From Mycobacterium florentinum (GTDB taxonomy: Bacteria; Actinomycetota; Actinomycetes; Mycobacteriales; Mycobacteriaceae), in the NCBI RefSeq assembly GCF_010730355.1, contig NZ_AP022576.1, positions 5,456,001-5,520,000 of the forward strand: a DNA stretch of 64,000 bases. Direction: 5' to 3'. The position numbers and the translations under genes are program-made. Below the pieces are notes generated by a model, which worked only from the letters and a program-made list of their open reading frames with translations, did not search any database and had not been told where the DNA came from. Numbering within the stretch: position 1 is the first letter of the stretch; each line of letters begins with the position of its first letter. Of this stretch, positions 1-64,000 are shown piece after piece.

Positions 1-231
1 GTCCACGTCGCGCCCGTTGAGGGTGGCGCTGCGCACGGTCTCGGCGGAAAGGTCGATGACCGTGTCGGCGCCGGCGAGTGCGTCGAACACCACGGTGGTG
101 GTGGAGCGGAAGGTTCGTTCGCCGGGCCCGCCGTTGCCGTCGGTGACGTCGAGGCTGATCTGGTAGCTGTCGACGGTGATCAATGCCGAACGCTCGACGG
201 CCTGGTCTCGGGTCAGGTTAGGTAATGCCAC
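1..231 (-). CDS. pepN: Aminopeptidase N, N-terminal part (cut by window edge)
   Basis: Only the first 77 codons are inside the window. The reading frame starts at a GTG (231-229) and gives an N-terminus beginning ALPNLTRDQAVERSALITVD, which matches my memory of mycobacterial PepN (Rv2467), an M1-family zinc metallo-aminopeptidase acting in the cytoplasm on peptide N-termini. The visible part belongs to the N-terminal beta-sandwich domain. The catalytic HEXXH motif lies outside. The gene is divergent from the DsbA-type reductase at 351, the arrangement seen in M. tuberculosis. The start is chosen because the family signature begins directly after it. Confidence 0.85.
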   Translation of the reverse strand, partial: MALPNLTRDQAVERSALITVDSYQISLDVTDGNGGPGERTFRSTTTVVFDALAGADTVIDLSAETVRSATLNGRDVD

Positions 232-272
232 GCGTCCAACTTAGTAGCGTCGCGAGCCGGCAGCGCGGACCG

Positions 273-298
273 GGAACACGCGCGCGGCGGCTACGGTT
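273..298 (+). promoter_or_regulatory. Candidate SigH-type promoter of the DsbA-type reductase gene
   Basis: GGAAC at 273-277 is followed after 17 bases by GGTT at 295-298. This fits the extracytoplasmic sigma factor SigH consensus (GGAA[C/T], 16-18 bases, GTT). It lies 52 bases before the ATG at 351. In M. tuberculosis the orthologous gene Rv2466c belongs to the SigH oxidative/heat stress regulon (recalled knowledge), so the site is plausible on position and sequence. Confidence 0.6.
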
Positions 299-350
299 GT
301 GCTGAACGGTGTTCTAACCGTTCCCGATCTCGTCCGGAGAGGACTGCGCA

Positions 351-974
351 ATGTCCGAGAAGGCCCCCGCGAAAAACCAAGCCGATTTCTGGTTCGACCC
401 GCTGTGCCCCTGGGCATGGATCACGTCGCGCTGGATTCTTGAAGTCGAAAAGGTTCGCGACATCGACGTGAATTTCCACGTGATGAGCCTGGCGGTGCTC
501 AATGAGAACCGCGAAGACCTGCCCGAGCAGTACCGCGAGAACATGAAGCGGGCCTGGGGACCGGTGCGGGTCGCGATCGCCGCCGAGCAGGCGCACGGCG
601 CCGAGGTGTTGGCCCCGCTCTACACCGCGATGGGCACCCAAATTCACAACAAGGGCAACAAGGAACTCGAAGACGTCATCAAGCTGGCGCTCGACGAGGT
701 CGGTCTGCCCGCCGAGCTGGCGGACGCCGCGACCAGCGAGGCCTACGACGAGGCGCTGCGCAAGAGCCACCACGCCGGCATGGACGCGGTCGGTCCGGAC
801 GTCGGCACGCCGACCATCCACGTCAACGGCGTCGCGTTCTTCGGGCCGGTGCTGTCGCGGATCCCGCGCGGCGAAGAGGCCGGCAAACTGTGGGACGCCT
901 CGGTGACGTTCGCCGCCTATCCGCACTTCTTCGAGCTCAAGCGCTCGCGCCACGAGGCGCCCGAGTTCGACTGA
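351..974 (+). CDS. Mycothiol-linked DsbA-family oxidoreductase (Rv2466c type)
   Basis: 207 residues, full length for the family. It has a thioredoxin fold with a helical insertion, acting in the cytoplasm. The M. tuberculosis orthologue is a mycothiol-dependent reductase that activates nitroaromatic and thienopyrimidine prodrugs. The active-site segment reads [14 protein letters not shown], with the nucleophilic cysteine at Cys19. The fourth motif residue is Ala22, whereas the M. tuberculosis protein, as I recall it, has CPWC. The cis-proline region is seen as [10 protein letters not shown]. The ATG at 351 is close to the SigH-like promoter. An Ala at this position still allows a monothiol mechanism through a mixed disulfide with mycothiol. 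Confidence 0.88.
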
Positions 975-1044
975 CCTTGCTCCGCTCGGCGACGTGACAC
1001 CCCGCGCGTTGCGTCGCTGAGCGCACCGGGTAAGGATTGCGGGC

Positions 1045-1524
1045 ATGCGCGTCTACCTGGGTTCAGACCACGCTGGATTCGAGCTCAAGCAAGCGATCGT
1101 CGAGCACCTGAAAAAGACCGGACACGAGCCGATCGACTGCGGCGCCTTCACCTATGACGCCGAGGACGATTACCCGGCGTTTTGCATCGATGCCGCAATA
1201 CGCACCGTGGCCGACCCGGACAGCCTCGGCATCGTGATCGGGGGATCGGGCAACGGCGAGCAGATCGCGGCCAACAAGGTGCCGGGCGCCCGCTGCGCGC
1301 TGGCGTGGAGCGTCGAGACCGCGTCGCTGGCGCGTCAGCACAACAACGCACAGCTGATCGGCATCGGCGGCCGGATGCACACCGTTGCTGAGGCGCTCAC
1401 GTTCGTCGACGCCTTCCTCACCACGCCGTGGTCGAAAGCCGAACGCCACCAACGGCGTATCGACATTCTCGACGAATACGAGCGCACCCACAAGGCACCG
1501 CCGGTGCCGGGCGCGCAGGCTTAG
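1045..1524 (+). CDS. rpiB: Ribose-5-phosphate isomerase B
   Basis: 159 residues, typical length. It interconverts ribose 5-phosphate and ribulose 5-phosphate in the non-oxidative pentose phosphate pathway (cytoplasmic dimer). It opens with MRVYLGSDHAGFELK, the phosphosugar-binding RpiB signature, and has the anion-hole loop GGSGNGEQIAANK near residues 70-85. Mycobacterial RpiB uses a glutamate (the E in GNGEQ) as base rather than the cysteine of other bacteria. The DNA glycosylase gene starts 9 bases after the stop, so the two are probably co-transcribed. Confidence 0.93.
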   Translation: MRVYLGSDHAGFELKQAIVEHLKKTGHEPIDCGAFTYDAEDDYPAFCIDAAIRTVADPDSLGIVIGGSGNGEQIAANKVPGARCALAWSVETASLARQHNNAQLIGIGGRMHTVAEALTFVDAFLTTPWSKAERHQRRIDILDEYERTHKAPPVPGAQA

Positions 1525-1532
1525 GGACCGTC

Positions 1533-2333
1533 TTGCCCGAAGGGCATACGCTGCACCGCTTGGCCCGGCTGCACCAACGACGCTTCGGCGGTGCGCCCGT
1601 CGCGGTGTCCAGTCCGCAGGGCCGCTTCGCCGAGGCTGCGGCCGCCGTCGACGGTCGCGTGCTGCGCAAGTCGAACGCCTGGGGCAAGCACCTGTTCCAT
1701 CACTACGCCGGCGGGCCGACCGTGCACGTGCATCTCGGTCTCTACGGCACCTTCACCGAATGGGAACGCTCCGACGAGCTTCCGGAACCGGTCGGACAGG
1801 TACGGATGCGGATGGTCGGCGCCGAGTACGGAACCGACCTGCGCGGGCCGACGGTGTGCGAGGTGATCGACGAGGCTCAGGTCAGCGAAGTCGTCGCGAA
1901 ACTCGGTCCCGACCCGTTGCGCAGCGACGCCGACCCAGCGTGGGCGTGGAATCGAATCGCGAAGTCCCGCAGGCCTATTGGTGCATTGTTGATGGACCAG
2001 ACCGTCATCGCCGGGGTGGGCAATGTGTACCGCAGCGAGTTGTTGTTCCGGCATCGCATCGACCCGTACCGGCCCGGCCGGGCGGTCGGCGAGGCGGAGT
2101 TCGACGCGGCATGGACCGATCTGGTCGCGCTGATGAAGGTCGGTTTGCGGGGCGGCAAGATCGTCGTGGTTCGGCCCGAACACGATCACGGCCCGCCGTC
2201 CTATGCGCCCGACCGGCCCCGCACCTATGTGTACCGGCGCACCGGTGAGCCGTGTCGCGTATCGGGGGATCCCATCCGCACGGCAGTGCTGGAGGGCCGA
2301 AATGTGTTCTGGTGTCCGACCTGCCAGAAGTGA
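1533..2333 (+). CDS. nei: Formamidopyrimidine/endonuclease VIII-type DNA glycosylase
   Basis: 266 residues. The start is the TTG at 1533, because the mature enzyme must begin with Pro-Glu (PEGHTLHRLARLHQ): the proline is the Schiff-base nucleophile and the glutamate the general acid of Fpg/Nei enzymes. Starting upstream would bury it. The family excises oxidised pyrimidines in base-excision repair and nicks by beta,delta-elimination. The central H2TH region is visible around LMDQTVIAGVGNVYRSE. The C-terminal zinc finger has Cys241, Cys261 and Cys264, but the expected fourth ligand is Ser244 (CRVS instead of CXXC). The gene follows rpiB after 8 bases. It corresponds to Rv2464c. Confidence 0.88.
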   Translation: MPEGHTLHRLARLHQRRFGGAPVAVSSPQGRFAEAAAAVDGRVLRKSNAWGKHLFHHYAGGPTVHVHLGLYGTFTEWERSDELPEPVGQVRMRMVGAEYGTDLRGPTVCEVIDEAQVSEVVAKLGPDPLRSDADPAWAWNRIAKSRRPIGALLMDQTVIAGVGNVYRSELLFRHRIDPYRPGRAVGEAEFDAAWTDLVALMKVGLRGGKIVVVRPEHDHGPPSYAPDRPRTYVYRRTGEPCRVSGDPIRTAVLEGRNVFWCPTCQK

Positions 2334-2418
2334 CGTCGTCGAACTGACAGGAAACTGGCAGGAAGAAACGCTGGCGTCTACAGTTTCGAGCGGCGCACGC
2401 TTGGGTAAGAACTGCCCT

Positions 2419-2715
2419 GTGAAACCGATAACGCGTTTAACTGCAACGATTTTCGCTGGGGCCGCGGTGGGTCTGGCGGGTGTTGGCGTCGCCGCCGACG
2501 CCGCCGCGCAGCCCGGTCCATTTCCGCAATGGTGCCCGGGGGAGTGGTGGGACCCGGGCTGGGGCAATAACTGGGACTGGAACAGCTGTCACGACTGGCG
2601 TGGCGGGCCCGGGCCCGGGGGCTGGAACCCGCCCGGACCGGCCGGGGGCCCCGGCTGGGGACCGCAGCCTCCAGGACCGTGGGGACCGCCGCCGCCTCCG
2701 GGCTGGCACCCCTGA
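2419..2715 (+). CDS. Small secreted Pro/Gly/Trp-rich protein
   Basis: 98 residues from a GTG at 2419. The N-terminus (MKPITRLTATIFAGAAVG, then AADAAAQ) is a Sec signal peptide of about 32 residues, with cleavage likely after AAA. The mature part is rich in Trp, Pro and Gly (QWCPGEWWDPGWG, then GPPPPPGWHP) with two cysteines that could form one disulfide. Short WCPG-type exported proteins of this kind recur in mycobacteria without an assigned role. A strong hairpin follows at 2730-2773. No function is proposed. Confidence 0.7.
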   Translation: MKPITRLTATIFAGAAVGLAGVGVAADAAAQPGPFPQWCPGEWWDPGWGNNWDWNSCHDWRGGPGPGGWNPPGPAGGPGWGPQPPGPWGPPPPPGWHP

Positions 2716-2729
2716 TAGAAGTCCACATC

Positions 2730-2773
2730 GATAACCGCGCCCTGCCGACGCTGTTCGGCAGGGCGCGGTTATC
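2730..2773. terminator. Bidirectional terminator hairpin
   Basis: A perfect 19-base inverted repeat (2730-2748 and 2755-2773) with a 6-base loop lies between two convergent genes that end at 2715 (+) and 2783 (-). It lacks a clear U-tract, as is common for mycobacterial terminators. Confidence 0.85.
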
Positions 2774-2782
2774 TCGAGTCGG

Positions 2783-3973
2783 TCAGGAGACGTCGACGCC
2801 CAGCACGGCGTAGACCTCGTTCGACAGGGCGAGGCTGCGGGGGTCGGCGTTGGCCTTGGTGGCGTCGAAACGATTCGCCACGTACGCGTAGCCGATGCGG
2901 TGCTCGAGGTCGACGAACCCGAAGGAGCCGCCCAGCCCGCCGTGGCCGAAGATGCGCGGGTTGGGCCCGTTGACGCAACGCTGATTGAGCATGTAGCCCA
3001 GGCCCCAGCCGTGGTCGGCGACCCGGGGGCCGAGCACCAGGTCGGTTTCCTGACCGCCCTGGCATTCCCGGATCAGGTCCATGTGCTCGCGGCTGAGCAG
3101 TTTCTCCTGCGCGAGCGCGTTGTAGAAGGTGGCCAATCCCAGCGCCGACACCTGGCCGTTGGTGCCGGGGAACTCGAGCCGGCGCCACAAGTCGAGGTCG
3201 TAGGAGCTGACCTCGTCGTCCGGGGCCCACCCCATCGCGACCGACAGGCCGGCCTTGGGGTGATCGTCCAGCGAGCTGGGGTGGCTGGGGATGTTCGTCA
3301 GCAGGTCGCGCATGTGCGGCTTGTTGACCCGCTCGGCGCAGCGCCGCTGCTCGGCGTCGGACAGGCCGATGTGGACGTCGGCGCCCAGCGGCTCGGCGAT
3401 CTCGGCGCGCAGGTACTGACCGATCGTGCGGCCGGTGACCCGGCGGAACACCTCGCCGAGGATGAAGCCGAACGTCGTCATGTGGTAGCCCTGGGCGGTC
3501 CCGGGCTCCCACCACGGTTCGGCGGTGACCAGCTGGTCGCAGACGAAATCCCAGTCGCAGACCTGCTGCCAGGTGATCGGGGCGCGCGGCCCGATCACGC
3601 CGGATCGGTGGCACATCACCATCGCCAGGGTGATGTCTTCCTTGCCCGCCTGACCGAATTCGGGCCAATAGCGGGCGACCGGCGCGTGTAGATCCAGCTC
3701 ACCGCGGTCGACGAGCTGGTGGACGCAGGTGGCCGACAGCCCCTTGGTGCCGGACAGCACGGTGGTCAGCGTGTCCTGTTGCCAGGGCCGGGTGCCGGCC
3801 GCGTCGGCCCAGCCGCCCCAGAGGTTGACGACGAGCTCCCCGTCGACCCACACGGCGACGGCCGCGCCTTGCTCGCTTTGCTGGGCGAAGTTGCGCTCGA
3901 ACGCGTTGCGTACCCCGACGAAATCGGACGCGCATGAGCCGTTAATGTCAGCGTCCGTTTTCAGGTCGCTCAT
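2783..3973 (-). CDS. lipP: Serine esterase of the beta-lactamase fold (LipP-like)
   Basis: 396 residues. Class C beta-lactamase/esterase family VIII fold. The catalytic Ser-X-X-Lys is S74-G-T-K77. The downstream tyrosine motif lies in the GYHMTTFGF region and the HGG motif near the C-terminus reads HGGLGGSFGF. It probably hydrolyses short-chain esters or lactones. No clear signal peptide is visible, so it is probably cytoplasmic. It corresponds to M. tuberculosis LipP (Rv2463) in position and orientation. It faces the small secreted protein gene across a hairpin. The tRNA-Gly gene lies upstream on the same strand. Confidence 0.85.
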   Translation of the reverse strand: MSDLKTDADINGSCASDFVGVRNAFERNFAQQSEQGAAVAVWVDGELVVNLWGGWADAAGTRPWQQDTLTTVLSGTKGLSATCVHQLVDRGELDLHAPVARYWPEFGQAGKEDITLAMVMCHRSGVIGPRAPITWQQVCDWDFVCDQLVTAEPWWEPGTAQGYHMTTFGFILGEVFRRVTGRTIGQYLRAEIAEPLGADVHIGLSDAEQRRCAERVNKPHMRDLLTNIPSHPSSLDDHPKAGLSVAMGWAPDDEVSSYDLDLWRRLEFPGTNGQVSALGLATFYNALAQEKLLSREHMDLIRECQGGQETDLVLGPRVADHGWGLGYMLNQRCVNGPNPRIFGHGGLGGSFGFVDLEHRIGYAYVANRFDATKANADPRSLALSNEVYAVLGVDVS

Positions 3974-4004
3974 GGCGCCTTTCTGTGGAGCAGCACTTAC
4001 CCCG

Positions 4005-4075
4005 AGCGGGCGACGGGAATCGAACCCGCGTAGCTAGTTTGGAAGACTAGGGCTCTACCATTGAGCTACGCCCGC
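4005..4075 (-). tRNA. tRNA-Gly (TCC)
   Basis: 71 nucleotides on the minus strand. The acceptor stem GCGGGCG pairs with CGCCCGC at the 3' end, the discriminator is U, and there is no encoded CCA. The anticodon TCC sits at 4043-4041 within a CTTCCAA loop. The T-arm GGGTTCGATTCCC is canonical. Confidence 0.95.
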
Positions 4076-4209
4076 ATGTATTAGTCGAGCGTGACTGTAT
4101 CTGGCGGCGAACATCAAATCTAATCGACGCGGTCTTGTGACCGCTCTGTTAGGTCTGCGAGGTCGTTGTCGAGCCGACGCCGTCGAGCCGTAGGATCGCG
4201 AGGTCAGCG

Positions 4210-4286
4210 CGGGGTGTAGCGCAGCTTGGTAGCGCATCCGCTTTGGGAGCGGAAGGCCGCAGGTTCAAATCCTGTCACCCCGACCA
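4210..4286 (+). tRNA. tRNA-Pro (TGG)
   Basis: Acceptor stem CGGGGTG pairs with CACCCCG, the discriminator A is at 4283, and an encoded CCA follows at 4284-4286. The anticodon loop is TTTGGGA with TGG at 4244-4246. The T-arm AGGTTCAAATCCT is canonical. It lies 43 bases upstream of tig. Confidence 0.95.
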
Positions 4287-4329
4287 CACCGCGCCGCACC
4301 ACCGAACACGAAGAACGAGGAGCACACCC

Positions 4330-5721
4330 GTGAAGAGCAGCGTCGAGCAGTTGAGCCCCACCCGGGTGCGCATCAACGTGGAGGTGCCGTTCACCGAACT
4401 CGAGCCCGACTTCCAGCGCGCCTACAAGGAGCTGGCCAGGCAGGTCCGGCTGCCCGGGTTCCGGCCCGGCAAGGTGCCGATGAAGTTGCTGGAGGCCCGC
4501 TTCGGCCGCGAGGAGATGCTCGACCAGGTCGTCAGTGAAGCGCTGCCCACCCGGTACGGGCAAGCGGTCAGCGAGACCGAGGTGCACCCGATCGGCCGGC
4601 CCGAGATCGAGGTCACCAAGAAGGAGTACGGCGAGGACCTCGCGTTCACCGCCGAGGTCGACATCCGCCCCAAGATCACCCTGCCGGACCTCGGCGCGCT
4701 GAAGGTGTCGGTGGATCCGATCGAGGTCAGCGACGACGACGTCGACGCCGAGCTGCAGTCGCTGCGGGCCCGGTTCGGCACCCTGACCGGAGTGGACCGT
4801 CCGGTGGCCGACGGTGACTTCGTCTCGATCGACCTGTCGGCGACGATCGACGGCGAGGACATCCCGGGCGCCGCCGCGCAGGGCCTGTCGCATGAGGTCG
4901 GATCCGGCCGGCTCATCGAGGGTCTCGACGATGCGATCGTCGGCCTGTCGGTCGACGAATCCAAGGAATTCACCGCCAAGCTCGCCACCGGCGAACACGC
5001 CGGCAAGGACGCGCAGGTGACCGTCACCGTCAAGTCCATCAAGCAACGCGAACTGCCCGAGCCCGACGACGAATTCGCGCAATTGGCAAGCGAATTCGAC
5101 ACCATCGACGAGCTGCGCACCAATCTGCGCGACCAGGTGGGCAACATCAAGCGCGCCGAGCAAGCGGGCAAGATCCAGGAAGCCACGATGGACGCGCTGC
5201 TCGAGCAGGTCGAGGTGCCGCTGCCCGAGGGCATCGTCAAGGAGCAGTTCGACAGCGCCATGCACGGCGCCATCGACAGCGTCAACCACGACGAAGCCAA
5301 GTTCGTCGAGGTGCTGGCCGAGCAGGGCAAGACGCGCGAGGAGTTCGAAACCGAGACGCGCACCGCGGTAGAGAAGGACGTGCAGCGCCAGCTGTTGTTC
5401 GATGCGCTGGCCGACGAACTGGAAGTCCAGGTCGGCCAGGACGACCTGACCGAGCGACTGGTGGCGACGTCGCGGCAGTACGGCATCGAGCCGCAGCAGC
5501 TGTTCGCCTACCTTCAGGAAAACAACCAGCTGCCGGCCATGTTCGCCGACGTGCGGCGCGGTCTGGCGATCGCCGCGGTGGTCTCGAAGGCGACGGTCAC
5601 CGACACCGACGGCAACGCCATCGACACGAGCGAGTTCTTCCCGGACCGCACGAAGAACGACGCCGACGGCGAGGACTCCGAAGACGCCGACGACGTGGCG
5701 GACGAGTCCGGCGAGGAATGA
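4330..5721 (+). CDS. tig: Trigger factor (ribosome-associated chaperone / PPIase)
   Basis: 463 residues from a GTG at 4330. The upstream in-frame region is tRNA-Pro, so a longer start is excluded. Three domains can be seen: an N-terminal ribosome-binding domain with the GFRPGKVP signature near residue 45, a central FKBP-type peptidyl-prolyl isomerase domain at about 150-240 ([15 protein letters not shown]), and the C-terminal helical chaperone domain. The tail is very acidic (ENQLP...[12 protein letters not shown]). It binds nascent chains at the ribosome exit. It precedes the clpP1-clpP2 operon, as in other mycobacteria. Confidence 0.95.
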
Positions 5722-5728
5722 CCCAACC

Positions 5729-5746
5729 TTGACGCTGTGAGCGAAC
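5729..5746 (+). promoter_or_regulatory. Candidate ClgR box upstream of clpP1
   Basis: TTGACGCTGTGAGCGAAC matches the actinobacterial ClgR operator consensus (WNNWCGCYNANRGCGWWS) at all but the central A. It lies 93 bases before the clpP1 start. ClgR activation of clpP1P2 is established in M. tuberculosis and corynebacteria. A TACAGAT -10-like hexamer sits further down near 5808. Confidence 0.6.
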
Positions 5747-5838
5747 GCGCCCGGTTCGGGGGTGCGTGGCCGCGAAACGGCGCGCTTGGTTGGTTAGTGT
5801 CGTCAGTACAGATCTGAAAGAAAGCAGGTAACCCGGTC

Positions 5839-6438
5839 GTGACTGATATGCGTTCGAATTCGGTGGGTCTCAACCTCACGGACTCGGTCTATGAGCGCTT
5901 GCTCTCCGAGCGCATCATCTTCCTGGGTTCGGAGGTGAACGACGAGGTCGCCAATCGGCTGTGCGCGCAGATTCTGCTGCTCGCCGCCGAGGACGGTGAC
6001 AAGGACATCAACCTCTACATCAACTCCCCGGGCGGATCGATCAGCGCGGGAATGGCGATCTACGACACGATGGTGCTCGCGCCGTGCGACATCGCCACCT
6101 ACGCGATGGGTATGGCCGCCTCGATGGGCGAGTTCCTGTTGGCGGCCGGCACCAAGGGCAAGCGCTACGCGCTGCCGCACGCCCGCATCCTGATGCACCA
6201 GCCGCTGGGCGGGGTCACGGGTAGCGCGGCCGACATCGCCATCCAGGCCGAGCAGTTCGCCGTCATCAAGAAGGAAATGTTCCGGCTCAACGCGGAATTC
6301 ACCGGTCAGCCGATCGAGCGGATCGAGGCGGACTCCGACCGCGACCGCTGGTTCACCGCCCCGGAGGCGCTGGAGTACGGCTTCGTCGACCACATCATCA
6401 CCCGCGCCGCCCACATCAGCAATGGAGAAGCCCAGTGA
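5839..6438 (+). CDS. clpP1: ATP-dependent Clp protease proteolytic subunit 1
   Basis: 199 residues from a GTG at 5839. The serine protease triad is Ser95 (in GMAASMGEF), His120 (ILMHQPLGG) and Asp169 (SDRDRW). The first residues are a short propeptide typical of mycobacterial ClpP1. The active enzyme is a mixed ClpP1-ClpP2 tetradecamer that works with ClpX or ClpC1 in the cytoplasm and is essential in M. tuberculosis. The stop overlaps the clpP2 start by 4 bases (GTGA), so translation is coupled. Confidence 0.96.
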
Positions 6439-7070
6439 ACCCCGAAACCCAACCCCAGGCGCGCTACATCCTCCCGTCGTTCATCGAGCACTCCAGTTTC
6501 GGTGTCAAGGAGTCGAACCCGTACAACAAGCTGTTCGAGGAGCGCATCATCTTCCTCGGCGTGCAGGTCGACGACGCCTCGGCGAACGACATCATGGCCC
6601 AGCTGCTGGTGCTCGAGTCGCTGGATCCCGACCGCGACATCACCATGTACATCAACTCCCCCGGTGGCGGGTTCACCTCGCTGATGGCGATCTACGACAC
6701 GATGCAGTACGTGCGGGCCGACATCCAGACCGTGTGCTTGGGTCAGGCCGCCTCCGCGGCCGCGGTGCTGCTGGCCGCCGGCACGCCGGGTAAGCGGATG
6801 GCGCTGCCCAACGCGCGCGTGCTGATCCACCAGCCGTCGCTGTCCGGCGTGATCCAGGGCCAGTTCTCCGATCTGGAGATCCAGGCCGCCGAAATCGAGC
6901 GGATGCGCACGCTGATGGAGACCACCCTGGCCCGGCACACCAACAAGGAGCCCTCGGTCATCCGCAAGGACACCGACCGGGACAAGATCCTGACCGCCGA
7001 AGAGGCCAAGGACTACGGGATCATCGACACCGTTCTCGAGTACCGGAAGCTCTCCGCGCAGACCGCGTAA
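6435..7070 (+). CDS. clpP2: ATP-dependent Clp protease proteolytic subunit 2
   Basis: 211 residues from a GTG that overlaps the clpP1 stop. Triad: Ser107 (GQAASAAAV), His132 ([10 protein letters not shown]) and Asp183 (DTDRDK). The two-residue longer spacing between His and Asp compared with ClpP1 is also present in M. tuberculosis ClpP2. The long N-terminus before the first conserved strand is normal for this subunit. It forms the ring that docks the ATPase. A hairpin follows at 7084-7139. Confidence 0.96.
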
Positions 7071-7083
7071 GTGTCGACTTCGT

Positions 7084-7139
7084 CGAACGTGCTCTCATGG
7101 TGAGTTTCCGGCCGATTTCCCGCCATCAGAGCACGTTCG
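7084..7139. terminator. Bidirectional terminator hairpin between clpP2 and mmuM
   Basis: A 12-base perfect stem (7084-7095 with 7128-7139), extended by a further ATGG/CCAT pairing to 17 positions with one mismatch, lies between convergent genes. The right arm overlaps the mmuM stop codon (7126-7128). Confidence 0.75.
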
Positions 7140-8025
7140 GCAACACGGTTCTCAGCTCCTCGATGTCGTTCGGCCCGACTCGGCAGCATCCGCCGACGAT
7201 GCGCGCCCCGGCCGCGATCCACTGCCGGGCAAGCTCGGCCGAGAACCGCGACCGGCCCGACCAGTTGCGGCCGTCCCACTGTTCGCCGCTGTTCGGATAG
7301 ACGATCACCGGCTTGCCGATCGACGACGCGATCTCGATGGCTCCCAGCACGTCGTCCGGGGCGCAGCAATTGACACCGACCGCGACGATCTCGTCCACGC
7401 CGGCCGCCACCGCGAACGCCTCGCCGAGCGACTGGCCGGCGCGCGTTGTGGTCCCGTCGATCGTGTAGCTGAGCCAGGCCGGCACGCCGGCCGTCCGCAC
7501 CAGCCCGACGAGGGCCTCGGCTTCGTCGGCGTCGGGCACCGTTTCGCACGCCAGCACGTCGGCGCCCGCCGCGGCCAGGATCTCCAGTCGTGGCCGATGC
7601 CAGCGCCTCAGCGCGGCAACGGAAAGGCCGTAGCGTCCGCGGTATTCGGATCCGTCGGCCAGCGCCGCGCCGTACGGTCCGACCGAAGCGGCGACGAGCA
7701 GGCCGCCGGCGCCGCTCTCGTCGCGCGCCGCCCGGGCGAGTTCGACGCTGCGGCACAACAATTCGACGGACTGGTCGCGGTCAAACCCATGGGCCGCAAA
7801 GCCTTCGAGCGATGCCTGGTAGCTGGCGGTCGTCGCGATCGTGGCGCCGGCCCGAAAGTAGGCCTCGTGCACGGCGACGATTTCCTGCGGGGCATCCGAC
7901 AGCAGCCGTGCCGACCACAGCGGGTCGGACAGGTCGTGACCACGTGCTTGAAGCTCCGTGGCCAGACCTCCGTCGCTGATCAGCACGGATTCGCCGGGCC
8001 TGAAAATTCCGCCAGCCAATCCCAC
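7126..8025 (-). CDS. mmuM: Homocysteine S-methyltransferase
   Basis: About 299 residues from a GTG at 8025. The open frame extends further upstream, but family similarity begins at SVLISDGGLATELQARGHD. The fold is the zinc-dependent Hcy-methyltransferase barrel: the zinc cysteine segment GVNCCAPDD and the C-terminal GGCCRVGP motif (two adjacent cysteines) are both visible. It transfers a methyl group from S-methylmethionine (or SAM) to homocysteine to make methionine. It corresponds to Rv2458. The upstream leader on this strand contains hairpins (8028-8048 next to the start), which may matter for control. Confidence 0.88.
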   Translation of the reverse strand: MGLAGGIFRPGESVLISDGGLATELQARGHDLSDPLWSARLLSDAPQEIVAVHEAYFRAGATIATTASYQASLEGFAAHGFDRDQSVELLCRSVELARAARDESGAGGLLVAASVGPYGAALADGSEYRGRYGLSVAALRRWHRPRLEILAAAGADVLACETVPDADEAEALVGLVRTAGVPAWLSYTIDGTTTRAGQSLGEAFAVAAGVDEIVAVGVNCCAPDDVLGAIEIASSIGKPVIVYPNSGEQWDGRNWSGRSRFSAELARQWIAAGARIVGGCCRVGPNDIEELRTVLPNVL

Positions 8026-8294
8026 CCGGCCACTGTATGGTGGTGGCCTGGCAACCGGCCCGTTTCGTGTCAGCAGCCTCGGTCGGGTAACGACCGCGAC
8101 ACGCCAAAGACACGGAAAGCGCGTCTGCGCCAGTGACGGGGGTTGGCGGGCTATATGTTTTCGGACAGGCATGAATACCACTGACGCGATTCGCCGCTAA
8201 TGCTCGCGGCGTGCCCAATCTAGCGGGTAGCGTCGGGGGAACACATGCGGCAGGTTAAGACGTACGTCGAACAGGAAGTAGGCACTGAGGCACC

Positions 8295-9575
8295 ATGGCG
8301 CGCATCGGAGACGGCGGTGATCTGCTGAAGTGCTCGTTCTGCGGAAAAAGTCAGAAGCAGGTTAAGAAGCTCATTGCGGGCCCCGGGGTCTACATCTGCG
8401 ATGAGTGCATCGATCTTTGTAATGAGATCATCGAAGAGGAGCTGGCTGACGCCGACGACGTCAAGCTGGACGAGCTGCCCAAGCCTGCGGAAATCCGAGA
8501 GTTCCTCGAGGGATACGTCATCGGGCAGGACACCGCCAAGCGGACGCTGGCGGTCGCGGTCTACAACCACTACAAGCGGATTCAGGCCGGCGAAAAGGGT
8601 CGCGACTCCCGGTGCGAGCCGGTCGAGCTGACCAAGTCCAACATCTTGATGCTCGGCCCCACCGGCTGCGGCAAGACCTACCTGGCCCAGACCCTGGCCA
8701 AGATGCTCAACGTGCCGTTCGCCATCGCGGATGCCACCGCCCTGACCGAGGCCGGCTACGTCGGTGAAGACGTCGAGAACATTCTGCTCAAGCTGATCCA
8801 GGCCGCCGACTACGACGTCAAGCGCGCCGAGACCGGGATCATCTACATCGACGAGGTCGACAAGATCGCGCGCAAGAGCGAGAACCCGTCGATCACTCGC
8901 GACGTCTCCGGCGAGGGCGTGCAGCAGGCCCTGCTGAAAATCCTGGAGGGCACCCAGGCGTCGGTTCCCCCGCAGGGCGGCCGCAAGCACCCGCACCAGG
9001 AGTTCATCCAGATCGACACCACCAACGTGCTGTTCATCGTCGCGGGTGCGTTCGCCGGGCTGGAAAAGATCATCTACGAGCGCGTCGGCAAGCGCGGCCT
9101 GGGCTTCGGTGCCGAGGTTCGCTCCAAGGCCGAGATCGACACCACCGACCACTTCGCCGACGTGATGCCCGAGGACCTGATCAAGTTCGGCCTGATCCCC
9201 GAGTTCATCGGCCGGCTCCCGGTCGTTGCCTCGGTCACCAACCTCGACATGGAGTCGCTGGTCAAGATCCTGTCCGAGCCGAAGAACGCGCTGGTCAAGC
9301 AGTACACCCGCCTGTTCGAGATGGACGGCGTGGAGCTGGAGTTCAGCGACGACGCCCTCGAGGCGATCGCCGACCAGGCGATTCACCGGGGCACCGGTGC
9401 CCGTGGCCTGCGCGCCATCATGGAAGAGGTCCTGCTGCCGGTGATGTACGACATCCCGAGCCGCGACGACGTCGCCAAGGTGGTCGTGACCAAGGAAACG
9501 GTGCAGGACAACGTCTTGCCGACGATCGTGCCGCGCAAGCCGTCGCGCACCGAGCGCCGCGACAAGAGCGCCTAA
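8295..9575 (+). CDS. clpX: Clp protease ATP-binding subunit ClpX
   Basis: 426 residues. The N-terminal zinc-binding domain uses Cys13, Cys16, Cys35 and Cys38 (CSFC...CDEC). AAA+ core: Walker A GPTGCGKT at 121-128, pore loop GYVGED at 154, Walker B with D186-E187, and arginine sensors in the C-terminal part. It unfolds substrates and feeds them to ClpP1P2. The ATG at 8295 follows an untranslated region shared divergently with mmuM. In M. tuberculosis clpX is also separated from clpP1P2 by a few genes. Confidence 0.96.
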
Positions 9576-9907
9576 CCGACGGTCGGGTAGCCCCGACGAA
9601 TTCCTCGCGACGCCCGAAACGGCGTCGAGAAATAACGCGCCGGACAACGGCCGATTGCGGCCCGGCACCGAAGTGACCAAGACCACAGTTTTGTGTCGTA
9701 CTCGTCGGTAGCCCTCGCTGACTACGCGTTTTGCCTAAGATATTGGTAAGTACGCGCAGCCGGAGACGTCCTTCTGACCCGAAAACCAGTGCAATAATTG
9801 GTACTACCAGTCTCATACAACCGTGTGAGAGTGGGACTCCCTTTGACGGCGCGTAACCTGAAACTTCGGATGAGTGCCTGTCCGGTTAACAAATGGAAGG
9901 CGGAGAC
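9576..9907. other. Non-coding interval upstream of korA
   Basis: 332 bases with no credible gene. It probably holds the korA promoter. AT-richer stretches occur around 9730-9750 and 9790-9830. An imperfect palindrome, CTCATAC-AACC-GTGTGAG, lies near 9815-9832 and could be an operator, but no family can be assigned. Confidence 0.5.
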
Positions 9908-11851
9908 GTGGATTTGAACGGCAGTGGAGCCGGGTCAGATTCTCACGGCGGGTCCTCGGACCGTCAGCGCCTGGAACAGGTTGTCATTCGATTCGCCGGA
10001 GACTCCGGCGACGGTATGCAGCTGACCGGTGATCGGTTCACCTCGGAGGCCGCCCTTTTCGGCAACGACCTCGCGACCCAGCCGAACTATCCCGCCGAGA
10101 TCCGAGCCCCCGCAGGCACATTGCCCGGGGTCTCGTCCTTCCAGATTCAAATCGCCGACTACGACATCCTGACCGCCGGCGACCGGCCGGACGTGCTCGT
10201 CGCGATGAATCCCGCGGCGTTGAAGGCCAATATCGGTGATCTGCCCCGCGGCGGGATGGTGATCGCGAACTCCGACGAATTCACCAAGCGCAACCTGACC
10301 AAGGTCGGTTACGTAGCAAACCCGCTGGAGACCGACGAGCTGTCCGACTATGTCGTGCATTCCGTCGCGATGACCACGCTGACGCTCGGCGCCGTCGAGA
10401 CGATCGGCGCGACCAAGAAAGACGGGCAGCGCGCCAAGAACATGTTCGCGCTCGGCCTGCTGTCGTGGATGTACGGCCGGCCGATCCAGACCAGCGAGAA
10501 CTTCATCAGGGAGAAGTTCGTCCGCAAGCCCGACGTCGCGGAGGCCAACGTGCTCGCGCTGAAGGCGGGCTGGAACTACGGCGAGACCACCGAGGCTTTC
10601 GGCACCACGTACGAGGTGTCCCGGGCGACGCTGCCGACCGGTGAATACCGGCAGATCTCCGGCAACACGGCGCTGGCCTACGGCATTATCGCGGCGGGTC
10701 AGGTTGCCGACCTTCAGGTCGTGCTCGGCAGTTACCCGATCACGCCGGCGTCGGACATCCTGCACGAGCTGTCCAAGTACAAGAATTTCAACGTGATCAC
10801 CTTCCAGGCCGAGGACGAGATCGGCGGCATCTGCGCCGCGATCGGCGCCTCGTACGGCGGCTCGCTCGGCGTCACCACCACCTCGGGCCCGGGCATTTCG
10901 CTCAAGTCCGAGGCGATCGGCCTCGCCGTGATGACCGAACTGCCCCTGCTGGTCGTCGACGTGCAGCGGGGTGGACCGTCGACCGGTCTGCCCACCAAGA
11001 CCGAGCAGGCCGACCTGCTGCAAGCGCTGTTCGGCCGCAACGGTGAGTCGCCGGTGGCGGTGCTGGCCCCGCGGTCGCCGTCCGACTGCTTTGAGACCGC
11101 GCTCGAGGCGGTGCGCATCGCGGTGTCGTACCACACGCCGGTGATCCTGCTGTCCGACGGCGCCATCGCCAATGGCTCTGAGCCGTGGCAGATTCCGGAT
11201 GTCGGCTCGCTGCCGCAGATCCAGCACACCTTCGCCAAGCCCGACGAGCCCTTCCAGCCGTATGCCCGCGACCCGGAAACGCTGGCTCGCCAGTTCGCCA
11301 TTCCTGGCACCCCCGGGCTGGAACACCGGATCGGTGGCTTGGAAGCCGCGAACGGTTCGGGTGCCATCTCCTATGAGCCGGTCAACCACGACCTCATGGT
11401 CCGGATCCGCCAGGCCAAGATCGACGGCATCTCGGTTCCCGACCTGGAGGTCGACGACCCGACCGGCGACGCGGAGCTGCTGCTGATCGGGTGGGGCAGC
11501 TCGTACGGCCCGATCGGCGAGGCCTGCCGGCGCGCGCGGCGCAAGGGCATCAAGGTCGCGCACGCCCATCTGCGCTACCTCAACCCGTTCCCGGCCAACC
11601 TCGGCGACGTGCTGCGGCGCTACCCGATGGTGGTGGCCCCGGAGATGAACTTGGGCCAGCTGGCGATGTTGCTGCGGGCGAAGTATCTGGTCGACGTCCA
11701 GTCGGTCACCAAGGTTCAAGGCCTGGCATTTTTGGCCGACGAGATCGGACGGGTTATCCGGGCCGCGCTGGCGGGAACCCTGGCCGAAATCGAGCAAGAC
11801 AAGGCGATGGTCGCCAGAATGGCGGCAGCAACGGTTGGAGCTAACGCATGA
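9908..11851 (+). CDS. korA: 2-oxoglutarate:ferredoxin oxidoreductase, alpha (fused gamma-alpha) subunit
   Basis: About 647 residues. The GTG at 9908 is preferred because a GGAAGGCGGAG Shine-Dalgarno-like run precedes it. An ATG at 9893 would add five residues. The N-terminal third is the gamma domain (VIRFAGDSGDGMQLTG). The rest is the pyrimidine-binding alpha domain (GSYPITPASDILHEL; TTSGPGISLKSE). With KorB it converts 2-oxoglutarate plus CoA to succinyl-CoA and reduced ferredoxin, an anaerobic-type KGD known from mycobacteria (Rv2455c). The stop overlaps the korB start. Confidence 0.93.
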   Translation: MDLNGSGAGSDSHGGSSDRQRLEQVVIRFAGDSGDGMQLTGDRFTSEAALFGNDLATQPNYPAEIRAPAGTLPGVSSFQIQIADYDILTAGDRPDVLVAMNPAALKANIGDLPRGGMVIANSDEFTKRNLTKVGYVANPLETDELSDYVVHSVAMTTLTLGAVETIGATKKDGQRAKNMFALGLLSWMYGRPIQTSENFIREKFVRKPDVAEANVLALKAGWNYGETTEAFGTTYEVSRATLPTGEYRQISGNTALAYGIIAAGQVADLQVVLGSYPITPASDILHELSKYKNFNVITFQAEDEIGGICAAIGASYGGSLGVTTTSGPGISLKSEAIGLAVMTELPLLVVDVQRGGPSTGLPTKTEQADLLQALFGRNGESPVAVLAPRSPSDCFETALEAVRIAVSYHTPVILLSDGAIANGSEPWQIPDVGSLPQIQHTFAKPDEPFQPYARDPETLARQFAIPGTPGLEHRIGGLEAANGSGAISYEPVNHDLMVRIRQAKIDGISVPDLEVDDPTGDAELLLIGWGSSYGPIGEACRRARRKGIKVAHAHLRYLNPFPANLGDVLRRYPMVVAPEMNLGQLAMLLRAKYLVDVQSVTKVQGLAFLADEIGRVIRAALAGTLAEIEQDKAMVARMAAATVGANA

Positions 11852-12942
11852 CGAGCGGGATCGCTGGCGACCTGGCGGGCACGGACCTCGGCTTGACTCC
11901 GAGGTTGAAGAAGAACGACGGTGTGCCCACGACGGATCAGCCGCAGAAGGGCAAGGACTTCACCAGTGACCAAGAGGTCCGCTGGTGCCCGGGCTGCGGC
12001 GACTACGTCATCCTCAACACCATCCGCAACTTCCTGCCGGATCTGGGTCTGCGCCGCGAGAACATCGTGTTCGTCAGCGGAATCGGCTGCTCCAGCCGGT
12101 TCCCTTACTACCTGGAGACCTACGGGTTTCACTCGATCCACGGCCGCGCGCCGGCGATCGCGACCGGCCTGGCGCTGGCCCGCGAGGACCTGTCGGTCTG
12201 GGTGGTCACCGGCGACGGCGACGCGTTGTCGATCGGCGGCAACCACCTGATTCACGCCCTGCGCCGCAACGTCAACATCACGATCCTGTTGTTCAACAAC
12301 CGGATCTACGGGCTGACCAAGGGCCAGTACTCGCCGACGTCCGAGGTCGGAAAGGTCACCAAGTCGACGCCGATGGGCTCGCTGGACCACCCGTTCAACC
12401 CGACCTCGCTGGCGCTGGGCGCCGAGGCGACCTTCGTCGGTCGCGCGCTGGATTCCGACCGCGCCGGGTTGACCGAGGTGTTGCGCGGTGCCGCCGAGCA
12501 CCGTGGCGCCGCGGTGGTCGAAATCCTGCAGGACTGCCCGATTTTCAACGACGGCTCGTTCGACGCGCTGCGCAAGGAAGGCGCCGAGGATCGGGTGATC
12601 AACGTCCGCCACGGCGAGCCAATTGTGTTCGGCGCCAACGGCGAATACTGCGTGGTGAAGTCCGGCTTCGGCCTTGAGGTGGCCAAGACGGCCGACGTGG
12701 CCGTCGAAGAGATCGTCAAGCACGACGCGCACGCGGATGATTCCGGCTATGCGTTTGCGCTGTCGCGGCTGTCGGACCAAAACCTCGATCACACGGTGCT
12801 GGGCATCTTCCGAAACGTCAACCGGCCCACCTACGACGACGCGGCCCGCGCTCAGGTCGCCGCGGCCCGGTCCGCAACACCGTTCGACGCGGCCGCGCTG
12901 CAGTCACTGCTGCGCGGGCGTGACACCTGGACCGTCGACTAA
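11848..12942 (+). CDS. korB: 2-oxoglutarate:ferredoxin oxidoreductase, beta subunit
   Basis: 364 residues, translationally coupled to korA by an ATGA overlap. It binds thiamine diphosphate and a [4Fe-4S] cluster. WCPGCGDY near residue 47 gives two cluster cysteines, GIGCSSRFPYY a third. The ThDP motif GDGDALSIGGNHLIHALRRN covers the GDG...NN signature, with NVNITILLFNNRIYGLTKGQ after it. The C-terminus is close to that of Rv2454c. It works with KorA in the cytoplasm. Confidence 0.95.
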   Translation: MTSGIAGDLAGTDLGLTPRLKKNDGVPTTDQPQKGKDFTSDQEVRWCPGCGDYVILNTIRNFLPDLGLRRENIVFVSGIGCSSRFPYYLETYGFHSIHGRAPAIATGLALAREDLSVWVVTGDGDALSIGGNHLIHALRRNVNITILLFNNRIYGLTKGQYSPTSEVGKVTKSTPMGSLDHPFNPTSLALGAEATFVGRALDSDRAGLTEVLRGAAEHRGAAVVEILQDCPIFNDGSFDALRKEGAEDRVINVRHGEPIVFGANGEYCVVKSGFGLEVAKTADVAVEEIVKHDAHADDSGYAFALSRLSDQNLDHTVLGIFRNVNRPTYDDAARAQVAAARSATPFDAAALQSLLRGRDTWTVD

Positions 12943-12954
12943 GGGGCTGCACTC

Positions 12955-13551
12955 GTGTCCGATGCAGTGTCATTGGCCGCAGTGGTACTCGCCGGGGGCG
13001 AATCGCGGCGCATGGGCCGCGACAAGGCCACGTTGCCGGGTCCCGGCGGAGTCGCCACGATGGTCGAGTACGTCGTGGGCGTGGTGGCCGAGCGCTGCGA
13101 GCCGGTATTCGTCGTCGCTGCCCCGGGCCAACCGCTGCCAAAGTTGGAGTCGGCGCGGGTAATTCGTGACGAGATACAAGGATTGGGGCCGCTGCCGGCG
13201 ACCGGGCGAGGATTGCGCGCCGCCGCGGAAGTGGGCGCCCAGTTCGCCTTCGTCTCTGCGGTCGACATGCCGCTGCTGACAGCGGAATTGATCGACGACC
13301 TGATGGCGCTGGCCACCAAGACCGACGCCGAAGTGATCGTGCCGTGGGACGGTCGCAGCCACTTCCTAGCGGCGGTGTACCGCACCGATCTGGCCGACCG
13401 CATCGACGCGCTGGTGGCCGCCGGCGAGCGCAGAATGAGCGCCCTGATCGATGCGTCGGACGCCCAGCAGATCGTGTTGCCGGATTCGCGCGCCTTGACC
13501 AACGTCAACACCGACGCCGAGTTGCGCGCGCTGGTGCTTCCCGGAGCCTGA
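12955..13551 (+). CDS. mobA: Molybdenum cofactor guanylyltransferase
   Basis: 198 residues from a GTG. The nucleotide-binding loop reads [20 protein letters not shown], the MobA signature (LAGGxSxRMGxDK). It transfers GMP to molybdopterin to form the bis-MGD cofactor. The segment [11 protein letters not shown] holds the metal-binding Asp. It follows korB by 12 bases, the same order as Rv2454c-Rv2453c. A long untranscribed or regulatory interval follows. Confidence 0.9.
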
Positions 13552-14244
13552 TAGGCCCGGCGAGTTTCGCCATTCTTGAAATCTCTCGCTGGATTTCTTC
13601 TCAATTTATCGAGATAAACATATCGCTTAAATGCGTTACCAGTTAACCGATTATTCATCCGAGTTCATAATTGATGTAGGGACGAATAGCCAAACAATTG
13701 CGGGCCTATTGGCGGAGACGCCGGGAAAGCGCCGGTGATGTGTGCTGGATTGCATTGGAACACAACGGCTTTCGAGCGTGCGACGAGGCATCGGCGGGGC
13801 CGACGGTGACGGGCGCCACGATGCGGGCCGGGAAAGTGGCCGCAGGAATTTGCCCAGCAAATTGCTTTGCGCAAATCCGGACGGTGCGGCACGTGCGGTC
13901 TCGTCGGTCACGGTAGGCGGCGCCGAGTCGGCGCGCTCTGCGGGCCATCGACGCGTATGTCTCACTAAAGCCTTTGAAGCACTGCGTAACTCGCCCGAAA
14001 CGGTTGCCGAGACGCGTTTACACGTTGCTAACACTCCCGCTTAGGGAACCCTACCTCCGCATGAACGAATGAGGTTGCGGAACAGCCCATTTCGGCTGGT
14101 AGAGGCGGATTTTGGCGATCAATACGGCGCCGGGTGAACCGCTCAAAAAGCCGGCCGTGCGACCCGTGTGACTCCCGGGGCGGGAGCGAAGTTGGCGGCA
14201 GCCAGTGGCCCCGGGCAAATGCGTGGTCCAGCTCACAAAATTTG

Positions 14245-14260
14245 CGTGATTCGAGTCACG
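14245..14260. promoter_or_regulatory. CRP/FNR-type operator candidate upstream of rpfE
   Basis: CGTGATTCGAGTCACG is a palindrome with the GTGA-N6-TCAC core of the cAMP receptor protein family (Rv3676 in M. tuberculosis). It is centred about 51 bases upstream of the start predicted from TTGATC-17-AAAGAT, a position suited to activation. CRP control of another rpf gene (rpfA) is known in M. tuberculosis. Confidence 0.55.
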
Positions 14261-14594
14261 ATTGTGTCTTGATCTTGACCTGGGGCTTTCCAAAGATAAG
14301 GCGTCACTGACCTGCATAAATAAATAGCTACTCGCACCGTGATCTGCTCGTTATTGTTCCGAGATATCGGCGTGTCGGATATGACGAATGTGTCGCGGTC
14401 TCGTACGGTGCCTTTTAGCCCGAAAGGGGTAATAGAAAATTTAATCCACGAACCCGTGTGTGAGCGGGCTGCGGACGGCTACGGCCGTCTTGCGGCCGGC
14501 GGCTTTTCGCCCGCTGGGCAGCTGTTGCCCTCGCTGTCGTGCCGAAACGAGACGGCACGTTCCAGAGCACCTATTTCCACTTCACGAACCACCT

Positions 14595-15163
<569 letters not shown>

Positions 15164-15190
15164 CGGACAGCTGACGTCTTAACATCGCAA

Positions 15191-15233
15191 GCAACAGGAA
15201 ATGCCGGGCCTGGTGCCCGGCATTTCCTGTTGC
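15191..15233 (+). terminator. Terminator hairpin after rpfE
   Basis: A perfect 19-base inverted repeat (15191-15209 and 15215-15233) with a 5-base loop starts 27 bases after the rpfE stop. Confidence 0.85.
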
Positions 15234-15271
15234 GCAGCTCACGGTGACCCACTGCCCTTCAGCGGCCCAAA

Positions 15272-15475
15272 TCAGTCGCCGACGCGGATCATTCGGCGGC
15301 TGGTGACCTGATGACATCCCCCTTGGGTTGCGAAGACATCGCGCATCGTGACGTCGTCGTAGCTGACCGAGAATGATCCGTCGGCGTTCAAGGTTGGCAC
15401 ATATGGTCGCACCTCGACGACGTTCGTCAGGGGCGAATCAGAACCAGACGGGGGCTCGCGGCCGCCGGGGCGCCG
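15272..15475 (-). pseudogene. Short C-terminal coding remnant, unidentified
   Basis: Between stop codons the minus strand reads an open frame whose last 46 codons (from a GTG at 15412) use GC-rich third positions and give a protein-like sequence: RPYVPTLNADGSFSVSYDDV followed by TMRDVFATQGGCHQVTS and a short basic tail. There is no Shine-Dalgarno and no upstream extension, so it is either a very small gene or the 3' end of a lost one. The family is not recognised. Confidence 0.3.
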
Positions 15476-15500
15476 CTATCGATCCGGTACCGTCGCGACG

Positions 15501-16757
15501 ATGACCGCAACGGGGCGAGAATTCGACATCGTGCTGTACGGGGCGACCGGCTTCGTCGGGAAGCTCACCGCTGAATACCTGGCACGGGCCGGCGCCGGTG
15601 CGAGGATCGCCCTGGCCGGTAGGTCGACAGACCGCTTGCGTGCCGTTCGCGACAGCCTGGGCGAAGCCGCGCAGTCCTGGCCGGTGCTGAGCGCCGACGC
15701 GGCGTCGCCGTCGAGCCTGGATGACATGGCCGCGCGGTCCCAAGTCGTCGTCACCACCGTCGGCCCCTACACCCGCTACGGCATGCCGTTGGTGGCCGCG
15801 TGCGCCGCGGCGGGCACCGACTATGCGGACCTGACCGGCGAGGCGATGTTCATCCGCGAGGCCATCGACCGGTATCACAAGCAAGCCGCCGACAACGGCG
15901 CCCGCATCGTGCACTGCTGCGGATTCGATTCCATCCCTTCCGATCTGACCGTGTACGCGCTGTACCGCGCGGCACAAGACGATGGGGCCGGCGAGCTCGG
16001 CGATACCAACTTCGTGATGCGTCGGTTGGTCGGCGGGCTCTCCGGTGGGACGGTCGCGTCGATCATGGGCGTGCTGCGAGCCGCATCCAGCGACCCCGAC
16101 GTGCGCCGTCAGCTTGCCGACCCGTACACGCTGAGCACCGATCGCGGGGCCGAACCCGAGCTCGGCCGCCAGCCCGATCTGCCCTGGCGGCGCGGTCGCT
16201 ACATCGCACCGGAGCTGACCGGTGTCTGGACGGCCGGGTTCTTGATGTCGTCGATCAACACCCGAATCGTGCGGCGCAGCAACGCATTACTGGATTGGGC
16301 ATACGGCCGGCGCTTCCGCTACACCGAACACATGAGCCTGGGTTCGTCGCCGCTGGCACCGGTGGCCTCGGCCATCATGGCCGGAATCGGCAACGCGGCG
16401 GTCGAGCTGGGCAGCCGCTACTTCCGGCTGATTCCGGACAAGCTGCTGGACCGGATCGCGCCCAAACCCGGCACCGGTCCGAGCGCCAAAAGCCGCGACC
16501 GTGGCTATTACCGGCTGGAGACCTACACCACGACAACCAGTGGTGCGCGTTACGTGGCCAGGATGGAGCAGCGGGGAGACCCTGGCTACAAGGCGACCGC
16601 GGTGTTGCTGGGTGAGTGCGGCCTGAGCCTCGCGCTGGATCGTGACAAGCTCTCGGACCTGCGTGGTGTCCTTACCCCCGCGGCGGCGATGGGTGACGTT
16701 TTGCTGACCCGGTTGCCCGCGGCCGGCGTGTCGCTGCGGACTCAGCGGCTGGATTAA
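15501..16757 (+). CDS. Saccharopine-dehydrogenase-like / trans-acting enoyl reductase-type protein
   Basis: 418 residues. The N-terminus FDIVLYGATGFVGKLTAEYLA is an NAD(P)-binding Rossmann motif with the spacing of the saccharopine dehydrogenase-like family. A second conserved stretch, HCCGFDSIPSDLTVYAL, is typical of the mycobacterial group that includes Rv2449c and the trans-acting enoyl reductase Rv2953. Substrates of the Rv2449c branch are unknown; a lipid-linked reductase role is inferred only from the relatives. It lies between rpfE and valS, as in M. tuberculosis. Confidence 0.82.
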   Translation: MTATGREFDIVLYGATGFVGKLTAEYLARAGAGARIALAGRSTDRLRAVRDSLGEAAQSWPVLSADAASPSSLDDMAARSQVVVTTVGPYTRYGMPLVAACAAAGTDYADLTGEAMFIREAIDRYHKQAADNGARIVHCCGFDSIPSDLTVYALYRAAQDDGAGELGDTNFVMRRLVGGLSGGTVASIMGVLRAASSDPDVRRQLADPYTLSTDRGAEPELGRQPDLPWRRGRYIAPELTGVWTAGFLMSSINTRIVRRSNALLDWAYGRRFRYTEHMSLGSSPLAPVASAIMAGIGNAAVELGSRYFRLIPDKLLDRIAPKPGTGPSAKSRDRGYYRLETYTTTTSGARYVARMEQRGDPGYKATAVLLGECGLSLALDRDKLSDLRGVLTPAAAMGDVLLTRLPAAGVSLRTQRLD

Positions 16758-16852
16758 TCCCGCTGCCGCAACACCTTTCGGTCGGCGGTGCATGGGACTA
16801 GTGTCGTAGGGGACTTGCCTGAAACATCAGTCCAATCAAGGTGGCGATTACG

Positions 16853-17383
16853 ATGGCCGGTCTCGATGATCTGTACGCGCAGATTCCCACAGCCGACATC
16901 GCAAGCAGGCTCGGTGCCGACGAAGGCGAAGTCGACGCCGCGGTGCACACCCTGGTGCCGGCGCTGTTGAGCGGCCTGCACCAGAATTCACAAGATCCTG
17001 AGCACGCCGCCAGGATCGAATCCGCCGCGACCGCTGCCGACAGCGACGGGCATCAGGCGGTCGCGACGCTCTTCGGTGGCAGTGATGCCGACCAAGTCGC
17101 GTCCGCGCTGGCCGGCGGGGGAGCCGGGAATAGCGACCTGCTCAAACAGCTGTTGCCGGTTGTGCTCCCGATTGTGCTGGCGTACATCGGAAAGCAACTA
17201 TCCGGTGGCTCGGCGCCGCAGACCACGCAGGCGCAGTCCGGCGGTCTCGGCGAGGTGCTGGGCAGCATCCTGAGCGGCAGCAGCGGCGACAAGTCGCTGG
17301 GCGGCATTCTCGGAAGCGTGCTGAGCGGCAAAGGCGGCGGCCTCGGCGACATTCTCGGTGGCCTGCTCGGCGGCAAGAAGTAG
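16853..17383 (+). CDS. DUF937-family protein
   Basis: 176 residues from the ATG at 16853 (MAGLDDLYAQIPTADIASRL). The N-terminal half is helical and acidic. Residues about 85-115 hold a hydrophobic stretch (LLKQLLPVVLPIVLAYIGKQ) typical of DUF937. The tail is Gly/Ser-rich (GGILGSVLSGKGGGLGDILG). The biochemical role of the family is unknown. It has no signal peptide. It sits 95 bases after the reductase gene and 79 before the lectin gene. I do not recall a counterpart at this place in M. tuberculosis. Confidence 0.7.
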   Translation: MAGLDDLYAQIPTADIASRLGADEGEVDAAVHTLVPALLSGLHQNSQDPEHAARIESAATAADSDGHQAVATLFGGSDADQVASALAGGGAGNSDLLKQLLPVVLPIVLAYIGKQLSGGSAPQTTQAQSGGLGEVLGSILSGSSGDKSLGGILGSVLSGKGGGLGDILGGLLGGKK

Positions 17384-17462
17384 CCAACCCGGGCCCACTA
17401 TCGGGCACCGGCAAGCGGGTCCGGCGCCATCACGCCGGACTGGATGACGAGAGGGAAATGCC

Positions 17463-18056
17463 ATGTCAGACATGCTGACTGAAGGACAACAGCTGCAGCG
17501 GGGGCAATCGCTGGCCTCTAACAACGGGGCCTACACCCTGACGCTGCAAGACGACGGCAACCTGGTGCTGGCCGCACGGGGAGAGGCGCTCTGGGCGACG
17601 GCGACCAACGGCCAGGACGTGCAGCGCGCCGAAGTGCAGCACGACGGCAACTTCGTCCTGTACACATCGGACAAGCCGGTTTGGCACACCGACACCCAGG
17701 GCAAGAAGGACGTCCGGCTCGTCCTTCAGGATGACTGCAACCTGGTGCTCTACGCCGCCGACGGACCGGCGTGGTCCAGCCACACCGAGACCGAGGGTCC
17801 GCCGCCTCCGGCGCCGGCCGCCGAGCCCGCCGTCGCGGATGTGACGATCGACACCGCCGAGCCCACCCCGGAGCCCCCGCCAGACGCCGCGCCCGAGCCC
17901 GAGCCGCGCACCTACACCGTCGTCTCCGGCGACACGATGTGGGCCATCGCGGAGCGCTTTTACGGTGACGGCAGCAAATATCGGGTGATCACAGACGCCA
18001 GCGGCGTCGCCGATCCCGACCTGATTCACCCCGGCCAGGTGCTCACGATTCCCTGA
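17463..18056 (+). CDS. Bulb-type (mannose-binding) lectin domain protein with C-terminal LysM
   Basis: 197 residues. Residues 1-110 form a beta-prism II bulb lectin with three sugar-site motifs spaced exactly 30 residues apart: QDDGNLVLA (29-37), QHDGNFVLY (59-67) and QDDCNLVLY (89-97). The first lacks the final Tyr of the QxDxNxVxY consensus. A Pro/Glu-rich linker (112-147) leads to a LysM domain (149-197, YTVVSGDTMWAIAERFYGDG) that binds peptidoglycan-type glycans. No Sec signal is visible. A similar lectin-LysM protein is known from M. smegmatis. The role could be in cell-envelope or host glycan binding (inference). Confidence 0.85.
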   Translation: MSDMLTEGQQLQRGQSLASNNGAYTLTLQDDGNLVLAARGEALWATATNGQDVQRAEVQHDGNFVLYTSDKPVWHTDTQGKKDVRLVLQDDCNLVLYAADGPAWSSHTETEGPPPPAPAAEPAVADVTIDTAEPTPEPPPDAAPEPEPRTYTVVSGDTMWAIAERFYGDGSKYRVITDASGVADPDLIHPGQVLTIP

Positions 18057-18141
18057 ACACCGCGGCCCAACCGGCACCGACCGACCACCTGCGTGTTCGG
18101 GCGCTTACACGCGGGCTCGCCGCGGTTCCTAGAATTGACCG

Positions 18142-20790
18142 GTGACCGCCAGCCCCAGCTCTGCCGCCGACCTGCCCAAGTCGTGGGATCCCGGTGCGCT
18201 GGAGACGGCGATCTACCAGAAGTGGGTGGACGCCGGTTACTTCAAGGCGGACCCGACCAGTTCTAAGCCCGGGTACTCGATTGTGCTGCCGCCGCCAAAC
18301 GTCACGGGCAGCTTGCACATGGGCCACGCGCTGGAGCACACGATGATGGATGCCCTGACCCGCCGCAAGCGCATGCAGGGATACGAGGTGCTCTGGCAGC
18401 CCGGGATGGATCACGCCGGCATCGCGACCCAGAGCGTGGTGGAAAAGCAGCTCGCGGTGGACGGCAAGACCAAAGAGGACTTCGGGCGCGAGCTCTTCGT
18501 CGACAAGGTGTGGGACTGGAAGCACGAGTCCGGCGGCGCCATCGGCGGCCAGATGCGGCGCCTCGGTGACGGGGTCGATTGGGACCGCGACCGGTTCACG
18601 ATGGACGAGGGCCTGTCCCGCGCGGTGCGGACGATCTTCAAGCGGCTCTACGACGCCGGGCTGATCTATCAGGCCGAGCGATTGGTCAACTGGTCGCCGG
18701 TGCTGGAAACTGCGATCTCGGACCTCGAGGTCAACTACCTCGACGTCGAAGGCGAGCTGGTGTCGTTCCGGTATGGCTCGCTGGACGACTCGCAACCGCA
18801 CATCGTGGTCGCCACCACCCGGGTCGAGACGATGCTGGGCGACACTGCGGTCGCGGTGCACCCCGACGACGAGCGCTATCGCCACCTGGTCGGCACCACA
18901 CTGCCGCACCCGTTCATCGACCGGCAGCTGATCATCGTCGCCGACGAGCATGTGGATCCCGAATTCGGCACCGGTGCAGTCAAAGTCACGCCCGCACACG
19001 ATCCGAACGACTTCGAGATCGGTCTGCGCCACGAGTTGCCGATGATCTCGATCCTCGACACCAAGGGCCGGATCGTCGACACCGGAACGCAATTCGACGG
19101 CATGGACCGCTTCGAAGCCCGCGTCGCGGTTCGTGAGGCGCTGGCGGAACAGGGGCGGGTGGTCGCCGAGAAACGGCCCTACCTGCACAGCGTCGGGCAT
19201 TCGGAGCGCAGCGGCGAACCGATCGAGCCCCGGCTGTCGCTGCAGTGGTGGGTCAGGGTGGAGACGCTGGCCAAGGCCGCCGGTGACGCGGTTCGCAACG
19301 GGGACACAGTGATTCACCCCGCCAGCCTGGAGCCGCGTTGGTTCGCCTGGGTTGACGACATGCACGACTGGTGCATCTCGCGACAACTGTGGTGGGGCCA
19401 CCGCATCCCGATCTGGTACGGGCCCGATGGCGAGCAGGTGTGCGTCGGACCGGACGAGTCGCCGCCGCAGGGTTGGGAGCAAGACCCCGACGTGCTGGAC
19501 ACCTGGTTCTCGTCGGCGCTGTGGCCTTTCTCCACCTTGGGCTGGCCGTCGCAGACCGCAGAGCTGGAAAAGTTCTATCCGACAAGTGTTCTGGTGACCG
19601 GATACGACATCCTGTTCTTCTGGGTGGCGCGGATGATGATGTTCGGCACCTTCGTCGGCGGCGACGACGCGATCACGCTCGGCGGCTCCCGCGGCCCGCA
19701 GGTGCCGTTCACCGACGTCTTCCTGCATGGGCTGATCCGTGACGAATTCGGCCGCAAGATGAGCAAGTCCAAGGGCAACGTGATCGACCCGCTGGACTGG
19801 GTGGAGATGTTCGGGGCCGACGCGTTGCGGTTCACCCTCGCTCGCGGCGCCAGTCCCGGCGGCGACCTCTCGGTCGGCGAGGATGCCGTCCGGGCGTCGC
19901 GCAACTTCGTGACCAAGCTGTTCAATGCGACCCGCTTCGCGTTGCTCAACGGCGCGCAGCTGGCGCCGGTGCCTCCGCTCGCCGAGCTGACCGATGCCGA
20001 CCGGTGGATCCTGGGGCGGTTGGAAGAGGTTCGCGCCGAGGTTGATTCGGCATTCGACAGCTACGAGTTCAGCCGGGCGTGCGAAGCGCTCTACCACTTC
20101 GCCTGGGACGAATTCTGCGACTGGTATGTCGAAGTGGCGAAGGTGCAGCTCGCCGACGGCCTCACCCAGACCACCGCGGTACTGGCCGCGGGCCTCGACA
20201 CGCTGCTGCGGCTGCTGCAGCCGGTCATCCCGTTCGTGACCGAAGAGCTATGGCAGGCGTTGACGGGGGAGCAGTCCCTCGTCATCGCCGAGTGGCCGAA
20301 GCCTTCCGGTATCAGCCTGGATCCCGTTGCGGTGCAGCGCGTCAGCGATATGCAGCGGCTGGTGACCGAGGTTCGCCGGTTCCGCAGCGACCAGGGTCTG
20401 GCCGACCGGCAGAAGGTGCCGGCCCGGCTGGCCGGTGTCGAGGACTGCGATCTTGGCACTCAGGTCACCGCGGTCAAGTCGCTGGCCTGGCTCACCGCGC
20501 CTGGGCCGGATTTCGGCGCGTCGGTGTCCCTGGAGGTTCGACTCAGCGGCGGCACCGTCGTCGTCGAACTCGACACGTCGGGCACCATCGACGTCGCCGC
20601 CGAGCGTCGTCGCCTGGAAAAGGATCTGGCGGCAGCACAGAAGGAATTAGCCTCTACCGCAGCCAAATTGGCCAACGAAGACTTCCTGGCCAAGGCACCC
20701 GAACAGGTCGTCAGCAAGATTCGCGACCGTCAGCGACTGGCCCAAGAGGAAACCGAGCGCATCAACAGCAGGCTGGCCGGGCTGCAATGA
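18142..20790 (+). CDS. valS: Valyl-tRNA synthetase
   Basis: 882 residues from a GTG. Class I aminoacyl-tRNA synthetase with HMGH at 59-62 and KMSKS at 539-543. The editing domain lies between them. The C-terminal coiled coil ([20 protein letters not shown]) is typical of ValRS. It charges tRNA-Val in the cytoplasm. The stop overlaps the folC start by 4 bases (ATGA), forming the valS-folC-DUF4233-ndk operon conserved in mycobacteria. No T-box leader is visible upstream. Confidence 0.97.
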
Positions 20791-22232
20791 CCGAAGAGCC
20801 CGACTGGCTCGACACTCCCGGGGACACCAGCGTGGTTCCGACGCCGGACGAGATCGCGTCCCTTTTGCAGGTCGAGCATCTGCTGGACCAGCGCTGGCCC
20901 GAGACCAAAATCGAACCGAGCCTGACCCGGATCAGCGCCCTGATGGATCTGCTCGGCTCGCCGCAGCTCAGCTATCCGTCGATCCACGTCGCGGGCACCA
21001 ACGGCAAGACGTCGGTGGTGCGCATGATCGACGCGCTGCTGACCGCGCTGCACCGGCGCACCGGCCGAACCACCAGCCCGCACCTGCAGTCGGCGGTCGA
21101 ACGCATCGCGATCGACGGAAAGCCAATCAGCCCAGCGCAATACGTGGCGACCTATCGCGAGATCGAGCCGTTCGTGCAGATGATCGACGCGCAGTCGCAG
21201 GCCGCGGGCGGTCCGGCCATGAGCAAGTTCGAGGTGCTGACCGCGATGGCGTTCGCCGCCTTCGCCGATGCTCCCGTCGAGGTCGCCGTCGTCGAGGTGG
21301 GCATGGGTGGCCGATGGGACGCCACCAACGTGATCAACGCGCCGGTCGCGGTCATCACCCCGATCGGCATCGACCACGTCGAATACCTCGGCGAGGACAT
21401 CGCCGGGATCGCCGGTGAGAAGGCGGGCATCATCACCAAGGCCCCGGACGGCGCGCCCGACACTGTCGCGGTCATCGCGCGACAGCTACCGGAGGCGATG
21501 GAAGTTCTCCTGGCACAGTCTGTTCCGGCCGACGCCGCCGTCGCGCGCGAGGATTCGGAGTTCGCGGTGCTGGGTCGTCAGATCGCGATCGGCGGGCAAG
21601 TATTGGAGCTGCAGGGCCTGGGCGGGGTGTACTCCGACGTGTACCTGCCGCTGCACGGCGAGCACCAGGCGCACAACGCGGTCGTGGCTCTCGCCGCGGT
21701 CGAGGCGTTCTTCGGCGCCGGTGCGCAGCGCCAGCTCGACGTCGAGGCGGTGCGAGCCGGGTTCGCCGCCGTCACCAGCCCCGGGCGGCTGGAGCGCATG
21801 CGCAGCGCCCCGACGGTGTTCATCGACGCCGCGCACAATCCCGCCGGAGCGGCGGCGCTGGCGCAAACGCTGGGCAGCGAATTCGACTTCCGGTACCTGG
21901 TCGGGGTCCTGTCCGTGATGGCCGACAAAGACGTCGACGGCATCCTTGCCGCACTGGAGCCGGCCTTCGATTCCGTCGTCGTGACCCACAACGGGTCGCC
22001 GCGGGCATTGGATGTCGAGTCGCTGTCGCTGACCGCCCAGCAGCGGTTCGGACCCGACCGGGTGTTGACCGCCGAAAATCTGCGCGACGCCATCGAGGTC
22101 GCGACGGCGCTGGTCGACGAGGCCGCCGCCGACGGGGAGGCCGAAGAGTTTTCCGGCACCGGAATGGTGATCACCGGCTCGGTGGTCACCGCCGGGGCCG
22201 CGCGCATGTTGTTCGGTCGTGACCCGGAATGA
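20787..22232 (+). CDS. folC: Folylpolyglutamate synthase / dihydrofolate synthase
   Basis: 481 residues from the ATG that overlaps the valS stop. Mur-ligase fold: P-loop GTNGKTS at 70-76 ([14 protein letters not shown]), second motif [14 protein letters not shown], and HNPAGAAAL for the C-terminal domain. It adds glutamate to dihydropteroate and folates. It is coupled at its 3' end to the next gene by an ATGA overlap. Confidence 0.95.
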
Positions 22233-22612
22233 CGGATAGCGACCAGACCCCGCCGCCGGCGGACCCCTGGAAGAGCTTCCGGGGAGTGATGGCCGCGACG
22301 TTGATCCTGGAGGCGATCGTGGTGCTGCTGGCTATACCGGTCGTCGGCGCCGTCGGGCCCGGCCTCAACGGGGCGTCGCTGAGCTACCTGATCGGGCTCG
22401 CGGTGCTGCTGATCCTGCTGTGCGGTGTGCAGGGCCGACCCTGGGCGATTTGGGTGAACCTGAGCGTCCAGCTGGTCGTGCTCGCGGGGTTCGCGGTGTA
22501 CTCGGGCGTGGGCTTCATCGGGGTGCTGTTTGCCGGGCTGTGGCTGCTGATCGCCTACTTCCGCGCCGAGGTCCGCCGACGTCAGGAGCACGGGCAAGCA
22601 CCGCCGGGCTGA
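22229..22612 (+). CDS. DUF4233 membrane protein
   Basis: 127 residues with four predicted membrane helices (about 18-38, 48-66, 69-90 and 92-112) and short charged ends. It corresponds to Rv2446c in the same operon. The function is unknown. The start overlaps the folC stop by 4 bases, so it is translated with folC. Confidence 0.85.
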
Positions 22613-22641
22613 GTCCCGATTCGTTGGGTACGCTGACCGCC

Positions 22642-23052
22642 GTGACCGAACGGACCCTGGTATTGATCAAGCCCGACGGCGTCGAGCGGCGACTGATCGG
22701 CGAGATCATCGGCCGCATCGAGCGCAAGGGCCTCACGATCGTGGCGCTCGAGCTGCGCGGCGTCGGCAAGGAACTGGCCACCCAGCATTACGCCGAGCAC
22801 GAGGGCAAGCCGTTCTTCGAGTCGCTGCTCGACTTCATCACGTCGGGACCCGTCGTGGCGGCAATCGTGGAGGGCCCGCGCGCCATTGCGGCGTTTCGGC
22901 AGCTTGCGGGCGGTACGGATCCGGTCGAGAAGGCCACGCCCGGCACCATCCGCGGCGATTTCGGCCTGGAAACGCAGCTGAATCTGGTGCACGGATCCGA
23001 TTCGATCGATTCGGCCAAGCGCGAAATCGCGCTATGGTTTCCCGGCGCTTAG
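22642..23052 (+). CDS. ndk: Nucleoside diphosphate kinase
   Basis: 136 residues from a GTG at 22642, the exact length of M. tuberculosis NdkA. The phosphorylated His117 is in NLVHGSDS. The start [20 protein letters not shown] is the family N-terminus. It balances NTP pools. It is the last gene of the valS operon. Confidence 0.96.
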
Positions 23053-23361
23053 CCCTCTAGCGCGCCTGGCTTCCAGGTCAGGCTCGTTTGGGCCCACGGC
23101 GTGATGTGGGATACTGACTGCGGGTGAACGTCGCCGGACCGGCGTCGGACACCCGAATGAAGACTTAGACAAGCGCGACCATTGCCAGCTCGCGATGTAG
23201 CGCCGCATGTCAGGCCGACATTCAGCACGGCACCGAGTTGGTTCTAGCCGAGTCGCTCGGGGCAAGACCATCACAAGTCCGGGAGAAAGTGACCCGGGTA
23301 CATAGCGAAGCCCTCGCGTGGCCGCGTCGACATGACGCGCCCGGGGGCTTGAGGAGAATAC
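23053..23361. other. Interval between ndk and rne; rne leader
   Basis: 309 bases without a gene. A promoter-like TTGGGC (23088-23093), 16-base spacer, GATACT (23110-23115) would give an rne leader of about 240 bases. Long RNase E leaders are known targets of autoregulation in other bacteria; whether this holds here is inference. Confidence 0.4.
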
Positions 23362-26157
23362 GTGATAGACGGTGACCAAACTTCAGACCCATCAACTGTG
23401 CCGGCCCAGGAAGACCTGCCGGACCGATTGAGAGTCCATTCTCTGGCACGAGCGCTGGGGACCACCAGCAAGCGGGTGGTAGACGCGCTCAGCGCGCTGG
23501 ATGGACGCATCCGCAGCGCACATTCCGGGGTGGACTACGAGGATGCGATCCGGGTGCGTGACCTGCTGTCGCCCCGGCCGCCGGAGAACTTCGTAGCCTT
23601 CAGCAACGCCGAAGCCGCCTCGCCCGGGGAACCCGGGCCCCGGCTGATGACGGAGCCCCCGATCGATCGCCCCGCCTACATGCCGCTGTTCGTAGCGCCG
23701 CAGCCGGTCGCGGCCGATCACACCGCGCGCGCCGCCGACAGCACCGACACCGACGATTCCGACGGCGACGACGACGGCGAGGACGACGAGGAGCAGGCCG
23801 ATCGGCCCGCCAACCGGCGGCGGCGACGCGGCCGGCGGGGACGTGGCCGCGGCCGCGGCGAACAGGGCGGATCCGACCAGGACGACGACGGCGACGGCCC
23901 GAAATCCGGTGACTCGGATGACTCTGACGACGCCGACGACCAGGACTCGGACGACTCCGACGACGGCTCCGATGACGGTTCGCCGGACGGCGGCAATCGG
24001 CGTCGTCGCAGGCGCCGTCGGCGCAAGTCCGGTTCCGGTGACGACAACGACGACGGCTCGCCCGATGATCCGCCGAACACCGTCGTGCACGAGCGCGCGC
24101 CGCGTGGCAAGGGCGGCTCCTCCGACGACGGCAGGAACAACGGCTCGAGCAATGCCGAGATCAAGGGCATCGACGGGTCGACGCGGCTGGAGGCCAAGCG
24201 GCAACGCCGCCGCGACGGGCGTGACGCCGGACGGCGCCGCCCGCCGGTACTGACCGAGGCCGAATTCCTGGCGCGCCGCGAGGCCGTCGAACGGGTCATG
24301 GTGGTGCGCGACCGGGTCCGCACCGAGCCGCCGCACCCCGGCTCCCGCTACACGCAGATCGCCGTGCTCGAAGACGGCATCGTCGTCGAGCATTTCGTGA
24401 CGTCGGCGGCGTCGGCGTCACTGGTCGGCAACATCTACCTGGGCATCGTGCAGAACGTGCTGCCCTCGATGGAGGCGGCGTTCGTCGACATCGGTCGGGG
24501 CCGCAACGGCGTGCTGTACGCCGGCGAGGTCAACTGGGAGGCCGCCGGACTGGGCGGCGCCGAGCGCAAGATCGAAAAGGCGCTCAAGCCCGGCGATTAC
24601 GTCGTCGTCCAGGTCAGCAAGGACCCGGTCGGACACAAGGGCGCCCGGCTGACCACGCAGGTCTCCCTGGCCGGCCGCTACCTGGTGTACGTGCCGGGTG
24701 CGTCGTCGACCGGGATCAGCCGCAAGCTGCCCGACACCGAACGCCAGCGTCTCAAGGAGATCCTGCGTGAGGTGGTGCCGTCGAACGCCGGAGTGATCAT
24801 CCGGACCGCGTCCGAGGGCGTCAAAGAGGACGACATCCGCCAGGATGTCACCCGCCTGCAGGAGCGCTGGGAACAGATCGAGGCCAAGGCGAGCGAGACC
24901 AAGGAGAAGGCCGCCGGCGCTGCGGTGGCGCTCTATGAAGAGCCCGACGTGTTGGTCAAGGTCATCCGCGACTTGTTCAACGAGGATTTCGCGGGCCTCA
25001 TCGTCTCCGGCGACGACGCCTGGAGCACCATCAACGACTACGTGAATTCGGTTGCGCCCGACCTGGTTTCGAAGCTGACCAAGTACGACCCCCCCGCGAC
25101 GGCGGACGGTCAGCCCGGGCCGGACGTGTTCGCGGTGCATCGCATCGACGAGCAACTGGCCAAGGCGACGGACCGCAAGGTGTGGCTGCCCTCGGGCGGA
25201 ACGCTGGTCATCGACCGGACCGAGGCGATGACGATCGTCGACGTCAACACCGGCAAGTTCACCGGATCGGGCGGCAACCTCGAACAGACGGTCACCAAGA
25301 ACAATCTCGAGGCGGCCGAGGAGACCGTGCGCCAGCTGCGGCTGCGCGACATCGGCGGCATCGTGGTCATCGACTTCATCGACATGGTGCTCGAATCCAA
25401 CCGCGACCTGGTGCTGCGCCGGCTGACCGAGGCGCTGGCCCGCGACCGCACCCGTCACCAGGTGTCCGAGGTGACCTCGCTGGGCCTGGTGCAGTTGACC
25501 CGCAAGCGACTGGGAACCGGTCTGATCGAGGCGTTTTCGACGTCGTGCCCGAACTGCGGCGGCCGCGGAATCCTGCTGCACGCCGACCCGGTCGACTCGG
25601 CCCCGGCGACCGGGCGCAAGTCCGAGTCCGGCGGCGGCCGGCGCGGCAAGCGGTCGAAGAAGAACCGATCCGAAGAGCCCGCCGATCAGCCCGCCGTCGC
25701 CAAGGTGCCCGTACACGCGCCGGGCGAACACCCGATGTTCAAGGCCATGGCGACTCGCGACAACGGTGAGGCCGAGGAGGGTGGCGAGGACGTCACCACC
25801 GAGGTCGACGAGCAGACCAAGGTGGAGGGTCCCGCCGATCTGGACGCCGACTCCGATGCCTTTGAGGACGCCGAGGACGACGACAACGACCAGGACTCCG
25901 ACGACGTCGACGAGGAGGACTCGGCAGACGAGGACCTCGACGATGACGACGACGACCTCGACGAGCTCGACGACGAGGATCTCGACGATGACGACGAGGA
26001 CCTCGATGACGACGAGGACCTCGATGACGACGAGGACCCCGACGACGAAAACGGCGACGCGGAGGATTCCGCGGCCGAGGCCGGGTCGGACTTTGAGCGT
26101 CCGCGGCGTCGGCGCGCGGCGGGCCGGCCGGCCGGCCCACCCATCCACATGGGCTGA
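23362..26157 (+). CDS. rne: Ribonuclease E/G
   Basis: 931 residues from a GTG (MIDGDQTSDPSTVP). The N-terminal 290 residues are a low-complexity extension with acidic Asp/Ser runs and Arg/Gly clusters (RRRRGRRGRGRGRGEQ), a likely RNA-binding arm. The S1 and RNase H-like catalytic core follows. Catalytic magnesium residues are Asp627 (DVNTGKF) and Asp671 (DFIDM), and the zinc link is Cys729/Cys732 (CPNCGGRG). The C-terminal 90 residues include a long Asp/Glu run. It carries out mRNA decay and rRNA processing. It corresponds to Rv2444c. Confidence 0.95.
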   Translation: MIDGDQTSDPSTVPAQEDLPDRLRVHSLARALGTTSKRVVDALSALDGRIRSAHSGVDYEDAIRVRDLLSPRPPENFVAFSNAEAASPGEPGPRLMTEPPIDRPAYMPLFVAPQPVAADHTARAADSTDTDDSDGDDDGEDDEEQADRPANRRRRRGRRGRGRGRGEQGGSDQDDDGDGPKSGDSDDSDDADDQDSDDSDDGSDDGSPDGGNRRRRRRRRRKSGSGDDNDDGSPDDPPNTVVHERAPRGKGGSSDDGRNNGSSNAEIKGIDGSTRLEAKRQRRRDGRDAGRRRPPVLTEAEFLARREAVERVMVVRDRVRTEPPHPGSRYTQIAVLEDGIVVEHFVTSAASASLVGNIYLGIVQNVLPSMEAAFVDIGRGRNGVLYAGEVNWEAAGLGGAERKIEKALKPGDYVVVQVSKDPVGHKGARLTTQVSLAGRYLVYVPGASSTGISRKLPDTERQRLKEILREVVPSNAGVIIRTASEGVKEDDIRQDVTRLQERWEQIEAKASETKEKAAGAAVALYEEPDVLVKVIRDLFNEDFAGLIVSGDDAWSTINDYVNSVAPDLVSKLTKYDPPATADGQPGPDVFAVHRIDEQLAKATDRKVWLPSGGTLVIDRTEAMTIVDVNTGKFTGSGGNLEQTVTKNNLEAAEETVRQLRLRDIGGIVVIDFIDMVLESNRDLVLRRLTEALARDRTRHQVSEVTSLGLVQLTRKRLGTGLIEAFSTSCPNCGGRGILLHADPVDSAPATGRKSESGGGRRGKRSKKNRSEEPADQPAVAKVPVHAPGEHPMFKAMATRDNGEAEEGGEDVTTEVDEQTKVEGPADLDADSDAFEDAEDDDNDQDSDDVDEEDSADEDLDDDDDDLDELDDEDLDDDDEDLDDDEDLDDDEDPDDENGDAEDSAAEAGSDFERPRRRRAAGRPAGPPIHMG
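25890..26050 (+). repeat. Short Asp/Glu-coding repeats in rne
   Basis: Near-tandem GACGAGGAC/CTCGATGAC-type units encode an acidic run of about 50 residues. The last three units (about 25985-26035) are nearly identical and could vary in copy number. Confidence 0.6.
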
Positions 26158-26286
26158 TCTGTCCCGCGGCGGGCTGCCGAGTCTCTTGCGTCGCCGGTCC
26201 GGTTGACGGTTACCTGGCGCTTGCCCGATTCTTATTAGATCGCCTTACTGTACTGACGCTTAATAGGCAGATGCAGGGGAGCCGTC

Positions 26287-29076
26287 GTGGATTTTGGGTT
26301 GCTTCCGCCCGAGGTCAATTCAGCGCTGATGTATTCGGGTCCCGGGCCCGGGCCGCTGCTGGAGGCGGCGGTGAGCTGGGAGGCGGTGGCCGCCGAGCTG
26401 GAGTCCACCGCGGCGGGCTATTCGGCGCAGGTTTCGGGGCTGAGCGGTCTGACCTGGTCGGGTCCGTCGTCGGTGTCGATGACGGTGGCGGCCGAACCGT
26501 ACGTGGGGTGGTTGCAGGCGAGTGCCGCGCAAGCCGCCCAGACGTCGGCGCAGGCGTACGCGGCCGCGTCGGCCTACGAGGCGGCGTTCGCCATGACGGT
26601 GCCTCCGCCGGTGATAGCGGCCAACCGTGCGCAGTTGATGGCATTGGCTGCCACGAATTTTCTGGGGCAGAACAGTGCGGCGATTGCGGCCACCGAGGCG
26701 CAGTACGCGGAGATGTGGATCCAGGACGCCACCGCGATGTACGGCTACGCCGTCGATGCGTCGGCCGCGGGCACCCTGACGTCGTATCAGGAACCGCCGC
26801 AGACCACTGATGAGGCGGGACGGGATGCGCAGGCTCGCGCGGTGGCTGACAGCGCGGCCGACACCGCGAGGGCCGAAACCCAAAACCTGACCCAGCTGGC
26901 ACAACCGGCCACCCAACAGGTGGCCGCCGCCAACGCCGCGCAGCAGATCACCGGCGGCAACGTCACCATCGGATCGGGCGGAAACCTCACCATCGGCCCG
27001 GGTCTCACCACCGTTGGGCCAAACGGGACCTACACGTCGATCACCATCGAGTCCGGCGGCACGCTGACCGTCAACGGCACTCTCCTGATCCTCCCCGGCG
27101 GCACGATCACCGACGGCGGCACGCTGATCATCAACTCCGGTGGCACCCTCACCGTCTCCAACGGTGCCAGCGTCACCGTGGGCAGCGGCGCCGTGCTCAG
27201 CGTCAACAGCGGTGGCGTCCTGTCGATCAATAGCGGCGGCGTTGTCACCGTCAACGGAGCCCTTTTCATCCAGGGGGCTGTCACCGACGCCGGCACCCTC
27301 ACCGTCAACGCCGGCGGCGACGTCACGAGTTTCGACGCCGGCACTCTCACGGTCGCCGACGGCGGCGCCCTCAGCGACTACGGCAGCCTCACCGTTCTGC
27401 CTTCCAGCAGTCTCACCGTCGACGACGGCGGCACCCTCACCGTCGCCAACGGCGGCACTCTCAGCGACTACGGCACCCTGGCCAACAGCGGAACCCTCGC
27501 GCTCGACAACGGGGGCACCCTGACCGTCTACCCCGGTGGCGTGTTGAACGATTACGGCACCATCACCAACTACGGCACCCTGGCCGTCAACGACGGCACC
27601 GTCACCAACCCGGGCATCCTCTCCGTCCATGACGGCGGCGTCCTCGACGACTACGGACACCTCGCGGTCAATGCCAATGGCACGGTGGACGTCTACACCG
27701 GTGGCACGGTCAACGAATACGGATCCCTGACCGTGGACGCCGGCAGCACATTCAACGATGCCGGCGCTCTCAACGTCAACGACGGCGGCGCCGTCACCCT
27801 GAGCAATGACGGCGTGCTCACCGTGTACAGCGACGGCACCCTCACCGTCTCCGACGGCGGCACCGTCAGCGACGGTGGCGCGTTGACCGTCGCCGACGGG
27901 GGCACCCTGACCGATGGCGGTGCCCTGACCGTCGACACCGGGGGCACCCTCACGGACGACGGGGCCCTCACCGTTGGCGATGGCGGCACGCTCTGCGTCA
28001 GCGACGGTGGCGCGTTGACCGTCGCCGACGGGGGCACCCTGACCGATGGCGGTGCCCTGACCGTCGACACCGGGGGCACCCTCACGGATGACGGAGCGCT
28101 CACGGTTAGCCATGGCGGCACGCTGTCCGTCAGCGACGGTGGCGCGTTGACGGTCACCGACGGGGGCACCCTGAGCGTCAGCGATGGGAGCACTCTCACC
28201 GACGCGGGCGCGGTGAGCGTCGACTCCGGTGGCACCCTCACCGTGGGCCATGACGGCACGATGACCGTCACCACCGGCGGCACCCTCAGTGATTACGGCA
28301 CCGTGTCCAACATCGGCACCCTGTCCAACAGCGGCACGCTGACCGTGTACCCCGGCGGTGCGTTGGACGACTACGGCACCGTCCTCAACTACGGCACCCT
28401 GGCCGTCAACGACGGGACCGTCACCGACCCGGGCGCTCTCACCGTCTACAACGGCGCCGTTCTCAACGACTACGGTCACCTCGCGGTCGATGGCCACGGC
28501 ACCCTCGACGTGAACCTCGGTGGCATCGTCAACGAATACGGTTCGCTGACCGTGGACGCCGGCAGCGCCTTCAACGATGGTGGCGCGCTCAACGTCAACG
28601 CCGGTGGCACCCTCACCCTCGGCGATGGCGGTGTTCTGACCGTCTACAACGGCGGTACCCTCACCGTCGCCGACGGTGGCACCGTCACCGTCGGATCGGG
28701 CGGCACCGTCCCGATCGGCAGCGGCGGCACTCTCGCCGTCGACGCCGGCGGTGCGCTCACCATCAACGGCGGCGGGTTCGTCGTTGTCACCGACGGCAGC
28801 ATCGTGCCCGTCGCACCAGGCGGCACGATCGTCGTCGGCCCCGGCGACGTCGTCACCGTCTACCCCGGCGGCTTTGCGGGGTCCAGCGGCTACTTCGGCC
28901 CGGTGACCGTGGGTCCGGGGGTGCTGTCGGTGACGCCGCCGCCCGCTTCCGTAGCTTCCCCGGGCCTCGGCTTGTCGAGTTCACCGGGCCTGGCGGGCAC
29001 CTCGGGAATCCAGCCCCGGTTCGATCCCGGCGCGCTGACGGACGCTTTCGCCGGCTCGCCGAGCTACGCGGATTGA
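26287..29076 (+). CDS. PPE-family protein with a long autotransporter-like repeat domain
   Basis: 929 residues from a GTG at 26287 with AGGGGAG ahead. Residues 1-175 are a PPE domain: Pro-Pro-Glu at 7-9, and W57-S-G in [11 protein letters not shown], the WxG turn of the PPE helical hairpin. Residues about 176-220 are a hydrophilic linker. Residues about 222-865 consist of 6-8-residue units G-G-T-L-T-V-x-(D/N) with variants such as GTLSDY, an array that would suit a right-handed beta-solenoid. The last 60 residues are Pro/Ser/Gly-rich. There is no PE partner beside it. Export by an ESX (probably ESX-5) system is inferred from the PPE domain. It lies where M. tuberculosis has dctA (Rv2443). This is not a classical MPTR, SVP or PPW PPE. 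Confidence 0.9.
27520..28680 (+). repeat. Long-range duplicated blocks in the PPE gene (offset 819 bases)
   Basis: The protein segment beginning [13 protein letters not shown] (residue 412) recurs as [13 protein letters not shown] (residue 685), and the similarity continues for about 110 residues. This includes [20 protein letters not shown] and [12 protein letters not shown] in the same order. The DNA offset is 819 bases, a multiple of 3, and divergence is greater than in the 132-base repeat. Confidence 0.85.
27864..28088 (+). repeat. Tandem 132-base repeat in the PPE gene
   Basis: Bases 27864-27956 and 27996-28088 (93 bases each) are identical and offset by 132 bases, i.e. 44 codons. The intervening bases differ at a few positions. 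This is a recent in-frame duplication. Confidence 0.9.
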
Positions 29077-29174
29077 CCAGGAGTTAGCCAACAGCGAACA
29101 AATGCCTGGACGTGGGGCTTCATGCCATTGCCGGACCCGGCCTCGAGTCGGCCGCGGCTCGCCCGAGTGCTGGT

Positions 29175-29204
29175 TTGACCCTGTAGCCGCTGGTCACGTA
29201 CCCT
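29175..29204 (+). promoter_or_regulatory. Promoter candidate for the rplU-rpmA-obg operon
   Basis: TTGACC (29175-29180), an 18-base spacer and TACCCT (29199-29204), a SigA-like pair. The leader to rplU would be about 125 bases and contains a GGGA...TCCC hairpin near 29251-29264. Confidence 0.5.
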
Positions 29205-29338
29205 TGGACAGTTGTCGTCAAGCCGGGCACCTGACTTCGGCGGGCGACAGGCGGGAAGATTGTCCCGCTCCCCAGACCCAGCACGCGCATCGCAGTTAGC
29301 ACGCGCGCGGAAGACGTGAGGAAGAGGCAGGAGCAACG

Positions 29339-29650
29339 ATGGCGACCTACGCAATCGTCAAGACCGGTGGCAAGCAGTACAAGGTCGCCGTCGGTGACGT
29401 GGTCAAGGTCGAGAAGCTCGAATCCGAGCCCGGCGCCAAGGTGTCGCTGCCGGTCGCGCTGGTTGTCGACGGTGCCACCGTCACTTCCGACGCCGCCGCG
29501 CTGGCCAAGGTCGCGGTGACCGGCGAGGTACTCGAGCACACCAAGGGCCCGAAGATCCGTATCCACAAGTTCAAGAACAAGACCGGCTACCACAAGCGTC
29601 AGGGACACCGTCAGCAGCTGACGGTCCTGAAGGTCACCGGAATCAAGTAG
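29339..29650 (+). CDS. rplU: 50S ribosomal protein L21
   Basis: 103 residues. It begins [20 protein letters not shown], the L21 signature, and ends with the basic RNA-binding segment [11 protein letters not shown]. It binds 23S rRNA in the large subunit. rpmA follows after 14 bases, the universal rplU-rpmA pairing. Confidence 0.97.
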
Positions 29651-29664
29651 CGGAGGCGACAGAC

Positions 29665-29931
29665 ATGGCACACAAGAAGGGCGCTTCCAGCTCGCGCAAC
29701 GGTCGCGATTCCAACGCGCAGCGGCTGGGCGTCAAGCGGTTCGGCGGCCAGGTCGTCAAGGCCGGCGAGATCATCGTCCGCCAGCGTGGCACCCACTTCC
29801 ACCCCGGCGTGAACGTCGGTCGTGGCGGCGACGACACGTTATTCGCGACAGCGGCCGGCGCGGTCGAGTTCGGCGTGAAGCGCGGACGCAAGACCATCAG
29901 CATCGTCGCGGCCGAGCAGAACGCCGACTGA
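29665..29931 (+). CDS. rpmA: 50S ribosomal protein L27
   Basis: 88 residues starting [20 protein letters not shown], the conserved L27 N-terminus, which reaches the peptidyl transferase centre. There is no Firmicute-type cleavable extension. It lies between rplU and obg. Confidence 0.97.
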
Positions 29932-29973
29932 GCGTCGCGGGTGCGCATTCACCCGTGATTAAGGGGAACCCCG

Positions 29974-31416
29974 ATGCCTCGGTTTGTCGATCGGGTCGTC
30001 ATTCACGCGCGGGCGGGTTGCGGCGGTAACGGCTGCGCGTCGGTTCATCGCGAGAAGTTCAAGCCGCTCGGCGGCCCCGACGGCGGCAATGGCGGCCGCG
30101 GCGGCAGCATCGTCTTCGTCGTCGATCCCGCCGTTCACACGCTGCTGGATTACCACTTCCGTCCGCACGTCACCGCTCCCAACGGCAAGCAGGGGGCGGG
30201 CAGCAACCGCGACGGCGCGGCCGGTGCGGATCTGGAAGTCAAGGTCCCCGACGGCACCGTCGTCCTGGACGAAAACGGCCGGCTGCTAGCCGATTTGGTC
30301 GGTGTGGGCGCCCGCTTCGAAGCCGCGGCCGGCGGCCGTGGCGGGCTGGGCAACGCGGCGCTCGCGTCCCGCGCGCGTAAGGCGCCCGGCTTTGCGCTGC
30401 TGGGTGAGCCCGGCCAGGCCCGCGACCTCACCCTCGAACTCAAAACCGTCGCCGACGCCGGGCTGGTCGGATTCCCGTCTGCGGGAAAGTCGTCGCTGGT
30501 GTCGGTGATCTCGGCGGCCAAACCCAAGGTCGCCGATTACCCGTTCACCACGTTGGTCCCCAACCTCGGTGTCGTCTCGGCCGGCGAGAAGTCGTTCACC
30601 GTCGCCGACGTGCCCGGCCTGATCCCGGGCGCGTCCGAGGGTCGCGGGCTGGGGCTGGATTTCCTGCGGCACATCGAGCGGTGCGCGGTGCTGGTGCACG
30701 TCGTCGACTGCGCCACAGCTGATCCCGGCCGCGACCCGATCTCCGACATCGACGCGCTGGAGGCCGAACTCGACGCGTATACGCCCACCCTGCAAGGTGA
30801 TGCGGCGCTGGTCGACCTGGCGGAGCGGCCGCGGGCGGTGGTGCTCAACAAGATTGACGTGCCGGAGGCGCGTGAGCTTGCCGAGTTCGTCCGCGACGAG
30901 ATCGCCGAGCGTGGCTGGCCGGTGTTCCTGGTGTCGACGGCAACCCGGGAAGGGTTGCAGCCGTTTATCTTTGGGCTCTGGCAGATGATCTCGGAATACA
31001 ACGCCTCGCGCCCGGCCCCGGTGGCGCGACGTCCGGTGATCCGCCCGGTGCCCGTCGACGACAACGGTTTCACCGTCGAGCCCGACGGCGAGGGCGGCTT
31101 CGTGGTCACCGGAGCGCGCCCCGAGCGGTGGATCGGCCAGACCAACTTCGACAACGACGAAGCGGTGGGTTATCTCGCCGACCGCCTCGCGCGCCTCGGT
31201 GTCGAGGAGGAGCTGCTGCGGCTGGGTGCGCAACCCGGCTGCGCGGTGACCATCGGTGAGATGACGTTCGACTGGGAGCCGCAAACCCCTGCCGGCGTTC
31301 AGGTTCCATTGACCGGCCGCGGCACCGACGCGCGGCTGGAACGCACCGAGCGCATCGGCGCCGACGAGCGCAAGGCCGCGCGGCGCCGGCGCCGCGAACG
31401 CGGTGACGAGCCGTGA
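29974..31416 (+). CDS. obg: GTPase Obg/CgtA
   Basis: 480 residues. A Gly-rich Obg fold (1-160, with [15 protein letters not shown]) is followed by the G domain: P-loop GFPSAGKSS at 166-174, [16 protein letters not shown] switch region and NKID specificity motif. A C-terminal OCT domain (about 350-430) and a basic tail close the protein. It takes part in ribosome assembly and stress response. The stop overlaps proB by 4 bases. Confidence 0.96.
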
Positions 31417-32516
31417 GCGCGCATCGCGAAGCCATCCGCACCGCGCGCAGCCTGGTCGTCAAGATCGGGACCAACGCGCTGACCACGCCGTCCGGGGTGT
31501 TCGACGGGGGCCGGCTGGCCGGGCTGGCCGATGCCATCGAGGGGCGCATGAAGGCGGGCACCGACGTCGTCATCGTGTCCTCGGGTGCCATCGCCGCCGG
31601 TATCGAACCGCTCGGATTATCGCGTCGGCCAAAGGATTTGGCCACCAAACAGGCGGCGGCCAGCGTGGGCCAGGTCGCGCTGGTGAACGCGTGGAGCGCG
31701 GCCTTCGCCCGCTACGGCCGCACGGTCGGGCAGGTGCTGCTGACCGCGCAAGACATTTCGATGCGGGCCCAGCACACCAACGCGCAACGCACCCTGGACC
31801 GGTTGCGCGCGCTGCACGCGGTGGCGATCGTCAACGAGAACGACACGGTGGCCACCAACGAGATCCGGTTCGGTGACAACGACCGCCTCTCGGCGCTGGT
31901 GGCCCACCTGGTCGGTGCCGAGGCGCTGGTACTGCTCTCCGACATCGACGGGCTCTACGACACCGACCCGCGAAAGACCAAGGAGGCACACTTCATTCCC
32001 GAGGTGGCCGCGGCGTCGGACCTTGATGGTGTGGTGGCCGGCCCGGGCAGCGCGCTGGGCACCGGGGGCATGGCGTCGAAGATGTCCTCGGCGCTGCTGG
32101 CCGCCGACGCCGGGGTGCCGGTGCTGCTGGCCGCGGCAACGGACGCCGCGACGGCGCTGACCGATGCGTCGTCGGGCACGGTGTTCGCCGCTCGGCCACA
32201 ACGGATGTCGGCCCGCCGATTCTGGCTGCGCTACGCCGCCGATTCGGCCGGCTCGCTGACCCTCGACGAGGGTGCCGTGCGTGCGGTCGTCGGGCAACGC
32301 CGCTCGCTGCTGGCCGCGGGTATCACGGCGGTGTCCGGGCAGTTCCACGGCGGCGATGTCGTCGAATTGCACGGGCCGAATGCGACGGTGGTGGCCCGCG
32401 GCGTCGTTGCCTACGACGCGACCGAGCTCGCAACGATTATCGGCCGGTCGACCTCGGAGCTACCCGACGAGCTGCGGCGGCCCGCGGTGCATGCCGACGA
32501 CCTGGTCGCGGTGTAG
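31413..32516 (+). CDS. proB: Glutamate 5-kinase
   Basis: 367 residues from a GTG overlapping the obg stop. Amino-acid kinase domain ([40 protein letters not shown]) with a C-terminal PUA domain (about 275-365). It phosphorylates glutamate, the first step of proline synthesis. The partner proA is 30.6 kb downstream at the right end of the window, with the accessory segments between. Confidence 0.96.
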
Positions 32517-32520
32517 CGTC

Positions 32521-33156
32521 TCAGCTCGATTGCGACTTGAGATACAAAGTGGCCCAGATTATTTCGGCCAACGTGTCGGAGAGTTCTGCGTCGTAGGACT
32601 CCGGTGCGCCCGGCAGGTTCTGCTGACAGGTCCGCTCCACCATCCAGGTCAGCGCGCTGGCCGTGGTGGCCGCGGGCAGTTCGAGCCGGATGGAACCGTC
32701 GGCCTGGCCGTCTTCGATGACGCGCCTCAGCCGCGCGGCGATCGCGGTCAACAGATTGCCGTAGGTCGCGCCCACCACCGCGTCGTAGGCGGCCATCTCG
32801 TTGAGGGCGACCAGCACCGGCTGATGGCGGCGATAACTGGCAACCAGGCCCGCCATGGCCGCGCGGACGTCGGCGGGATCATGGCGCCCCGCCACGCTCC
32901 ACCATCGATCGGCGCTCTCGGCCAGATCGGCGAACACCTGGCCGGCCAGCCGGCGCAGCAGATGGCCCTTGTCCTCGAAGTAGATGTAGAAGCTCGCCCG
33001 CGAGATGCCGGCCTCGGTCGACAGCCGGTCCACGCTGAGCTCGGTGAAGCTGGCCCCGCCGCGCATCAGCCGCTCGGTGGCGTCCAGTAGCTGGCGCTCT
33101 ATCTCCTCACGCCGCTGCTCGCGCTTGGGCTGCGGCTTGCGGGTAACCGGCGGCAT
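32521..33156 (-). CDS. TetR-family transcriptional regulator
   Basis: 211 residues. The N-terminal helix-turn-helix (about 20-68) reads LSVDRLSTEAGISRASFYIYFEDK, typical of TetR. The C-terminal ligand-binding domain is helical. It is divergent from the P450 gene. The shared 93-base intergenic region has a palindrome inside the P450 promoter spacer. This gives a strong prediction that it represses the P450 gene and possibly itself. The inducer is unknown. Confidence 0.88.
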   Translation of the reverse strand: MPPVTRKPQPKREQRREEIERQLLDATERLMRGGASFTELSVDRLSTEAGISRASFYIYFEDKGHLLRRLAGQVFADLAESADRWWSVAGRHDPADVRAAMAGLVASYRRHQPVLVALNEMAAYDAVVGATYGNLLTAIAARLRRVIEDGQADGSIRLELPAATTASALTWMVERTCQQNLPGAPESYDAELSDTLAEIIWATLYLKSQSS

Positions 33157-33185
33157 TTCCCGAGCATAACCGACAGTTCAACATA

Positions 33186-33213
33186 TTGACTAGACATACC
33201 GTCTAGGCATACT
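33186..33213 (+). promoter_or_regulatory. P450 promoter with embedded TetR operator
   Basis: -35 TTGACT (33186-33191), a 16-base spacer and -10 CATACT (33208-33213). The palindrome CTAGAC-ATACC-GTCTAG (33190-33206) fills the spacer, so a bound repressor would block polymerase. The outer TTGAC/GTCAA pair (33186-33190 and 33214-33218) adds symmetry. Confidence 0.7.
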
Positions 33214-33249
33214 GTCAACGACGTTGGATCACACGACGGAGGACGAACG

Positions 33250-34518
33250 ATGGCAGTGCTGACCGGGCGTACCAGCCGCCCACGTGCGTATGACGCGATT
33301 GATCTGTCCTCGCGCGCGTTTTGGTCGACGACGGCAGCCGACCGGGAGCGCTCGTTTGCGGTGCTGCGGGCCGAGCGGCCGGTGAGCTGGCATCCCCCGG
33401 TCGAAGATTCCCTGATGCCCGATCCCGACGATCCCGGTTATTGGGCGGTCACCCGGCGCGCGGACATCGTCGCGGTCAGCCGCGACAGCGAGGTGTTCCT
33501 GTCCGGCAAGGGGGTGATGTTCGAAAGCGTTCCGGTGGAGCTGCTGGAAGCGTCGCAATCCTTCTTGGCGATGGACCCGCCGCGGCACACCAAGCTGCGC
33601 AAGCTCGCCCACGCCGCGTTCACGCCGCGGCAGGTGCGCCGCATCGAGGAGTCGATCCAGGCAAACGCGAAGACGATCGTGGAAGAGCTTCGCGAGGCCG
33701 GCAGCGGCGCGGATTTCGTCGATCACTGCGCCAAGGAGCTGCCCATCCGCACGCTGTCGGACATGGTGGGCATCCCGGAATCCGAGCGTGAGCGCATGGC
33801 ACATGCCACCGACGCACTGGTGTCGTGGGCCGACCCCGAATTCCTCAACGGCCGCCCCGCATTGGAGGTCATCTTCGAACAGCAGATGTACCTGCACGGG
33901 GTCGTCGGCGCGCTCGCCGCGCAGCGCCGCGAGAACCCAGGTGAGGACCTGATCAGCAGCCTGGTGCACGCCGAGGTGGACGGTGACCGGCTTACCGATG
34001 CCGAGGTGGCGGCGTTTTTTGTGTTGCTCTCGGTGGCGGGCAATGACACCACCCGGCAGACGATGAGCCACACGATGAAGGCCCTCACCGACTTCCCGGC
34101 CCAAAGGGCTTGGCTGCTAGCCGATTACGAGAGCCGGATCGGTGTGGCGGTCGAGGAGTTCGTTCGTTGGGCGACGCCGGTGATGACCTTCCGCCGCACG
34201 GCGGCAACCGATTTCGAGCTCGGCGGTCAGACCATCGCCGCGGGGGAGAAGGTGGTGATGTTCTATTCGTCGGGCAACTGGGACACCGAGGCGTTCCAAC
34301 GTCCTGATCACTTCGACCTGAGCCGCAGCCCCAACCCGCACGTCGGATTCGGCGGCGGCGGACTGCATTTCTGCCTCGGCGCGCACGTGGCTCGCGCGCA
34401 ACTGCGGGCGATCTTCGGTGAGTTGTTCCGCCAGCTGCCGGACATTCAGGCAACCGATGCGACGTACGTGGCGGGCAACTTCGTGCGCGCGGTGCGCAGC
34501 CTACCCTGCACGTTTTAG
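33250..34518 (+). CDS. Cytochrome P450
   Basis: 422 residues. The haem-binding loop FGGGGLHFCLGAHVARAQL gives the Cys375 axial ligand. I-helix oxygen-activation motif AGNDTT at 263-268, where the acid is Asp266. K-helix and the PERF-like region are present. It is soluble, without a membrane anchor, as usual for actinobacterial CYPs that need ferredoxin partners; none is adjacent. The style is close to mycobacterial lipid- or sterol-type CYPs, but no subfamily is assigned. CGGAGG lies ahead of the ATG. It is controlled by the divergent TetR (prediction). Confidence 0.92.
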   Translation: MAVLTGRTSRPRAYDAIDLSSRAFWSTTAADRERSFAVLRAERPVSWHPPVEDSLMPDPDDPGYWAVTRRADIVAVSRDSEVFLSGKGVMFESVPVELLEASQSFLAMDPPRHTKLRKLAHAAFTPRQVRRIEESIQANAKTIVEELREAGSGADFVDHCAKELPIRTLSDMVGIPESERERMAHATDALVSWADPEFLNGRPALEVIFEQQMYLHGVVGALAAQRRENPGEDLISSLVHAEVDGDRLTDAEVAAFFVLLSVAGNDTTRQTMSHTMKALTDFPAQRAWLLADYESRIGVAVEEFVRWATPVMTFRRTAATDFELGGQTIAAGEKVVMFYSSGNWDTEAFQRPDHFDLSRSPNPHVGFGGGGLHFCLGAHVARAQLRAIFGELFRQLPDIQATDATYVAGNFVRAVRSLPCTF

Positions 34519-34522
34519 CGTT

Positions 34523-35380
34523 CTAGGGCAAGGCCAGTGGCGCCAGCGCACCTCCCAGTTCGGAGGCGAGCAGCACCAGCAATTCCGAGCAGCCGGCGTC
34601 GAGTTTGACGGTGGCCAGATCGTCGCCGCGGGTAGGGCCGCGATTGACGATGGCGATCGGTATGCCGAGCGCGGCCGCGTGCCGCACGAATCGGTAGCCG
34701 GAGAATACGGTCAGCGACGACCCCGCGACCAGTAGTGCCTCGGATTCGTCGACCATCGAAAACGACTGTGCCACTCTTTCTTTAGGGACATTTTCGCCGA
34801 AGTAGACGATATCGGGCTTGAGCATACCGGTGCAGTGCGGGCAGTCCAGGTAGCGGAAGGACCCGGTATCGGTGACAACGGCGTCGGCGTCGGGTGCCAC
34901 CGCCAGCCCACCGATCGCCTCCGCGCGCTCGATGAATCCCGGATTGAGCGCCTCGAGCTCCTCGGCCAGCGCCGCACGGCTCATCGTGTGGCCGCAGCTC
35001 AGGCAGATCACCTGCGCGTAGGTGCCGTGCAGATTGATCACGTTCTCGCTGCCGGCCTTGGTGTGCAGCAGGTCGACGTTCTGGGTGATCACGCCGCTCA
35101 CCACCCCGGCGCGCTCCAGCGCGGCCAGCGCCCGATGCCCCGCGTTGGGCAGGGTCGCGTCCATGTGCCGCCAGCCGACGTGGTTGCGCGCCCAATAGCG
35201 CTGCCGGAACGCGGAATCGGAGGTGAACTGCCGGATCGTCATTGGGTTGCTCGGCGGCGAATCGGGACCGCGGTAGTCGGGAATGCCCGAGTCGGTGGAG
35301 ATCCCGGCACCCGTCAGCACGGCGATCCGGCGTCCGGCCAACAGCGCAACCAGCTCCGGTGATTCGGGGCGTGCTGTCAC
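34523..35380 (-). CDS. NAD-dependent protein deacylase, class II sirtuin
   Basis: 285 residues from a GTG. Rossmann motif VLTGAGISTDSGIPDYRG, the GIPDYRG form typical of SIRT4-like class II sirtuins, whereas class III enzymes have GIPTFR. QNVDLLHTKAG and catalytic His118 (NLHGTY) are present. The zinc site is Cys126, Cys129, Cys180 and Cys183. The predicted activity is NAD-dependent lysine deacylation, possibly removal of long or lipoyl-type acyl groups as in SIRT4 (inference). Its stop lies 4 bases from the P450 stop. Confidence 0.88.
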   Translation of the reverse strand: MTARPESPELVALLAGRRIAVLTGAGISTDSGIPDYRGPDSPPSNPMTIRQFTSDSAFRQRYWARNHVGWRHMDATLPNAGHRALAALERAGVVSGVITQNVDLLHTKAGSENVINLHGTYAQVICLSCGHTMSRAALAEELEALNPGFIERAEAIGGLAVAPDADAVVTDTGSFRYLDCPHCTGMLKPDIVYFGENVPKERVAQSFSMVDESEALLVAGSSLTVFSGYRFVRHAAALGIPIAIVNRGPTRGDDLATVKLDAGCSELLVLLASELGGALAPLALP

Positions 35381-35406
35381 GTATTCGAGGGTACGGACTG
35401 TGCCGT

Positions 35407-37320
35407 TCAGTCGCCGGTGCGTTCGAATTTCACGTCTTCGTCATAGGAGCCTGAACAACTGTCGGTGCCGGTCACCTGCTTGTGGCCGTGGCCCGTCAAT
35501 AACGTGATCGGATCTTGCGGCGGCTGCGGCAACGGAAATTCCCAGTGGAACGTGGTTGGATCCGATATTTGCGTTTTCTCGCATCCTCGTTTGCCGTCAA
35601 ATGCGTAGGTCCACTTGCCGTTCGAAAAGTGATAGATGTTGTATCCGACCCGACTGATGCAGCGTTCTCCCGTGCGCAGGCAGTCGGTCTGAACAATGGG
35701 CTCCCAGGTGCCTGTCAAGTGAGTGTCGAGAGGCTTCTGCGTTGCGTGGTAGCGGCCGTGGAATGCGGCGGCCGGGGACCCGACAGGTGCCGGTATCCCA
35801 GCCGGGTCCGGAAGAGTATTGACGTCGACGTCCCCGATCCGGGTGAAGGTGACGGTTCGCTCCGTCTCGCATTCGGGGGGCCCCGTGGCGCGATATTGGC
35901 CGCCCACCGATCCGTCGGGCCGCAGTTGCAGCGTGATGACGGTCCAGTATTCGGCGGGGAATTGGCATCCGTCGAAGCCCGACACTCCGGGTGGCGGCGA
36001 CGCCACCGGGTATGCGCCGACCGCACGCCACTGTCCGCCAATGTCGTCGAACACGAATTCCGACTGCAGGGTAGCTCCGCCGGTGGCCGTTGCCGTTGCG
36101 ACGCAGCCCGTGGGACGACATGCCGAACGGACCGCCCACTGTCCGCTTGATGACGTCCCTCCGTCGTCCGGTTTCCCATTGGTGCCCGAGGGGCCGAAGT
36201 CGACGCGGTACACGCCGGTGAACGGACCGGTGTTCGGCGCGGCGACGGGCTTCGCGGCCGGCTGGTTGGCAGGCCCGCTTCCGACGGTGAACACAATGAT
36301 GGCGACGACGATTGTTGCGACCACGACGGCCCCACCCGCGAGTGCGATCCGGAGGTGTTTTCGGCGTTTTGGGTCACCGGCAGCCAGTGGGGGCAGGGTG
36401 AGTCGGCTTGCGTGTTGGGTCGCGGCAAGGCTGGGGTCGGCGGCCTTGGTTGCGGCCTGTGTCACGAAATATGCTGAATCGCTTAGGGTTTGGGCTGGCC
36501 TGGCGATTGGGTCGGTGACGGCATCGGTCGCGGCGGTGGCCAATTCGATGGTGGTGGCGTACCGCTGATCGGGGTCTTTGGCCATGCCGTTGGCAATCAC
36601 CGGATCGAGCGTGGCCGGCACGTTGGGATCGGTGATCGACGGGCGTGGCGGCGGTTCCATGAAATGCGCGGTGATTTGCTGTTCGGTGTTGTCTCCGGCG
36701 AACGGGGTGTCCCCGGTCAGGCACTCGTACAACACGCAGGCCAGCGCATAGACATCCGAGCGGGCATCGACCTGGCCCGCTCGCAGCCGCTCCGGGGCCA
36801 TGTAGGGCCAGCTGCCGATGACGCCGCCGGTACCGGTCATTCGGGTTTGGTCTGCGCCGCGGGCGATCCCGAAGTCAATCAGGTACGCGAAGTCGTCCTC
36901 GTCGAGCAGGATGTTGGACGGTTTGACGTCGCGGTGGACCAGTCCGATCTTGTGGGCGGCGTGCAGAGCTCGGGCCACCTGCTCGACGATGCGCACCGCT
37001 CGGGCCGGGTCCAGCGGCCCTTCACTCAGAACCTGTTGCAGGTCGCGGCCCTCGATCAAGCGCATGTTCACAAATAGCCGGCCGTCGATCTCGCCGTAGT
37101 CATGAATTGGGACCACATGCGGGCTGTTGAGTTGCGCCGCCGCTTCGGCTTCTCTGCGAAACCGTTGCACGAACGTCGGGTCTTGAGCCAGCTGCGGCGG
37201 TAGCAACTTAATTGCGACTATCCGGTTAGTCGATGTGTCGTGCGCACGCCACACTTCGCCCATCCCACCGCGGCCCAACAATTCCACCAAGCGGTAGCGC
37301 CCGAACGGGGTTCCATCCAT
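35407..37320 (-). CDS. Membrane Ser/Thr protein kinase (PknF/PknH-like) with extracytoplasmic sensor
   Basis: 637 residues. The start is the ATG at 37320 (MDGTPFGRYRLVELLG) with GGGAGG six bases ahead. Kinase domain: GRGGMGEVW, Lys38, catalytic Asp131 (HRDVKPSN), DFG Asp149, activation-loop Thr162 and Thr164. Juxtamembrane segment 265-322, one transmembrane helix at about 324-347, then about 290 residues outside. The outer part seems to have two successive modules, each starting G-x-Y-x and holding Cys pairs (SACRPTGC; TDCLRTGERC). The M. tuberculosis relatives act in envelope and growth signalling. The ligand is unknown. Confidence 0.92.
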   Translation of the reverse strand: MDGTPFGRYRLVELLGRGGMGEVWRAHDTSTNRIVAIKLLPPQLAQDPTFVQRFRREAEAAAQLNSPHVVPIHDYGEIDGRLFVNMRLIEGRDLQQVLSEGPLDPARAVRIVEQVARALHAAHKIGLVHRDVKPSNILLDEDDFAYLIDFGIARGADQTRMTGTGGVIGSWPYMAPERLRAGQVDARSDVYALACVLYECLTGDTPFAGDNTEQQITAHFMEPPPRPSITDPNVPATLDPVIANGMAKDPDQRYATTIELATAATDAVTDPIARPAQTLSDSAYFVTQAATKAADPSLAATQHASRLTLPPLAAGDPKRRKHLRIALAGGAVVVATIVVAIIVFTVGSGPANQPAAKPVAAPNTGPFTGVYRVDFGPSGTNGKPDDGGTSSSGQWAVRSACRPTGCVATATATGGATLQSEFVFDDIGGQWRAVGAYPVASPPPGVSGFDGCQFPAEYWTVITLQLRPDGSVGGQYRATGPPECETERTVTFTRIGDVDVNTLPDPAGIPAPVGSPAAAFHGRYHATQKPLDTHLTGTWEPIVQTDCLRTGERCISRVGYNIYHFSNGKWTYAFDGKRGCEKTQISDPTTFHWEFPLPQPPQDPITLLTGHGHKQVTGTDSCSGSYDEDVKFERTGD

Positions 37321-37501
37321 ATCAGCCTCCCGGCGTCCACGGTCGAACACACGATAGTTCGGGCGACAACGTTTGCACATAGGAAACACAAATGTTCGGC
37401 GCTCCAACGCGATATCCGAGGCCAGTGGGGTAGTCGATTACGCATCCCCGGCAGCGCGGCGCGATCGCATACTTGACGCCTCTGCACGGAAAGGCGGGCT
37501 G

Positions 37502-38989
37502 ATGTCCGAATCCCAATTCTCGCGGGTGGAGAGCTGCGATGTGTGCATCGTGGGAGCCGGTATCGCCGGGCTCAACGCCCTATTCGCGGTCAGCCGATAC
37601 CTATCGCCGGACCAGAAGGTGATCCTGATCGATCGCCGGCCGCGCCTCGGTGGCATGTGGGTCGATGTGTATTCGTATGTGCGCCTGCATCAACCACATC
37701 CGATGTTCACCGCGGGCAACATCGAGTGGACCCTGGGCAAGGATCGCGCCCACTTGGCGTCCAAGGGTGAAGTGCTCGGCCATTTTCAGCACTGCGTCGA
37801 CGTGATCAGGGAGCGTGTGCAAGTCGACGAGTACTTCGGCTGGGACTTTGAGTCACACCAAGAAGCGGACGGAGTCGTGTGGGTCAACTGCCGGGCGGTC
37901 GACGGGCGGGTGCTCGTCGTCGGAGCCAAGCGATTGATCAAAGCCTATGGCCTGGCGGTCATGCCGAACGAGCCGCTGCAGCTCTCCAGCCGACGCGTTC
38001 ATTCGGTGTCGCCCGACTACTGTGACGTCCGGGCCGGCGATATCGGGGAAAGCGCTGCGCCGGTGTGGATTATCGGCGGCGGAAAGACCGCGATGGACAC
38101 CGCGCACGCGTTGATCACCGTGCGCCCCGGTCGCCAGGTCAACCTCGTCGCCGGCGCGGGAACATTCTTCACCAGCCGCGACAAATTTTTCCCGACCGGC
38201 GCCCGGCGGTGGTGGAAGGGTAGGCCGCCGAGCACCGTCGCCGCACAGTTGAGCCGACGGTACGACGGCGCGAACGAATCAGAGATCCGGGAGTGGTACC
38301 GCTCCACTCACGGCACGTTCCTGACTCCGCAGGCGGACAACTTCGTGTTGGGAGTGCTGTCCGAGGACGAGAATCGCGCGATCTCCGCCGGTCTCAATGA
38401 TGTCGTCATGGATTATCTCGACGATGTCGTCGATCGCATGTGCACGACCGAGTTGGTGTTCCGCAGTAAAGCGACGAAGACAATCGAACCGGGCAGCTGG
38501 GTCGTGAACTGCACGGGGTACGTGGGGGCCGACCGCGAATACCCTTACGAACCTTACATTTCGCCCAGTGGTGCGGTCGTCTCGATCAATGTGCGGTCGG
38601 CCGTGCTGCACTTGCCTGCGTTCATGGGGTACTTCCTGGGCCACCTGATGATGTTGGACAAGCTCACCGACATTCCGCTCTACGAAGTCGACTGGCAGGA
38701 ACTGAGGCGCGAATCGCCGGTGGCATTTCCGTACGTGCTCTTCGCGCTCGCCCAGCACAATCTGAGCCTGATCTACGACAACGTCCCCAGCGGCGTATTC
38801 AAGGAGAACGGTCTCGATTTCGATCAGTGGTATCCGCTACCGCGCCGCCTGCCGGGCCAGATACGGTTCCTGCTCACGCACCGCCGCGAATGCGAACGCC
38901 AGCGCCGCGTTCTGGACACGGTGCGGGAACGATTCCAAATCCGTTGCGGTCCAATAAGTGAGGAGCGGGTAGCCAGTCAAATCGGATGA
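37502..38989 (+). CDS. FAD-dependent, FMO-like NAD(P)-binding oxidoreductase
   Basis: 495 residues from an ATG at 37502 preceded by AAAGGCGGG. FAD-binding motif GAGIAG at 18-23 with the ribose-binding end ILIDRRPRLGGMW, and a second dinucleotide motif IIGGGKTAMDTA at about 190-201. This two-domain layout fits flavin monooxygenases or related NAD(P)H oxidases. No substrate can be named. It is divergent from the kinase gene. The TetR gene downstream is convergent. Confidence 0.82.
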   Translation: MSESQFSRVESCDVCIVGAGIAGLNALFAVSRYLSPDQKVILIDRRPRLGGMWVDVYSYVRLHQPHPMFTAGNIEWTLGKDRAHLASKGEVLGHFQHCVDVIRERVQVDEYFGWDFESHQEADGVVWVNCRAVDGRVLVVGAKRLIKAYGLAVMPNEPLQLSSRRVHSVSPDYCDVRAGDIGESAAPVWIIGGGKTAMDTAHALITVRPGRQVNLVAGAGTFFTSRDKFFPTGARRWWKGRPPSTVAAQLSRRYDGANESEIREWYRSTHGTFLTPQADNFVLGVLSEDENRAISAGLNDVVMDYLDDVVDRMCTTELVFRSKATKTIEPGSWVVNCTGYVGADREYPYEPYISPSGAVVSINVRSAVLHLPAFMGYFLGHLMMLDKLTDIPLYEVDWQELRRESPVAFPYVLFALAQHNLSLIYDNVPSGVFKENGLDFDQWYPLPRRLPGQIRFLLTHRRECERQRRVLDTVRERFQIRCGPISEERVASQIG

Positions 38990-39003
38990 GTGGATCGAGC
39001 TAC

Positions 39004-39627
39004 TCAACCGCGGCGCCGGTTACGCCCCTTATGATTTGGCGATTTCCCAGGGACCTGCAGATGAACGTTGAGGACGGGTGCAACGCGATCGGTGAGTTCG
39101 GCAATCGGCGTGGAGGCGACGGGTTCGACCTGCAGGATGTACCTCAAGAAGGCGACACCGAGTAGTTGCGCCATCGCCAGATCGATTCCGATCTCGGCAT
39201 CCGGCCCGGGAACCTCCGACGCGATCAGCTGATACAACTGACCCTGGATGAATTGCCGCACCAGCGTGGCCGACTCCTCATGCGTGGCAGCCCCACGCAA
39301 AATCGCCAGCAATGAGGCGCGGCTGTCGGGCTGCTCCCAAAACCCGAAGAACACCTCACTGAGTCGCCGGCCAATCTCGGCACGATCGCCTCCCGCGATG
39401 CGACCGGCGATCTGCTGCGGGTCGAACGGCCACCCGATCGTGGTCCGGAACAGGTCGTCCTTGGTGCCGAAATAGTGTCGAATCAGCGCGGTATCCACCT
39501 GCGCCTCGGTGGCGATGTCCCGTAGCGACGTCTTGTCGTAGCCGCGTTCGGAAAACAGGCGTCGAGCGGTCAGCAGGATCTGATCGCGCGTATCGGTTTT
39601 TCCCGGACGCCGTCCGACGGGTGACAT
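39004..39627 (-). CDS. TetR-family transcriptional regulator
   Basis: 207 residues. HTH region SLRDIATEAQVDTALIRHYF at about 38-57, with TetR-type N-terminus RDQILLTARRLFSERGYDKT. C-terminal domain is of the mycobacterial TetR_C type. It is divergent from the methyltransferase gene at 39721; inverted repeats lie in the shared region (39635-39695). The basic C-terminal tail (KSPNHKGRNRRRG) is unusual but short. Confidence 0.88.
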   Translation of the reverse strand: MSPVGRRPGKTDTRDQILLTARRLFSERGYDKTSLRDIATEAQVDTALIRHYFGTKDDLFRTTIGWPFDPQQIAGRIAGGDRAEIGRRLSEVFFGFWEQPDSRASLLAILRGAATHEESATLVRQFIQGQLYQLIASEVPGPDAEIGIDLAMAQLLGVAFLRYILQVEPVASTPIAELTDRVAPVLNVHLQVPGKSPNHKGRNRRRG

Positions 39628-39634
39628 ACGACAA

Positions 39635-39695
39635 AATTCTACAGCTGTGGACTTTCTATCGGCTCGGGGCTATCGTGAGCCGTAGAATTCCACAG
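39635..39695. promoter_or_regulatory. Paired operator candidate between TetR and methyltransferase genes
   Basis: AATTCTAC (39635-39642) and GTAGAATT (39682-39689) are exact inverted repeats. CTGTGGA (39645-39651) and TCCACAG (39689-39695) are another. The left element itself reads CTACAGCTGTGG, nearly palindromic. This fits two half-related binding sites for the adjacent TetR protein. Confidence 0.5.
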
Positions 39696-39720
39696 ATGAG
39701 GAATTGTTAGGAGGAAGACC

Positions 39721-40212
39721 GTGCGGACATCAGTGGCTAGCGTCGGGTCAGCGGCGTTCTTTGTGGTGGCTCCGGGCACCGTTGTGGGTGTGATTCCCTG
39801 GCTGATCACCGGTTGGGTGCTGCCCAACGGCGGCGCGCCGTTGCGGTGGGCGCAGGCAGTAGGCGTCGTGCTGATCGCCGCGGGGCTCATCCCGCTGCTG
39901 CACGCGTTCACGCAATTCGCCAGGGCCGGAGGAACTCCCGCGCCCGTTGCGCCGACAGAACATCTGGTGATCACCGGGTTCAATCGCTATGTCCGAAACC
40001 CGATGTACGTCGGACTCGTGCTGGCAATTCTCGGGCAGGCGTTGCTCCTTCGCAGTCCGGGGTTGGTGGTCTACGCCGCGATTGTGTGGATTTCCACCGC
40101 ATCTTTTGTGCTTCTCTACGAACAGCCAACCCTGGCAAGGCAATACGGGGACGAGTACGAGGAGTACAAACTCAACGTGCCCGCCTGGCTACCGCGCTTG
40201 CGGCCCTGGTGA
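39721..40212 (+). CDS. Isoprenylcysteine carboxyl methyltransferase-like membrane protein
   Basis: 163 residues from a GTG with GGAGGAAG ahead. Three or four membrane helices, then the ICMT/PEMT SAM-binding signature: HLVITGFNRYVRNPMYVGLV with the conserved RNPMY and the C-terminal YGDEYEEYKLNVPAWLPRL. Bacterial members methylate small molecules or lipids; the substrate is unknown. It is probably controlled by the divergent TetR. Confidence 0.85.
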   Translation: MRTSVASVGSAAFFVVAPGTVVGVIPWLITGWVLPNGGAPLRWAQAVGVVLIAAGLIPLLHAFTQFARAGGTPAPVAPTEHLVITGFNRYVRNPMYVGLVLAILGQALLLRSPGLVVYAAIVWISTASFVLLYEQPTLARQYGDEYEEYKLNVPAWLPRLRPW

Positions 40213-40222
40213 CCACGGAGTT

Positions 40223-40720
40223 TCAGGGGATCAGGATGTAGCTCATCCCCGGGGCTTGTGCGACGGTCCGTGTGTCGAATTCGTGGAAGCCCGTGGTGCG
40301 GTAGCCGTTTGACGCGGTGGCCCCGTAACCCGTGTTCATCTCGGTGATCGTGATGGAGTTGCCGTTGACGGCGTCGACCCAGGCGACGTGTCCGACGCCT
40401 CCGACGAGCGCGCTGCTGAAGACCGCGATCGAGTGGGGCTGCGCTTCGTTCACTACCGTCCAGCCTGCCGCTTGGGCTTGGTTAGCCCAGTTTTCGGCAT
40501 TTCCGGTGAGCGCTCGGATGTAGTAGCCGGTGTGGGCGTGGATTTGTTCTTGGGCGCCCCAGGTGCAGTAGCCCTCGTAGTCGCCGCTCAAGGGGTTGTG
40601 GTCGATCGTGCGGCCTATGCTCGCTGCCGGATCCCCGTTGGCCGGAGCCGGCGCCATTGACGCTCCCAGGGAGAGTGCGCTGGTCACCGCGGCGGCGGCC
40701 ACAACTGCGCTGCGCTTCAT
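40223..40720 (-). CDS. Secreted CHAP-domain amidase/peptidase
   Basis: 165 residues. A signal peptide of about 28 residues (MKRSAVVAAAAVTSALSLGA) precedes a CHAP domain (about 45-150) with catalytic Cys52 (GYCTWGAQ) and His111 (GGVGHVAWVD), and Glu127 as the polar third residue (SITITEMN). CHAP enzymes cleave peptidoglycan cross-bridges or amide bonds. It could act on the wall. It is located at the 3' side of the ESX toxin cassette, but with a 263-base gap, so a link is not established. Confidence 0.85.
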   Translation of the reverse strand: MKRSAVVAAAAVTSALSLGASMAPAPANGDPAASIGRTIDHNPLSGDYEGYCTWGAQEQIHAHTGYYIRALTGNAENWANQAQAAGWTVVNEAQPHSIAVFSSALVGGVGHVAWVDAVNGNSITITEMNTGYGATASNGYRTTGFHEFDTRTVAQAPGMSYILIP

Positions 40721-40983
40721 GCGCCTCCTCTCGCCCGCCCATCAACCCGTTACCTTCCTGTTATCGGAGCGAGACCAGAATTCGTTTCATCATGTCGGGT
40801 GTTTGGTGGACGGGCCATTTCGGCGCTGGTAAAAGCGTCGGCTAATCGCGGCGGTGCAGGGCTTCACGGCGAGTTCACGATCGCTGAGCGGCCGGTACGT
40901 TCAGTCTTGTCCGGCCTTGTGCTCGGGTACTAGCAAACTTCCTCCGACGCCGTAAAGACCGATCTTGCGTTGGATGGAGCGCA

Positions 40984-41286
40984 TTAACGGAGCCGCTTCG
41001 TCGTCGTGAAAGTTGGATCTGAAATCCAGGCCGGAGCCAACCAAGTTGCTAGCCCACGAAGAAAGACCACGCGAGCCCAATCGAGCCTGGACATTGGTTC
41101 CTTGCGTCCGAGGGCCGTCGCGAGTCGGTGGATTGAGCCATCGAGGCTTTTCTCGTCTGGCAGTCCCAGGGCTCGGGCCATCACGGCTTGATTGCGAATC
41201 GGTCCGCCGTATTCGTTCAGGCCATGGCCAAGAAGGTCGTGCTCATCGTCTGTTAGCTCGATGTCGACGAGCTCCGTCGCGGTCAT
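40984..41286 (-). CDS. Hypothetical protein, possible immunity-associated
   Basis: 100 residues, intact, acidic in the N-terminal half (ELVDIELTDDEHDLLGHGLN). No signal or membrane segment and no family recognised. It lies 57 bases downstream of the putative immunity gene on the same strand, at the end of the ESX toxin cassette. A role as a second immunity or accessory protein is inference from position only. Confidence 0.6.
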   Translation of the reverse strand: MTATELVDIELTDDEHDLLGHGLNEYGGPIRNQAVMARALGLPDEKSLDGSIHRLATALGRKEPMSRLDWARVVFLRGLATWLAPAWISDPTFTTTKRLR

Positions 41287-41343
41287 AAGCCTAAGCAGCT
41301 GTAAAATTGTTTCCAGTTCCGGCCCGGTCGGTGGGACGCAGCG

Positions 41344-41751
41344 CTAACCCATCAGCGCCCGGGCTGCTTGTTCCCCAGCGGGATTGAGTTGGAGCCAAAT
41401 CCGGAAGTCATACAAATCCGGCTCGTCGTAGTGGCCGACGAAGAGGTCGCGGACGCGGTCCATGGCGGCATCGATTGAGAGGTCCCACGGCACGACGCGT
41501 TCATCAGAAGCGCCGAGTATGTCGCCAATCTTCATGAGCCCGTCGTCGAGCAACGATCGGATGGTGCGCAGTACTAAGTCCTGGCGGGCGGCGACATTGT
41601 CGGCGAGGTTTTCGCGGCTGATGATCGCTGTGACTTGTGCCATCGGTATGCACATCGCCGTTCCATCGAGCAACAGCTCATTGCGCAAGATGTCGTCGGC
41701 GTCCAACTGGAGCTCGACACGATCGCGAAACGGTTCATCGGGTCCAGTCAT
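41344..41751 (-). CDS. Putative immunity protein of an ESX toxin cassette
   Basis: 135 residues from an ATG at 41751 preceded by GGGAG. Acidic, cytoplasmic-looking, rich in Asp/Leu (DEPFRDRVELQLDADDILRN). The last residues read FRIWLQLNPAGEQAARALMG. It starts 43 bases after the end of the disrupted toxin gene, the usual place for an immunity gene in polymorphic toxin cassettes. The frame is fully open, unlike the toxin. Function is inferred from context. Confidence 0.65.
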   Translation of the reverse strand: MTGPDEPFRDRVELQLDADDILRNELLLDGTAMCIPMAQVTAIISRENLADNVAARQDLVLRTIRSLLDDGLMKIGDILGASDERVVPWDLSIDAAMDRVRDLFVGHYDEPDLYDFRIWLQLNPAGEQAARALMG

Positions 41752-41794
41752 CGCACTCCCCACTCCTGCCGATATCTTGCGTTGCCTGCAATCG

Positions 41795-43004
41795 TCACTC
41801 TTCGGGTCCCAGGAATTCTTCTGGGATCTCACCCAATAGTGGGAATCGGTGATCCTTGGTGTGCGGTATGTGGATGGGGTGAGGTCCAGTTGCCGGCGAA
41901 TTCGGGGGTAGGCCGCCGAAAAGCGATCCCGGCAATCCCGCCGCTGTTTGCCTTTCCGGGGGTGGGCTTAGGCGACGGTGCCACTTCAGTCGGTGGGTGG
42001 GCTGGCGCTTGAGGAGTGGTAGCAGGTTGTCCTGCTGCGGGAGGGCCGACAGGCCGCGGCGCGGGGGGTGCCGGTAGTTCCGGTACACCCCCTCGTGGGT
42101 TGATATGGATTTTCGTAGTCCCCTCGGTCGGGGAACTTGATGTCGAGGACTTGTTGTCCGTTGGGCTCGGCGCTCCACCGCCGCCCAATCCTCGTCCCGT
42201 CGGGTAGCTGGTATTCGACGCCCTTACTCGGGTCGCCGTATGCATTTGGGATCTCCACTTCGTGTTGCTTGGCCCAATTCAATAGATTCTCAAGGTCCTG
42301 AGGCGTGCGGACCTCTCTGATGGATGGTCGGTTGCCAGCGGGCAGTTTGTCGAGCACCCGGCGGATATCGTCGCCGCTCGGACCGTCGGTTTGCCCGGGT
42401 TCTGGATTCGGAGCGTCTCTGAAGGTGTGCAGATCGACTGCTTGAATTTTCGGCTTGTTGTGGCGGGGCGCGGATGGCGGTTCGGCGAAGGTCACCGCGT
42501 TGAGGGGTTCGGTGGCCGCGGTGATCTTGGCGGCGATCTCTTGGTCGTGGACGGCCAGCCGGACAGCGCGTTCTTGAATCTGTGCGGCGTAAAGCTGCGC
42601 TTGCGCCTACGCGGCGGCGCCACCGCGCGACGGTGTCACCGAAAGGTGTTCGCCCACCACATAACCGGCGGCGCTCGCCTCCCTGGCCACGTCCAGCACG
42701 CTCTGCTTGGCCGAATAGAGAGTCTCGGCTCCCCGGCGCGCTACGGCCGTGGATTCGTGCAGCGCATCGGCCAACCTCCGAACTTTTATGAGATCAGCGA
42801 AGGCGCGTTCCTGCGCGGCCTCGGCAGCGACACCTTCCCAGACCGTCCCGCCCGGCGACACGGACGCCCGATGAATCGAGCTAAGCGATGTTTCCCAATG
42901 CTGGGCGGTGGCTGTCCAGTCCTTGGCGCGTTTTCGAGGTGGGCGACGTCCCACGCTTGACTCTCTGACAAGCTGGGCGCCCCGACGCCAACAACCCCGA
43001 CCAC
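41795..43004 (-). pseudogene. Disrupted type VII-secreted polymorphic toxin gene
   Basis: The original protein can be pieced together across frames. N-terminal helical segment LSESQAWDVAHLENA, then DWTATAQHWETSLSSIHRAS and GTVWEGVAAEAAQERAF; this W-x-G helical region is typical of ESX-secreted toxins. Then a linker, the probable C-terminal toxin domain (EYQLPDGTRIGRRWSAE then VLDIKFPD), the segment GTTKIHINP and a Pro-rich tail ending HTKDHRFPLLGEIPEEFLG. Lesions: a base lost near 42925-42930, an in-frame TAG at 42609-42607, an extra base in the C-run at 42120-42123 and another in the A-run at 41919-41922. The immunity gene follows. Confidence 0.75.
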
Positions 43005-43007
43005 TGG

Positions 43008-43297
43008 TCACACCTGAGTGATCGAGCTACCTAGTGCGGCAGCGCTGTGCGCCCCAGCGCTGTCGCTGGCAACAAACTCAGCGCCGGCTACGGCGGCCTT
43101 GATCGCGCTTGCCTGCGATCTTCCCGCCAACGTGGCGATCACACCGTCGAGCGCCGCATATGCGGATCCGACAGCGCCGGAAGTCGCCTGGACTGGTAGC
43201 CCTACAGTTGGTACTGGAGTCGCTGCCACCAAACCGCGTCGCAATGCGCTGCCAGCACCTGCAGCCCCTCATTGCTCACGTGCAGCACATCCGCCAC
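43008..43297 (-). pseudogene. EspC-like (DUF2580 type) ESX-associated gene with a frameshift
   Basis: The 5' part (GTG at 43297) reads VADVLHVSNEGLQVLAAHCD, the N-terminal signature of EspC/DUF2580 proteins. The frame then changes near 43236, and the rest (VQATSGAVGSAYAALDGVI, then AEFVASDSAGAHSAAALG) continues the family to the stop at 43008. Such small helical proteins are co-secreted with, or chaperone, ESX toxins. Its stop is directly followed by the toxin GTG at 43004, so the two formed an operon. Confidence 0.7.
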
Positions 43298-43573
43298 CTT
43301 GCAAAGTCTAAAGCTCACGCGGAAATAAGCTAGTAACTTCACCGCGAATCGCGCGGTGCGTCGACTCCGACATCACGGTCGCGGTCCATAGTCAAACCAC
43401 ATGCATTGCTAGCCAACCCTTTTGGGTGGTCCGACTATGCAAAGGATTTGGTGAGCGCGCGGTGCCACCGAGCTCAGCTATTCGCTGAGCAATCAAAATT
43501 GCATTTTGGAGCTCTGAACACCCATAACGCCGGTACGGTAAGCGCACCACAGTCTTCGGCAAGGAGGCATTTC

Positions 43574-44002
43574 GTGCGGCGAAAACTATTCATGCTCACG
43601 GGGGTGGTGGCCACCGCGGTGCTGATTGCGGGATGCTCGAGCGGCAAGTCGGGGTCGAGTCAGACGCCGTCGTCGAGTTCATCTGCCACGCAAACAAGTT
43701 TGGCGGGCCCGGCGTCGTCCCAAGCACCGTCTTCCTCGGCGCAGGCAGCGCCGCCCGACGCGTCGACGTGCCTTGACATCTCCTTTGCCAAAGACAGCCT
43801 CATGCTGTCCACCAAACGGGAGGATGCGCGCAAGAATGCCGACATCCTCGAGAAGTACAACCCTCCCGACAACGTCAAGGCCGCGATCGAGCATTTCGTC
43901 AACACCGTCGGCGCGGCCCCCGGCGACCCCGACCGCGAAGCCAACGACCACTTGATCGCCAATTGGCTCAAGCAAATGTGCCCCAACGTGAACACGTACT
44001 GA
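43574..44002 (+). CDS. Putative lipoprotein
   Basis: 142 residues from a GTG at 43574 with AAGGAGG ahead at ideal distance. Signal peptide MRRKLFMLTGVVATAVLIAGC has a lipobox LIAGC with lipidated Cys21. A Ser/Thr/Pro/Ala-rich linker (22-62) leads to a small helical domain (63-142) with two cysteines (TCLDISFAK; QMCPNVNTY) that may form a disulfide. No family is recognised. It lies upstream of nadE by 117 bases. Confidence 0.78.
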   Translation: MRRKLFMLTGVVATAVLIAGCSSGKSGSSQTPSSSSSATQTSLAGPASSQAPSSSAQAAPPDASTCLDISFAKDSLMLSTKREDARKNADILEKYNPPDNVKAAIEHFVNTVGAAPGDPDREANDHLIANWLKQMCPNVNTY

Positions 44003-44119
44003 TCCACAGAATTTGTCGCGACCTCGCTGGCCGTACCTGTGGGTCTGGGCTACCTTCTCGGCCCACGCCGATACCCGGCGCGTGCTTATTGACACTGGTC
44101 GGGCGACAATGGAAGGGCA

Positions 44120-46162
44120 ATGGACTTTTACAACAGCTATAGCCAGGGTTTTGTCCGGGTCGCCGCGTGCACGCACCACACCACGCTCGGTGACCCGGCG
44201 GCCAATGCCGCCTCGGTGTTGCGATCGGCCGGCGAGTGCCACGCCGAGGGTGTCGCACTGGCCGTTTTCCCCGAACTGACGTTGTCCGGCTATTCCATCG
44301 AGGACATCGTCCTGCAAGACCTTTTGCTCGATGACGTCGAAACCGCGCTCGCCGACGTCGTCACCGCATCCACCGAGCTGTTGCCGATCCTGGTGGTCGG
44401 CGCGCCGCTGCGCTATCGGCAGCGCATCTACAACACCGCCGTCGTCATCCACCGCGGTGTGGTGCTCGGGGTGGCACCCAAGTCCTATCTGCCCACCTAT
44501 CGCGAGTTCTACGAGCATCGCCAAGTCGCGCCCGGCGACGACGAGCACGGCGTCATCCGCATCGGCGACATCGAGGCGCCCTTCGGACCCGATCTGCTGT
44601 TCACCGCCACCGACTTTCCCGATTTCGTGCTGCACGTCGAAATCTGCGAGGACATGTTCGTGCCGATTCCGCCGAGCGCGGAAGCGGCGCTGGCCGGTGC
44701 GACGGTGCTGGCGAACATGTCCGGCAGCCCGATCACGATCGGGCGCGCCGAGGACCGTGAGCTGCTGGCGCGCTCGGCATCGTCGCGATGCCTGGCTGCC
44801 TACATCTATGCCGCCGCGGGCGAGGGCGAGTCGACGACCGACCTGGCCTGGGACGGGCAGACCATGATCTTCGAAAACGGGGTGCTGCTGGCCGAATCCG
44901 AGCGTTTCCCGAAGGGGGAGCGTCGTTCGGTGGCCGACGTCGACACCGGGCTGCTGCGTTCGGAGCGGCTGCGGATGGGCACGTTCGACGACAACCGGCG
45001 CCATCACCGGCCGCTGGCGGACTCGTTCCGGCGCATCGAGTTTCGGCTTGATCCGCCCGCCGGCGACATCGGACTACGGCGAACGATCGAGCGTTTTCCG
45101 TTCGTGCCCGCCGATCCGCAACGGCTGCAACAAGATTGCTACGAGGCCTACAACATCCAGGTGTCGGGACTCGAACAGCGTTTGCGTGCACTGAATTTCC
45201 CAAAAGTCGTGATCGGGGTGTCCGGGGGTTTGGACTCGACGCACGCGCTGATCGTCGCCGCCCGCGCGATGGACCGCGAAAACCGGCCGCGCAGCGACAT
45301 TCTCGCGTTCACGCTGCCCGGCTTCGCGACGGGCGAACGTACCAAACGCAATGCGATCGAGCTATGCCGTGCGCTCGGCGTGACCTTCGCCGAGATCGAC
45401 ATCCGCGACACCGCGGCGCTGATGCTCAAGGAGATGGATCACCCGTTCTCCCGCGGCGAAAAGGTGTACGACATCACCTTCGAGAACGTCCAAGCCGGCC
45501 TGCGGACCGACTACCTGTTCCGGCTGGCCAACCAGCGCGGCGGCATCGTGCTGGGCACCGGCGATCTCTCCGAGCTGGGCCTGGGCTGGTCGACCTACGG
45601 TGTCGGCGACCAGATGTCGCATTACAACGTCAACGCCGGCGTGCCCAAGACGCTGATTCAGCACCTGATCCGCTGGGTCATCGCGTCGGGGCAGTTCCCG
45701 TCGGACGTCGACGCGGTGCTGCTCTCGGTGCTCGACACCGAGATCACCCCCGAACTCATCCCGGCCGGTGAGGAAGAAGAACTGCAAAGCAGCGAGGCCA
45801 AGGTCGGACCGTATGCGCTGCAGGACTTTTCACTGTTCCACGTGCTGCGTTACGGATTTCGGCCGTCGAAGATCGCGTTCCTGGCCTGGCACGCGTGGAA
45901 CGATCCCGAGCAAGGGAACTGGCCGCCGGGATTCCCTGAGGACAAGCGGCCGTCTTATCAGCTCAAGGAGATCCGGCACTGGTTGCAGATCTTCGTGCAG
46001 CGGTTCTACTCGTTCAGTCAGTTCAAACGTTCGGCATTGCCCAACGGCCCCAAGGTGTCCCACGGCGGCGCGCTGTCCCCGCGCGGCGACTGGCGCGCCC
46101 CGTCGGACATGTCGGCGCGCATCTGGCTCGACGAAATCGACCGCGAGGTACCCGAAGACTAG
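44120..46162 (+). CDS. nadE: Glutamine-dependent NAD+ synthetase
   Basis: 680 residues, like M. tuberculosis NadE (Rv2438c). N-terminal nitrilase-type glutaminase with Glu52, Lys121 and Cys176. C-terminal ATP pyrophosphatase synthetase domain with SGGLDS at 368-373. It converts deamido-NAD, ATP and glutamine to NAD; ammonia passes through an internal tunnel. It closes accessory segment A. Confidence 0.96.
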
Positions 46163-46169
46163 CGCTGTG

Positions 46170-47504
46170 TCACCATGGCGCGGAGAGTATGACCTCGCGT
46201 ACCCGATCCAATGCGTTGGCGAGCTCGGCCAGTGATGGCGTGCCCAGTGCGAGCCGTAGCGCATTGGGCGGATGTGGTGTGACACAGAATGCTTCGGCTG
46301 TCGATACCAGGATGCCTTGGTCTGCCAACTCGTGTGCGATGTAGTCGGCGCGCACACGCTCGGGGAGCGTCAGCCAACCGTAATAGCACGACGAATGAGC
46401 CTGGTAGTCAAAACCTTTCAGTACGCGATGAGCGATCTGCTGGCGTTCCCGCGCGTCGCTGCGGCGCTGCTTTTCCAGCCGGGTGACGGTACCGTCGGTG
46501 AGCCAGCCGGTGACCAGTGCCGATACCAGGCTTGAGGTACCCCAACTCGAGGTGCGCACCGCCTGTTTGGCACGGGCGACGTTTTCGTCAGGCACCACGA
46601 CGAACCCGAACCGCAGACCGGTGGCAACGCTCTTCGAAAGACTGGCGACATGCAGGGTGCGTTCCGGGGCCAGTGCGTACAGTGTTGGCCCACTGTTGGG
46701 TTCGAGGAACGCATAGGTGCCGTCCTCGATCACCGCGCATTCGTGACGACGGGTGATCTCGGCCAGGCGCTCCCGCTGTTCGCGCGACATGATGTAGCCG
46801 AGTGGATTGTGCAGCGTCGGCATCGTGTAGACCGCGGCCACTCGGCGGCTTGAGCACAGCGCGGCGAGGGTGTCGAGATCCGGGCCGGCCGGCCCTGAGG
46901 GGAACGAAACTAGTTCCAGGGAGCGGTCTTCGGCGATCAGCTTGATCCCGGGATAGGTGAGTTCTTCGACCGCGATGACCGACCCGGGGCGCGCCAGCAC
47001 GCGTAGCGCGATGTCCAGCCCGTGCTGGGATCCGGCGGTCAGCACGACATTGTTGGGCGGCACGTCGATCCCGCGGTCCAGCAGATACGTGGCGACCGCG
47101 GCCTTGTCGCTGGTTCGTCCACCCGGCGAATGCTGGGTGAGCACCGACTGCAGGTCCCCGGTCGTGGCCATGTTCCGCAACGCTTCACGCAACTGTTCGG
47201 CCTGATCGGCGGCGAGCGGCTGGTTGAACGACAAGTCGGCAGCCCGCGACGCTGGCGCAATTCGTCGGCCGTCCAGTCCGCCGTAGCCACCCTGGTCGCG
47301 GACGAATGTGCCGCGCCCGGGCTCACCGGCGACCAGACCGGCGTTCCCAAGATGGGCATAGACGCGAGTCGCGGTGGCCAGGGCAATGCCGTGACGGCGG
47401 GCGAGTTCGCGGTGGGTGGGAAGTCGGGTGCCGGGCGGCAGGCGGCCGTCGCGGATCTGCGCAGTCAGCTGATCCACGATGGCGGTATAGCGGCTGGTCG
47501 GCAT
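46170..47504 (-). CDS. MocR-type (GntR/aminotransferase) transcriptional regulator
   Basis: 444 residues. N-terminal winged helix of GntR type (about 5-70; LPTHRELARRHGIALATATR). The rest is a fold-type I aminotransferase domain with the PLP lysine at K291 (VASLSKSVATGLRFGF) and NPLGYIMSREQ for the substrate-cofactor pocket. Such regulators sense PLP or amino compounds. It is divergent from the operon that starts at 47631; an inverted repeat lies just upstream (47525-47546). Confidence 0.9.
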   Translation of the reverse strand: MPTSRYTAIVDQLTAQIRDGRLPPGTRLPTHRELARRHGIALATATRVYAHLGNAGLVAGEPGRGTFVRDQGGYGGLDGRRIAPASRAADLSFNQPLAADQAEQLREALRNMATTGDLQSVLTQHSPGGRTSDKAAVATYLLDRGIDVPPNNVVLTAGSQHGLDIALRVLARPGSVIAVEELTYPGIKLIAEDRSLELVSFPSGPAGPDLDTLAALCSSRRVAAVYTMPTLHNPLGYIMSREQRERLAEITRRHECAVIEDGTYAFLEPNSGPTLYALAPERTLHVASLSKSVATGLRFGFVVVPDENVARAKQAVRTSSWGTSSLVSALVTGWLTDGTVTRLEKQRRSDARERQQIAHRVLKGFDYQAHSSCYYGWLTLPERVRADYIAHELADQGILVSTAEAFCVTPHPPNALRLALGTPSLAELANALDRVREVILSAPW

Positions 47505-47524
47505 CCGTAGCCCACCTTGTATCT

Positions 47525-47546
47525 AGGACAATTTCTCGATTGTTCT
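47525..47546. promoter_or_regulatory. Operator candidate for the MocR regulator
   Basis: AGGACAAT (47525-47532) and ATTGTTCT (47539-47546) form an inverted repeat with one mismatch and a 6-base spacer, 20 bases before the regulator start. Confidence 0.4.
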
Positions 47547-47577
47547 ATCACACTTGGTTAGCGTAATGGAAGAGACC

Positions 47578-47593
47578 AACCAACTAGTCGGTT
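47578..47593. promoter_or_regulatory. TetR-like operator palindrome upstream of the six-gene operon
   Basis: AACCAACTAGTCGGTT, a 16-base palindrome with one mismatched pair, lies 37 bases before the hydrolase start. The form is typical of TetR operators, but no tetR gene is adjacent, so the regulator would act in trans. Confidence 0.4.
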
Positions 47594-47630
47594 GTCTTGC
47601 ATCGCCAGCCTTAGGGGTAGGAGGCCTCCC

Positions 47631-48461
47631 ATGTCGACCATCGAAATCAGTGCGGGCACAATTTATTACGACGCTATCGGGCCCTTGAATGGCAGACCGG
47701 TGGTGTTCGTCCACGGCTACATGATGGGCGGCCAGGTGTGGCGCACGGTGAGCGAACAGCTGGCGGCGCGCGGCCTGCGCTGCATTGCGCCCACCTGGCC
47801 GATGGGAGCACACACCCAACCGCTGCGCCCCGGCGCAGACCAGACCATCACCGGCGTCGCCGGCATCGTCGCCGAGGTGCTCGCCGCCCTGGACCTCGAC
47901 GACGTCGTGGTGGTCGGCAACGATTCCGGCGGTGTGGTCACACAACTCGTCGCAGTGCACCATCCCGAGCGAATCGGCGCCATGGTGCTGACGAGTTGCG
48001 ATGCGTTCGAACACTTTCCGCCGCCGATCCTCAATCCGATGATCTTCGCGGCCAGGTCCACGATGTCGTTCCGGATCGCGCTGCAGGCCATGCGGCTGCG
48101 TAGCGTCCGCACCCGTGCCTACGGCGGGTTGGCGCACCGCGATATCGACGATCTTGCCCGCGTGTGGGTACGTCCGGCGTTGTCCGATCCCGCGGTCGCC
48201 GAAGACCTGCGCCAGCTCACGCTGTCGTGTCGCACCGAGGTGACCACCGATGTCGCGGCCCGGCTGCCCGAGTTCGAGAAGCCCGCCCTGATCGCATGGT
48301 CGGCGGATGACGTGTTCTTCGCGATCGAGGACGGTGAACGACTAGCCGCCACCCTTCCCAACGCGCGCCTGGAGGTCATCGAGGGGGCTCGCACATTTTC
48401 GATGGTCGATCGGCCGGCCCGGCTCGCCGACCTGCTGTCGACAATCGCGGTGCGCGCCTAG
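47631..48461 (+). CDS. Alpha/beta hydrolase with an atypical catalytic site
   Basis: 276 residues from the ATG at 47631 with GGAGG ahead. Oxyanion region VFVHGYMMGG. The nucleophile elbow reads VVGNDSGGV, with Asp98 in the nucleophile position (G-x-Nu-x-G) and Ser99 next to it, as in haloalkane dehalogenase or epoxide hydrolase groups. The late catalytic His is not seen: the matching segment reads EGARTFSMVD. It could be a lyase, a non-hydrolytic relative or a degenerate enzyme. First gene of a six-gene operon. Confidence 0.82.
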   Translation: MSTIEISAGTIYYDAIGPLNGRPVVFVHGYMMGGQVWRTVSEQLAARGLRCIAPTWPMGAHTQPLRPGADQTITGVAGIVAEVLAALDLDDVVVVGNDSGGVVTQLVAVHHPERIGAMVLTSCDAFEHFPPPILNPMIFAARSTMSFRIALQAMRLRSVRTRAYGGLAHRDIDDLARVWVRPALSDPAVAEDLRQLTLSCRTEVTTDVAARLPEFEKPALIAWSADDVFFAIEDGERLAATLPNARLEVIEGARTFSMVDRPARLADLLSTIAVRA

Positions 48462-48462
48462 C

Positions 48463-49320
48463 ATGTCGCCAACGCACCCGTTCGACGCCGCCATCCAACT
48501 CGACGTCATCGACGACAACACCTTTCGCGGCAGGACAGATCCCGAGTGGGACTCAATGGTGGGCCCGTTTGGCGGGATCACGGTCGCTGCCTTGCTGCGC
48601 GCCGTCGCATCACACCCGGCCCGCATCGGGGACCCGGTGGCACTGACCGTGAACTTCGCGGCGCCGATCGCGAAGGGAGACTTCGATATCTCGCTTCGCG
48701 CTGCTCGCACCAATCACACCAACCAGCACTGGATCGCCGAGCTCCGCCAGGACGGCGACATCAAGACAACCGCCACCGCGCTGTTCGGAGTTCACCGCGA
48801 CACCTGGGCGGACACCGAAGCTCGCCCGCCCAGCGCACCGCCTCCGGAACAGCTCGCTCGCGACAGCGTCCAGCAAGACTTCGTCGGCTGGGCACGCCTG
48901 TACGACTTGCGGTTCGTCGAGGGAGCATTTCCCGGCGAAGGCGCACAACGCAGTTCGGCAGCGACGACGACTATGTGGATGCGCGACCGAGCACGGCGCC
49001 GGATCGACTACCCGGCGCTGGCGACGTTGTGCGATATCTTCTGCCCGCGCGCATTCCTGCGCTGTGGTGGACCCATTCCCGCCGGGACTATCTCGCTGAC
49101 AAGCTACTTCCACGCCGATCAGGCCGCGTTGGATGCGCTCGGCGATGGCTTTGTGCTGGGGACCGCCCACGCCAACCGCTTCTTCGGCGGCTACTTCGAC
49201 CAGAGTGCACAGCTGTGGACCCGCGACGGTGTCCTGCTGGCCAGCTCGCATCAGATCGTCTACTTCAAAGGCGATGCGTGCAAGCCTCGAGAGGAAGACC
49301 ATGTCCGCCAACGCAGTTGA
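48463..49320 (+). CDS. Acyl-CoA thioesterase, double-hotdog type
   Basis: 285 residues. TesB/thioesterase-like double hotdog. N-terminal hotdog: GPFGGITVAALLRAVASHP with VNFAAPIAKGDF. C-terminal hotdog: ALATLCDIFCPRAFL and YFDQSAQLWTRDGVLLASSH. It would hydrolyse acyl-CoA esters. One base separates it from the hydrolase stop. The next gene overlaps its end by 20 bases. Confidence 0.82.
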   Translation: MSPTHPFDAAIQLDVIDDNTFRGRTDPEWDSMVGPFGGITVAALLRAVASHPARIGDPVALTVNFAAPIAKGDFDISLRAARTNHTNQHWIAELRQDGDIKTTATALFGVHRDTWADTEARPPSAPPPEQLARDSVQQDFVGWARLYDLRFVEGAFPGEGAQRSSAATTTMWMRDRARRRIDYPALATLCDIFCPRAFLRCGGPIPAGTISLTSYFHADQAALDALGDGFVLGTAHANRFFGGYFDQSAQLWTRDGVLLASSHQIVYFKGDACKPREEDHVRQRS

Positions 49321-49708
49321 GTGCACCGGCAACCGCGACGGATTACTTCGCCTGACAATGCGGGCCGACGCCGCGATCAGCGGCTTCTTCGGCATGGCCG
49401 GCCTGGCTGGCTGGATCCCCGAGTTCTCCGGAGCGACAAAGGCTTTCGGGTATGGCGCCGACTCGTTCTTTGTCGCCTACGGCTTCATTGTGTGGCGTCT
49501 GGCCGGAGTGAGGTCCGTACGTCGTGCCGGCATCGGCGTTGTCGTCGCCAATCTCGTCTACACCGCGGCAGCCGTCGTCCTCGTTCTCGGACAGATCCTT
49601 GCGCTGACCGACTCTGGGGTGACTTTCGCGATAGTGTCCGCCGTCTACACATTGGTGTTCGCTGGACTGCAATACGTTGGCTCGCTTCGCATCAAGAGCT
49701 CGCGATGA
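49301..49708 (+). CDS. Four-helix membrane protein (paralogue of 51714-52121)
   Basis: 135 residues from an ATG that overlaps the thioesterase stop by 20 bases. It has a polar N-terminus with NRDGLLRLTMRADAAISGFF and four membrane helices (about 20-42, 52-72, 78-100 and 105-128). A gene at 51714 encodes a clear paralogue, with shared DGLLRLxMRADAAISG, TKAFxYG and SVRRAG. The function is unknown. It ends inside the GNAT start (ATGA). Confidence 0.8.
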   Translation: MSANAVECTGNRDGLLRLTMRADAAISGFFGMAGLAGWIPEFSGATKAFGYGADSFFVAYGFIVWRLAGVRSVRRAGIGVVVANLVYTAAAVVLVLGQILALTDSGVTFAIVSAVYTLVFAGLQYVGSLRIKSSR

Positions 49709-50283
49709 TGCCGGCCTCGCGTGGTGCCATGGCGGCGGCGGCCATCCCCAGCGGTGCGCTCCGGCGCTGCGGCGGCAATGCAGTACCGAAGACCCGCCGA
49801 TCGCCGTTGTTCTATCTCCGGCAGGTCAGACCGAGCGACGGCCCAGCATTGATTCGCATGCATGAACGCTGCAGCCGTGCAACACGATATTCCAGATGGC
49901 TGGCGCCGAGCTCGGTCTTCCCGGACGCATACCTACGGTCGATGTCGGCATGCGGTCCCGAACACATCGCGATCGTGGCAGTGTGTAGCGGCCGGCCGTC
50001 GCGCATCGTCGGATTAGCCAGTGCCGCAGCGGATTCAGGTGGTGAGCGCGAGCTCGGCTTTCTGATTGAGGATGACTACCAGGGGCTAGGGATCGGCAGG
50101 GTGATGCTCAACGCGCTGATGAATCTGATCGGACCGGACGAAGGCCTGCACGTATCCGTGCTGTTCGAGAATCAGTGGCTGATCGGCAAGCTTGCGCGAT
50201 TCGGGACGGTCGTGACCCAGCTGGACAACGGCATCATCGACGCGCGGGTGACCAGAACGCCACGCCGACCGCGGGACCCGTAA
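49705..50283 (+). CDS. GNAT-family N-acetyltransferase
   Basis: 192 residues from an ATG coupled to the previous stop. GNAT motif A is ELGFLIEDDYQGLGIGRVML (acetyl-CoA pyrophosphate loop). The N-terminus VRPSDGPALIRMHERCS is the usual first strand and helix. A Pro/Ala-rich lead of about 40 residues precedes it, and an internal start cannot be excluded. Substrate unknown. Confidence 0.8.
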   Translation: MMPASRGAMAAAAIPSGALRRCGGNAVPKTRRSPLFYLRQVRPSDGPALIRMHERCSRATRYSRWLAPSSVFPDAYLRSMSACGPEHIAIVAVCSGRPSRIVGLASAAADSGGERELGFLIEDDYQGLGIGRVMLNALMNLIGPDEGLHVSVLFENQWLIGKLARFGTVVTQLDNGIIDARVTRTPRRPRDP

Positions 50284-50308
50284 AAGGGTGAAAGAAGGGA
50301 GATCTAAG

Positions 50309-50794
50309 GTGGCGTATGACTATGCCATTTCCTCGGAGTGGCTGACCACCACAGGTCGACCACATCGAGGTCGCTCTCGGATCAACGTTTATCCAATCGT
50401 CGAAACCAAAGAGGCCCGCTACAGCGACATGGACGTCAACGGCCACCTCAACCATTTGGCGTTGGAAGCACTGCACGAAGACGCGAGGGCGCGGATCAAC
50501 CAGAAGTACGTCCCTGGCACCTATGACCCGACAAATCGGGTCCTACGACTGGTGACCTCCCAGAACGTCGTGCATTTCTTGGGCGAGGTGCATTGGCCGG
50601 CAACGGTCGAGGTAGGAATCGGAATTGGCGGTATCGGGCGCACGTCCGTCGTCGTGTCATCGGGAATCTTCCTAGCGGGCAGATGCGTCAGCGTCTGCGA
50701 TATGACCCTCGTCTTGGTGGGAGACGGTGGTCCAGTCAACTTCCCCGACGATAATCGCGAAGTGATGCGAAAGTTGCTGCTGCGCTGCGCATAA
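50309..50794 (+). CDS. Hotdog-fold thioesterase-like protein
   Basis: 161 residues from a GTG at 50309, chosen because GGGAG lies 6 bases ahead. A GTG at 50288 would add 7 residues. The sequence RYSDMDVNGHLNHLALEALH is the 4-hydroxybenzoyl-CoA/acyl-ACP thioesterase type hotdog signature, with the catalytic Asp of DVNGHLNH. Its likely role is cleavage of an acyl thioester made or used by the operon. Confidence 0.8.
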   Translation: MAYDYAISSEWLTTTGRPHRGRSRINVYPIVETKEARYSDMDVNGHLNHLALEALHEDARARINQKYVPGTYDPTNRVLRLVTSQNVVHFLGEVHWPATVEVGIGIGGIGRTSVVVSSGIFLAGRCVSVCDMTLVLVGDGGPVNFPDDNREVMRKLLLRCA

Positions 50795-50808
50795 ACAAGG
50801 AGGCCAAC

Positions 50809-51627
50809 ATGACACAAGCCGACCACTACGAGCAGTTTCTAGCCTTACATCATCAATCCGAAGCCTTTGTGATGCCCAACGCGTGGGACGGGCTGTCGGC
50901 ACTGATCCTCAAGCAAGCCGGTTTCCCAGCACTGGGCACGTCGTCGGCGGCGTTGGCCGCAGCGTTGGGTCGCCCGGACGGACGCCACGAGGTTACCGTC
51001 GCCGAGCATTTGACGCACGCGAAGTTGCTCATCGAGGTTGGTCGCCTGCCTGTCAATGGTGACTTCGAGGACGGTTACGGCGCGACCCCTGAGGACGTGG
51101 CCGCGACCGTGCGCGCCGCCATAGATACTGGGCTGGCCGGGATCGGTGTTGAGGACACCTCCGGCGATCCCGCTCATCCGATCCGTGATTTCGATGACGC
51201 GGTCGCACGGGTTCGGGCAGCCGCTGAGGCAGGGCGTGGCCGCATAGTCCTTACCGGGCGCACTGACAATTTCCTACAGGGCCGCAACGATCTTGACGAC
51301 ACCATCCGTCGGCTCACCGCGTTTGCGGAGGCCGGAGCGGATGTGCTGTACGCCCCGTACCCGCCGGACATGGCCGCACTCGACGCGATCGTTAAGGCGG
51401 TCGCTCCGAAGCCGGTAAATATCGTGATGGGTACCAAGACCGAGCGGCCCACGGTGACACAGCTATCGGCGGCCGGGGTCAAGCGCATCAGCACCGGGTC
51501 AGCGCTTTACAACCACGCCGCCGCGGCGGTGCAGGCGGCGGCGACGGCATTGACTCGAGGCGACCTTGCCGGTGCGATGAGCGGGATGCCGACGCGCGAC
51601 GTCGCCGCCCTCCTCGCGAGCGACTAG
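50809..51627 (+). CDS. PEP mutase/isocitrate lyase superfamily protein
   Basis: 272 residues. TIM-barrel with the metal-binding segment NGDFEDGYG and GIGVEDTSGD. It lacks the KxCGH loop of true isocitrate and methylisocitrate lyases, so it belongs to the phosphonopyruvate hydrolase/oxaloacetate hydrolase-like side of the superfamily. C-C or C-P bond cleavage of an oxo-acid is likely; the substrate is unknown. Last gene of the operon. A strong hairpin follows at 51648-51707. Confidence 0.82.
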   Translation: MTQADHYEQFLALHHQSEAFVMPNAWDGLSALILKQAGFPALGTSSAALAAALGRPDGRHEVTVAEHLTHAKLLIEVGRLPVNGDFEDGYGATPEDVAATVRAAIDTGLAGIGVEDTSGDPAHPIRDFDDAVARVRAAAEAGRGRIVLTGRTDNFLQGRNDLDDTIRRLTAFAEAGADVLYAPYPPDMAALDAIVKAVAPKPVNIVMGTKTERPTVTQLSAAGVKRISTGSALYNHAAAAVQAAATALTRGDLAGAMSGMPTRDVAALLASD

Positions 51628-51647
51628 CGCTGCTCGAATTGGATTGA

Positions 51648-51707
51648 CGCGAGCGTAACCACACTGCGAAAACTCGGGGGAGAATTCGCAGTGTGGTTAC
51701 GCTCGCG
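51648..51707. terminator. Very long perfect hairpin between convergent genes
   Basis: Bases 51648-51670 and 51685-51707 form a 23-base perfect stem with a 14-base loop, just before the convergent gene's stop at 51714. It is a bidirectional terminator; its size also fits a dispersed palindromic repeat. Confidence 0.8.
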
Positions 51708-51713
51708 AACCGT

Positions 51714-52121
51714 TTACGTCCGGGCGCGGCGCCAGCCTTGGTATTGCAGCTCGGCGAAGAACAGCGTGTAGACGCCGGATCCCAAGGTGACGACCACACC
51801 GGTGGCGGTCAATGGGAAGGCCTCGGCGAGCACCAGAACGACGGAGGCGACGGTGAAGAGCAGGTTGCCGATCACGACGGCCATCCCGGCGCGGCGCACC
51901 GACGGCAGCGAGGCCAGCCAAAGCACCAGCACGCCGTAACCGATCAAGAACGCGGCCATGCCGTACTCGAACGCCTTCGTGGTGCCGGATGCCGTGGCGA
52001 GGTAGCCGGCCAACGGGACGCCGGCGAGGCCGACCAGGCCGCTGATGGCGGCGTCGGCGCGCATCGCGAGGCGAAGCAGTCCGTCGCGGGTGCCTTTGCG
52101 GTCAAGAGTGGTGGCGGACAT
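51714..52121 (-). CDS. Four-helix membrane protein (paralogue of 49301-49708)
   Basis: 135 residues, the same length as the paralogue. N-terminus RDGLLRLAMRADAAISGLVG and four membrane helices with the SVRRAGMAVVIGNLL pattern. It is encoded on the opposite strand from its sister, outside the operon. Function unknown. A duplication inside this region, or independent acquisition, explains the pair. Confidence 0.8.
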   Translation of the reverse strand: MSATTLDRKGTRDGLLRLAMRADAAISGLVGLAGVPLAGYLATASGTTKAFEYGMAAFLIGYGVLVLWLASLPSVRRAGMAVVIGNLLFTVASVVLVLAEAFPLTATGVVVTLGSGVYTLFFAELQYQGWRRART

Positions 52122-52247
52122 GGGGTTCCCTTCTGGTTGGGTGATACCGATGCCACCGACGTTGCTCGCAAAGCACTGCCAGATCGACGCCAGGCGCTGC
52201 CAAGTACTGCCAACCGCAGGTCAGCGTGGTGTGGCCGCTGCTGTGGC

Positions 52248-52796
52248 CTAGCGCTCGTAGGTGCCGGTCAGTGTGCCGCGAGCCAGTACGTGCCCGGACA
52301 TCGCGGCCAGCAGGGCCTTGGCCGAGGCGATGCTCTCCGGAATCGCGACGTCGATCGCGAACACATGGAAGCGGTAGTGGTGCGGCCCGTGACCGGGAAT
52401 CGGTCGTGGGCCGGCATAGCCGCGATGCCCGAGATCCGCACGGATGAACCGGATCCCCGCCGTCCCCGGCTGCAGCGCGCCCGCCGCGACCCGGTCAACC
52501 GTCGGGTCGATCACCGCGACGGTGTGTAGCAGTGGGCGGGGGAGCGGGACATCGACGTCGTCGACGATCAGCACCGTCTGCCGGGTCGCGGGCGGCAGCC
52601 CGTCCCAGCGCAGGTGCGGCGAGTTGTTGTCGCCCACGCCCTTTCCCGCACTGGACGACGGCATCGCCGCACCGTCGGTGAACGCCGCGCTGGTGACCGT
52701 GATGGATTCTGGCGCGTCAAAGCCGCTGCCGGATAGCGGGCCTCGCTGTGCACCGGCGCGCACGCCGCGCAACAACCTGCCCAGCAGCGCTATCAC
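52248..52796 (-). CDS. YbhB/YbcL-type phosphatidylethanolamine-binding protein (PEBP)
   Basis: 182 residues. The PEBP anion-pocket motif is seen as [12 protein letters not shown] and IVDDVDVP, followed by the [20 protein letters not shown] segment. Bacterial members are of uncertain function, probably binding small phosphorylated or lipid ligands. The start GTG overlaps the stop of the aconitase small subunit gene by 4 bases, so it belongs to the GntR-controlled operon. Confidence 0.85.
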
Positions 52797-53353
52797 GCTC
52801 CGCTTCCGGCGCCGCGCATGGCGACCGCGCTGGAGCGCAGCAGGTCGCCTAGTTCGGCGGGTAGATAGCCCTGCGCCGCGAGCCGGGGCATGACGCCTCC
52901 GCTTTCGATGATCTCGAGGATCAGGTCGGGCAGTCTGGGAACCGTCCCGTACTCTCCGGTGCTGTCATTGCGCCAGCTGCCTTCGGACAGGTTGAAGGTG
53001 CCGGTCTCGCCCTCGCTGAACGCGGTGGTGGCGTTGGGCACGGTGATCGCGGGCAGCCCGGCGTTCACGGCGTTGCGGAAAAACAGCGAGTTGAATTCCT
53101 CGGCGACCAACCCGGCGACGCCGAGTTCAACGAACAAGGATGCGACCGGGCGCGAGGAGCCGACACCGAAGTTCCTGCCGCCCAGCACAATATCGCCCGG
53201 CGAAACCTGATCGGTCCAACCCGGCCGGACCTCGTAGAAGATGTGCTTGGCCGCTTCGGGAGGATCCATTTTCATCGCGAAGGCGGGATACATCGCGTCG
53301 GTGTTGAGGTTGTCGCCGAACACCCAGACCTTGCCGGAGAAGCTTATCGTCAT
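52793..53353 (-). CDS. Aconitase/IPMI-family small subunit (LeuD-like)
   Basis: 186 residues. The swivelling small-subunit domain of isopropylmalate isomerase or homoaconitase type: [12 protein letters not shown] and [16 protein letters not shown]. With the large subunit it would hydrate or dehydrate a dicarboxylate or tricarboxylate. It is translated from an ATG that overlaps the large subunit stop (ATGA). It is probably not the biosynthetic LeuD, since the operon context is catabolic. Confidence 0.85.
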
Positions 53354-54597
53354 GCCGCCACACTCCTCGGGTCGGTGATGTACCCGGTGATCGCCGACGC
53401 GGCAACGGTCGCCGGTGAAGCCATGAAGATCTCGGCCTCGGTGCTGCCCATGCGGCCGGTGAAATTGCGCGTGCTGGACGTGATGCACACCTCGCCGGGC
53501 CCGATGACGCCCATGTGGTAGCCGAAGCAGGCGCCGCACGTCGAATTGGTGACGACGCCACCCGCATCGGCGATGTCCTGCAGGTAACCCAGCCGCATGG
53601 CCTGGCGGTACACCGCCTGCGAGGCCGGCGTGACCAGCAGCCGCACCCCCGGAGCAATGGTCTTGCCGCGCAACACCTGTGCGGCGATCTCGAGGTCCTC
53701 GAGTTGACCGTTCGCGCACGACCCGATGAACGCCTGGTCCACCTTCTGCCTGCCTAACTGCGAGACGGGCAACCCATTGCGGCTCACGGTGCCCGGCCGC
53801 GCCACATAGGGTTCCAGGGCGGACAGGTCGATGTGCCGCACCTCGTGGTAGGCCGCGTCGGGATCCGGTGCCGCCGCGGCATATCCGGTGACACCGGCGT
53901 CGTCGAGGAATCGGGCGAGCACGTCGTCGGCTTCGAAGGTGCTGAAGTCGGCCGACACCTCGGCGCCCTGAGTCGCGATGGTGCGCCGGTCATGCATCGG
54001 TATGCCGGCCAGGCCGGGCCCGCCGAATTCCAGGTTGAGATTGGCGGCGTCGCCGTACTTGTCGGCGATGTGCAGGAAGATGTCCTTGCCGCTCACCGTG
54101 TTCGGCTTGACGCCCTCGAGCTCGTAGCGCACCGTCGGCGCAACCTGAAACCATGTGGTGCCGGTGCACATGATCGAGTAGATCTCGGCGGGACCCAACC
54201 CGCGAGCAGCGGTGTTGTAGGCACCGGCGGCACAGGTGTGAGAGTCGGTGCAGGCCAGGATCTCTCCCGGCCGGGCCAGGCCGTTCTCGGCGATGACCTG
54301 ATGGCAGATGCCGTGCCGGCCGACATCGTAGAAGCGCTCGATACCGAAGTCGGCCACGAACTTGCGGGCATGCGGGCCGCCGGCGGCATCCTTGATGGTC
54401 GGCGCGGGCACGGCGTGGTCCATCACGACCGCCAGCTTGTCGGGGTCGTGAATCCGGTTGGGCTGGATCCACATGGTGGCGAACTGCAGATCGATCAGCA
54501 CGGTCATGTCGACGTCGACGACCACGGTGTCGCCCGGTGACACGGCCTCCAGCCCTGCTCTGCGCGCGAAGATCTTTTCGATGATGGTCATGCCCAT
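53350..54597 (-). CDS. Aconitase/IPMI-family large subunit (LeuC-like)
   Basis: 415 residues. The [4Fe-4S] cluster ligands are Cys294 (GSCANG) and Cys354/Cys357 (STCGACFG). Substrate segments [13 protein letters not shown] and MDHAVP are present. It is shorter than leucine-pathway LeuC in its architecture and belongs to the single-domain group seen in LeuC, HacA and DmdA-type dehydratases. It partners the LeuD-like protein. The operon points to hydration of an unsaturated substituted dicarboxylate (inference). Confidence 0.87.
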
Positions 54598-55472
54598 GAG
54601 GCGTCCTTACTTGCGTGCCTGGCGTCGAGCTCCAGCCATTCGGCCATGCCGACCAGGTTGAAGAAGTCGGCGGGGCTGGTGGGCAGATGAGCGGCGACGT
54701 CGGTGCCGTTCAGCTGGCAAAGGCTTTGCAGCATACCGAATGTCGCTTGCATCAGCAGGTTGCTCGGGTGGATCGCGATCGCGTAACCCAACTCCTGCAG
54801 GCGGGAGGCCGACTCCAGCGGGGTCAGGCCGCCCAGCACCAGATTGATCAGCAGGGGACCGTCGACCTCGCGAGCGATGCGCTCGATCTCCCGCTCGTTC
54901 TGCGGCGCCTCGACGAAGATGATGTCCGCGCCCGCCTCGGCGTATCGATTCGCTCGCTCGATCGCGGCGTCCAGCCCGAGCGGGGCGCGGGCGTCGGTGC
55001 GGGCCACGACGAGCAGGTTGTCGTCGGATCTGGCGTCCAGCGCGGCCGACAGCGTCTGTTCGAACACCGTGGCATCGACGACCTGCTTGTCCGGCAGATG
55101 GCCGCAACGCTTGGGAAACACCTGGTCTTCCAACTGAATTGCGGCCACCCCGGCCGATCCGTAGGCGCGCACCGTGCGCACCACGTTCATCGGTGCGCCG
55201 TAGCCGGTGTCGGCGTCGGCGATCAACGGAATGTCGCCCAATGCGCCGGTGATCGTGCGGACCCGGTCGGCCATCTCGGTCGCGGTGACCAATCCGATGT
55301 CGGGCAGGCCGAATCCCGACGCCGCGACGCCCGCGCCGGTCATGTACGCCGCGACGTGCCCGGTGCGTTTGGTCAGCTGTGCGGAGATGCCGTCGAAAAC
55401 CCCTGGCGCGACGATGAGTTCGCGCTTGTCCAACAGTTCGCGCAGACGTTGCCGGGCCGGTGTGCTGGGCAT
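54588..55472 (-). CDS. Isocitrate lyase/methylisocitrate lyase-family lyase
   Basis: 294 residues from the ATG at 55472 (AAAGG six bases ahead). PEPM/ICL TIM-barrel with metal Asp86/Asp88 (DADTGYG) and catalytic Cys123 in PKRCGHLPDK. The KRCGH loop is that of methylisocitrate and 2,3-dimethylmalate lyases, not of the PEP mutase side. It would split a 2- or 3-alkylated malate- or citrate-type acid into pyruvate or glyoxylate plus another acid. It overlaps the large subunit gene by 10 bases. Confidence 0.87.
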   Translation of the reverse strand: MPSTPARQRLRELLDKRELIVAPGVFDGISAQLTKRTGHVAAYMTGAGVAASGFGLPDIGLVTATEMADRVRTITGALGDIPLIADADTGYGAPMNVVRTVRAYGSAGVAAIQLEDQVFPKRCGHLPDKQVVDATVFEQTLSAALDARSDDNLLVVARTDARAPLGLDAAIERANRYAEAGADIIFVEAPQNEREIERIAREVDGPLLINLVLGGLTPLESASRLQELGYAIAIHPSNLLMQATFGMLQSLCQLNGTDVAAHLPTSPADFFNLVGMAEWLELDARHASKDASWA

Positions 55473-55482
55473 GGTCATCCTT

Positions 55483-56913
55483 TCAGTCCAGGGCGCCCGC
55501 GACGGGCGCGGCGAGCAGATCGGTGAGATCCCTGATGTCATCGAGGTTTTCCAGCCCGACCACCGCGCGCTCGATCGCGTCAGCGCGGCCCCGGTTGGTC
55601 ACCCGATCGGCTAGGGAGTGAAACTTCGCGGCGAGTTCGTCGTTGGTGACCGGGTCGGTGGGCGCGCCGTGCGGCAGGTCGACGCGCGCACGGTGTACCG
55701 CGCCGTCCCGCATGGTCACCGTGACATCGGTGCGAAACCGCTCGGTGATCGGCGCGTTGGTCAACGACTCGTCCAGGTGCACCGAAGTGTTGGCGATCAG
55801 CGCCCAGATGTCGTCGGAGTCCAGCCGGGCTGCGGTGAACTGCTCGGGCAGCACGTTGCCGTCCAGCAGTGCCGCGGCGGTGGCGTAGCCGATATTCATC
55901 TGAGCGCCGATCGGCGTTAGGGGGCGCTGCGGATCCCACCAGCCGTGCTTGTAGACGGTCTCGCCGACGGTGATCTCGATTTTCGAGATGTCTCCGGGTG
56001 CAACCGAATTTCGCAATTGCCGGGCCGCGTCGATCGCCCCATGCAGGCCGCCCATCGCGGCGTAGGACTTGACCATGATGAACGTGGTCTCCCAGCGCTG
56101 ACCGAGCTGGCCGGTCAGCAGCGCGGCGTCGGGGTCGTGGCCTTCCCCGAAAACGCTGAGGAATCCACCATATTCACGCTCGAACACCCGCTTGATGCCG
56201 GTACAGCCGGCGGCGGCAAGCCCGGCCGCATAGAAGCCGTTGCGGGCGGCGAGGCCGTGGTGCATGCGCTTGCTCATCGCCTCGTACTGCGCGGCCATCA
56301 GCCCCGCCGACTGGGTGCCGGCCAAACCGAGTGCGTCCTCGAGCTGCGCCGGCGACAGGCCGCGCAACTTGCCCGACGCCATCGCCGCCGAGTGCGTGCC
56401 GAAGACCGAGCCCGAGTGCCAGCCACGGTCCAGCATCTGGGTTCCGTGCAACGTGTACCCGACGCGCGGACCCACCTCGAACCCGGCGATCGCCGCGACC
56501 AGGAGTTCGGCACCCGTCGTCGGATGCTGTCGCGCCGAGGCCGTCGAGAGCAATGCCGGGATGAGCAGCGAGCAGCTGTGCAGCGGCGCCAGGGGATGGA
56601 AGTCGTCGAGCTCGAAGCCCTGAATGAAGGTGCCGTTGAGCACCGCGGCCGCGGGTGCCCCGGTGGTGTGACCGGTGCCGATCACCACGCAGTCACCGGG
56701 ACCCTCCAGCCCTAGAACCGCGCCGGTGGCGACGCGTGACCAGGGCAATTGGGCACCGACCAGGGCGCAGCCCAGCCCGTCGAGCAGGAGATATCTCGCC
56801 CGCTCGGCCAGGTCCGGCGGGACGTCGTCGAGTGTGAGGCCGGCGACCCAGGTGGCCAGCCGCCCGGTCGGGCCCGCCGGGTCGGTGGCGGCTTGCTGCG
56901 GCACCGCGGTCAT
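55483..56913 (-). CDS. MmgE/PrpD-family protein
   Basis: 476 residues. The all-helical N-terminal domain with a substrate region FELDDFHPLAPLHSCSLLIP and conserved HSGSVFGTHSAA is characteristic of PrpD/MmgE. Known members dehydrate 2-methylcitrate, decarboxylate cis-aconitate or epimerise iminodisuccinate. Here it is first in an operon with a lyase and an aconitase-type enzyme. The start ATG at 56913 is 19 bases downstream of the operator palindrome. Confidence 0.87.
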   Translation of the reverse strand: MTAVPQQAATDPAGPTGRLATWVAGLTLDDVPPDLAERARYLLLDGLGCALVGAQLPWSRVATGAVLGLEGPGDCVVIGTGHTTGAPAAAVLNGTFIQGFELDDFHPLAPLHSCSLLIPALLSTASARQHPTTGAELLVAAIAGFEVGPRVGYTLHGTQMLDRGWHSGSVFGTHSAAMASGKLRGLSPAQLEDALGLAGTQSAGLMAAQYEAMSKRMHHGLAARNGFYAAGLAAAGCTGIKRVFEREYGGFLSVFGEGHDPDAALLTGQLGQRWETTFIMVKSYAAMGGLHGAIDAARQLRNSVAPGDISKIEITVGETVYKHGWWDPQRPLTPIGAQMNIGYATAAALLDGNVLPEQFTAARLDSDDIWALIANTSVHLDESLTNAPITERFRTDVTVTMRDGAVHRARVDLPHGAPTDPVTNDELAAKFHSLADRVTNRGRADAIERAVVGLENLDDIRDLTDLLAAPVAGALD

Positions 56914-56931
56914 CGGATCCCCCTGCCTAAA

Positions 56932-56959
56932 TCAGTTGTTATATACATATAACAACTGA
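56932..56959. promoter_or_regulatory. GntR operator, 28-base palindrome
   Basis: A perfect inverted repeat with 13-base arms (56932-56944 and 56947-56959) and a 2-base centre. The core is GTTATAT-AC-ATATAAC and the flanks are CAG/CTG. It sits between the divergent GntR gene and the PrpD operon. Confidence 0.8.
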
Positions 56960-56990
56960 ACGACGGGCGCAAGGAAAACGGTGTGGGAGC

Positions 56991-57806
56991 ATGACGACCA
57001 TGCAGGGGGCCAATGCCGAAAGCGGCCCGGTATCCGCCGGCGCCGGGGTGCCGCTGCACCGGCAACTCTTTTTGGTGCTGCACGACGAGATCGACCGTGG
57101 CGTGCTGGCTCCCGGCGACGCGTTGCCCACCGAGCAGACGCTCTGCGACCAGTTCGGCGTTTCGCGGATCACGGTGCGTCGCGCGCTGGCCGACCTGGCC
57201 GACCAGGGATACATTGAGCGCCGGCACGGCATCGGTTCGTTCGTGCGCGAGCACGGGCCGGCCGATCTGCCGGTGGCGGGCGGTTCCTACATGGACGGGC
57301 TACGGCAGGCACAGTTCGAGACCGAGGTCGACGTGCTCGAACTCGACTCGCGCCGGCCTCCGCGGCCCGTCGCCGACGCGCTCGAGACGTCCGGCGAGCT
57401 GCTGCACATCGTGCGGGTGCGGCGCCAGCGCCGAACCGGTGAGCCGTTGATGGTCACCGAGGCCTGGCTGCCAAACGAGTTGGCGGACAAGCTGACCGAG
57501 TCGGCGTTGCGGCGCGAACCGCTATATGAGCTGTTGTCGGATGTCGGGATCGTGGTGGAGCGGATGCGCCACGAGATCACCGCAGAGATCGCGGGCCCGC
57601 GCCACGCCCGCCTACTCGACACGGCAATCGGCGCCGCGTTGCTGCGCGTCAACCGCCTCGCGTTCGTGGCGGACCGGCCGCACCACTACCTGTCGATTCT
57701 GTTGTCGCCGAGCCGCAGTCGGGTTTTGATGAGCCAGTCGGCGGCCGAACTGGAAACCGGCGATGGTTTGGCGATCGCCCACGACGTGCGCCGGGACTCG
57801 CGCTAA
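56991..57806 (+). CDS. GntR/HutC-family transcriptional regulator
   Basis: 271 residues. N-terminal winged HTH (about 20-88; LPTEQTLCDQFGVSRITVRR) and a C-terminal UTRA effector domain (about 100-255). HutC-type regulators bind small acids or sugar phosphates. It is divergent from the PrpD-lyase-aconitase operon with a perfect 28-base palindrome between. It is the probable repressor of that operon with its substrate or product as inducer. Confidence 0.9.
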   Translation: MTTMQGANAESGPVSAGAGVPLHRQLFLVLHDEIDRGVLAPGDALPTEQTLCDQFGVSRITVRRALADLADQGYIERRHGIGSFVREHGPADLPVAGGSYMDGLRQAQFETEVDVLELDSRRPPRPVADALETSGELLHIVRVRRQRRTGEPLMVTEAWLPNELADKLTESALRREPLYELLSDVGIVVERMRHEITAEIAGPRHARLLDTAIGAALLRVNRLAFVADRPHHYLSILLSPSRSRVLMSQSAAELETGDGLAIAHDVRRDSR

Positions 57807-58408
57807 CGCATCAGTCCGACACCCGGGACGAAGCGGCCGACGCTCGCCGCATAGGCCCGATACGCATCGCCGTGGGCTCGCAACAGGTGTGGCTCCTCCA
57901 CACGCCGCACCTGCAGTTCGACGGTGGCGATAAGCAGGATGAAGCCGGCGCAACCAACAAGATTCGGTGTCACCAGTGCGATCCCGAAGCCGAACGCGAA
58001 CATCGCGGTGTAGATCGGGTTGCGCACCTGCCCGAACACGCCGGTGCGCACCAGTGTGGTGGTCTCCCGTTCGTCCACCCCGATCCGCCACGAATCACCC
58101 ATCGCGAGTTGCGCGTACACCGTCGCCGCGATGCCGGCCACCGCGATCGCAATCCCGGCGACCTGGATCCAGGCGAAGCTCAACGCGGCCAGCGGGGCAA
58201 CGACGTTGCATAGCTGCAGGATTGGCGCGCTCACCGCGACCAGCAGCGCGAACACGAAGCCGCCGCCGGCTAGCCAATGTATTGGCCCGCCTTTAACCCG
58301 GCGAAATCCGGTGGACCCGGTGCGGCGGTACTGCAGCCAACTGCGCCAACCGAATCCGAGCACCCCGAAAATAGCGAAGAGCACCAGGGCGACGGCGGCG
58401 GCGATCAT
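57803..58408 (-). CDS. ICMT/PEMT-like integral membrane methyltransferase
   Basis: 201 residues with five or more membrane helices. The SAM-binding signature near the C-terminus reads RTGVFGQVRNPIYTAMF, followed by HGDAYRAYAASVGRFVPG. It belongs to the same superfamily as 39721-40212. Its stop overlaps the stop of the GntR gene on the opposite strand, and its start overlaps the rbsK stop by 4 bases, so it is co-transcribed with rbsK. Confidence 0.82.
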   Translation of the reverse strand: MIAAAVALVLFAIFGVLGFGWRSWLQYRRTGSTGFRRVKGGPIHWLAGGGFVFALLVAVSAPILQLCNVVAPLAALSFAWIQVAGIAIAVAGIAATVYAQLAMGDSWRIGVDERETTTLVRTGVFGQVRNPIYTAMFAFGFGIALVTPNLVGCAGFILLIATVELQVRRVEEPHLLRAHGDAYRAYAASVGRFVPGVGLMR

Positions 58409-59283
58409 TGCGCGGGGTCGGGCACGGCCGCGTCGATGGCGTCGGAATCCGGTGCGCAGTCACCGGCCCCGGGCACCAGCGTCGACAACGCCGCCGCGGT
58501 GCAGGCGCGCTGCAGGGCGGTCAATCGCTGCGCCCGCGAATCCGGGTCGCGTGGCCAGTTCGCGGCCAGCACTCCGGCGAAAACGTCGCCGGCACCGGTG
58601 GTGTCTACCGCGTTGACCGTGGGTGCGGGCACCCAGAGCTCGTCGTCGGGACTGACGTAGCGGGCGCCGCGGGAACCAAGGGTGGTCACCAAATGAGCCG
58701 GACGCCAGGGCAGTTCCGCGGTTTCGGCTTCGTTGGCAATCACCACGTCCGCGAGCTCCGCCAGTTCGGCCAGCGCGCTTCGCTGCTGGTGGCTCGGTGA
58801 GGCGTTGACGATGACGACCGCTCCGGCCGTTTTGGCTGCGCGTGCCGCCGCCACCGCGGTAGCGATCGGAATCTCCAACTGGGTCAACAACACATCGCAG
58901 TCGGCGACCGCGCGGGAGGCCGCGGTGTTCATGGCCAGCTGCCCGTTGGCGCCCGGTGCCACCACGATGGTGTTCTCGGCGCCGGCATCCACCACGATGA
59001 TCGCCGTACCGCTGGGGCCGGGCACTGTCACGGTCGCGTCCAGCCCAACGCCGTTGGCCACCAGATGCGCCCGCAACTCTTCGGCCGCCGCGTCGTCGCC
59101 GACCGAGCCGATGAATTGCACCCGTGCACCCGCCCGGGCCGCGGCCACGGCCTGGTTGCCACCCTTGCCGCCGGGTGCATGGCTCAACGACGACGCGAGC
59201 ACCGTCTCGCCCGGGCGGGGAAGGGTGTCGACGTCGCAGGTGATGTCCATGTTGACGCTGCCGACCACACAGACCCGAGCCAT
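58405..59283 (-). CDS. rbsK: Ribokinase
   Basis: 292 residues from an ATG at 59283. PfkB-type sugar kinase: GSVNMDITCDVDTLPRPGET at the start, GGKGGNQAVAAARAGA, and the catalytic anion-hole motif DTTGAGDVFAGVLA near residue 240. It phosphorylates ribose to ribose 5-phosphate. It corresponds to Rv2436 in position next to the cyclase-like gene. Confidence 0.92.
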   Translation of the reverse strand: MARVCVVGSVNMDITCDVDTLPRPGETVLASSLSHAPGGKGGNQAVAAARAGARVQFIGSVGDDAAAEELRAHLVANGVGLDATVTVPGPSGTAIIVVDAGAENTIVVAPGANGQLAMNTAASRAVADCDVLLTQLEIPIATAVAAARAAKTAGAVVIVNASPSHQQRSALAELAELADVVIANEAETAELPWRPAHLVTTLGSRGARYVSPDDELWVPAPTVNAVDTTGAGDVFAGVLAANWPRDPDSRAQRLTALQRACTAAALSTLVPGAGDCAPDSDAIDAAVPDPAQ

Positions 59284-59407
59284 CTCGACAACGTTAGTAC
59301 CGTGCGGCTTGCCTTTTGCATGCGTCGCATGGCTCAAACGCCAATTTTGTGATGTCCGCGCGCTAATGTGCTGCGTGAGCAGCGCCTATTTGGGAAGGAG
59401 GAAGCGA

Positions 59408-61621
59408 GTGACTTCGAGTGAGCTGGCCGACGGCAAATCGGCCACCGAATCCGTCCCGGCCGAAGAGGCGACGACTCCAGAGGGTGGGTCGCACCGGATT
59501 CGCAGGTTTCGCCGTCGGCGATTGGTGCGGGTGGGCATCCAGTCCAAGCTGTTGATGACGCTCTTGATCTGCAGCGTCTTTTCGGTGGCGGTCGTTGGCC
59601 TCATCGGGGCCCTCACCGGCCGCAGCGCGCTGCGGCAAGTCGAGGCCGAGCGGCTGATCGAATTGCGCGAGTCGCAGAACCGGCAATTGGACGCGCTGTT
59701 CAAGCAAATGACGAATTCGCTCGTGGTCTATAGCGGCGGGTTCAGCGTTGTTCAGGCGATGGAGGCGTTCACCGCCGGCTTCAATCAGCTGGGCAACGCA
59801 ACGATCAGTCCCGCTCAGCAGCAGTCGCTCGTCAACTACTACGACAACCAGATGATCAAACCGATCAAACGGATCACCGGTGAAACGATCGATATCAACG
59901 CGGTGATGCCGAGTTCCAACGCCCAGAAGTACCTTCAGGCGAACTACACCGCGCCACCCAGGCCCAGCGCCGACGGGCTACCCGTCGCGGATGCGGGCGA
60001 CGGCAGTGCGTGGTCGGCGGCCAACGCCCGATTCGACTTCTACATGCGCGGAATCGTCACCCGCTTCGACTACCGTGACGTGCTGTTGCTCGACAACGAA
60101 GGCAATGTCGTCTACTCCGTGGCCAAGGGCCCCGACCTCGGCACCAATGTCTTCACCGGCCCGTATCGCGAATCCAATCTGCGCGATGCATTCCAAAAGG
60201 CGTTGCGTTCCAACGACGTCGACTTCGTCTGGATTACCGACTTCCAGACGTATCAACCGGCACTGGACGCCCCGACCGGTTGGGTGGTCTCGCCGATCGG
60301 CATGAACGGCAAGATCCAGGGCGTCATGGCCTGGCCGCTGCCGACTCCGAAGATCAACCGGATCATGACCGCCGACAAGCAGTGGGAAGCCGCCGGCATG
60401 GGCCCCTCGACCGAGTCGTATCTGGTGGGCCCGGACGGCTTGATGCGGTCCGATTCTCGGCAATTCCTCGAGGACCCGGAGCAATATCGCAAGGACGCCA
60501 TCGCGGCCGGAACTGCGCCCGACGTCGTGAACAGGGCGATCCAGTTGGGCACCACGATCCTCGTACAGCCGGCCCCAACCGCGGGTTTTCGTGCCTCCCA
60601 ACGCGGGCAGACCGGAACCGTCACCGCCACCGACTACACGGGCAACAGTGAGATGGAGGCCTACGCCCCGGTGGTGGTGCCGAACTCCGATCTGCATTGG
60701 TCGATTCTGGTGACGCGCGACGACTCCGACGCGTTTGCGCGGCTGGGCAGATTCAGCCAAACGCTGGTGGTCGGTGTGGCGTCGATGATCTTCGTCGTGT
60801 GTGTCGCCTCGATGGTGCTTGCCCAGATCATGCTGCGGCCGGTGCGGCGGCTACAGGCCGGTACCCAGAAGATCAGTTCCGGCGACTACGAAGTCAACAT
60901 CCCGGTACGGTCGCGCGACGAAATCGGTGACCTCACTCAGGCTTTCAACGAGATGAGCCGGAATCTGGCGATCAAGGACGAGCTGCTCAATGAGCAGCGC
61001 AAGGAAAACGACCGGCTATTGCTGGCGCTGATGCCGGAGTCGGTGGCCCAACGGTATCGCGAGGGCCAGGAAACCATCGCGCAAAAGCACCAGGACGTGG
61101 CCATCATATTCGCCGATATCGCTGGCCTGGACGAGATTTCGATCGATCTGTCCGGCAACGAATTGGTGGGAATCGTCGACGAACTGTTCCGGCAGTTCGA
61201 TGCGGCCGCCGAAGCCCTTGGCGTCGAACGGATTCGCACGTTCCACAACGGCTACCTTGCCAGCTGCGGGGTTGTCACGCCGCGACTGGACAGCATTTAC
61301 CGAAGCATTGACTTCGCGCTGGAGATGCGTCAGATCATCGAGCGGTTCAACAGTCAAACTTCACACGAGCTGAAGCTGCGGGTCGGCATCAACACCGGCA
61401 ACGTGATCAGCGGACTGGTGGGACGATCAAGTCTGGTCTATGACATGTGGGGTGGTGCGGTCAGCCTGGCCTACCAAATGCACAGCGGCACACCGCAGCC
61501 CGGTATCTACGTCACCTCGAGCGTGTACGAGGCGATGCGGGATGTCCGGCAATTCACGCCGGCCGGCACCATCTCGGTCGGCGGAACGGATCAGCCGATC
61601 TATCGGTTGTCGGAGCGGTAA
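59408..61621 (+). CDS. Receptor-type adenylate cyclase-like protein with degenerate catalytic residues (Rv2435c type)
   Basis: 737 residues from a GTG at 59408 with AAGGAGG ahead. Domains: basic cytoplasmic N-terminus (1-45), membrane helix at about 50-70, extracytoplasmic sensor (about 72-440), second helix at about 450-475, HAMP (475-530, AGTQKISSGDYEVNIPVRSR), class III cyclase domain (about 560-735). The first metal Asp570 (FADIAG) is present. The second metal Asp is Asn614 (FHNGY). The transition-state Asn is Ser686 and the Arg is Gln690 (WGGAVSLAYQM). It overlaps the channel gene by 1 base. Confidence 0.9.
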   Translation: MTSSELADGKSATESVPAEEATTPEGGSHRIRRFRRRRLVRVGIQSKLLMTLLICSVFSVAVVGLIGALTGRSALRQVEAERLIELRESQNRQLDALFKQMTNSLVVYSGGFSVVQAMEAFTAGFNQLGNATISPAQQQSLVNYYDNQMIKPIKRITGETIDINAVMPSSNAQKYLQANYTAPPRPSADGLPVADAGDGSAWSAANARFDFYMRGIVTRFDYRDVLLLDNEGNVVYSVAKGPDLGTNVFTGPYRESNLRDAFQKALRSNDVDFVWITDFQTYQPALDAPTGWVVSPIGMNGKIQGVMAWPLPTPKINRIMTADKQWEAAGMGPSTESYLVGPDGLMRSDSRQFLEDPEQYRKDAIAAGTAPDVVNRAIQLGTTILVQPAPTAGFRASQRGQTGTVTATDYTGNSEMEAYAPVVVPNSDLHWSILVTRDDSDAFARLGRFSQTLVVGVASMIFVVCVASMVLAQIMLRPVRRLQAGTQKISSGDYEVNIPVRSRDEIGDLTQAFNEMSRNLAIKDELLNEQRKENDRLLLALMPESVAQRYREGQETIAQKHQDVAIIFADIAGLDEISIDLSGNELVGIVDELFRQFDAAAEALGVERIRTFHNGYLASCGVVTPRLDSIYRSIDFALEMRQIIERFNSQTSHELKLRVGINTGNVISGLVGRSSLVYDMWGGAVSLAYQMHSGTPQPGIYVTSSVYEAMRDVRQFTPAGTISVGGTDQPIYRLSER

Positions 61622-63024
61622 TGAACGCATTCCACTCGGCGTGGTTCTACTGGGCAATAGCCGTAGCGATCGGATTTCCGGTCACGCTGATCCTGCTTAC
61701 CGAGCTGCACCACACGCTGACTCGCCGGAACAATCGGCTGTCCCGGCAGGTCAGCCTGCTGCGGAACTTTTTGCTGCCGCTGGGCGCGCTGTTGCTGCTA
61801 CTGGTCAATGCCGCACAGATCCCGGCCGGAGACGCCCCGGTGCGCATCCTGTCCACACTGTTCGGCTTCCTGGTGTTGGTCATGTTGCTGTCCGGGCTCA
61901 ACGCGACCGTGTTCGAGGGTGCACCCCAAGACAGCTGGCGCAAACGGCTCCCCACGATTTTCCTCGACGTCGCCCGATTCGCACTGATCGGCGCCGGCCT
62001 GGCCGTCATCTTGTCCGTAATTTGGGGTGTGCGGGTCGGCGGGTTGTTCACCGCGCTGGGCGTGACGTCGGTCGTGCTCGGTTTGATGCTGCAGAATTCG
62101 GTCGGCCAGATCGTGTCCGGGCTGTTCATGTTGTTCGAGCAGCCGTTCCGCATCGACGATTGGCTCGACGCGTCCAACGAGCGTGGGCGGGTCGTCGAGG
62201 TGAACTGGCGGGCAGTACACATCCAAACCGGCAGCGGGATACGGGTCATGCCGAACTCGATGTTGGCCAGCACCTCGTTCACGAATCTCAGCCGCCCGCC
62301 CGGCACCCACAAGCTGTCGATCAAGACGACATTCGCGGCCGCGGACCCGCCCGACCGAGTCTGCGCGATGTTGACGCGGGTCGCCTCCGAACTGCCGCAA
62401 CTCAAGGCCGGCAGCATTCCCCGTTCGGTGCCGGTCGGCAACGGCGAGTACTCCACCAGCATCGGGCTGAACTCGCCCGCCGAGGATGGCGGCGCGCGAT
62501 CAACCTTTCTGCGCTGGATCTGGTATGCCGCCCGGCGGGAAGAACTGCACCTCGATGACGCCGACGACGACTACTCGACCAGGGAACGGGTCGAAGATGC
62601 GTTGCGGTCCGTGGTGGCGCCCGCGCTGCGGCTCAGCGTCGCCGATCAGCAGGCGCTGCACTCCTCGGCGCGAATCGTCCTCTACGGCGCCGACGAAATC
62701 GTCGAATACGCAGGGCAGGTGCCGGTGGGGATGACATTCGTGATCGCCGGGCGGGTGCAGATGATGGCGACGGCCGAGGACGGGGCGGTCGTGCCGATCA
62801 GCACGCTGGAGGCGGGCTCATTCCTGGGCCTGACCGCGCTTACCCGGCAACCGAACCTCGCGAGCGCATACGCGTTGGAAGAAGTCACCGCCTTGATCAT
62901 CGATCGCGACCACCTCGAGCATCTCGTGATGCGTGAACCGTTGCTGCTACAGGACTTTGGCAACATCCTGGAAGAGCGGCAGAGCAAAGTGCGGCAAGCC
63001 GAGCGTGGTGAGCGCGTCGGGTGA
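61621..63024 (+). CDS. MscS-family channel with C-terminal cyclic-nucleotide-binding-like domain
   Basis: 467 residues from the ATG at 61621, sharing one base with the cyclase stop. Four membrane helices in the N-terminal part. The MscS pore region ([21 protein letters not shown], shown here in halves: [13 protein letters not shown] then [10 protein letters not shown]) is at about 140-165. The beta-domain follows, then a CNB-like domain at about 335-450 ([20 protein letters not shown]). Probable gated small-solute channel of the inner membrane. It corresponds to Rv2434c. Function is linked to the cyclase gene by operon and domain logic. Confidence 0.9.
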
Positions 63025-63082
63025 CCCGGGCCGCTACCCAGGCCGCCTTACCCGACCGGCTCAGGCCCGTTACCCTGGATCA

Positions 63083-64000
63083 ATGAGTCTGCAAGCGCCA
63101 TCGCGTCCTGACTTGCGTCAGGAGGTCCACAACGCCGCCCGTCGCGCCCGCGCCGCGTCCCGCGTGCTGGCGTTGTTGCCGACGGTGGCCAAGGACCAGG
63201 CGCTGCAGTCCGCGGCCGAGGCGATCACCGCCAACACCCGGCAGATCCTGGTTGCCAACGCCGAAGATCTGAAGGCCGCGCGGGTCGCTGGGACCCCCGA
63301 CGCGATGCTCGACCGGTTGGCGTTGGACCCCAAGCGGGTGGAGGGAATCGCCGCTGGTCTGCGCCAGGTTGCCGGGCTTCCGGACCCGGTTGGCGAGGTG
63401 CTGCGCGGCTACACGTTGCCCAATGGGCTGCAATTGCGTCAGCAGCGGGTTCCGCTCGGCGTCGTGGGCATGATCTACGAGGGCCGGCCCAATGTCACCG
63501 TCGACGCTTTCGGGTTGGCGCTCAAGTCCGGCAATGCCGTGCTGCTGCGTGGTAGTTCGTCGGCGGCGCGATCCAATCAGGCGCTGGTCGAGGCGCTGCG
63601 GGTGTCACTGGCCAGCGAGGATCTACCTGCCGACGCGGTCCAGCTGCTGTCGTCCGACGACCGGTCCACGGTCACGCACCTAATTCAGGCGCGCGGCCTG
63701 GTCGATGTGGTGATCCCGCGTGGGGGAGCCAGTCTGATCGACGCGGTGGTCCGCGACGCCCAGGTACCCACCATCGAGACCGGGGTCGGCAACTGTCACG
63801 TCTACGTGGACGGCGGCGCAGACCTGGATGTGGCAGAACGGGTTCTGCTGAACTCCAAGACCCGGCGGCCCAGCGTGTGCAATGCGGCCGAGACGCTGTT
63901 GGTGGACGCCGCGATTGCGGCGGACGCGGTGCCGCGGCTGGTGGGGGCCTTGCAAGACGCCGGTGTGACCGTGCACCTCGACCCGGACGAGGACAACTTG
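63083..64000 (+). CDS. proA: Gamma-glutamyl phosphate reductase (partial, cut by window edge)
   Basis: 306 of about 415 codons are inside the window. Aldehyde-dehydrogenase fold. N-terminus [20 protein letters not shown], and the nucleotide-binding segment [20 protein letters not shown]. The region after [18 protein letters not shown] holds the catalytic cysteine (PSVCNAAET). It reduces glutamyl phosphate in proline synthesis, working with ProB (31413). No PE25/PPE41 or ahpCD genes lie between the MscS gene and proA, unlike M. tuberculosis. Confidence 0.95.

Follow-up and report, generated by a model that had tools for sequence, protein, structure and literature searches.

Locus of the solenoid PPE gene

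The gene described here lies in a 64,000-nucleotide stretch of the Mycobacterium florentinum genome (contig NZ_AP022576.1, positions 5,456,001 to 5,520,000), which is called the window below and whose numbering is used for all features. It encodes a PPE protein with a long repeat array, called the solenoid PPE after the predicted fold of its repeats, and stands between the genes for ribonuclease E and ribosomal protein L21. The features of the locus are as follows.

23362..26157, + strand: ribonuclease E gene (rne), upstream neighbour (NF052588, 1664 bits)
26221..26286, + strand: upstream block, probable promoter and leader, conserved with the M. triplex orthologue
26287..29076, + strand: solenoid PPE gene, GTG start, 929 aa
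26290..26775, + strand: PPE domain, residues 2-163 (Pfam PF00823)
26776..26946, + strand: Ala/Gln-rich linker, residues 164-220, of a type that matches the linker of short PPE relatives
26947..28884, + strand: repeat array, residues 221-866, units of 8 and 6 residues, predicted parallel beta-helix
27508..27867, + strand: internal long duplication, copy 1, residues 408-527
27863..28174, + strand: 132-bp tandem repeat, 2.4 copies, 93% matches
28327..28686, + strand: internal long duplication, copy 2, residues 681-800, 75% identity to copy 1
28978..29037, + strand: conserved C-terminal tail, residues 898-917, of a type that matches the tail of the short relatives
29339..29650, + strand: ribosomal protein L21 gene, downstream neighbour, followed by L27, Obg and proB

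The end of the rne open reading frame (ORF) and the start of the solenoid PPE gene are separated by 129 bp. A GGGGAG stretch in the upstream block (26221..26286) resembled a ribosome-binding site by eye, and no sigma-70 consensus was found on the + strand. The C-terminal part of ribonuclease E carries an acidic tandem array as well (window 25864-26048), made up of GAGGACGAC-type units.

PPE domain and subgroup

The PPE domain was recognized by PF00823 (E 9.3e-63; 211.6 bits, cut-off 26), and it was the sole Pfam domain above cut-off in the protein. The Pro-Pro-Glu at residues 7-9 and the WSG at residues 57-59 that a preliminary description of this DNA had reported were both seen (W57-S58-G59), and the protein is a member of the PPE family. 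The closest solved PPE domain was that of PPE15 in the EspG5 complex 5xfs (E 1.2e-54), and we take PPE15 to be a protein of the PPE-SVP class. However, neither PF12484, the Pfam family of PPE-SVP, at E<=1 nor any SVP motif was found in the 929-aa protein, and the PPE-SVP proteins formed a branch separate from the solenoid PPEs on the PPE-domain tree described below. The 929 residues also contained no PxxPxxW match of the PPE-PPW type, and the PPE-MPTR signs, NxGxGNxG and PF01469, were absent. The PPE subgroups described are PPW, SVP and MPTR, together with the ESX-1 and ESX-2 PPEs (PMC7028111). Going by titles and the beginnings of abstracts, no PPE subgroup with such a repeat or lineage was found in the open-licence literature, and so far the preliminary description, which knew of no such subfamily, has not been contradicted.

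Repeat array and constraint

The preliminary description had counted about 640 residues of short G-G-T-L-T-V-x-D/N units; the array was confirmed at about 646 residues. Residues 220-865 contained 22% Gly, 16% Thr, and neither Lys nor Arg, and the array was acidic (59 Asp+Glu). Autocorrelation of hydrophobic residues gave peaks at lag 8 (z 14.1), lag 14 (z 9.4), and lag 22 (z 10.0), which are far above chance when compared with 200 shuffles, and further peaks at lags 16 and 24. Splitting by motif yielded 37 units of 8 residues (GGTLTVxD type) and 21-22 units of 6 residues (GGTLTD type), while the remaining units had 7 residues or other lengths. Among the 8-residue units, position 4 was hydrophobic in 37/37 and position 6 in 34/37; the Gly at position 2 in 37/37 was demanded by the splitting motif. 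The long duplication inside the array comprises 120 residues.

The M. triplex orthologue occupies the same place between the same flanking genes and is 84% identical. Against this orthologue, the window gene had a dN/dS of 0.125 for the PPE domain, 0.306 for the repeat region and 0.617 for the tail, showing that the gene is under constraint and that the tail evolves loosely. The gaps in the repeat region measured 8, 8, 6, and 16 residues, plus 5 and 2, so that 4/6 indels corresponded to one whole unit or two units. Another genome, G076, has a broken counterpart of the solenoid PPE gene at its rplU locus (L097:7943-9046), with stop codons inside the match.

Predicted fold of the array

AlphaFold2 (AF2) predicted a parallel beta-helix for residues 655-880 from a four-row alignment, with a mean pLDDT of 77.5. 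The full-length model was poor (mean pLDDT 51.0, with residues 1-223 below 50 despite the well-known PPE domain), because just two alignment rows were available. The beta-solenoid anticipated in the preliminary description was predicted for the segment, but the model is not decisive, since AF2 over-predicts such folds and gave confident beta-solenoids for random perfect repeats, 32/78 in one set (PMC11795689).

Foldseek placed the autotransporter passengers TibA and Ag43 nearest to both models among solved folds, although the query-normalised TM-scores to the eight hits at E<=0.001 were low, 0.10-0.17 for the full-length model and 0.11-0.31 for the segment. The predicted fold is also found in many enzymes and phage tailspikes, and the fold itself therefore does not show adhesion. 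Ag43 and TibA are self-associating type Va proteins with a beta-helical surface passenger; the solenoid PPE differs from them in having an N-terminal PPE domain and, by Pfam, no barrel or second domain. The earlier term "autotransporter-like" is partly apt, given the predicted solenoid and with the AF2 bias in mind, but AIDA-I, the type it had named, was not matched by name.

No repeat family scored above the Pfam or NCBIfam cut-off in the window protein; the Pfam matches at E<=1 were PPE, DUF5649 and Hyphal_reg_CWP only, with no C-terminal outer-membrane barrel. Direct membership of an AIDA or autotransporter family was rejected because no such Pfam family appeared at E<=1, and TIGR04415 (strand-loop-strand repeat) reached only 9.7 of 30 bits (E 0.85). 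Matches to the NCBIfam flagellar FlgF model (24.9 of 210 bits) and to the VgrG-like spike of PDB 9gtr (E 9.4e-6, and 7.9e-5 in a relative) were put down by judgement to repeat or composition. A PDB sequence search with the window protein returned neither Ag43 nor FHA, and the Ag43 model NF033177 scored 17.8 of 1200 bits in the long PPE L095 and was absent from the matches listed for L112 and L109. Fil_haemagg (PF05594), from the type Vb filamentous haemagglutinins, exceeded its curated cut-off in 6 of the 10 long PPEs scanned, the window protein being one of the ten, though in L112 and L117 the score was a sum of stretches, none passing by itself. The window protein, L107 (21.1 of 21.5 bits), L109, and L114 remained below it.

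Predicted export

The residues at the PPE tip that touch EspG5 were taken from PMC11395111; Glu142 is reported to matter for EspG5 binding. D2, N124, E137, and E142 were all present in the window PPE, and the hydrophobic contact at position 125 was Phe, compared with Val/Ile in PPE31/PPE32. Across the long PPEs, E142 was kept in 15/23 and was Gln or Ala in 8/23. In a reconstituted system, PPE proteins encoded at the ESX-5 locus of M. xenopi were shown to be present at the cell surface (PMC10597459). On the basis of these surface data and the EspG5-contact residues, we infer that the solenoid PPE is exported by ESX-5 and displayed on the surface.

Well-studied PPEs are exported together with a PE partner (PMC7028111). 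No PE gene adjoined the window gene (11 PE matches genome-wide, none there), and in six other genomes the coordinates placed none closer than 10 kb to a long PPE. The M. florentinum genome had 52 PPE matches against these 11 PE matches, which means that many PPEs rely on a shared or an unlinked PE partner or do without one; for the solenoid PPE, a partner encoded at an unlinked site is possible. The six other long-array genomes had 8-16 PE matches each.

Long-array PPEs in Mycobacterium

With the repeats alone as query, 18/396 Mycobacterium genomes matched at E<=1e-12; like the other genus-wide counts given here, this is a lower bound, since few candidates per genome were scored. Complete ORFs, from PPE start to stop, numbered 17 in the fetched loci and 18 with the window, ranging from 553 to 2,920 aa, and other long-array ORFs that were cut by contig ends or broken are outside this count. 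Judged by shared flanking DNA, the long-array PPEs occupy several fixed loci, one of which held orthologues of 696, 737, 1,477, and 1,716 aa at the same site. The tail PGLxGTSGIQPQ or a variant was present in 14/18 complete ORFs, whereas these four orthologues end in a GITGxV type instead.

The M. florentinum genome itself contains the relic of a second long-array PPE (L093:3343-4551; C1:3845342-3846550), next to the gene for a nucleoside diphosphate kinase regulator. What is left of it are the repeats and, read in a different frame, the tail, with no PPE domain. The flanks of this relic match those of L103 (1,626 aa, cut by a contig end), L114 (2,059 aa), and L116 (1,680 aa).

Proposed function and relation to MPTR proteins

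On balance, we lean towards the view that the protein is a beta-helical rod, exported by ESX-5, displayed on the surface and grown in place, which probably serves as an adhesin or self-association stalk. The N-terminal PPE domain would direct export by the ESX-5 type VII system, and the repeat array would form a stiff right-handed parallel beta-helix on the cell surface. With three units of 8 or 6 residues to each turn of about 22 residues, the array would comprise about 28 turns. The rise of a beta-helix is 0.48 nm per turn; the rod would then be about 13 nm long in the 929-aa protein and about 55 nm in the longest relatives. By analogy with Ag43 and TibA of Gram-negatives, such a rod would most likely serve for adhesion at the surface or as a stalk for self-association, which suggests a role in adhesion or cell-cell contact.

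The nearest counterparts among mycobacterial proteins are the PPE-MPTR proteins, such as PPE62 and PPE56, in which a PPE domain is likewise followed by a long tandem array with a proposed beta-helix. Their full length can be as much as 3,716 residues (PMC7028111), and a beta-helical fold has been put forward for MPTR PPEs or pentapeptide PPEs (PMC4758615, PMC5263243, PMC4858275). The two differ in repeat type, NxGxGNxG in PPE-MPTR and GGTLTVxD/GGTLTD in the solenoid PPE. The novelty claimed in the preliminary description is therefore narrower than it seemed: no published name was found for the repeat and its lineage, but beta-helical PPE C-termini had already been proposed for MPTR proteins and PPE62 (PMC5263243), and the new part, judged from sequence, appears to be the GGTLTVxD/GGTLTD repeat with its lineage.

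The distribution of the two repeats was also compared. Pentapeptide_2 (PF01469) matched in 95/396 Mycobacterium genomes and in 0/18 of the long-array genomes, including that of the window; when genomes with short relatives were added, an MPTR match was found in 0/33. The hypergeometric p values for this exclusion (0.006 for 0/18 and 7.5e-5 for 0/33) are too small to trust because the species share ancestry, and a first comparison (0/18 versus 9/17) used first-listed other genomes as an unmatched set. Shared ancestry alone, without replacement, could give this exclusion.

The same pattern, as if the two kinds of protein stood in for each other, would suit a rod that bound nutrients or heme and served uptake across the outer membrane rather than adhesion, like the HxuA-like beta-helix proposed for PPE62. 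PPE62 is accessible at the surface, is required for heme to be used efficiently, and has a predicted three-sheet right-handed beta-helix (PMC5263243). We nevertheless consider this function unlikely for the solenoid PPE, as its plain acidic array and the highly variable length of its orthologues are more in keeping with a spacer or an adhesin than with a receptor.

Probable origin of the array

Seven short PPEs (392-422 aa) in the M. florentinum genome share an EPPQTTN-type linker and a PGLAGTAxIQPQ tail with a small Gly/Val-rich middle in between, which looked like beta structure by eye only. One of them, L023/L039 (411 aa), reads GGVITVNAGGLITVDSAGSLTVGPGS in this part and is repeat-like already. 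Neither the C-terminal tail nor these same-genome relatives had been mentioned in the preliminary description. PF12484 was not found in the seven at E<=0.01, while an SVP control, L001, scored 53.0 bits. A profile of the seven short C-termini matched 31/396 genomes, including 16/18 long-array genomes.

The PPE-domain tree was given an SVP root, which is a choice. In it, a branch with 97/97 support set 23 long rows and 8 short ones apart from 14 SVP rows. Inclusion of own_L037 (680 aa) among the short rows was a matter of judgement; its tail was not the criterion. Four long rows from one locus (L105, L117, L118, and L121) fell closest to SVP, and under a different rooting might come out as sisters of the SVP rows. 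Of the 52 PPE matches in the genome, the first tree included 23 proteins, selected by a text pattern among the fetched loci; in the second, three of these were taken out and three others put in. The rows of the first tree that the second lacks are own_L060, own_L042, own_L058, and sol_L099 (long branch, or broken or short frames). The AU test rejected a tree in which all long forms make up one clade (p 0.022), for a group that we drew up ourselves, on 180 alignment columns and with many weak inner forks. The 680-aa protein (L094/L037, around C1:5429536-5430690) is a PPE near the lineage whose middle is rich in Thr, Ser and Pro, and whose C-terminal part is of another kind where its relatives carry repeats.

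The shared linker and tail of the short PPEs, the common side of the tree and the orthologues of 696 to 1,716 aa make it most likely that the array grew in place within one PPE lineage, and the rejection of one clade points the same way. Repeated duplication of short units in a small pre-existing domain would have produced the array, with no foreign passenger. The preliminary description had held that the passenger was acquired, which is probably wrong given the seven short relatives and the AU result.

Acquisition would mean that some other bacterium supplied an ordinary PPE gene with a complete beta-helical passenger, and it would account for the best fold matches being autotransporter passengers and for the Fil_haemagg matches in 6/10 long relatives scanned; the repeat search covered the window's own phylum, and a distant donor would lie outside it. 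However, against the 18/396 genomes in the genus, a sample of 296 genomes of the phylum gave the window's own genome and one weak match (E 4.6e-9), and a peptide-pattern scan of 84,980 species, a method that reaches close relatives only, confirmed M. triplex and M. genavense only. The G+C content was equal in the PPE domain (0.688) and the repeats (0.687), and the short relatives have a smaller middle, in one case repeat-like, between the same linker and tail. We regard acquisition as still less likely than a role in uptake, and growth and shrinkage in place appear to explain the data better than import. The weak match in the phylum sample, the sole one outside Mycobacterium, was L123 (G637:C19:118605-118943), in an 854-aa frame.

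Least probable is a low-complexity expansion with no defined fold, in which the cell tolerates the repeats as a disordered, Gly-rich coat on its surface or as an antigenic decoy. This would suit the orthologue length differences, the 132-bp tandem repeat at 93%, the 22% Gly and the AF2 bias towards beta-solenoids (PMC11795689), but it fits poorly with the hydrophobic positions 4 and 6 kept per unit, the repeat dN/dS of 0.306 and the 4/6 repeat-region indels of one whole unit or two units.

Implications for the PPE family

Beyond the preferred reading of this one protein as a surface rod grown in place, we tentatively suggest, as a possibility somewhat short of probable, that the solenoid PPEs are a further PPE subgroup besides PPW, SVP, and MPTR. 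In such proteins an autotransporter-like beta-helix would have grown in place several times, giving type VII-secreted counterparts of Ag43 and FHA of up to about 2,900 residues, which would replace MPTR proteins where these are absent. With an MPTR match in 0/18 long-array genomes, replacement is a testable idea. From the short same-genome relatives and the orthologues of varying length, it may be possible to follow in single steps how a solenoid grows, and the very long PPE rods would offer a strongly patterned substrate for studying how proteins of such length cross the mycobacterial outer membrane. PPE proteins have mostly been interpreted through M. tuberculosis; if the suggestion is true, type VII secretion has given rise to beta-helical fibres at the surface on more than one occasion.
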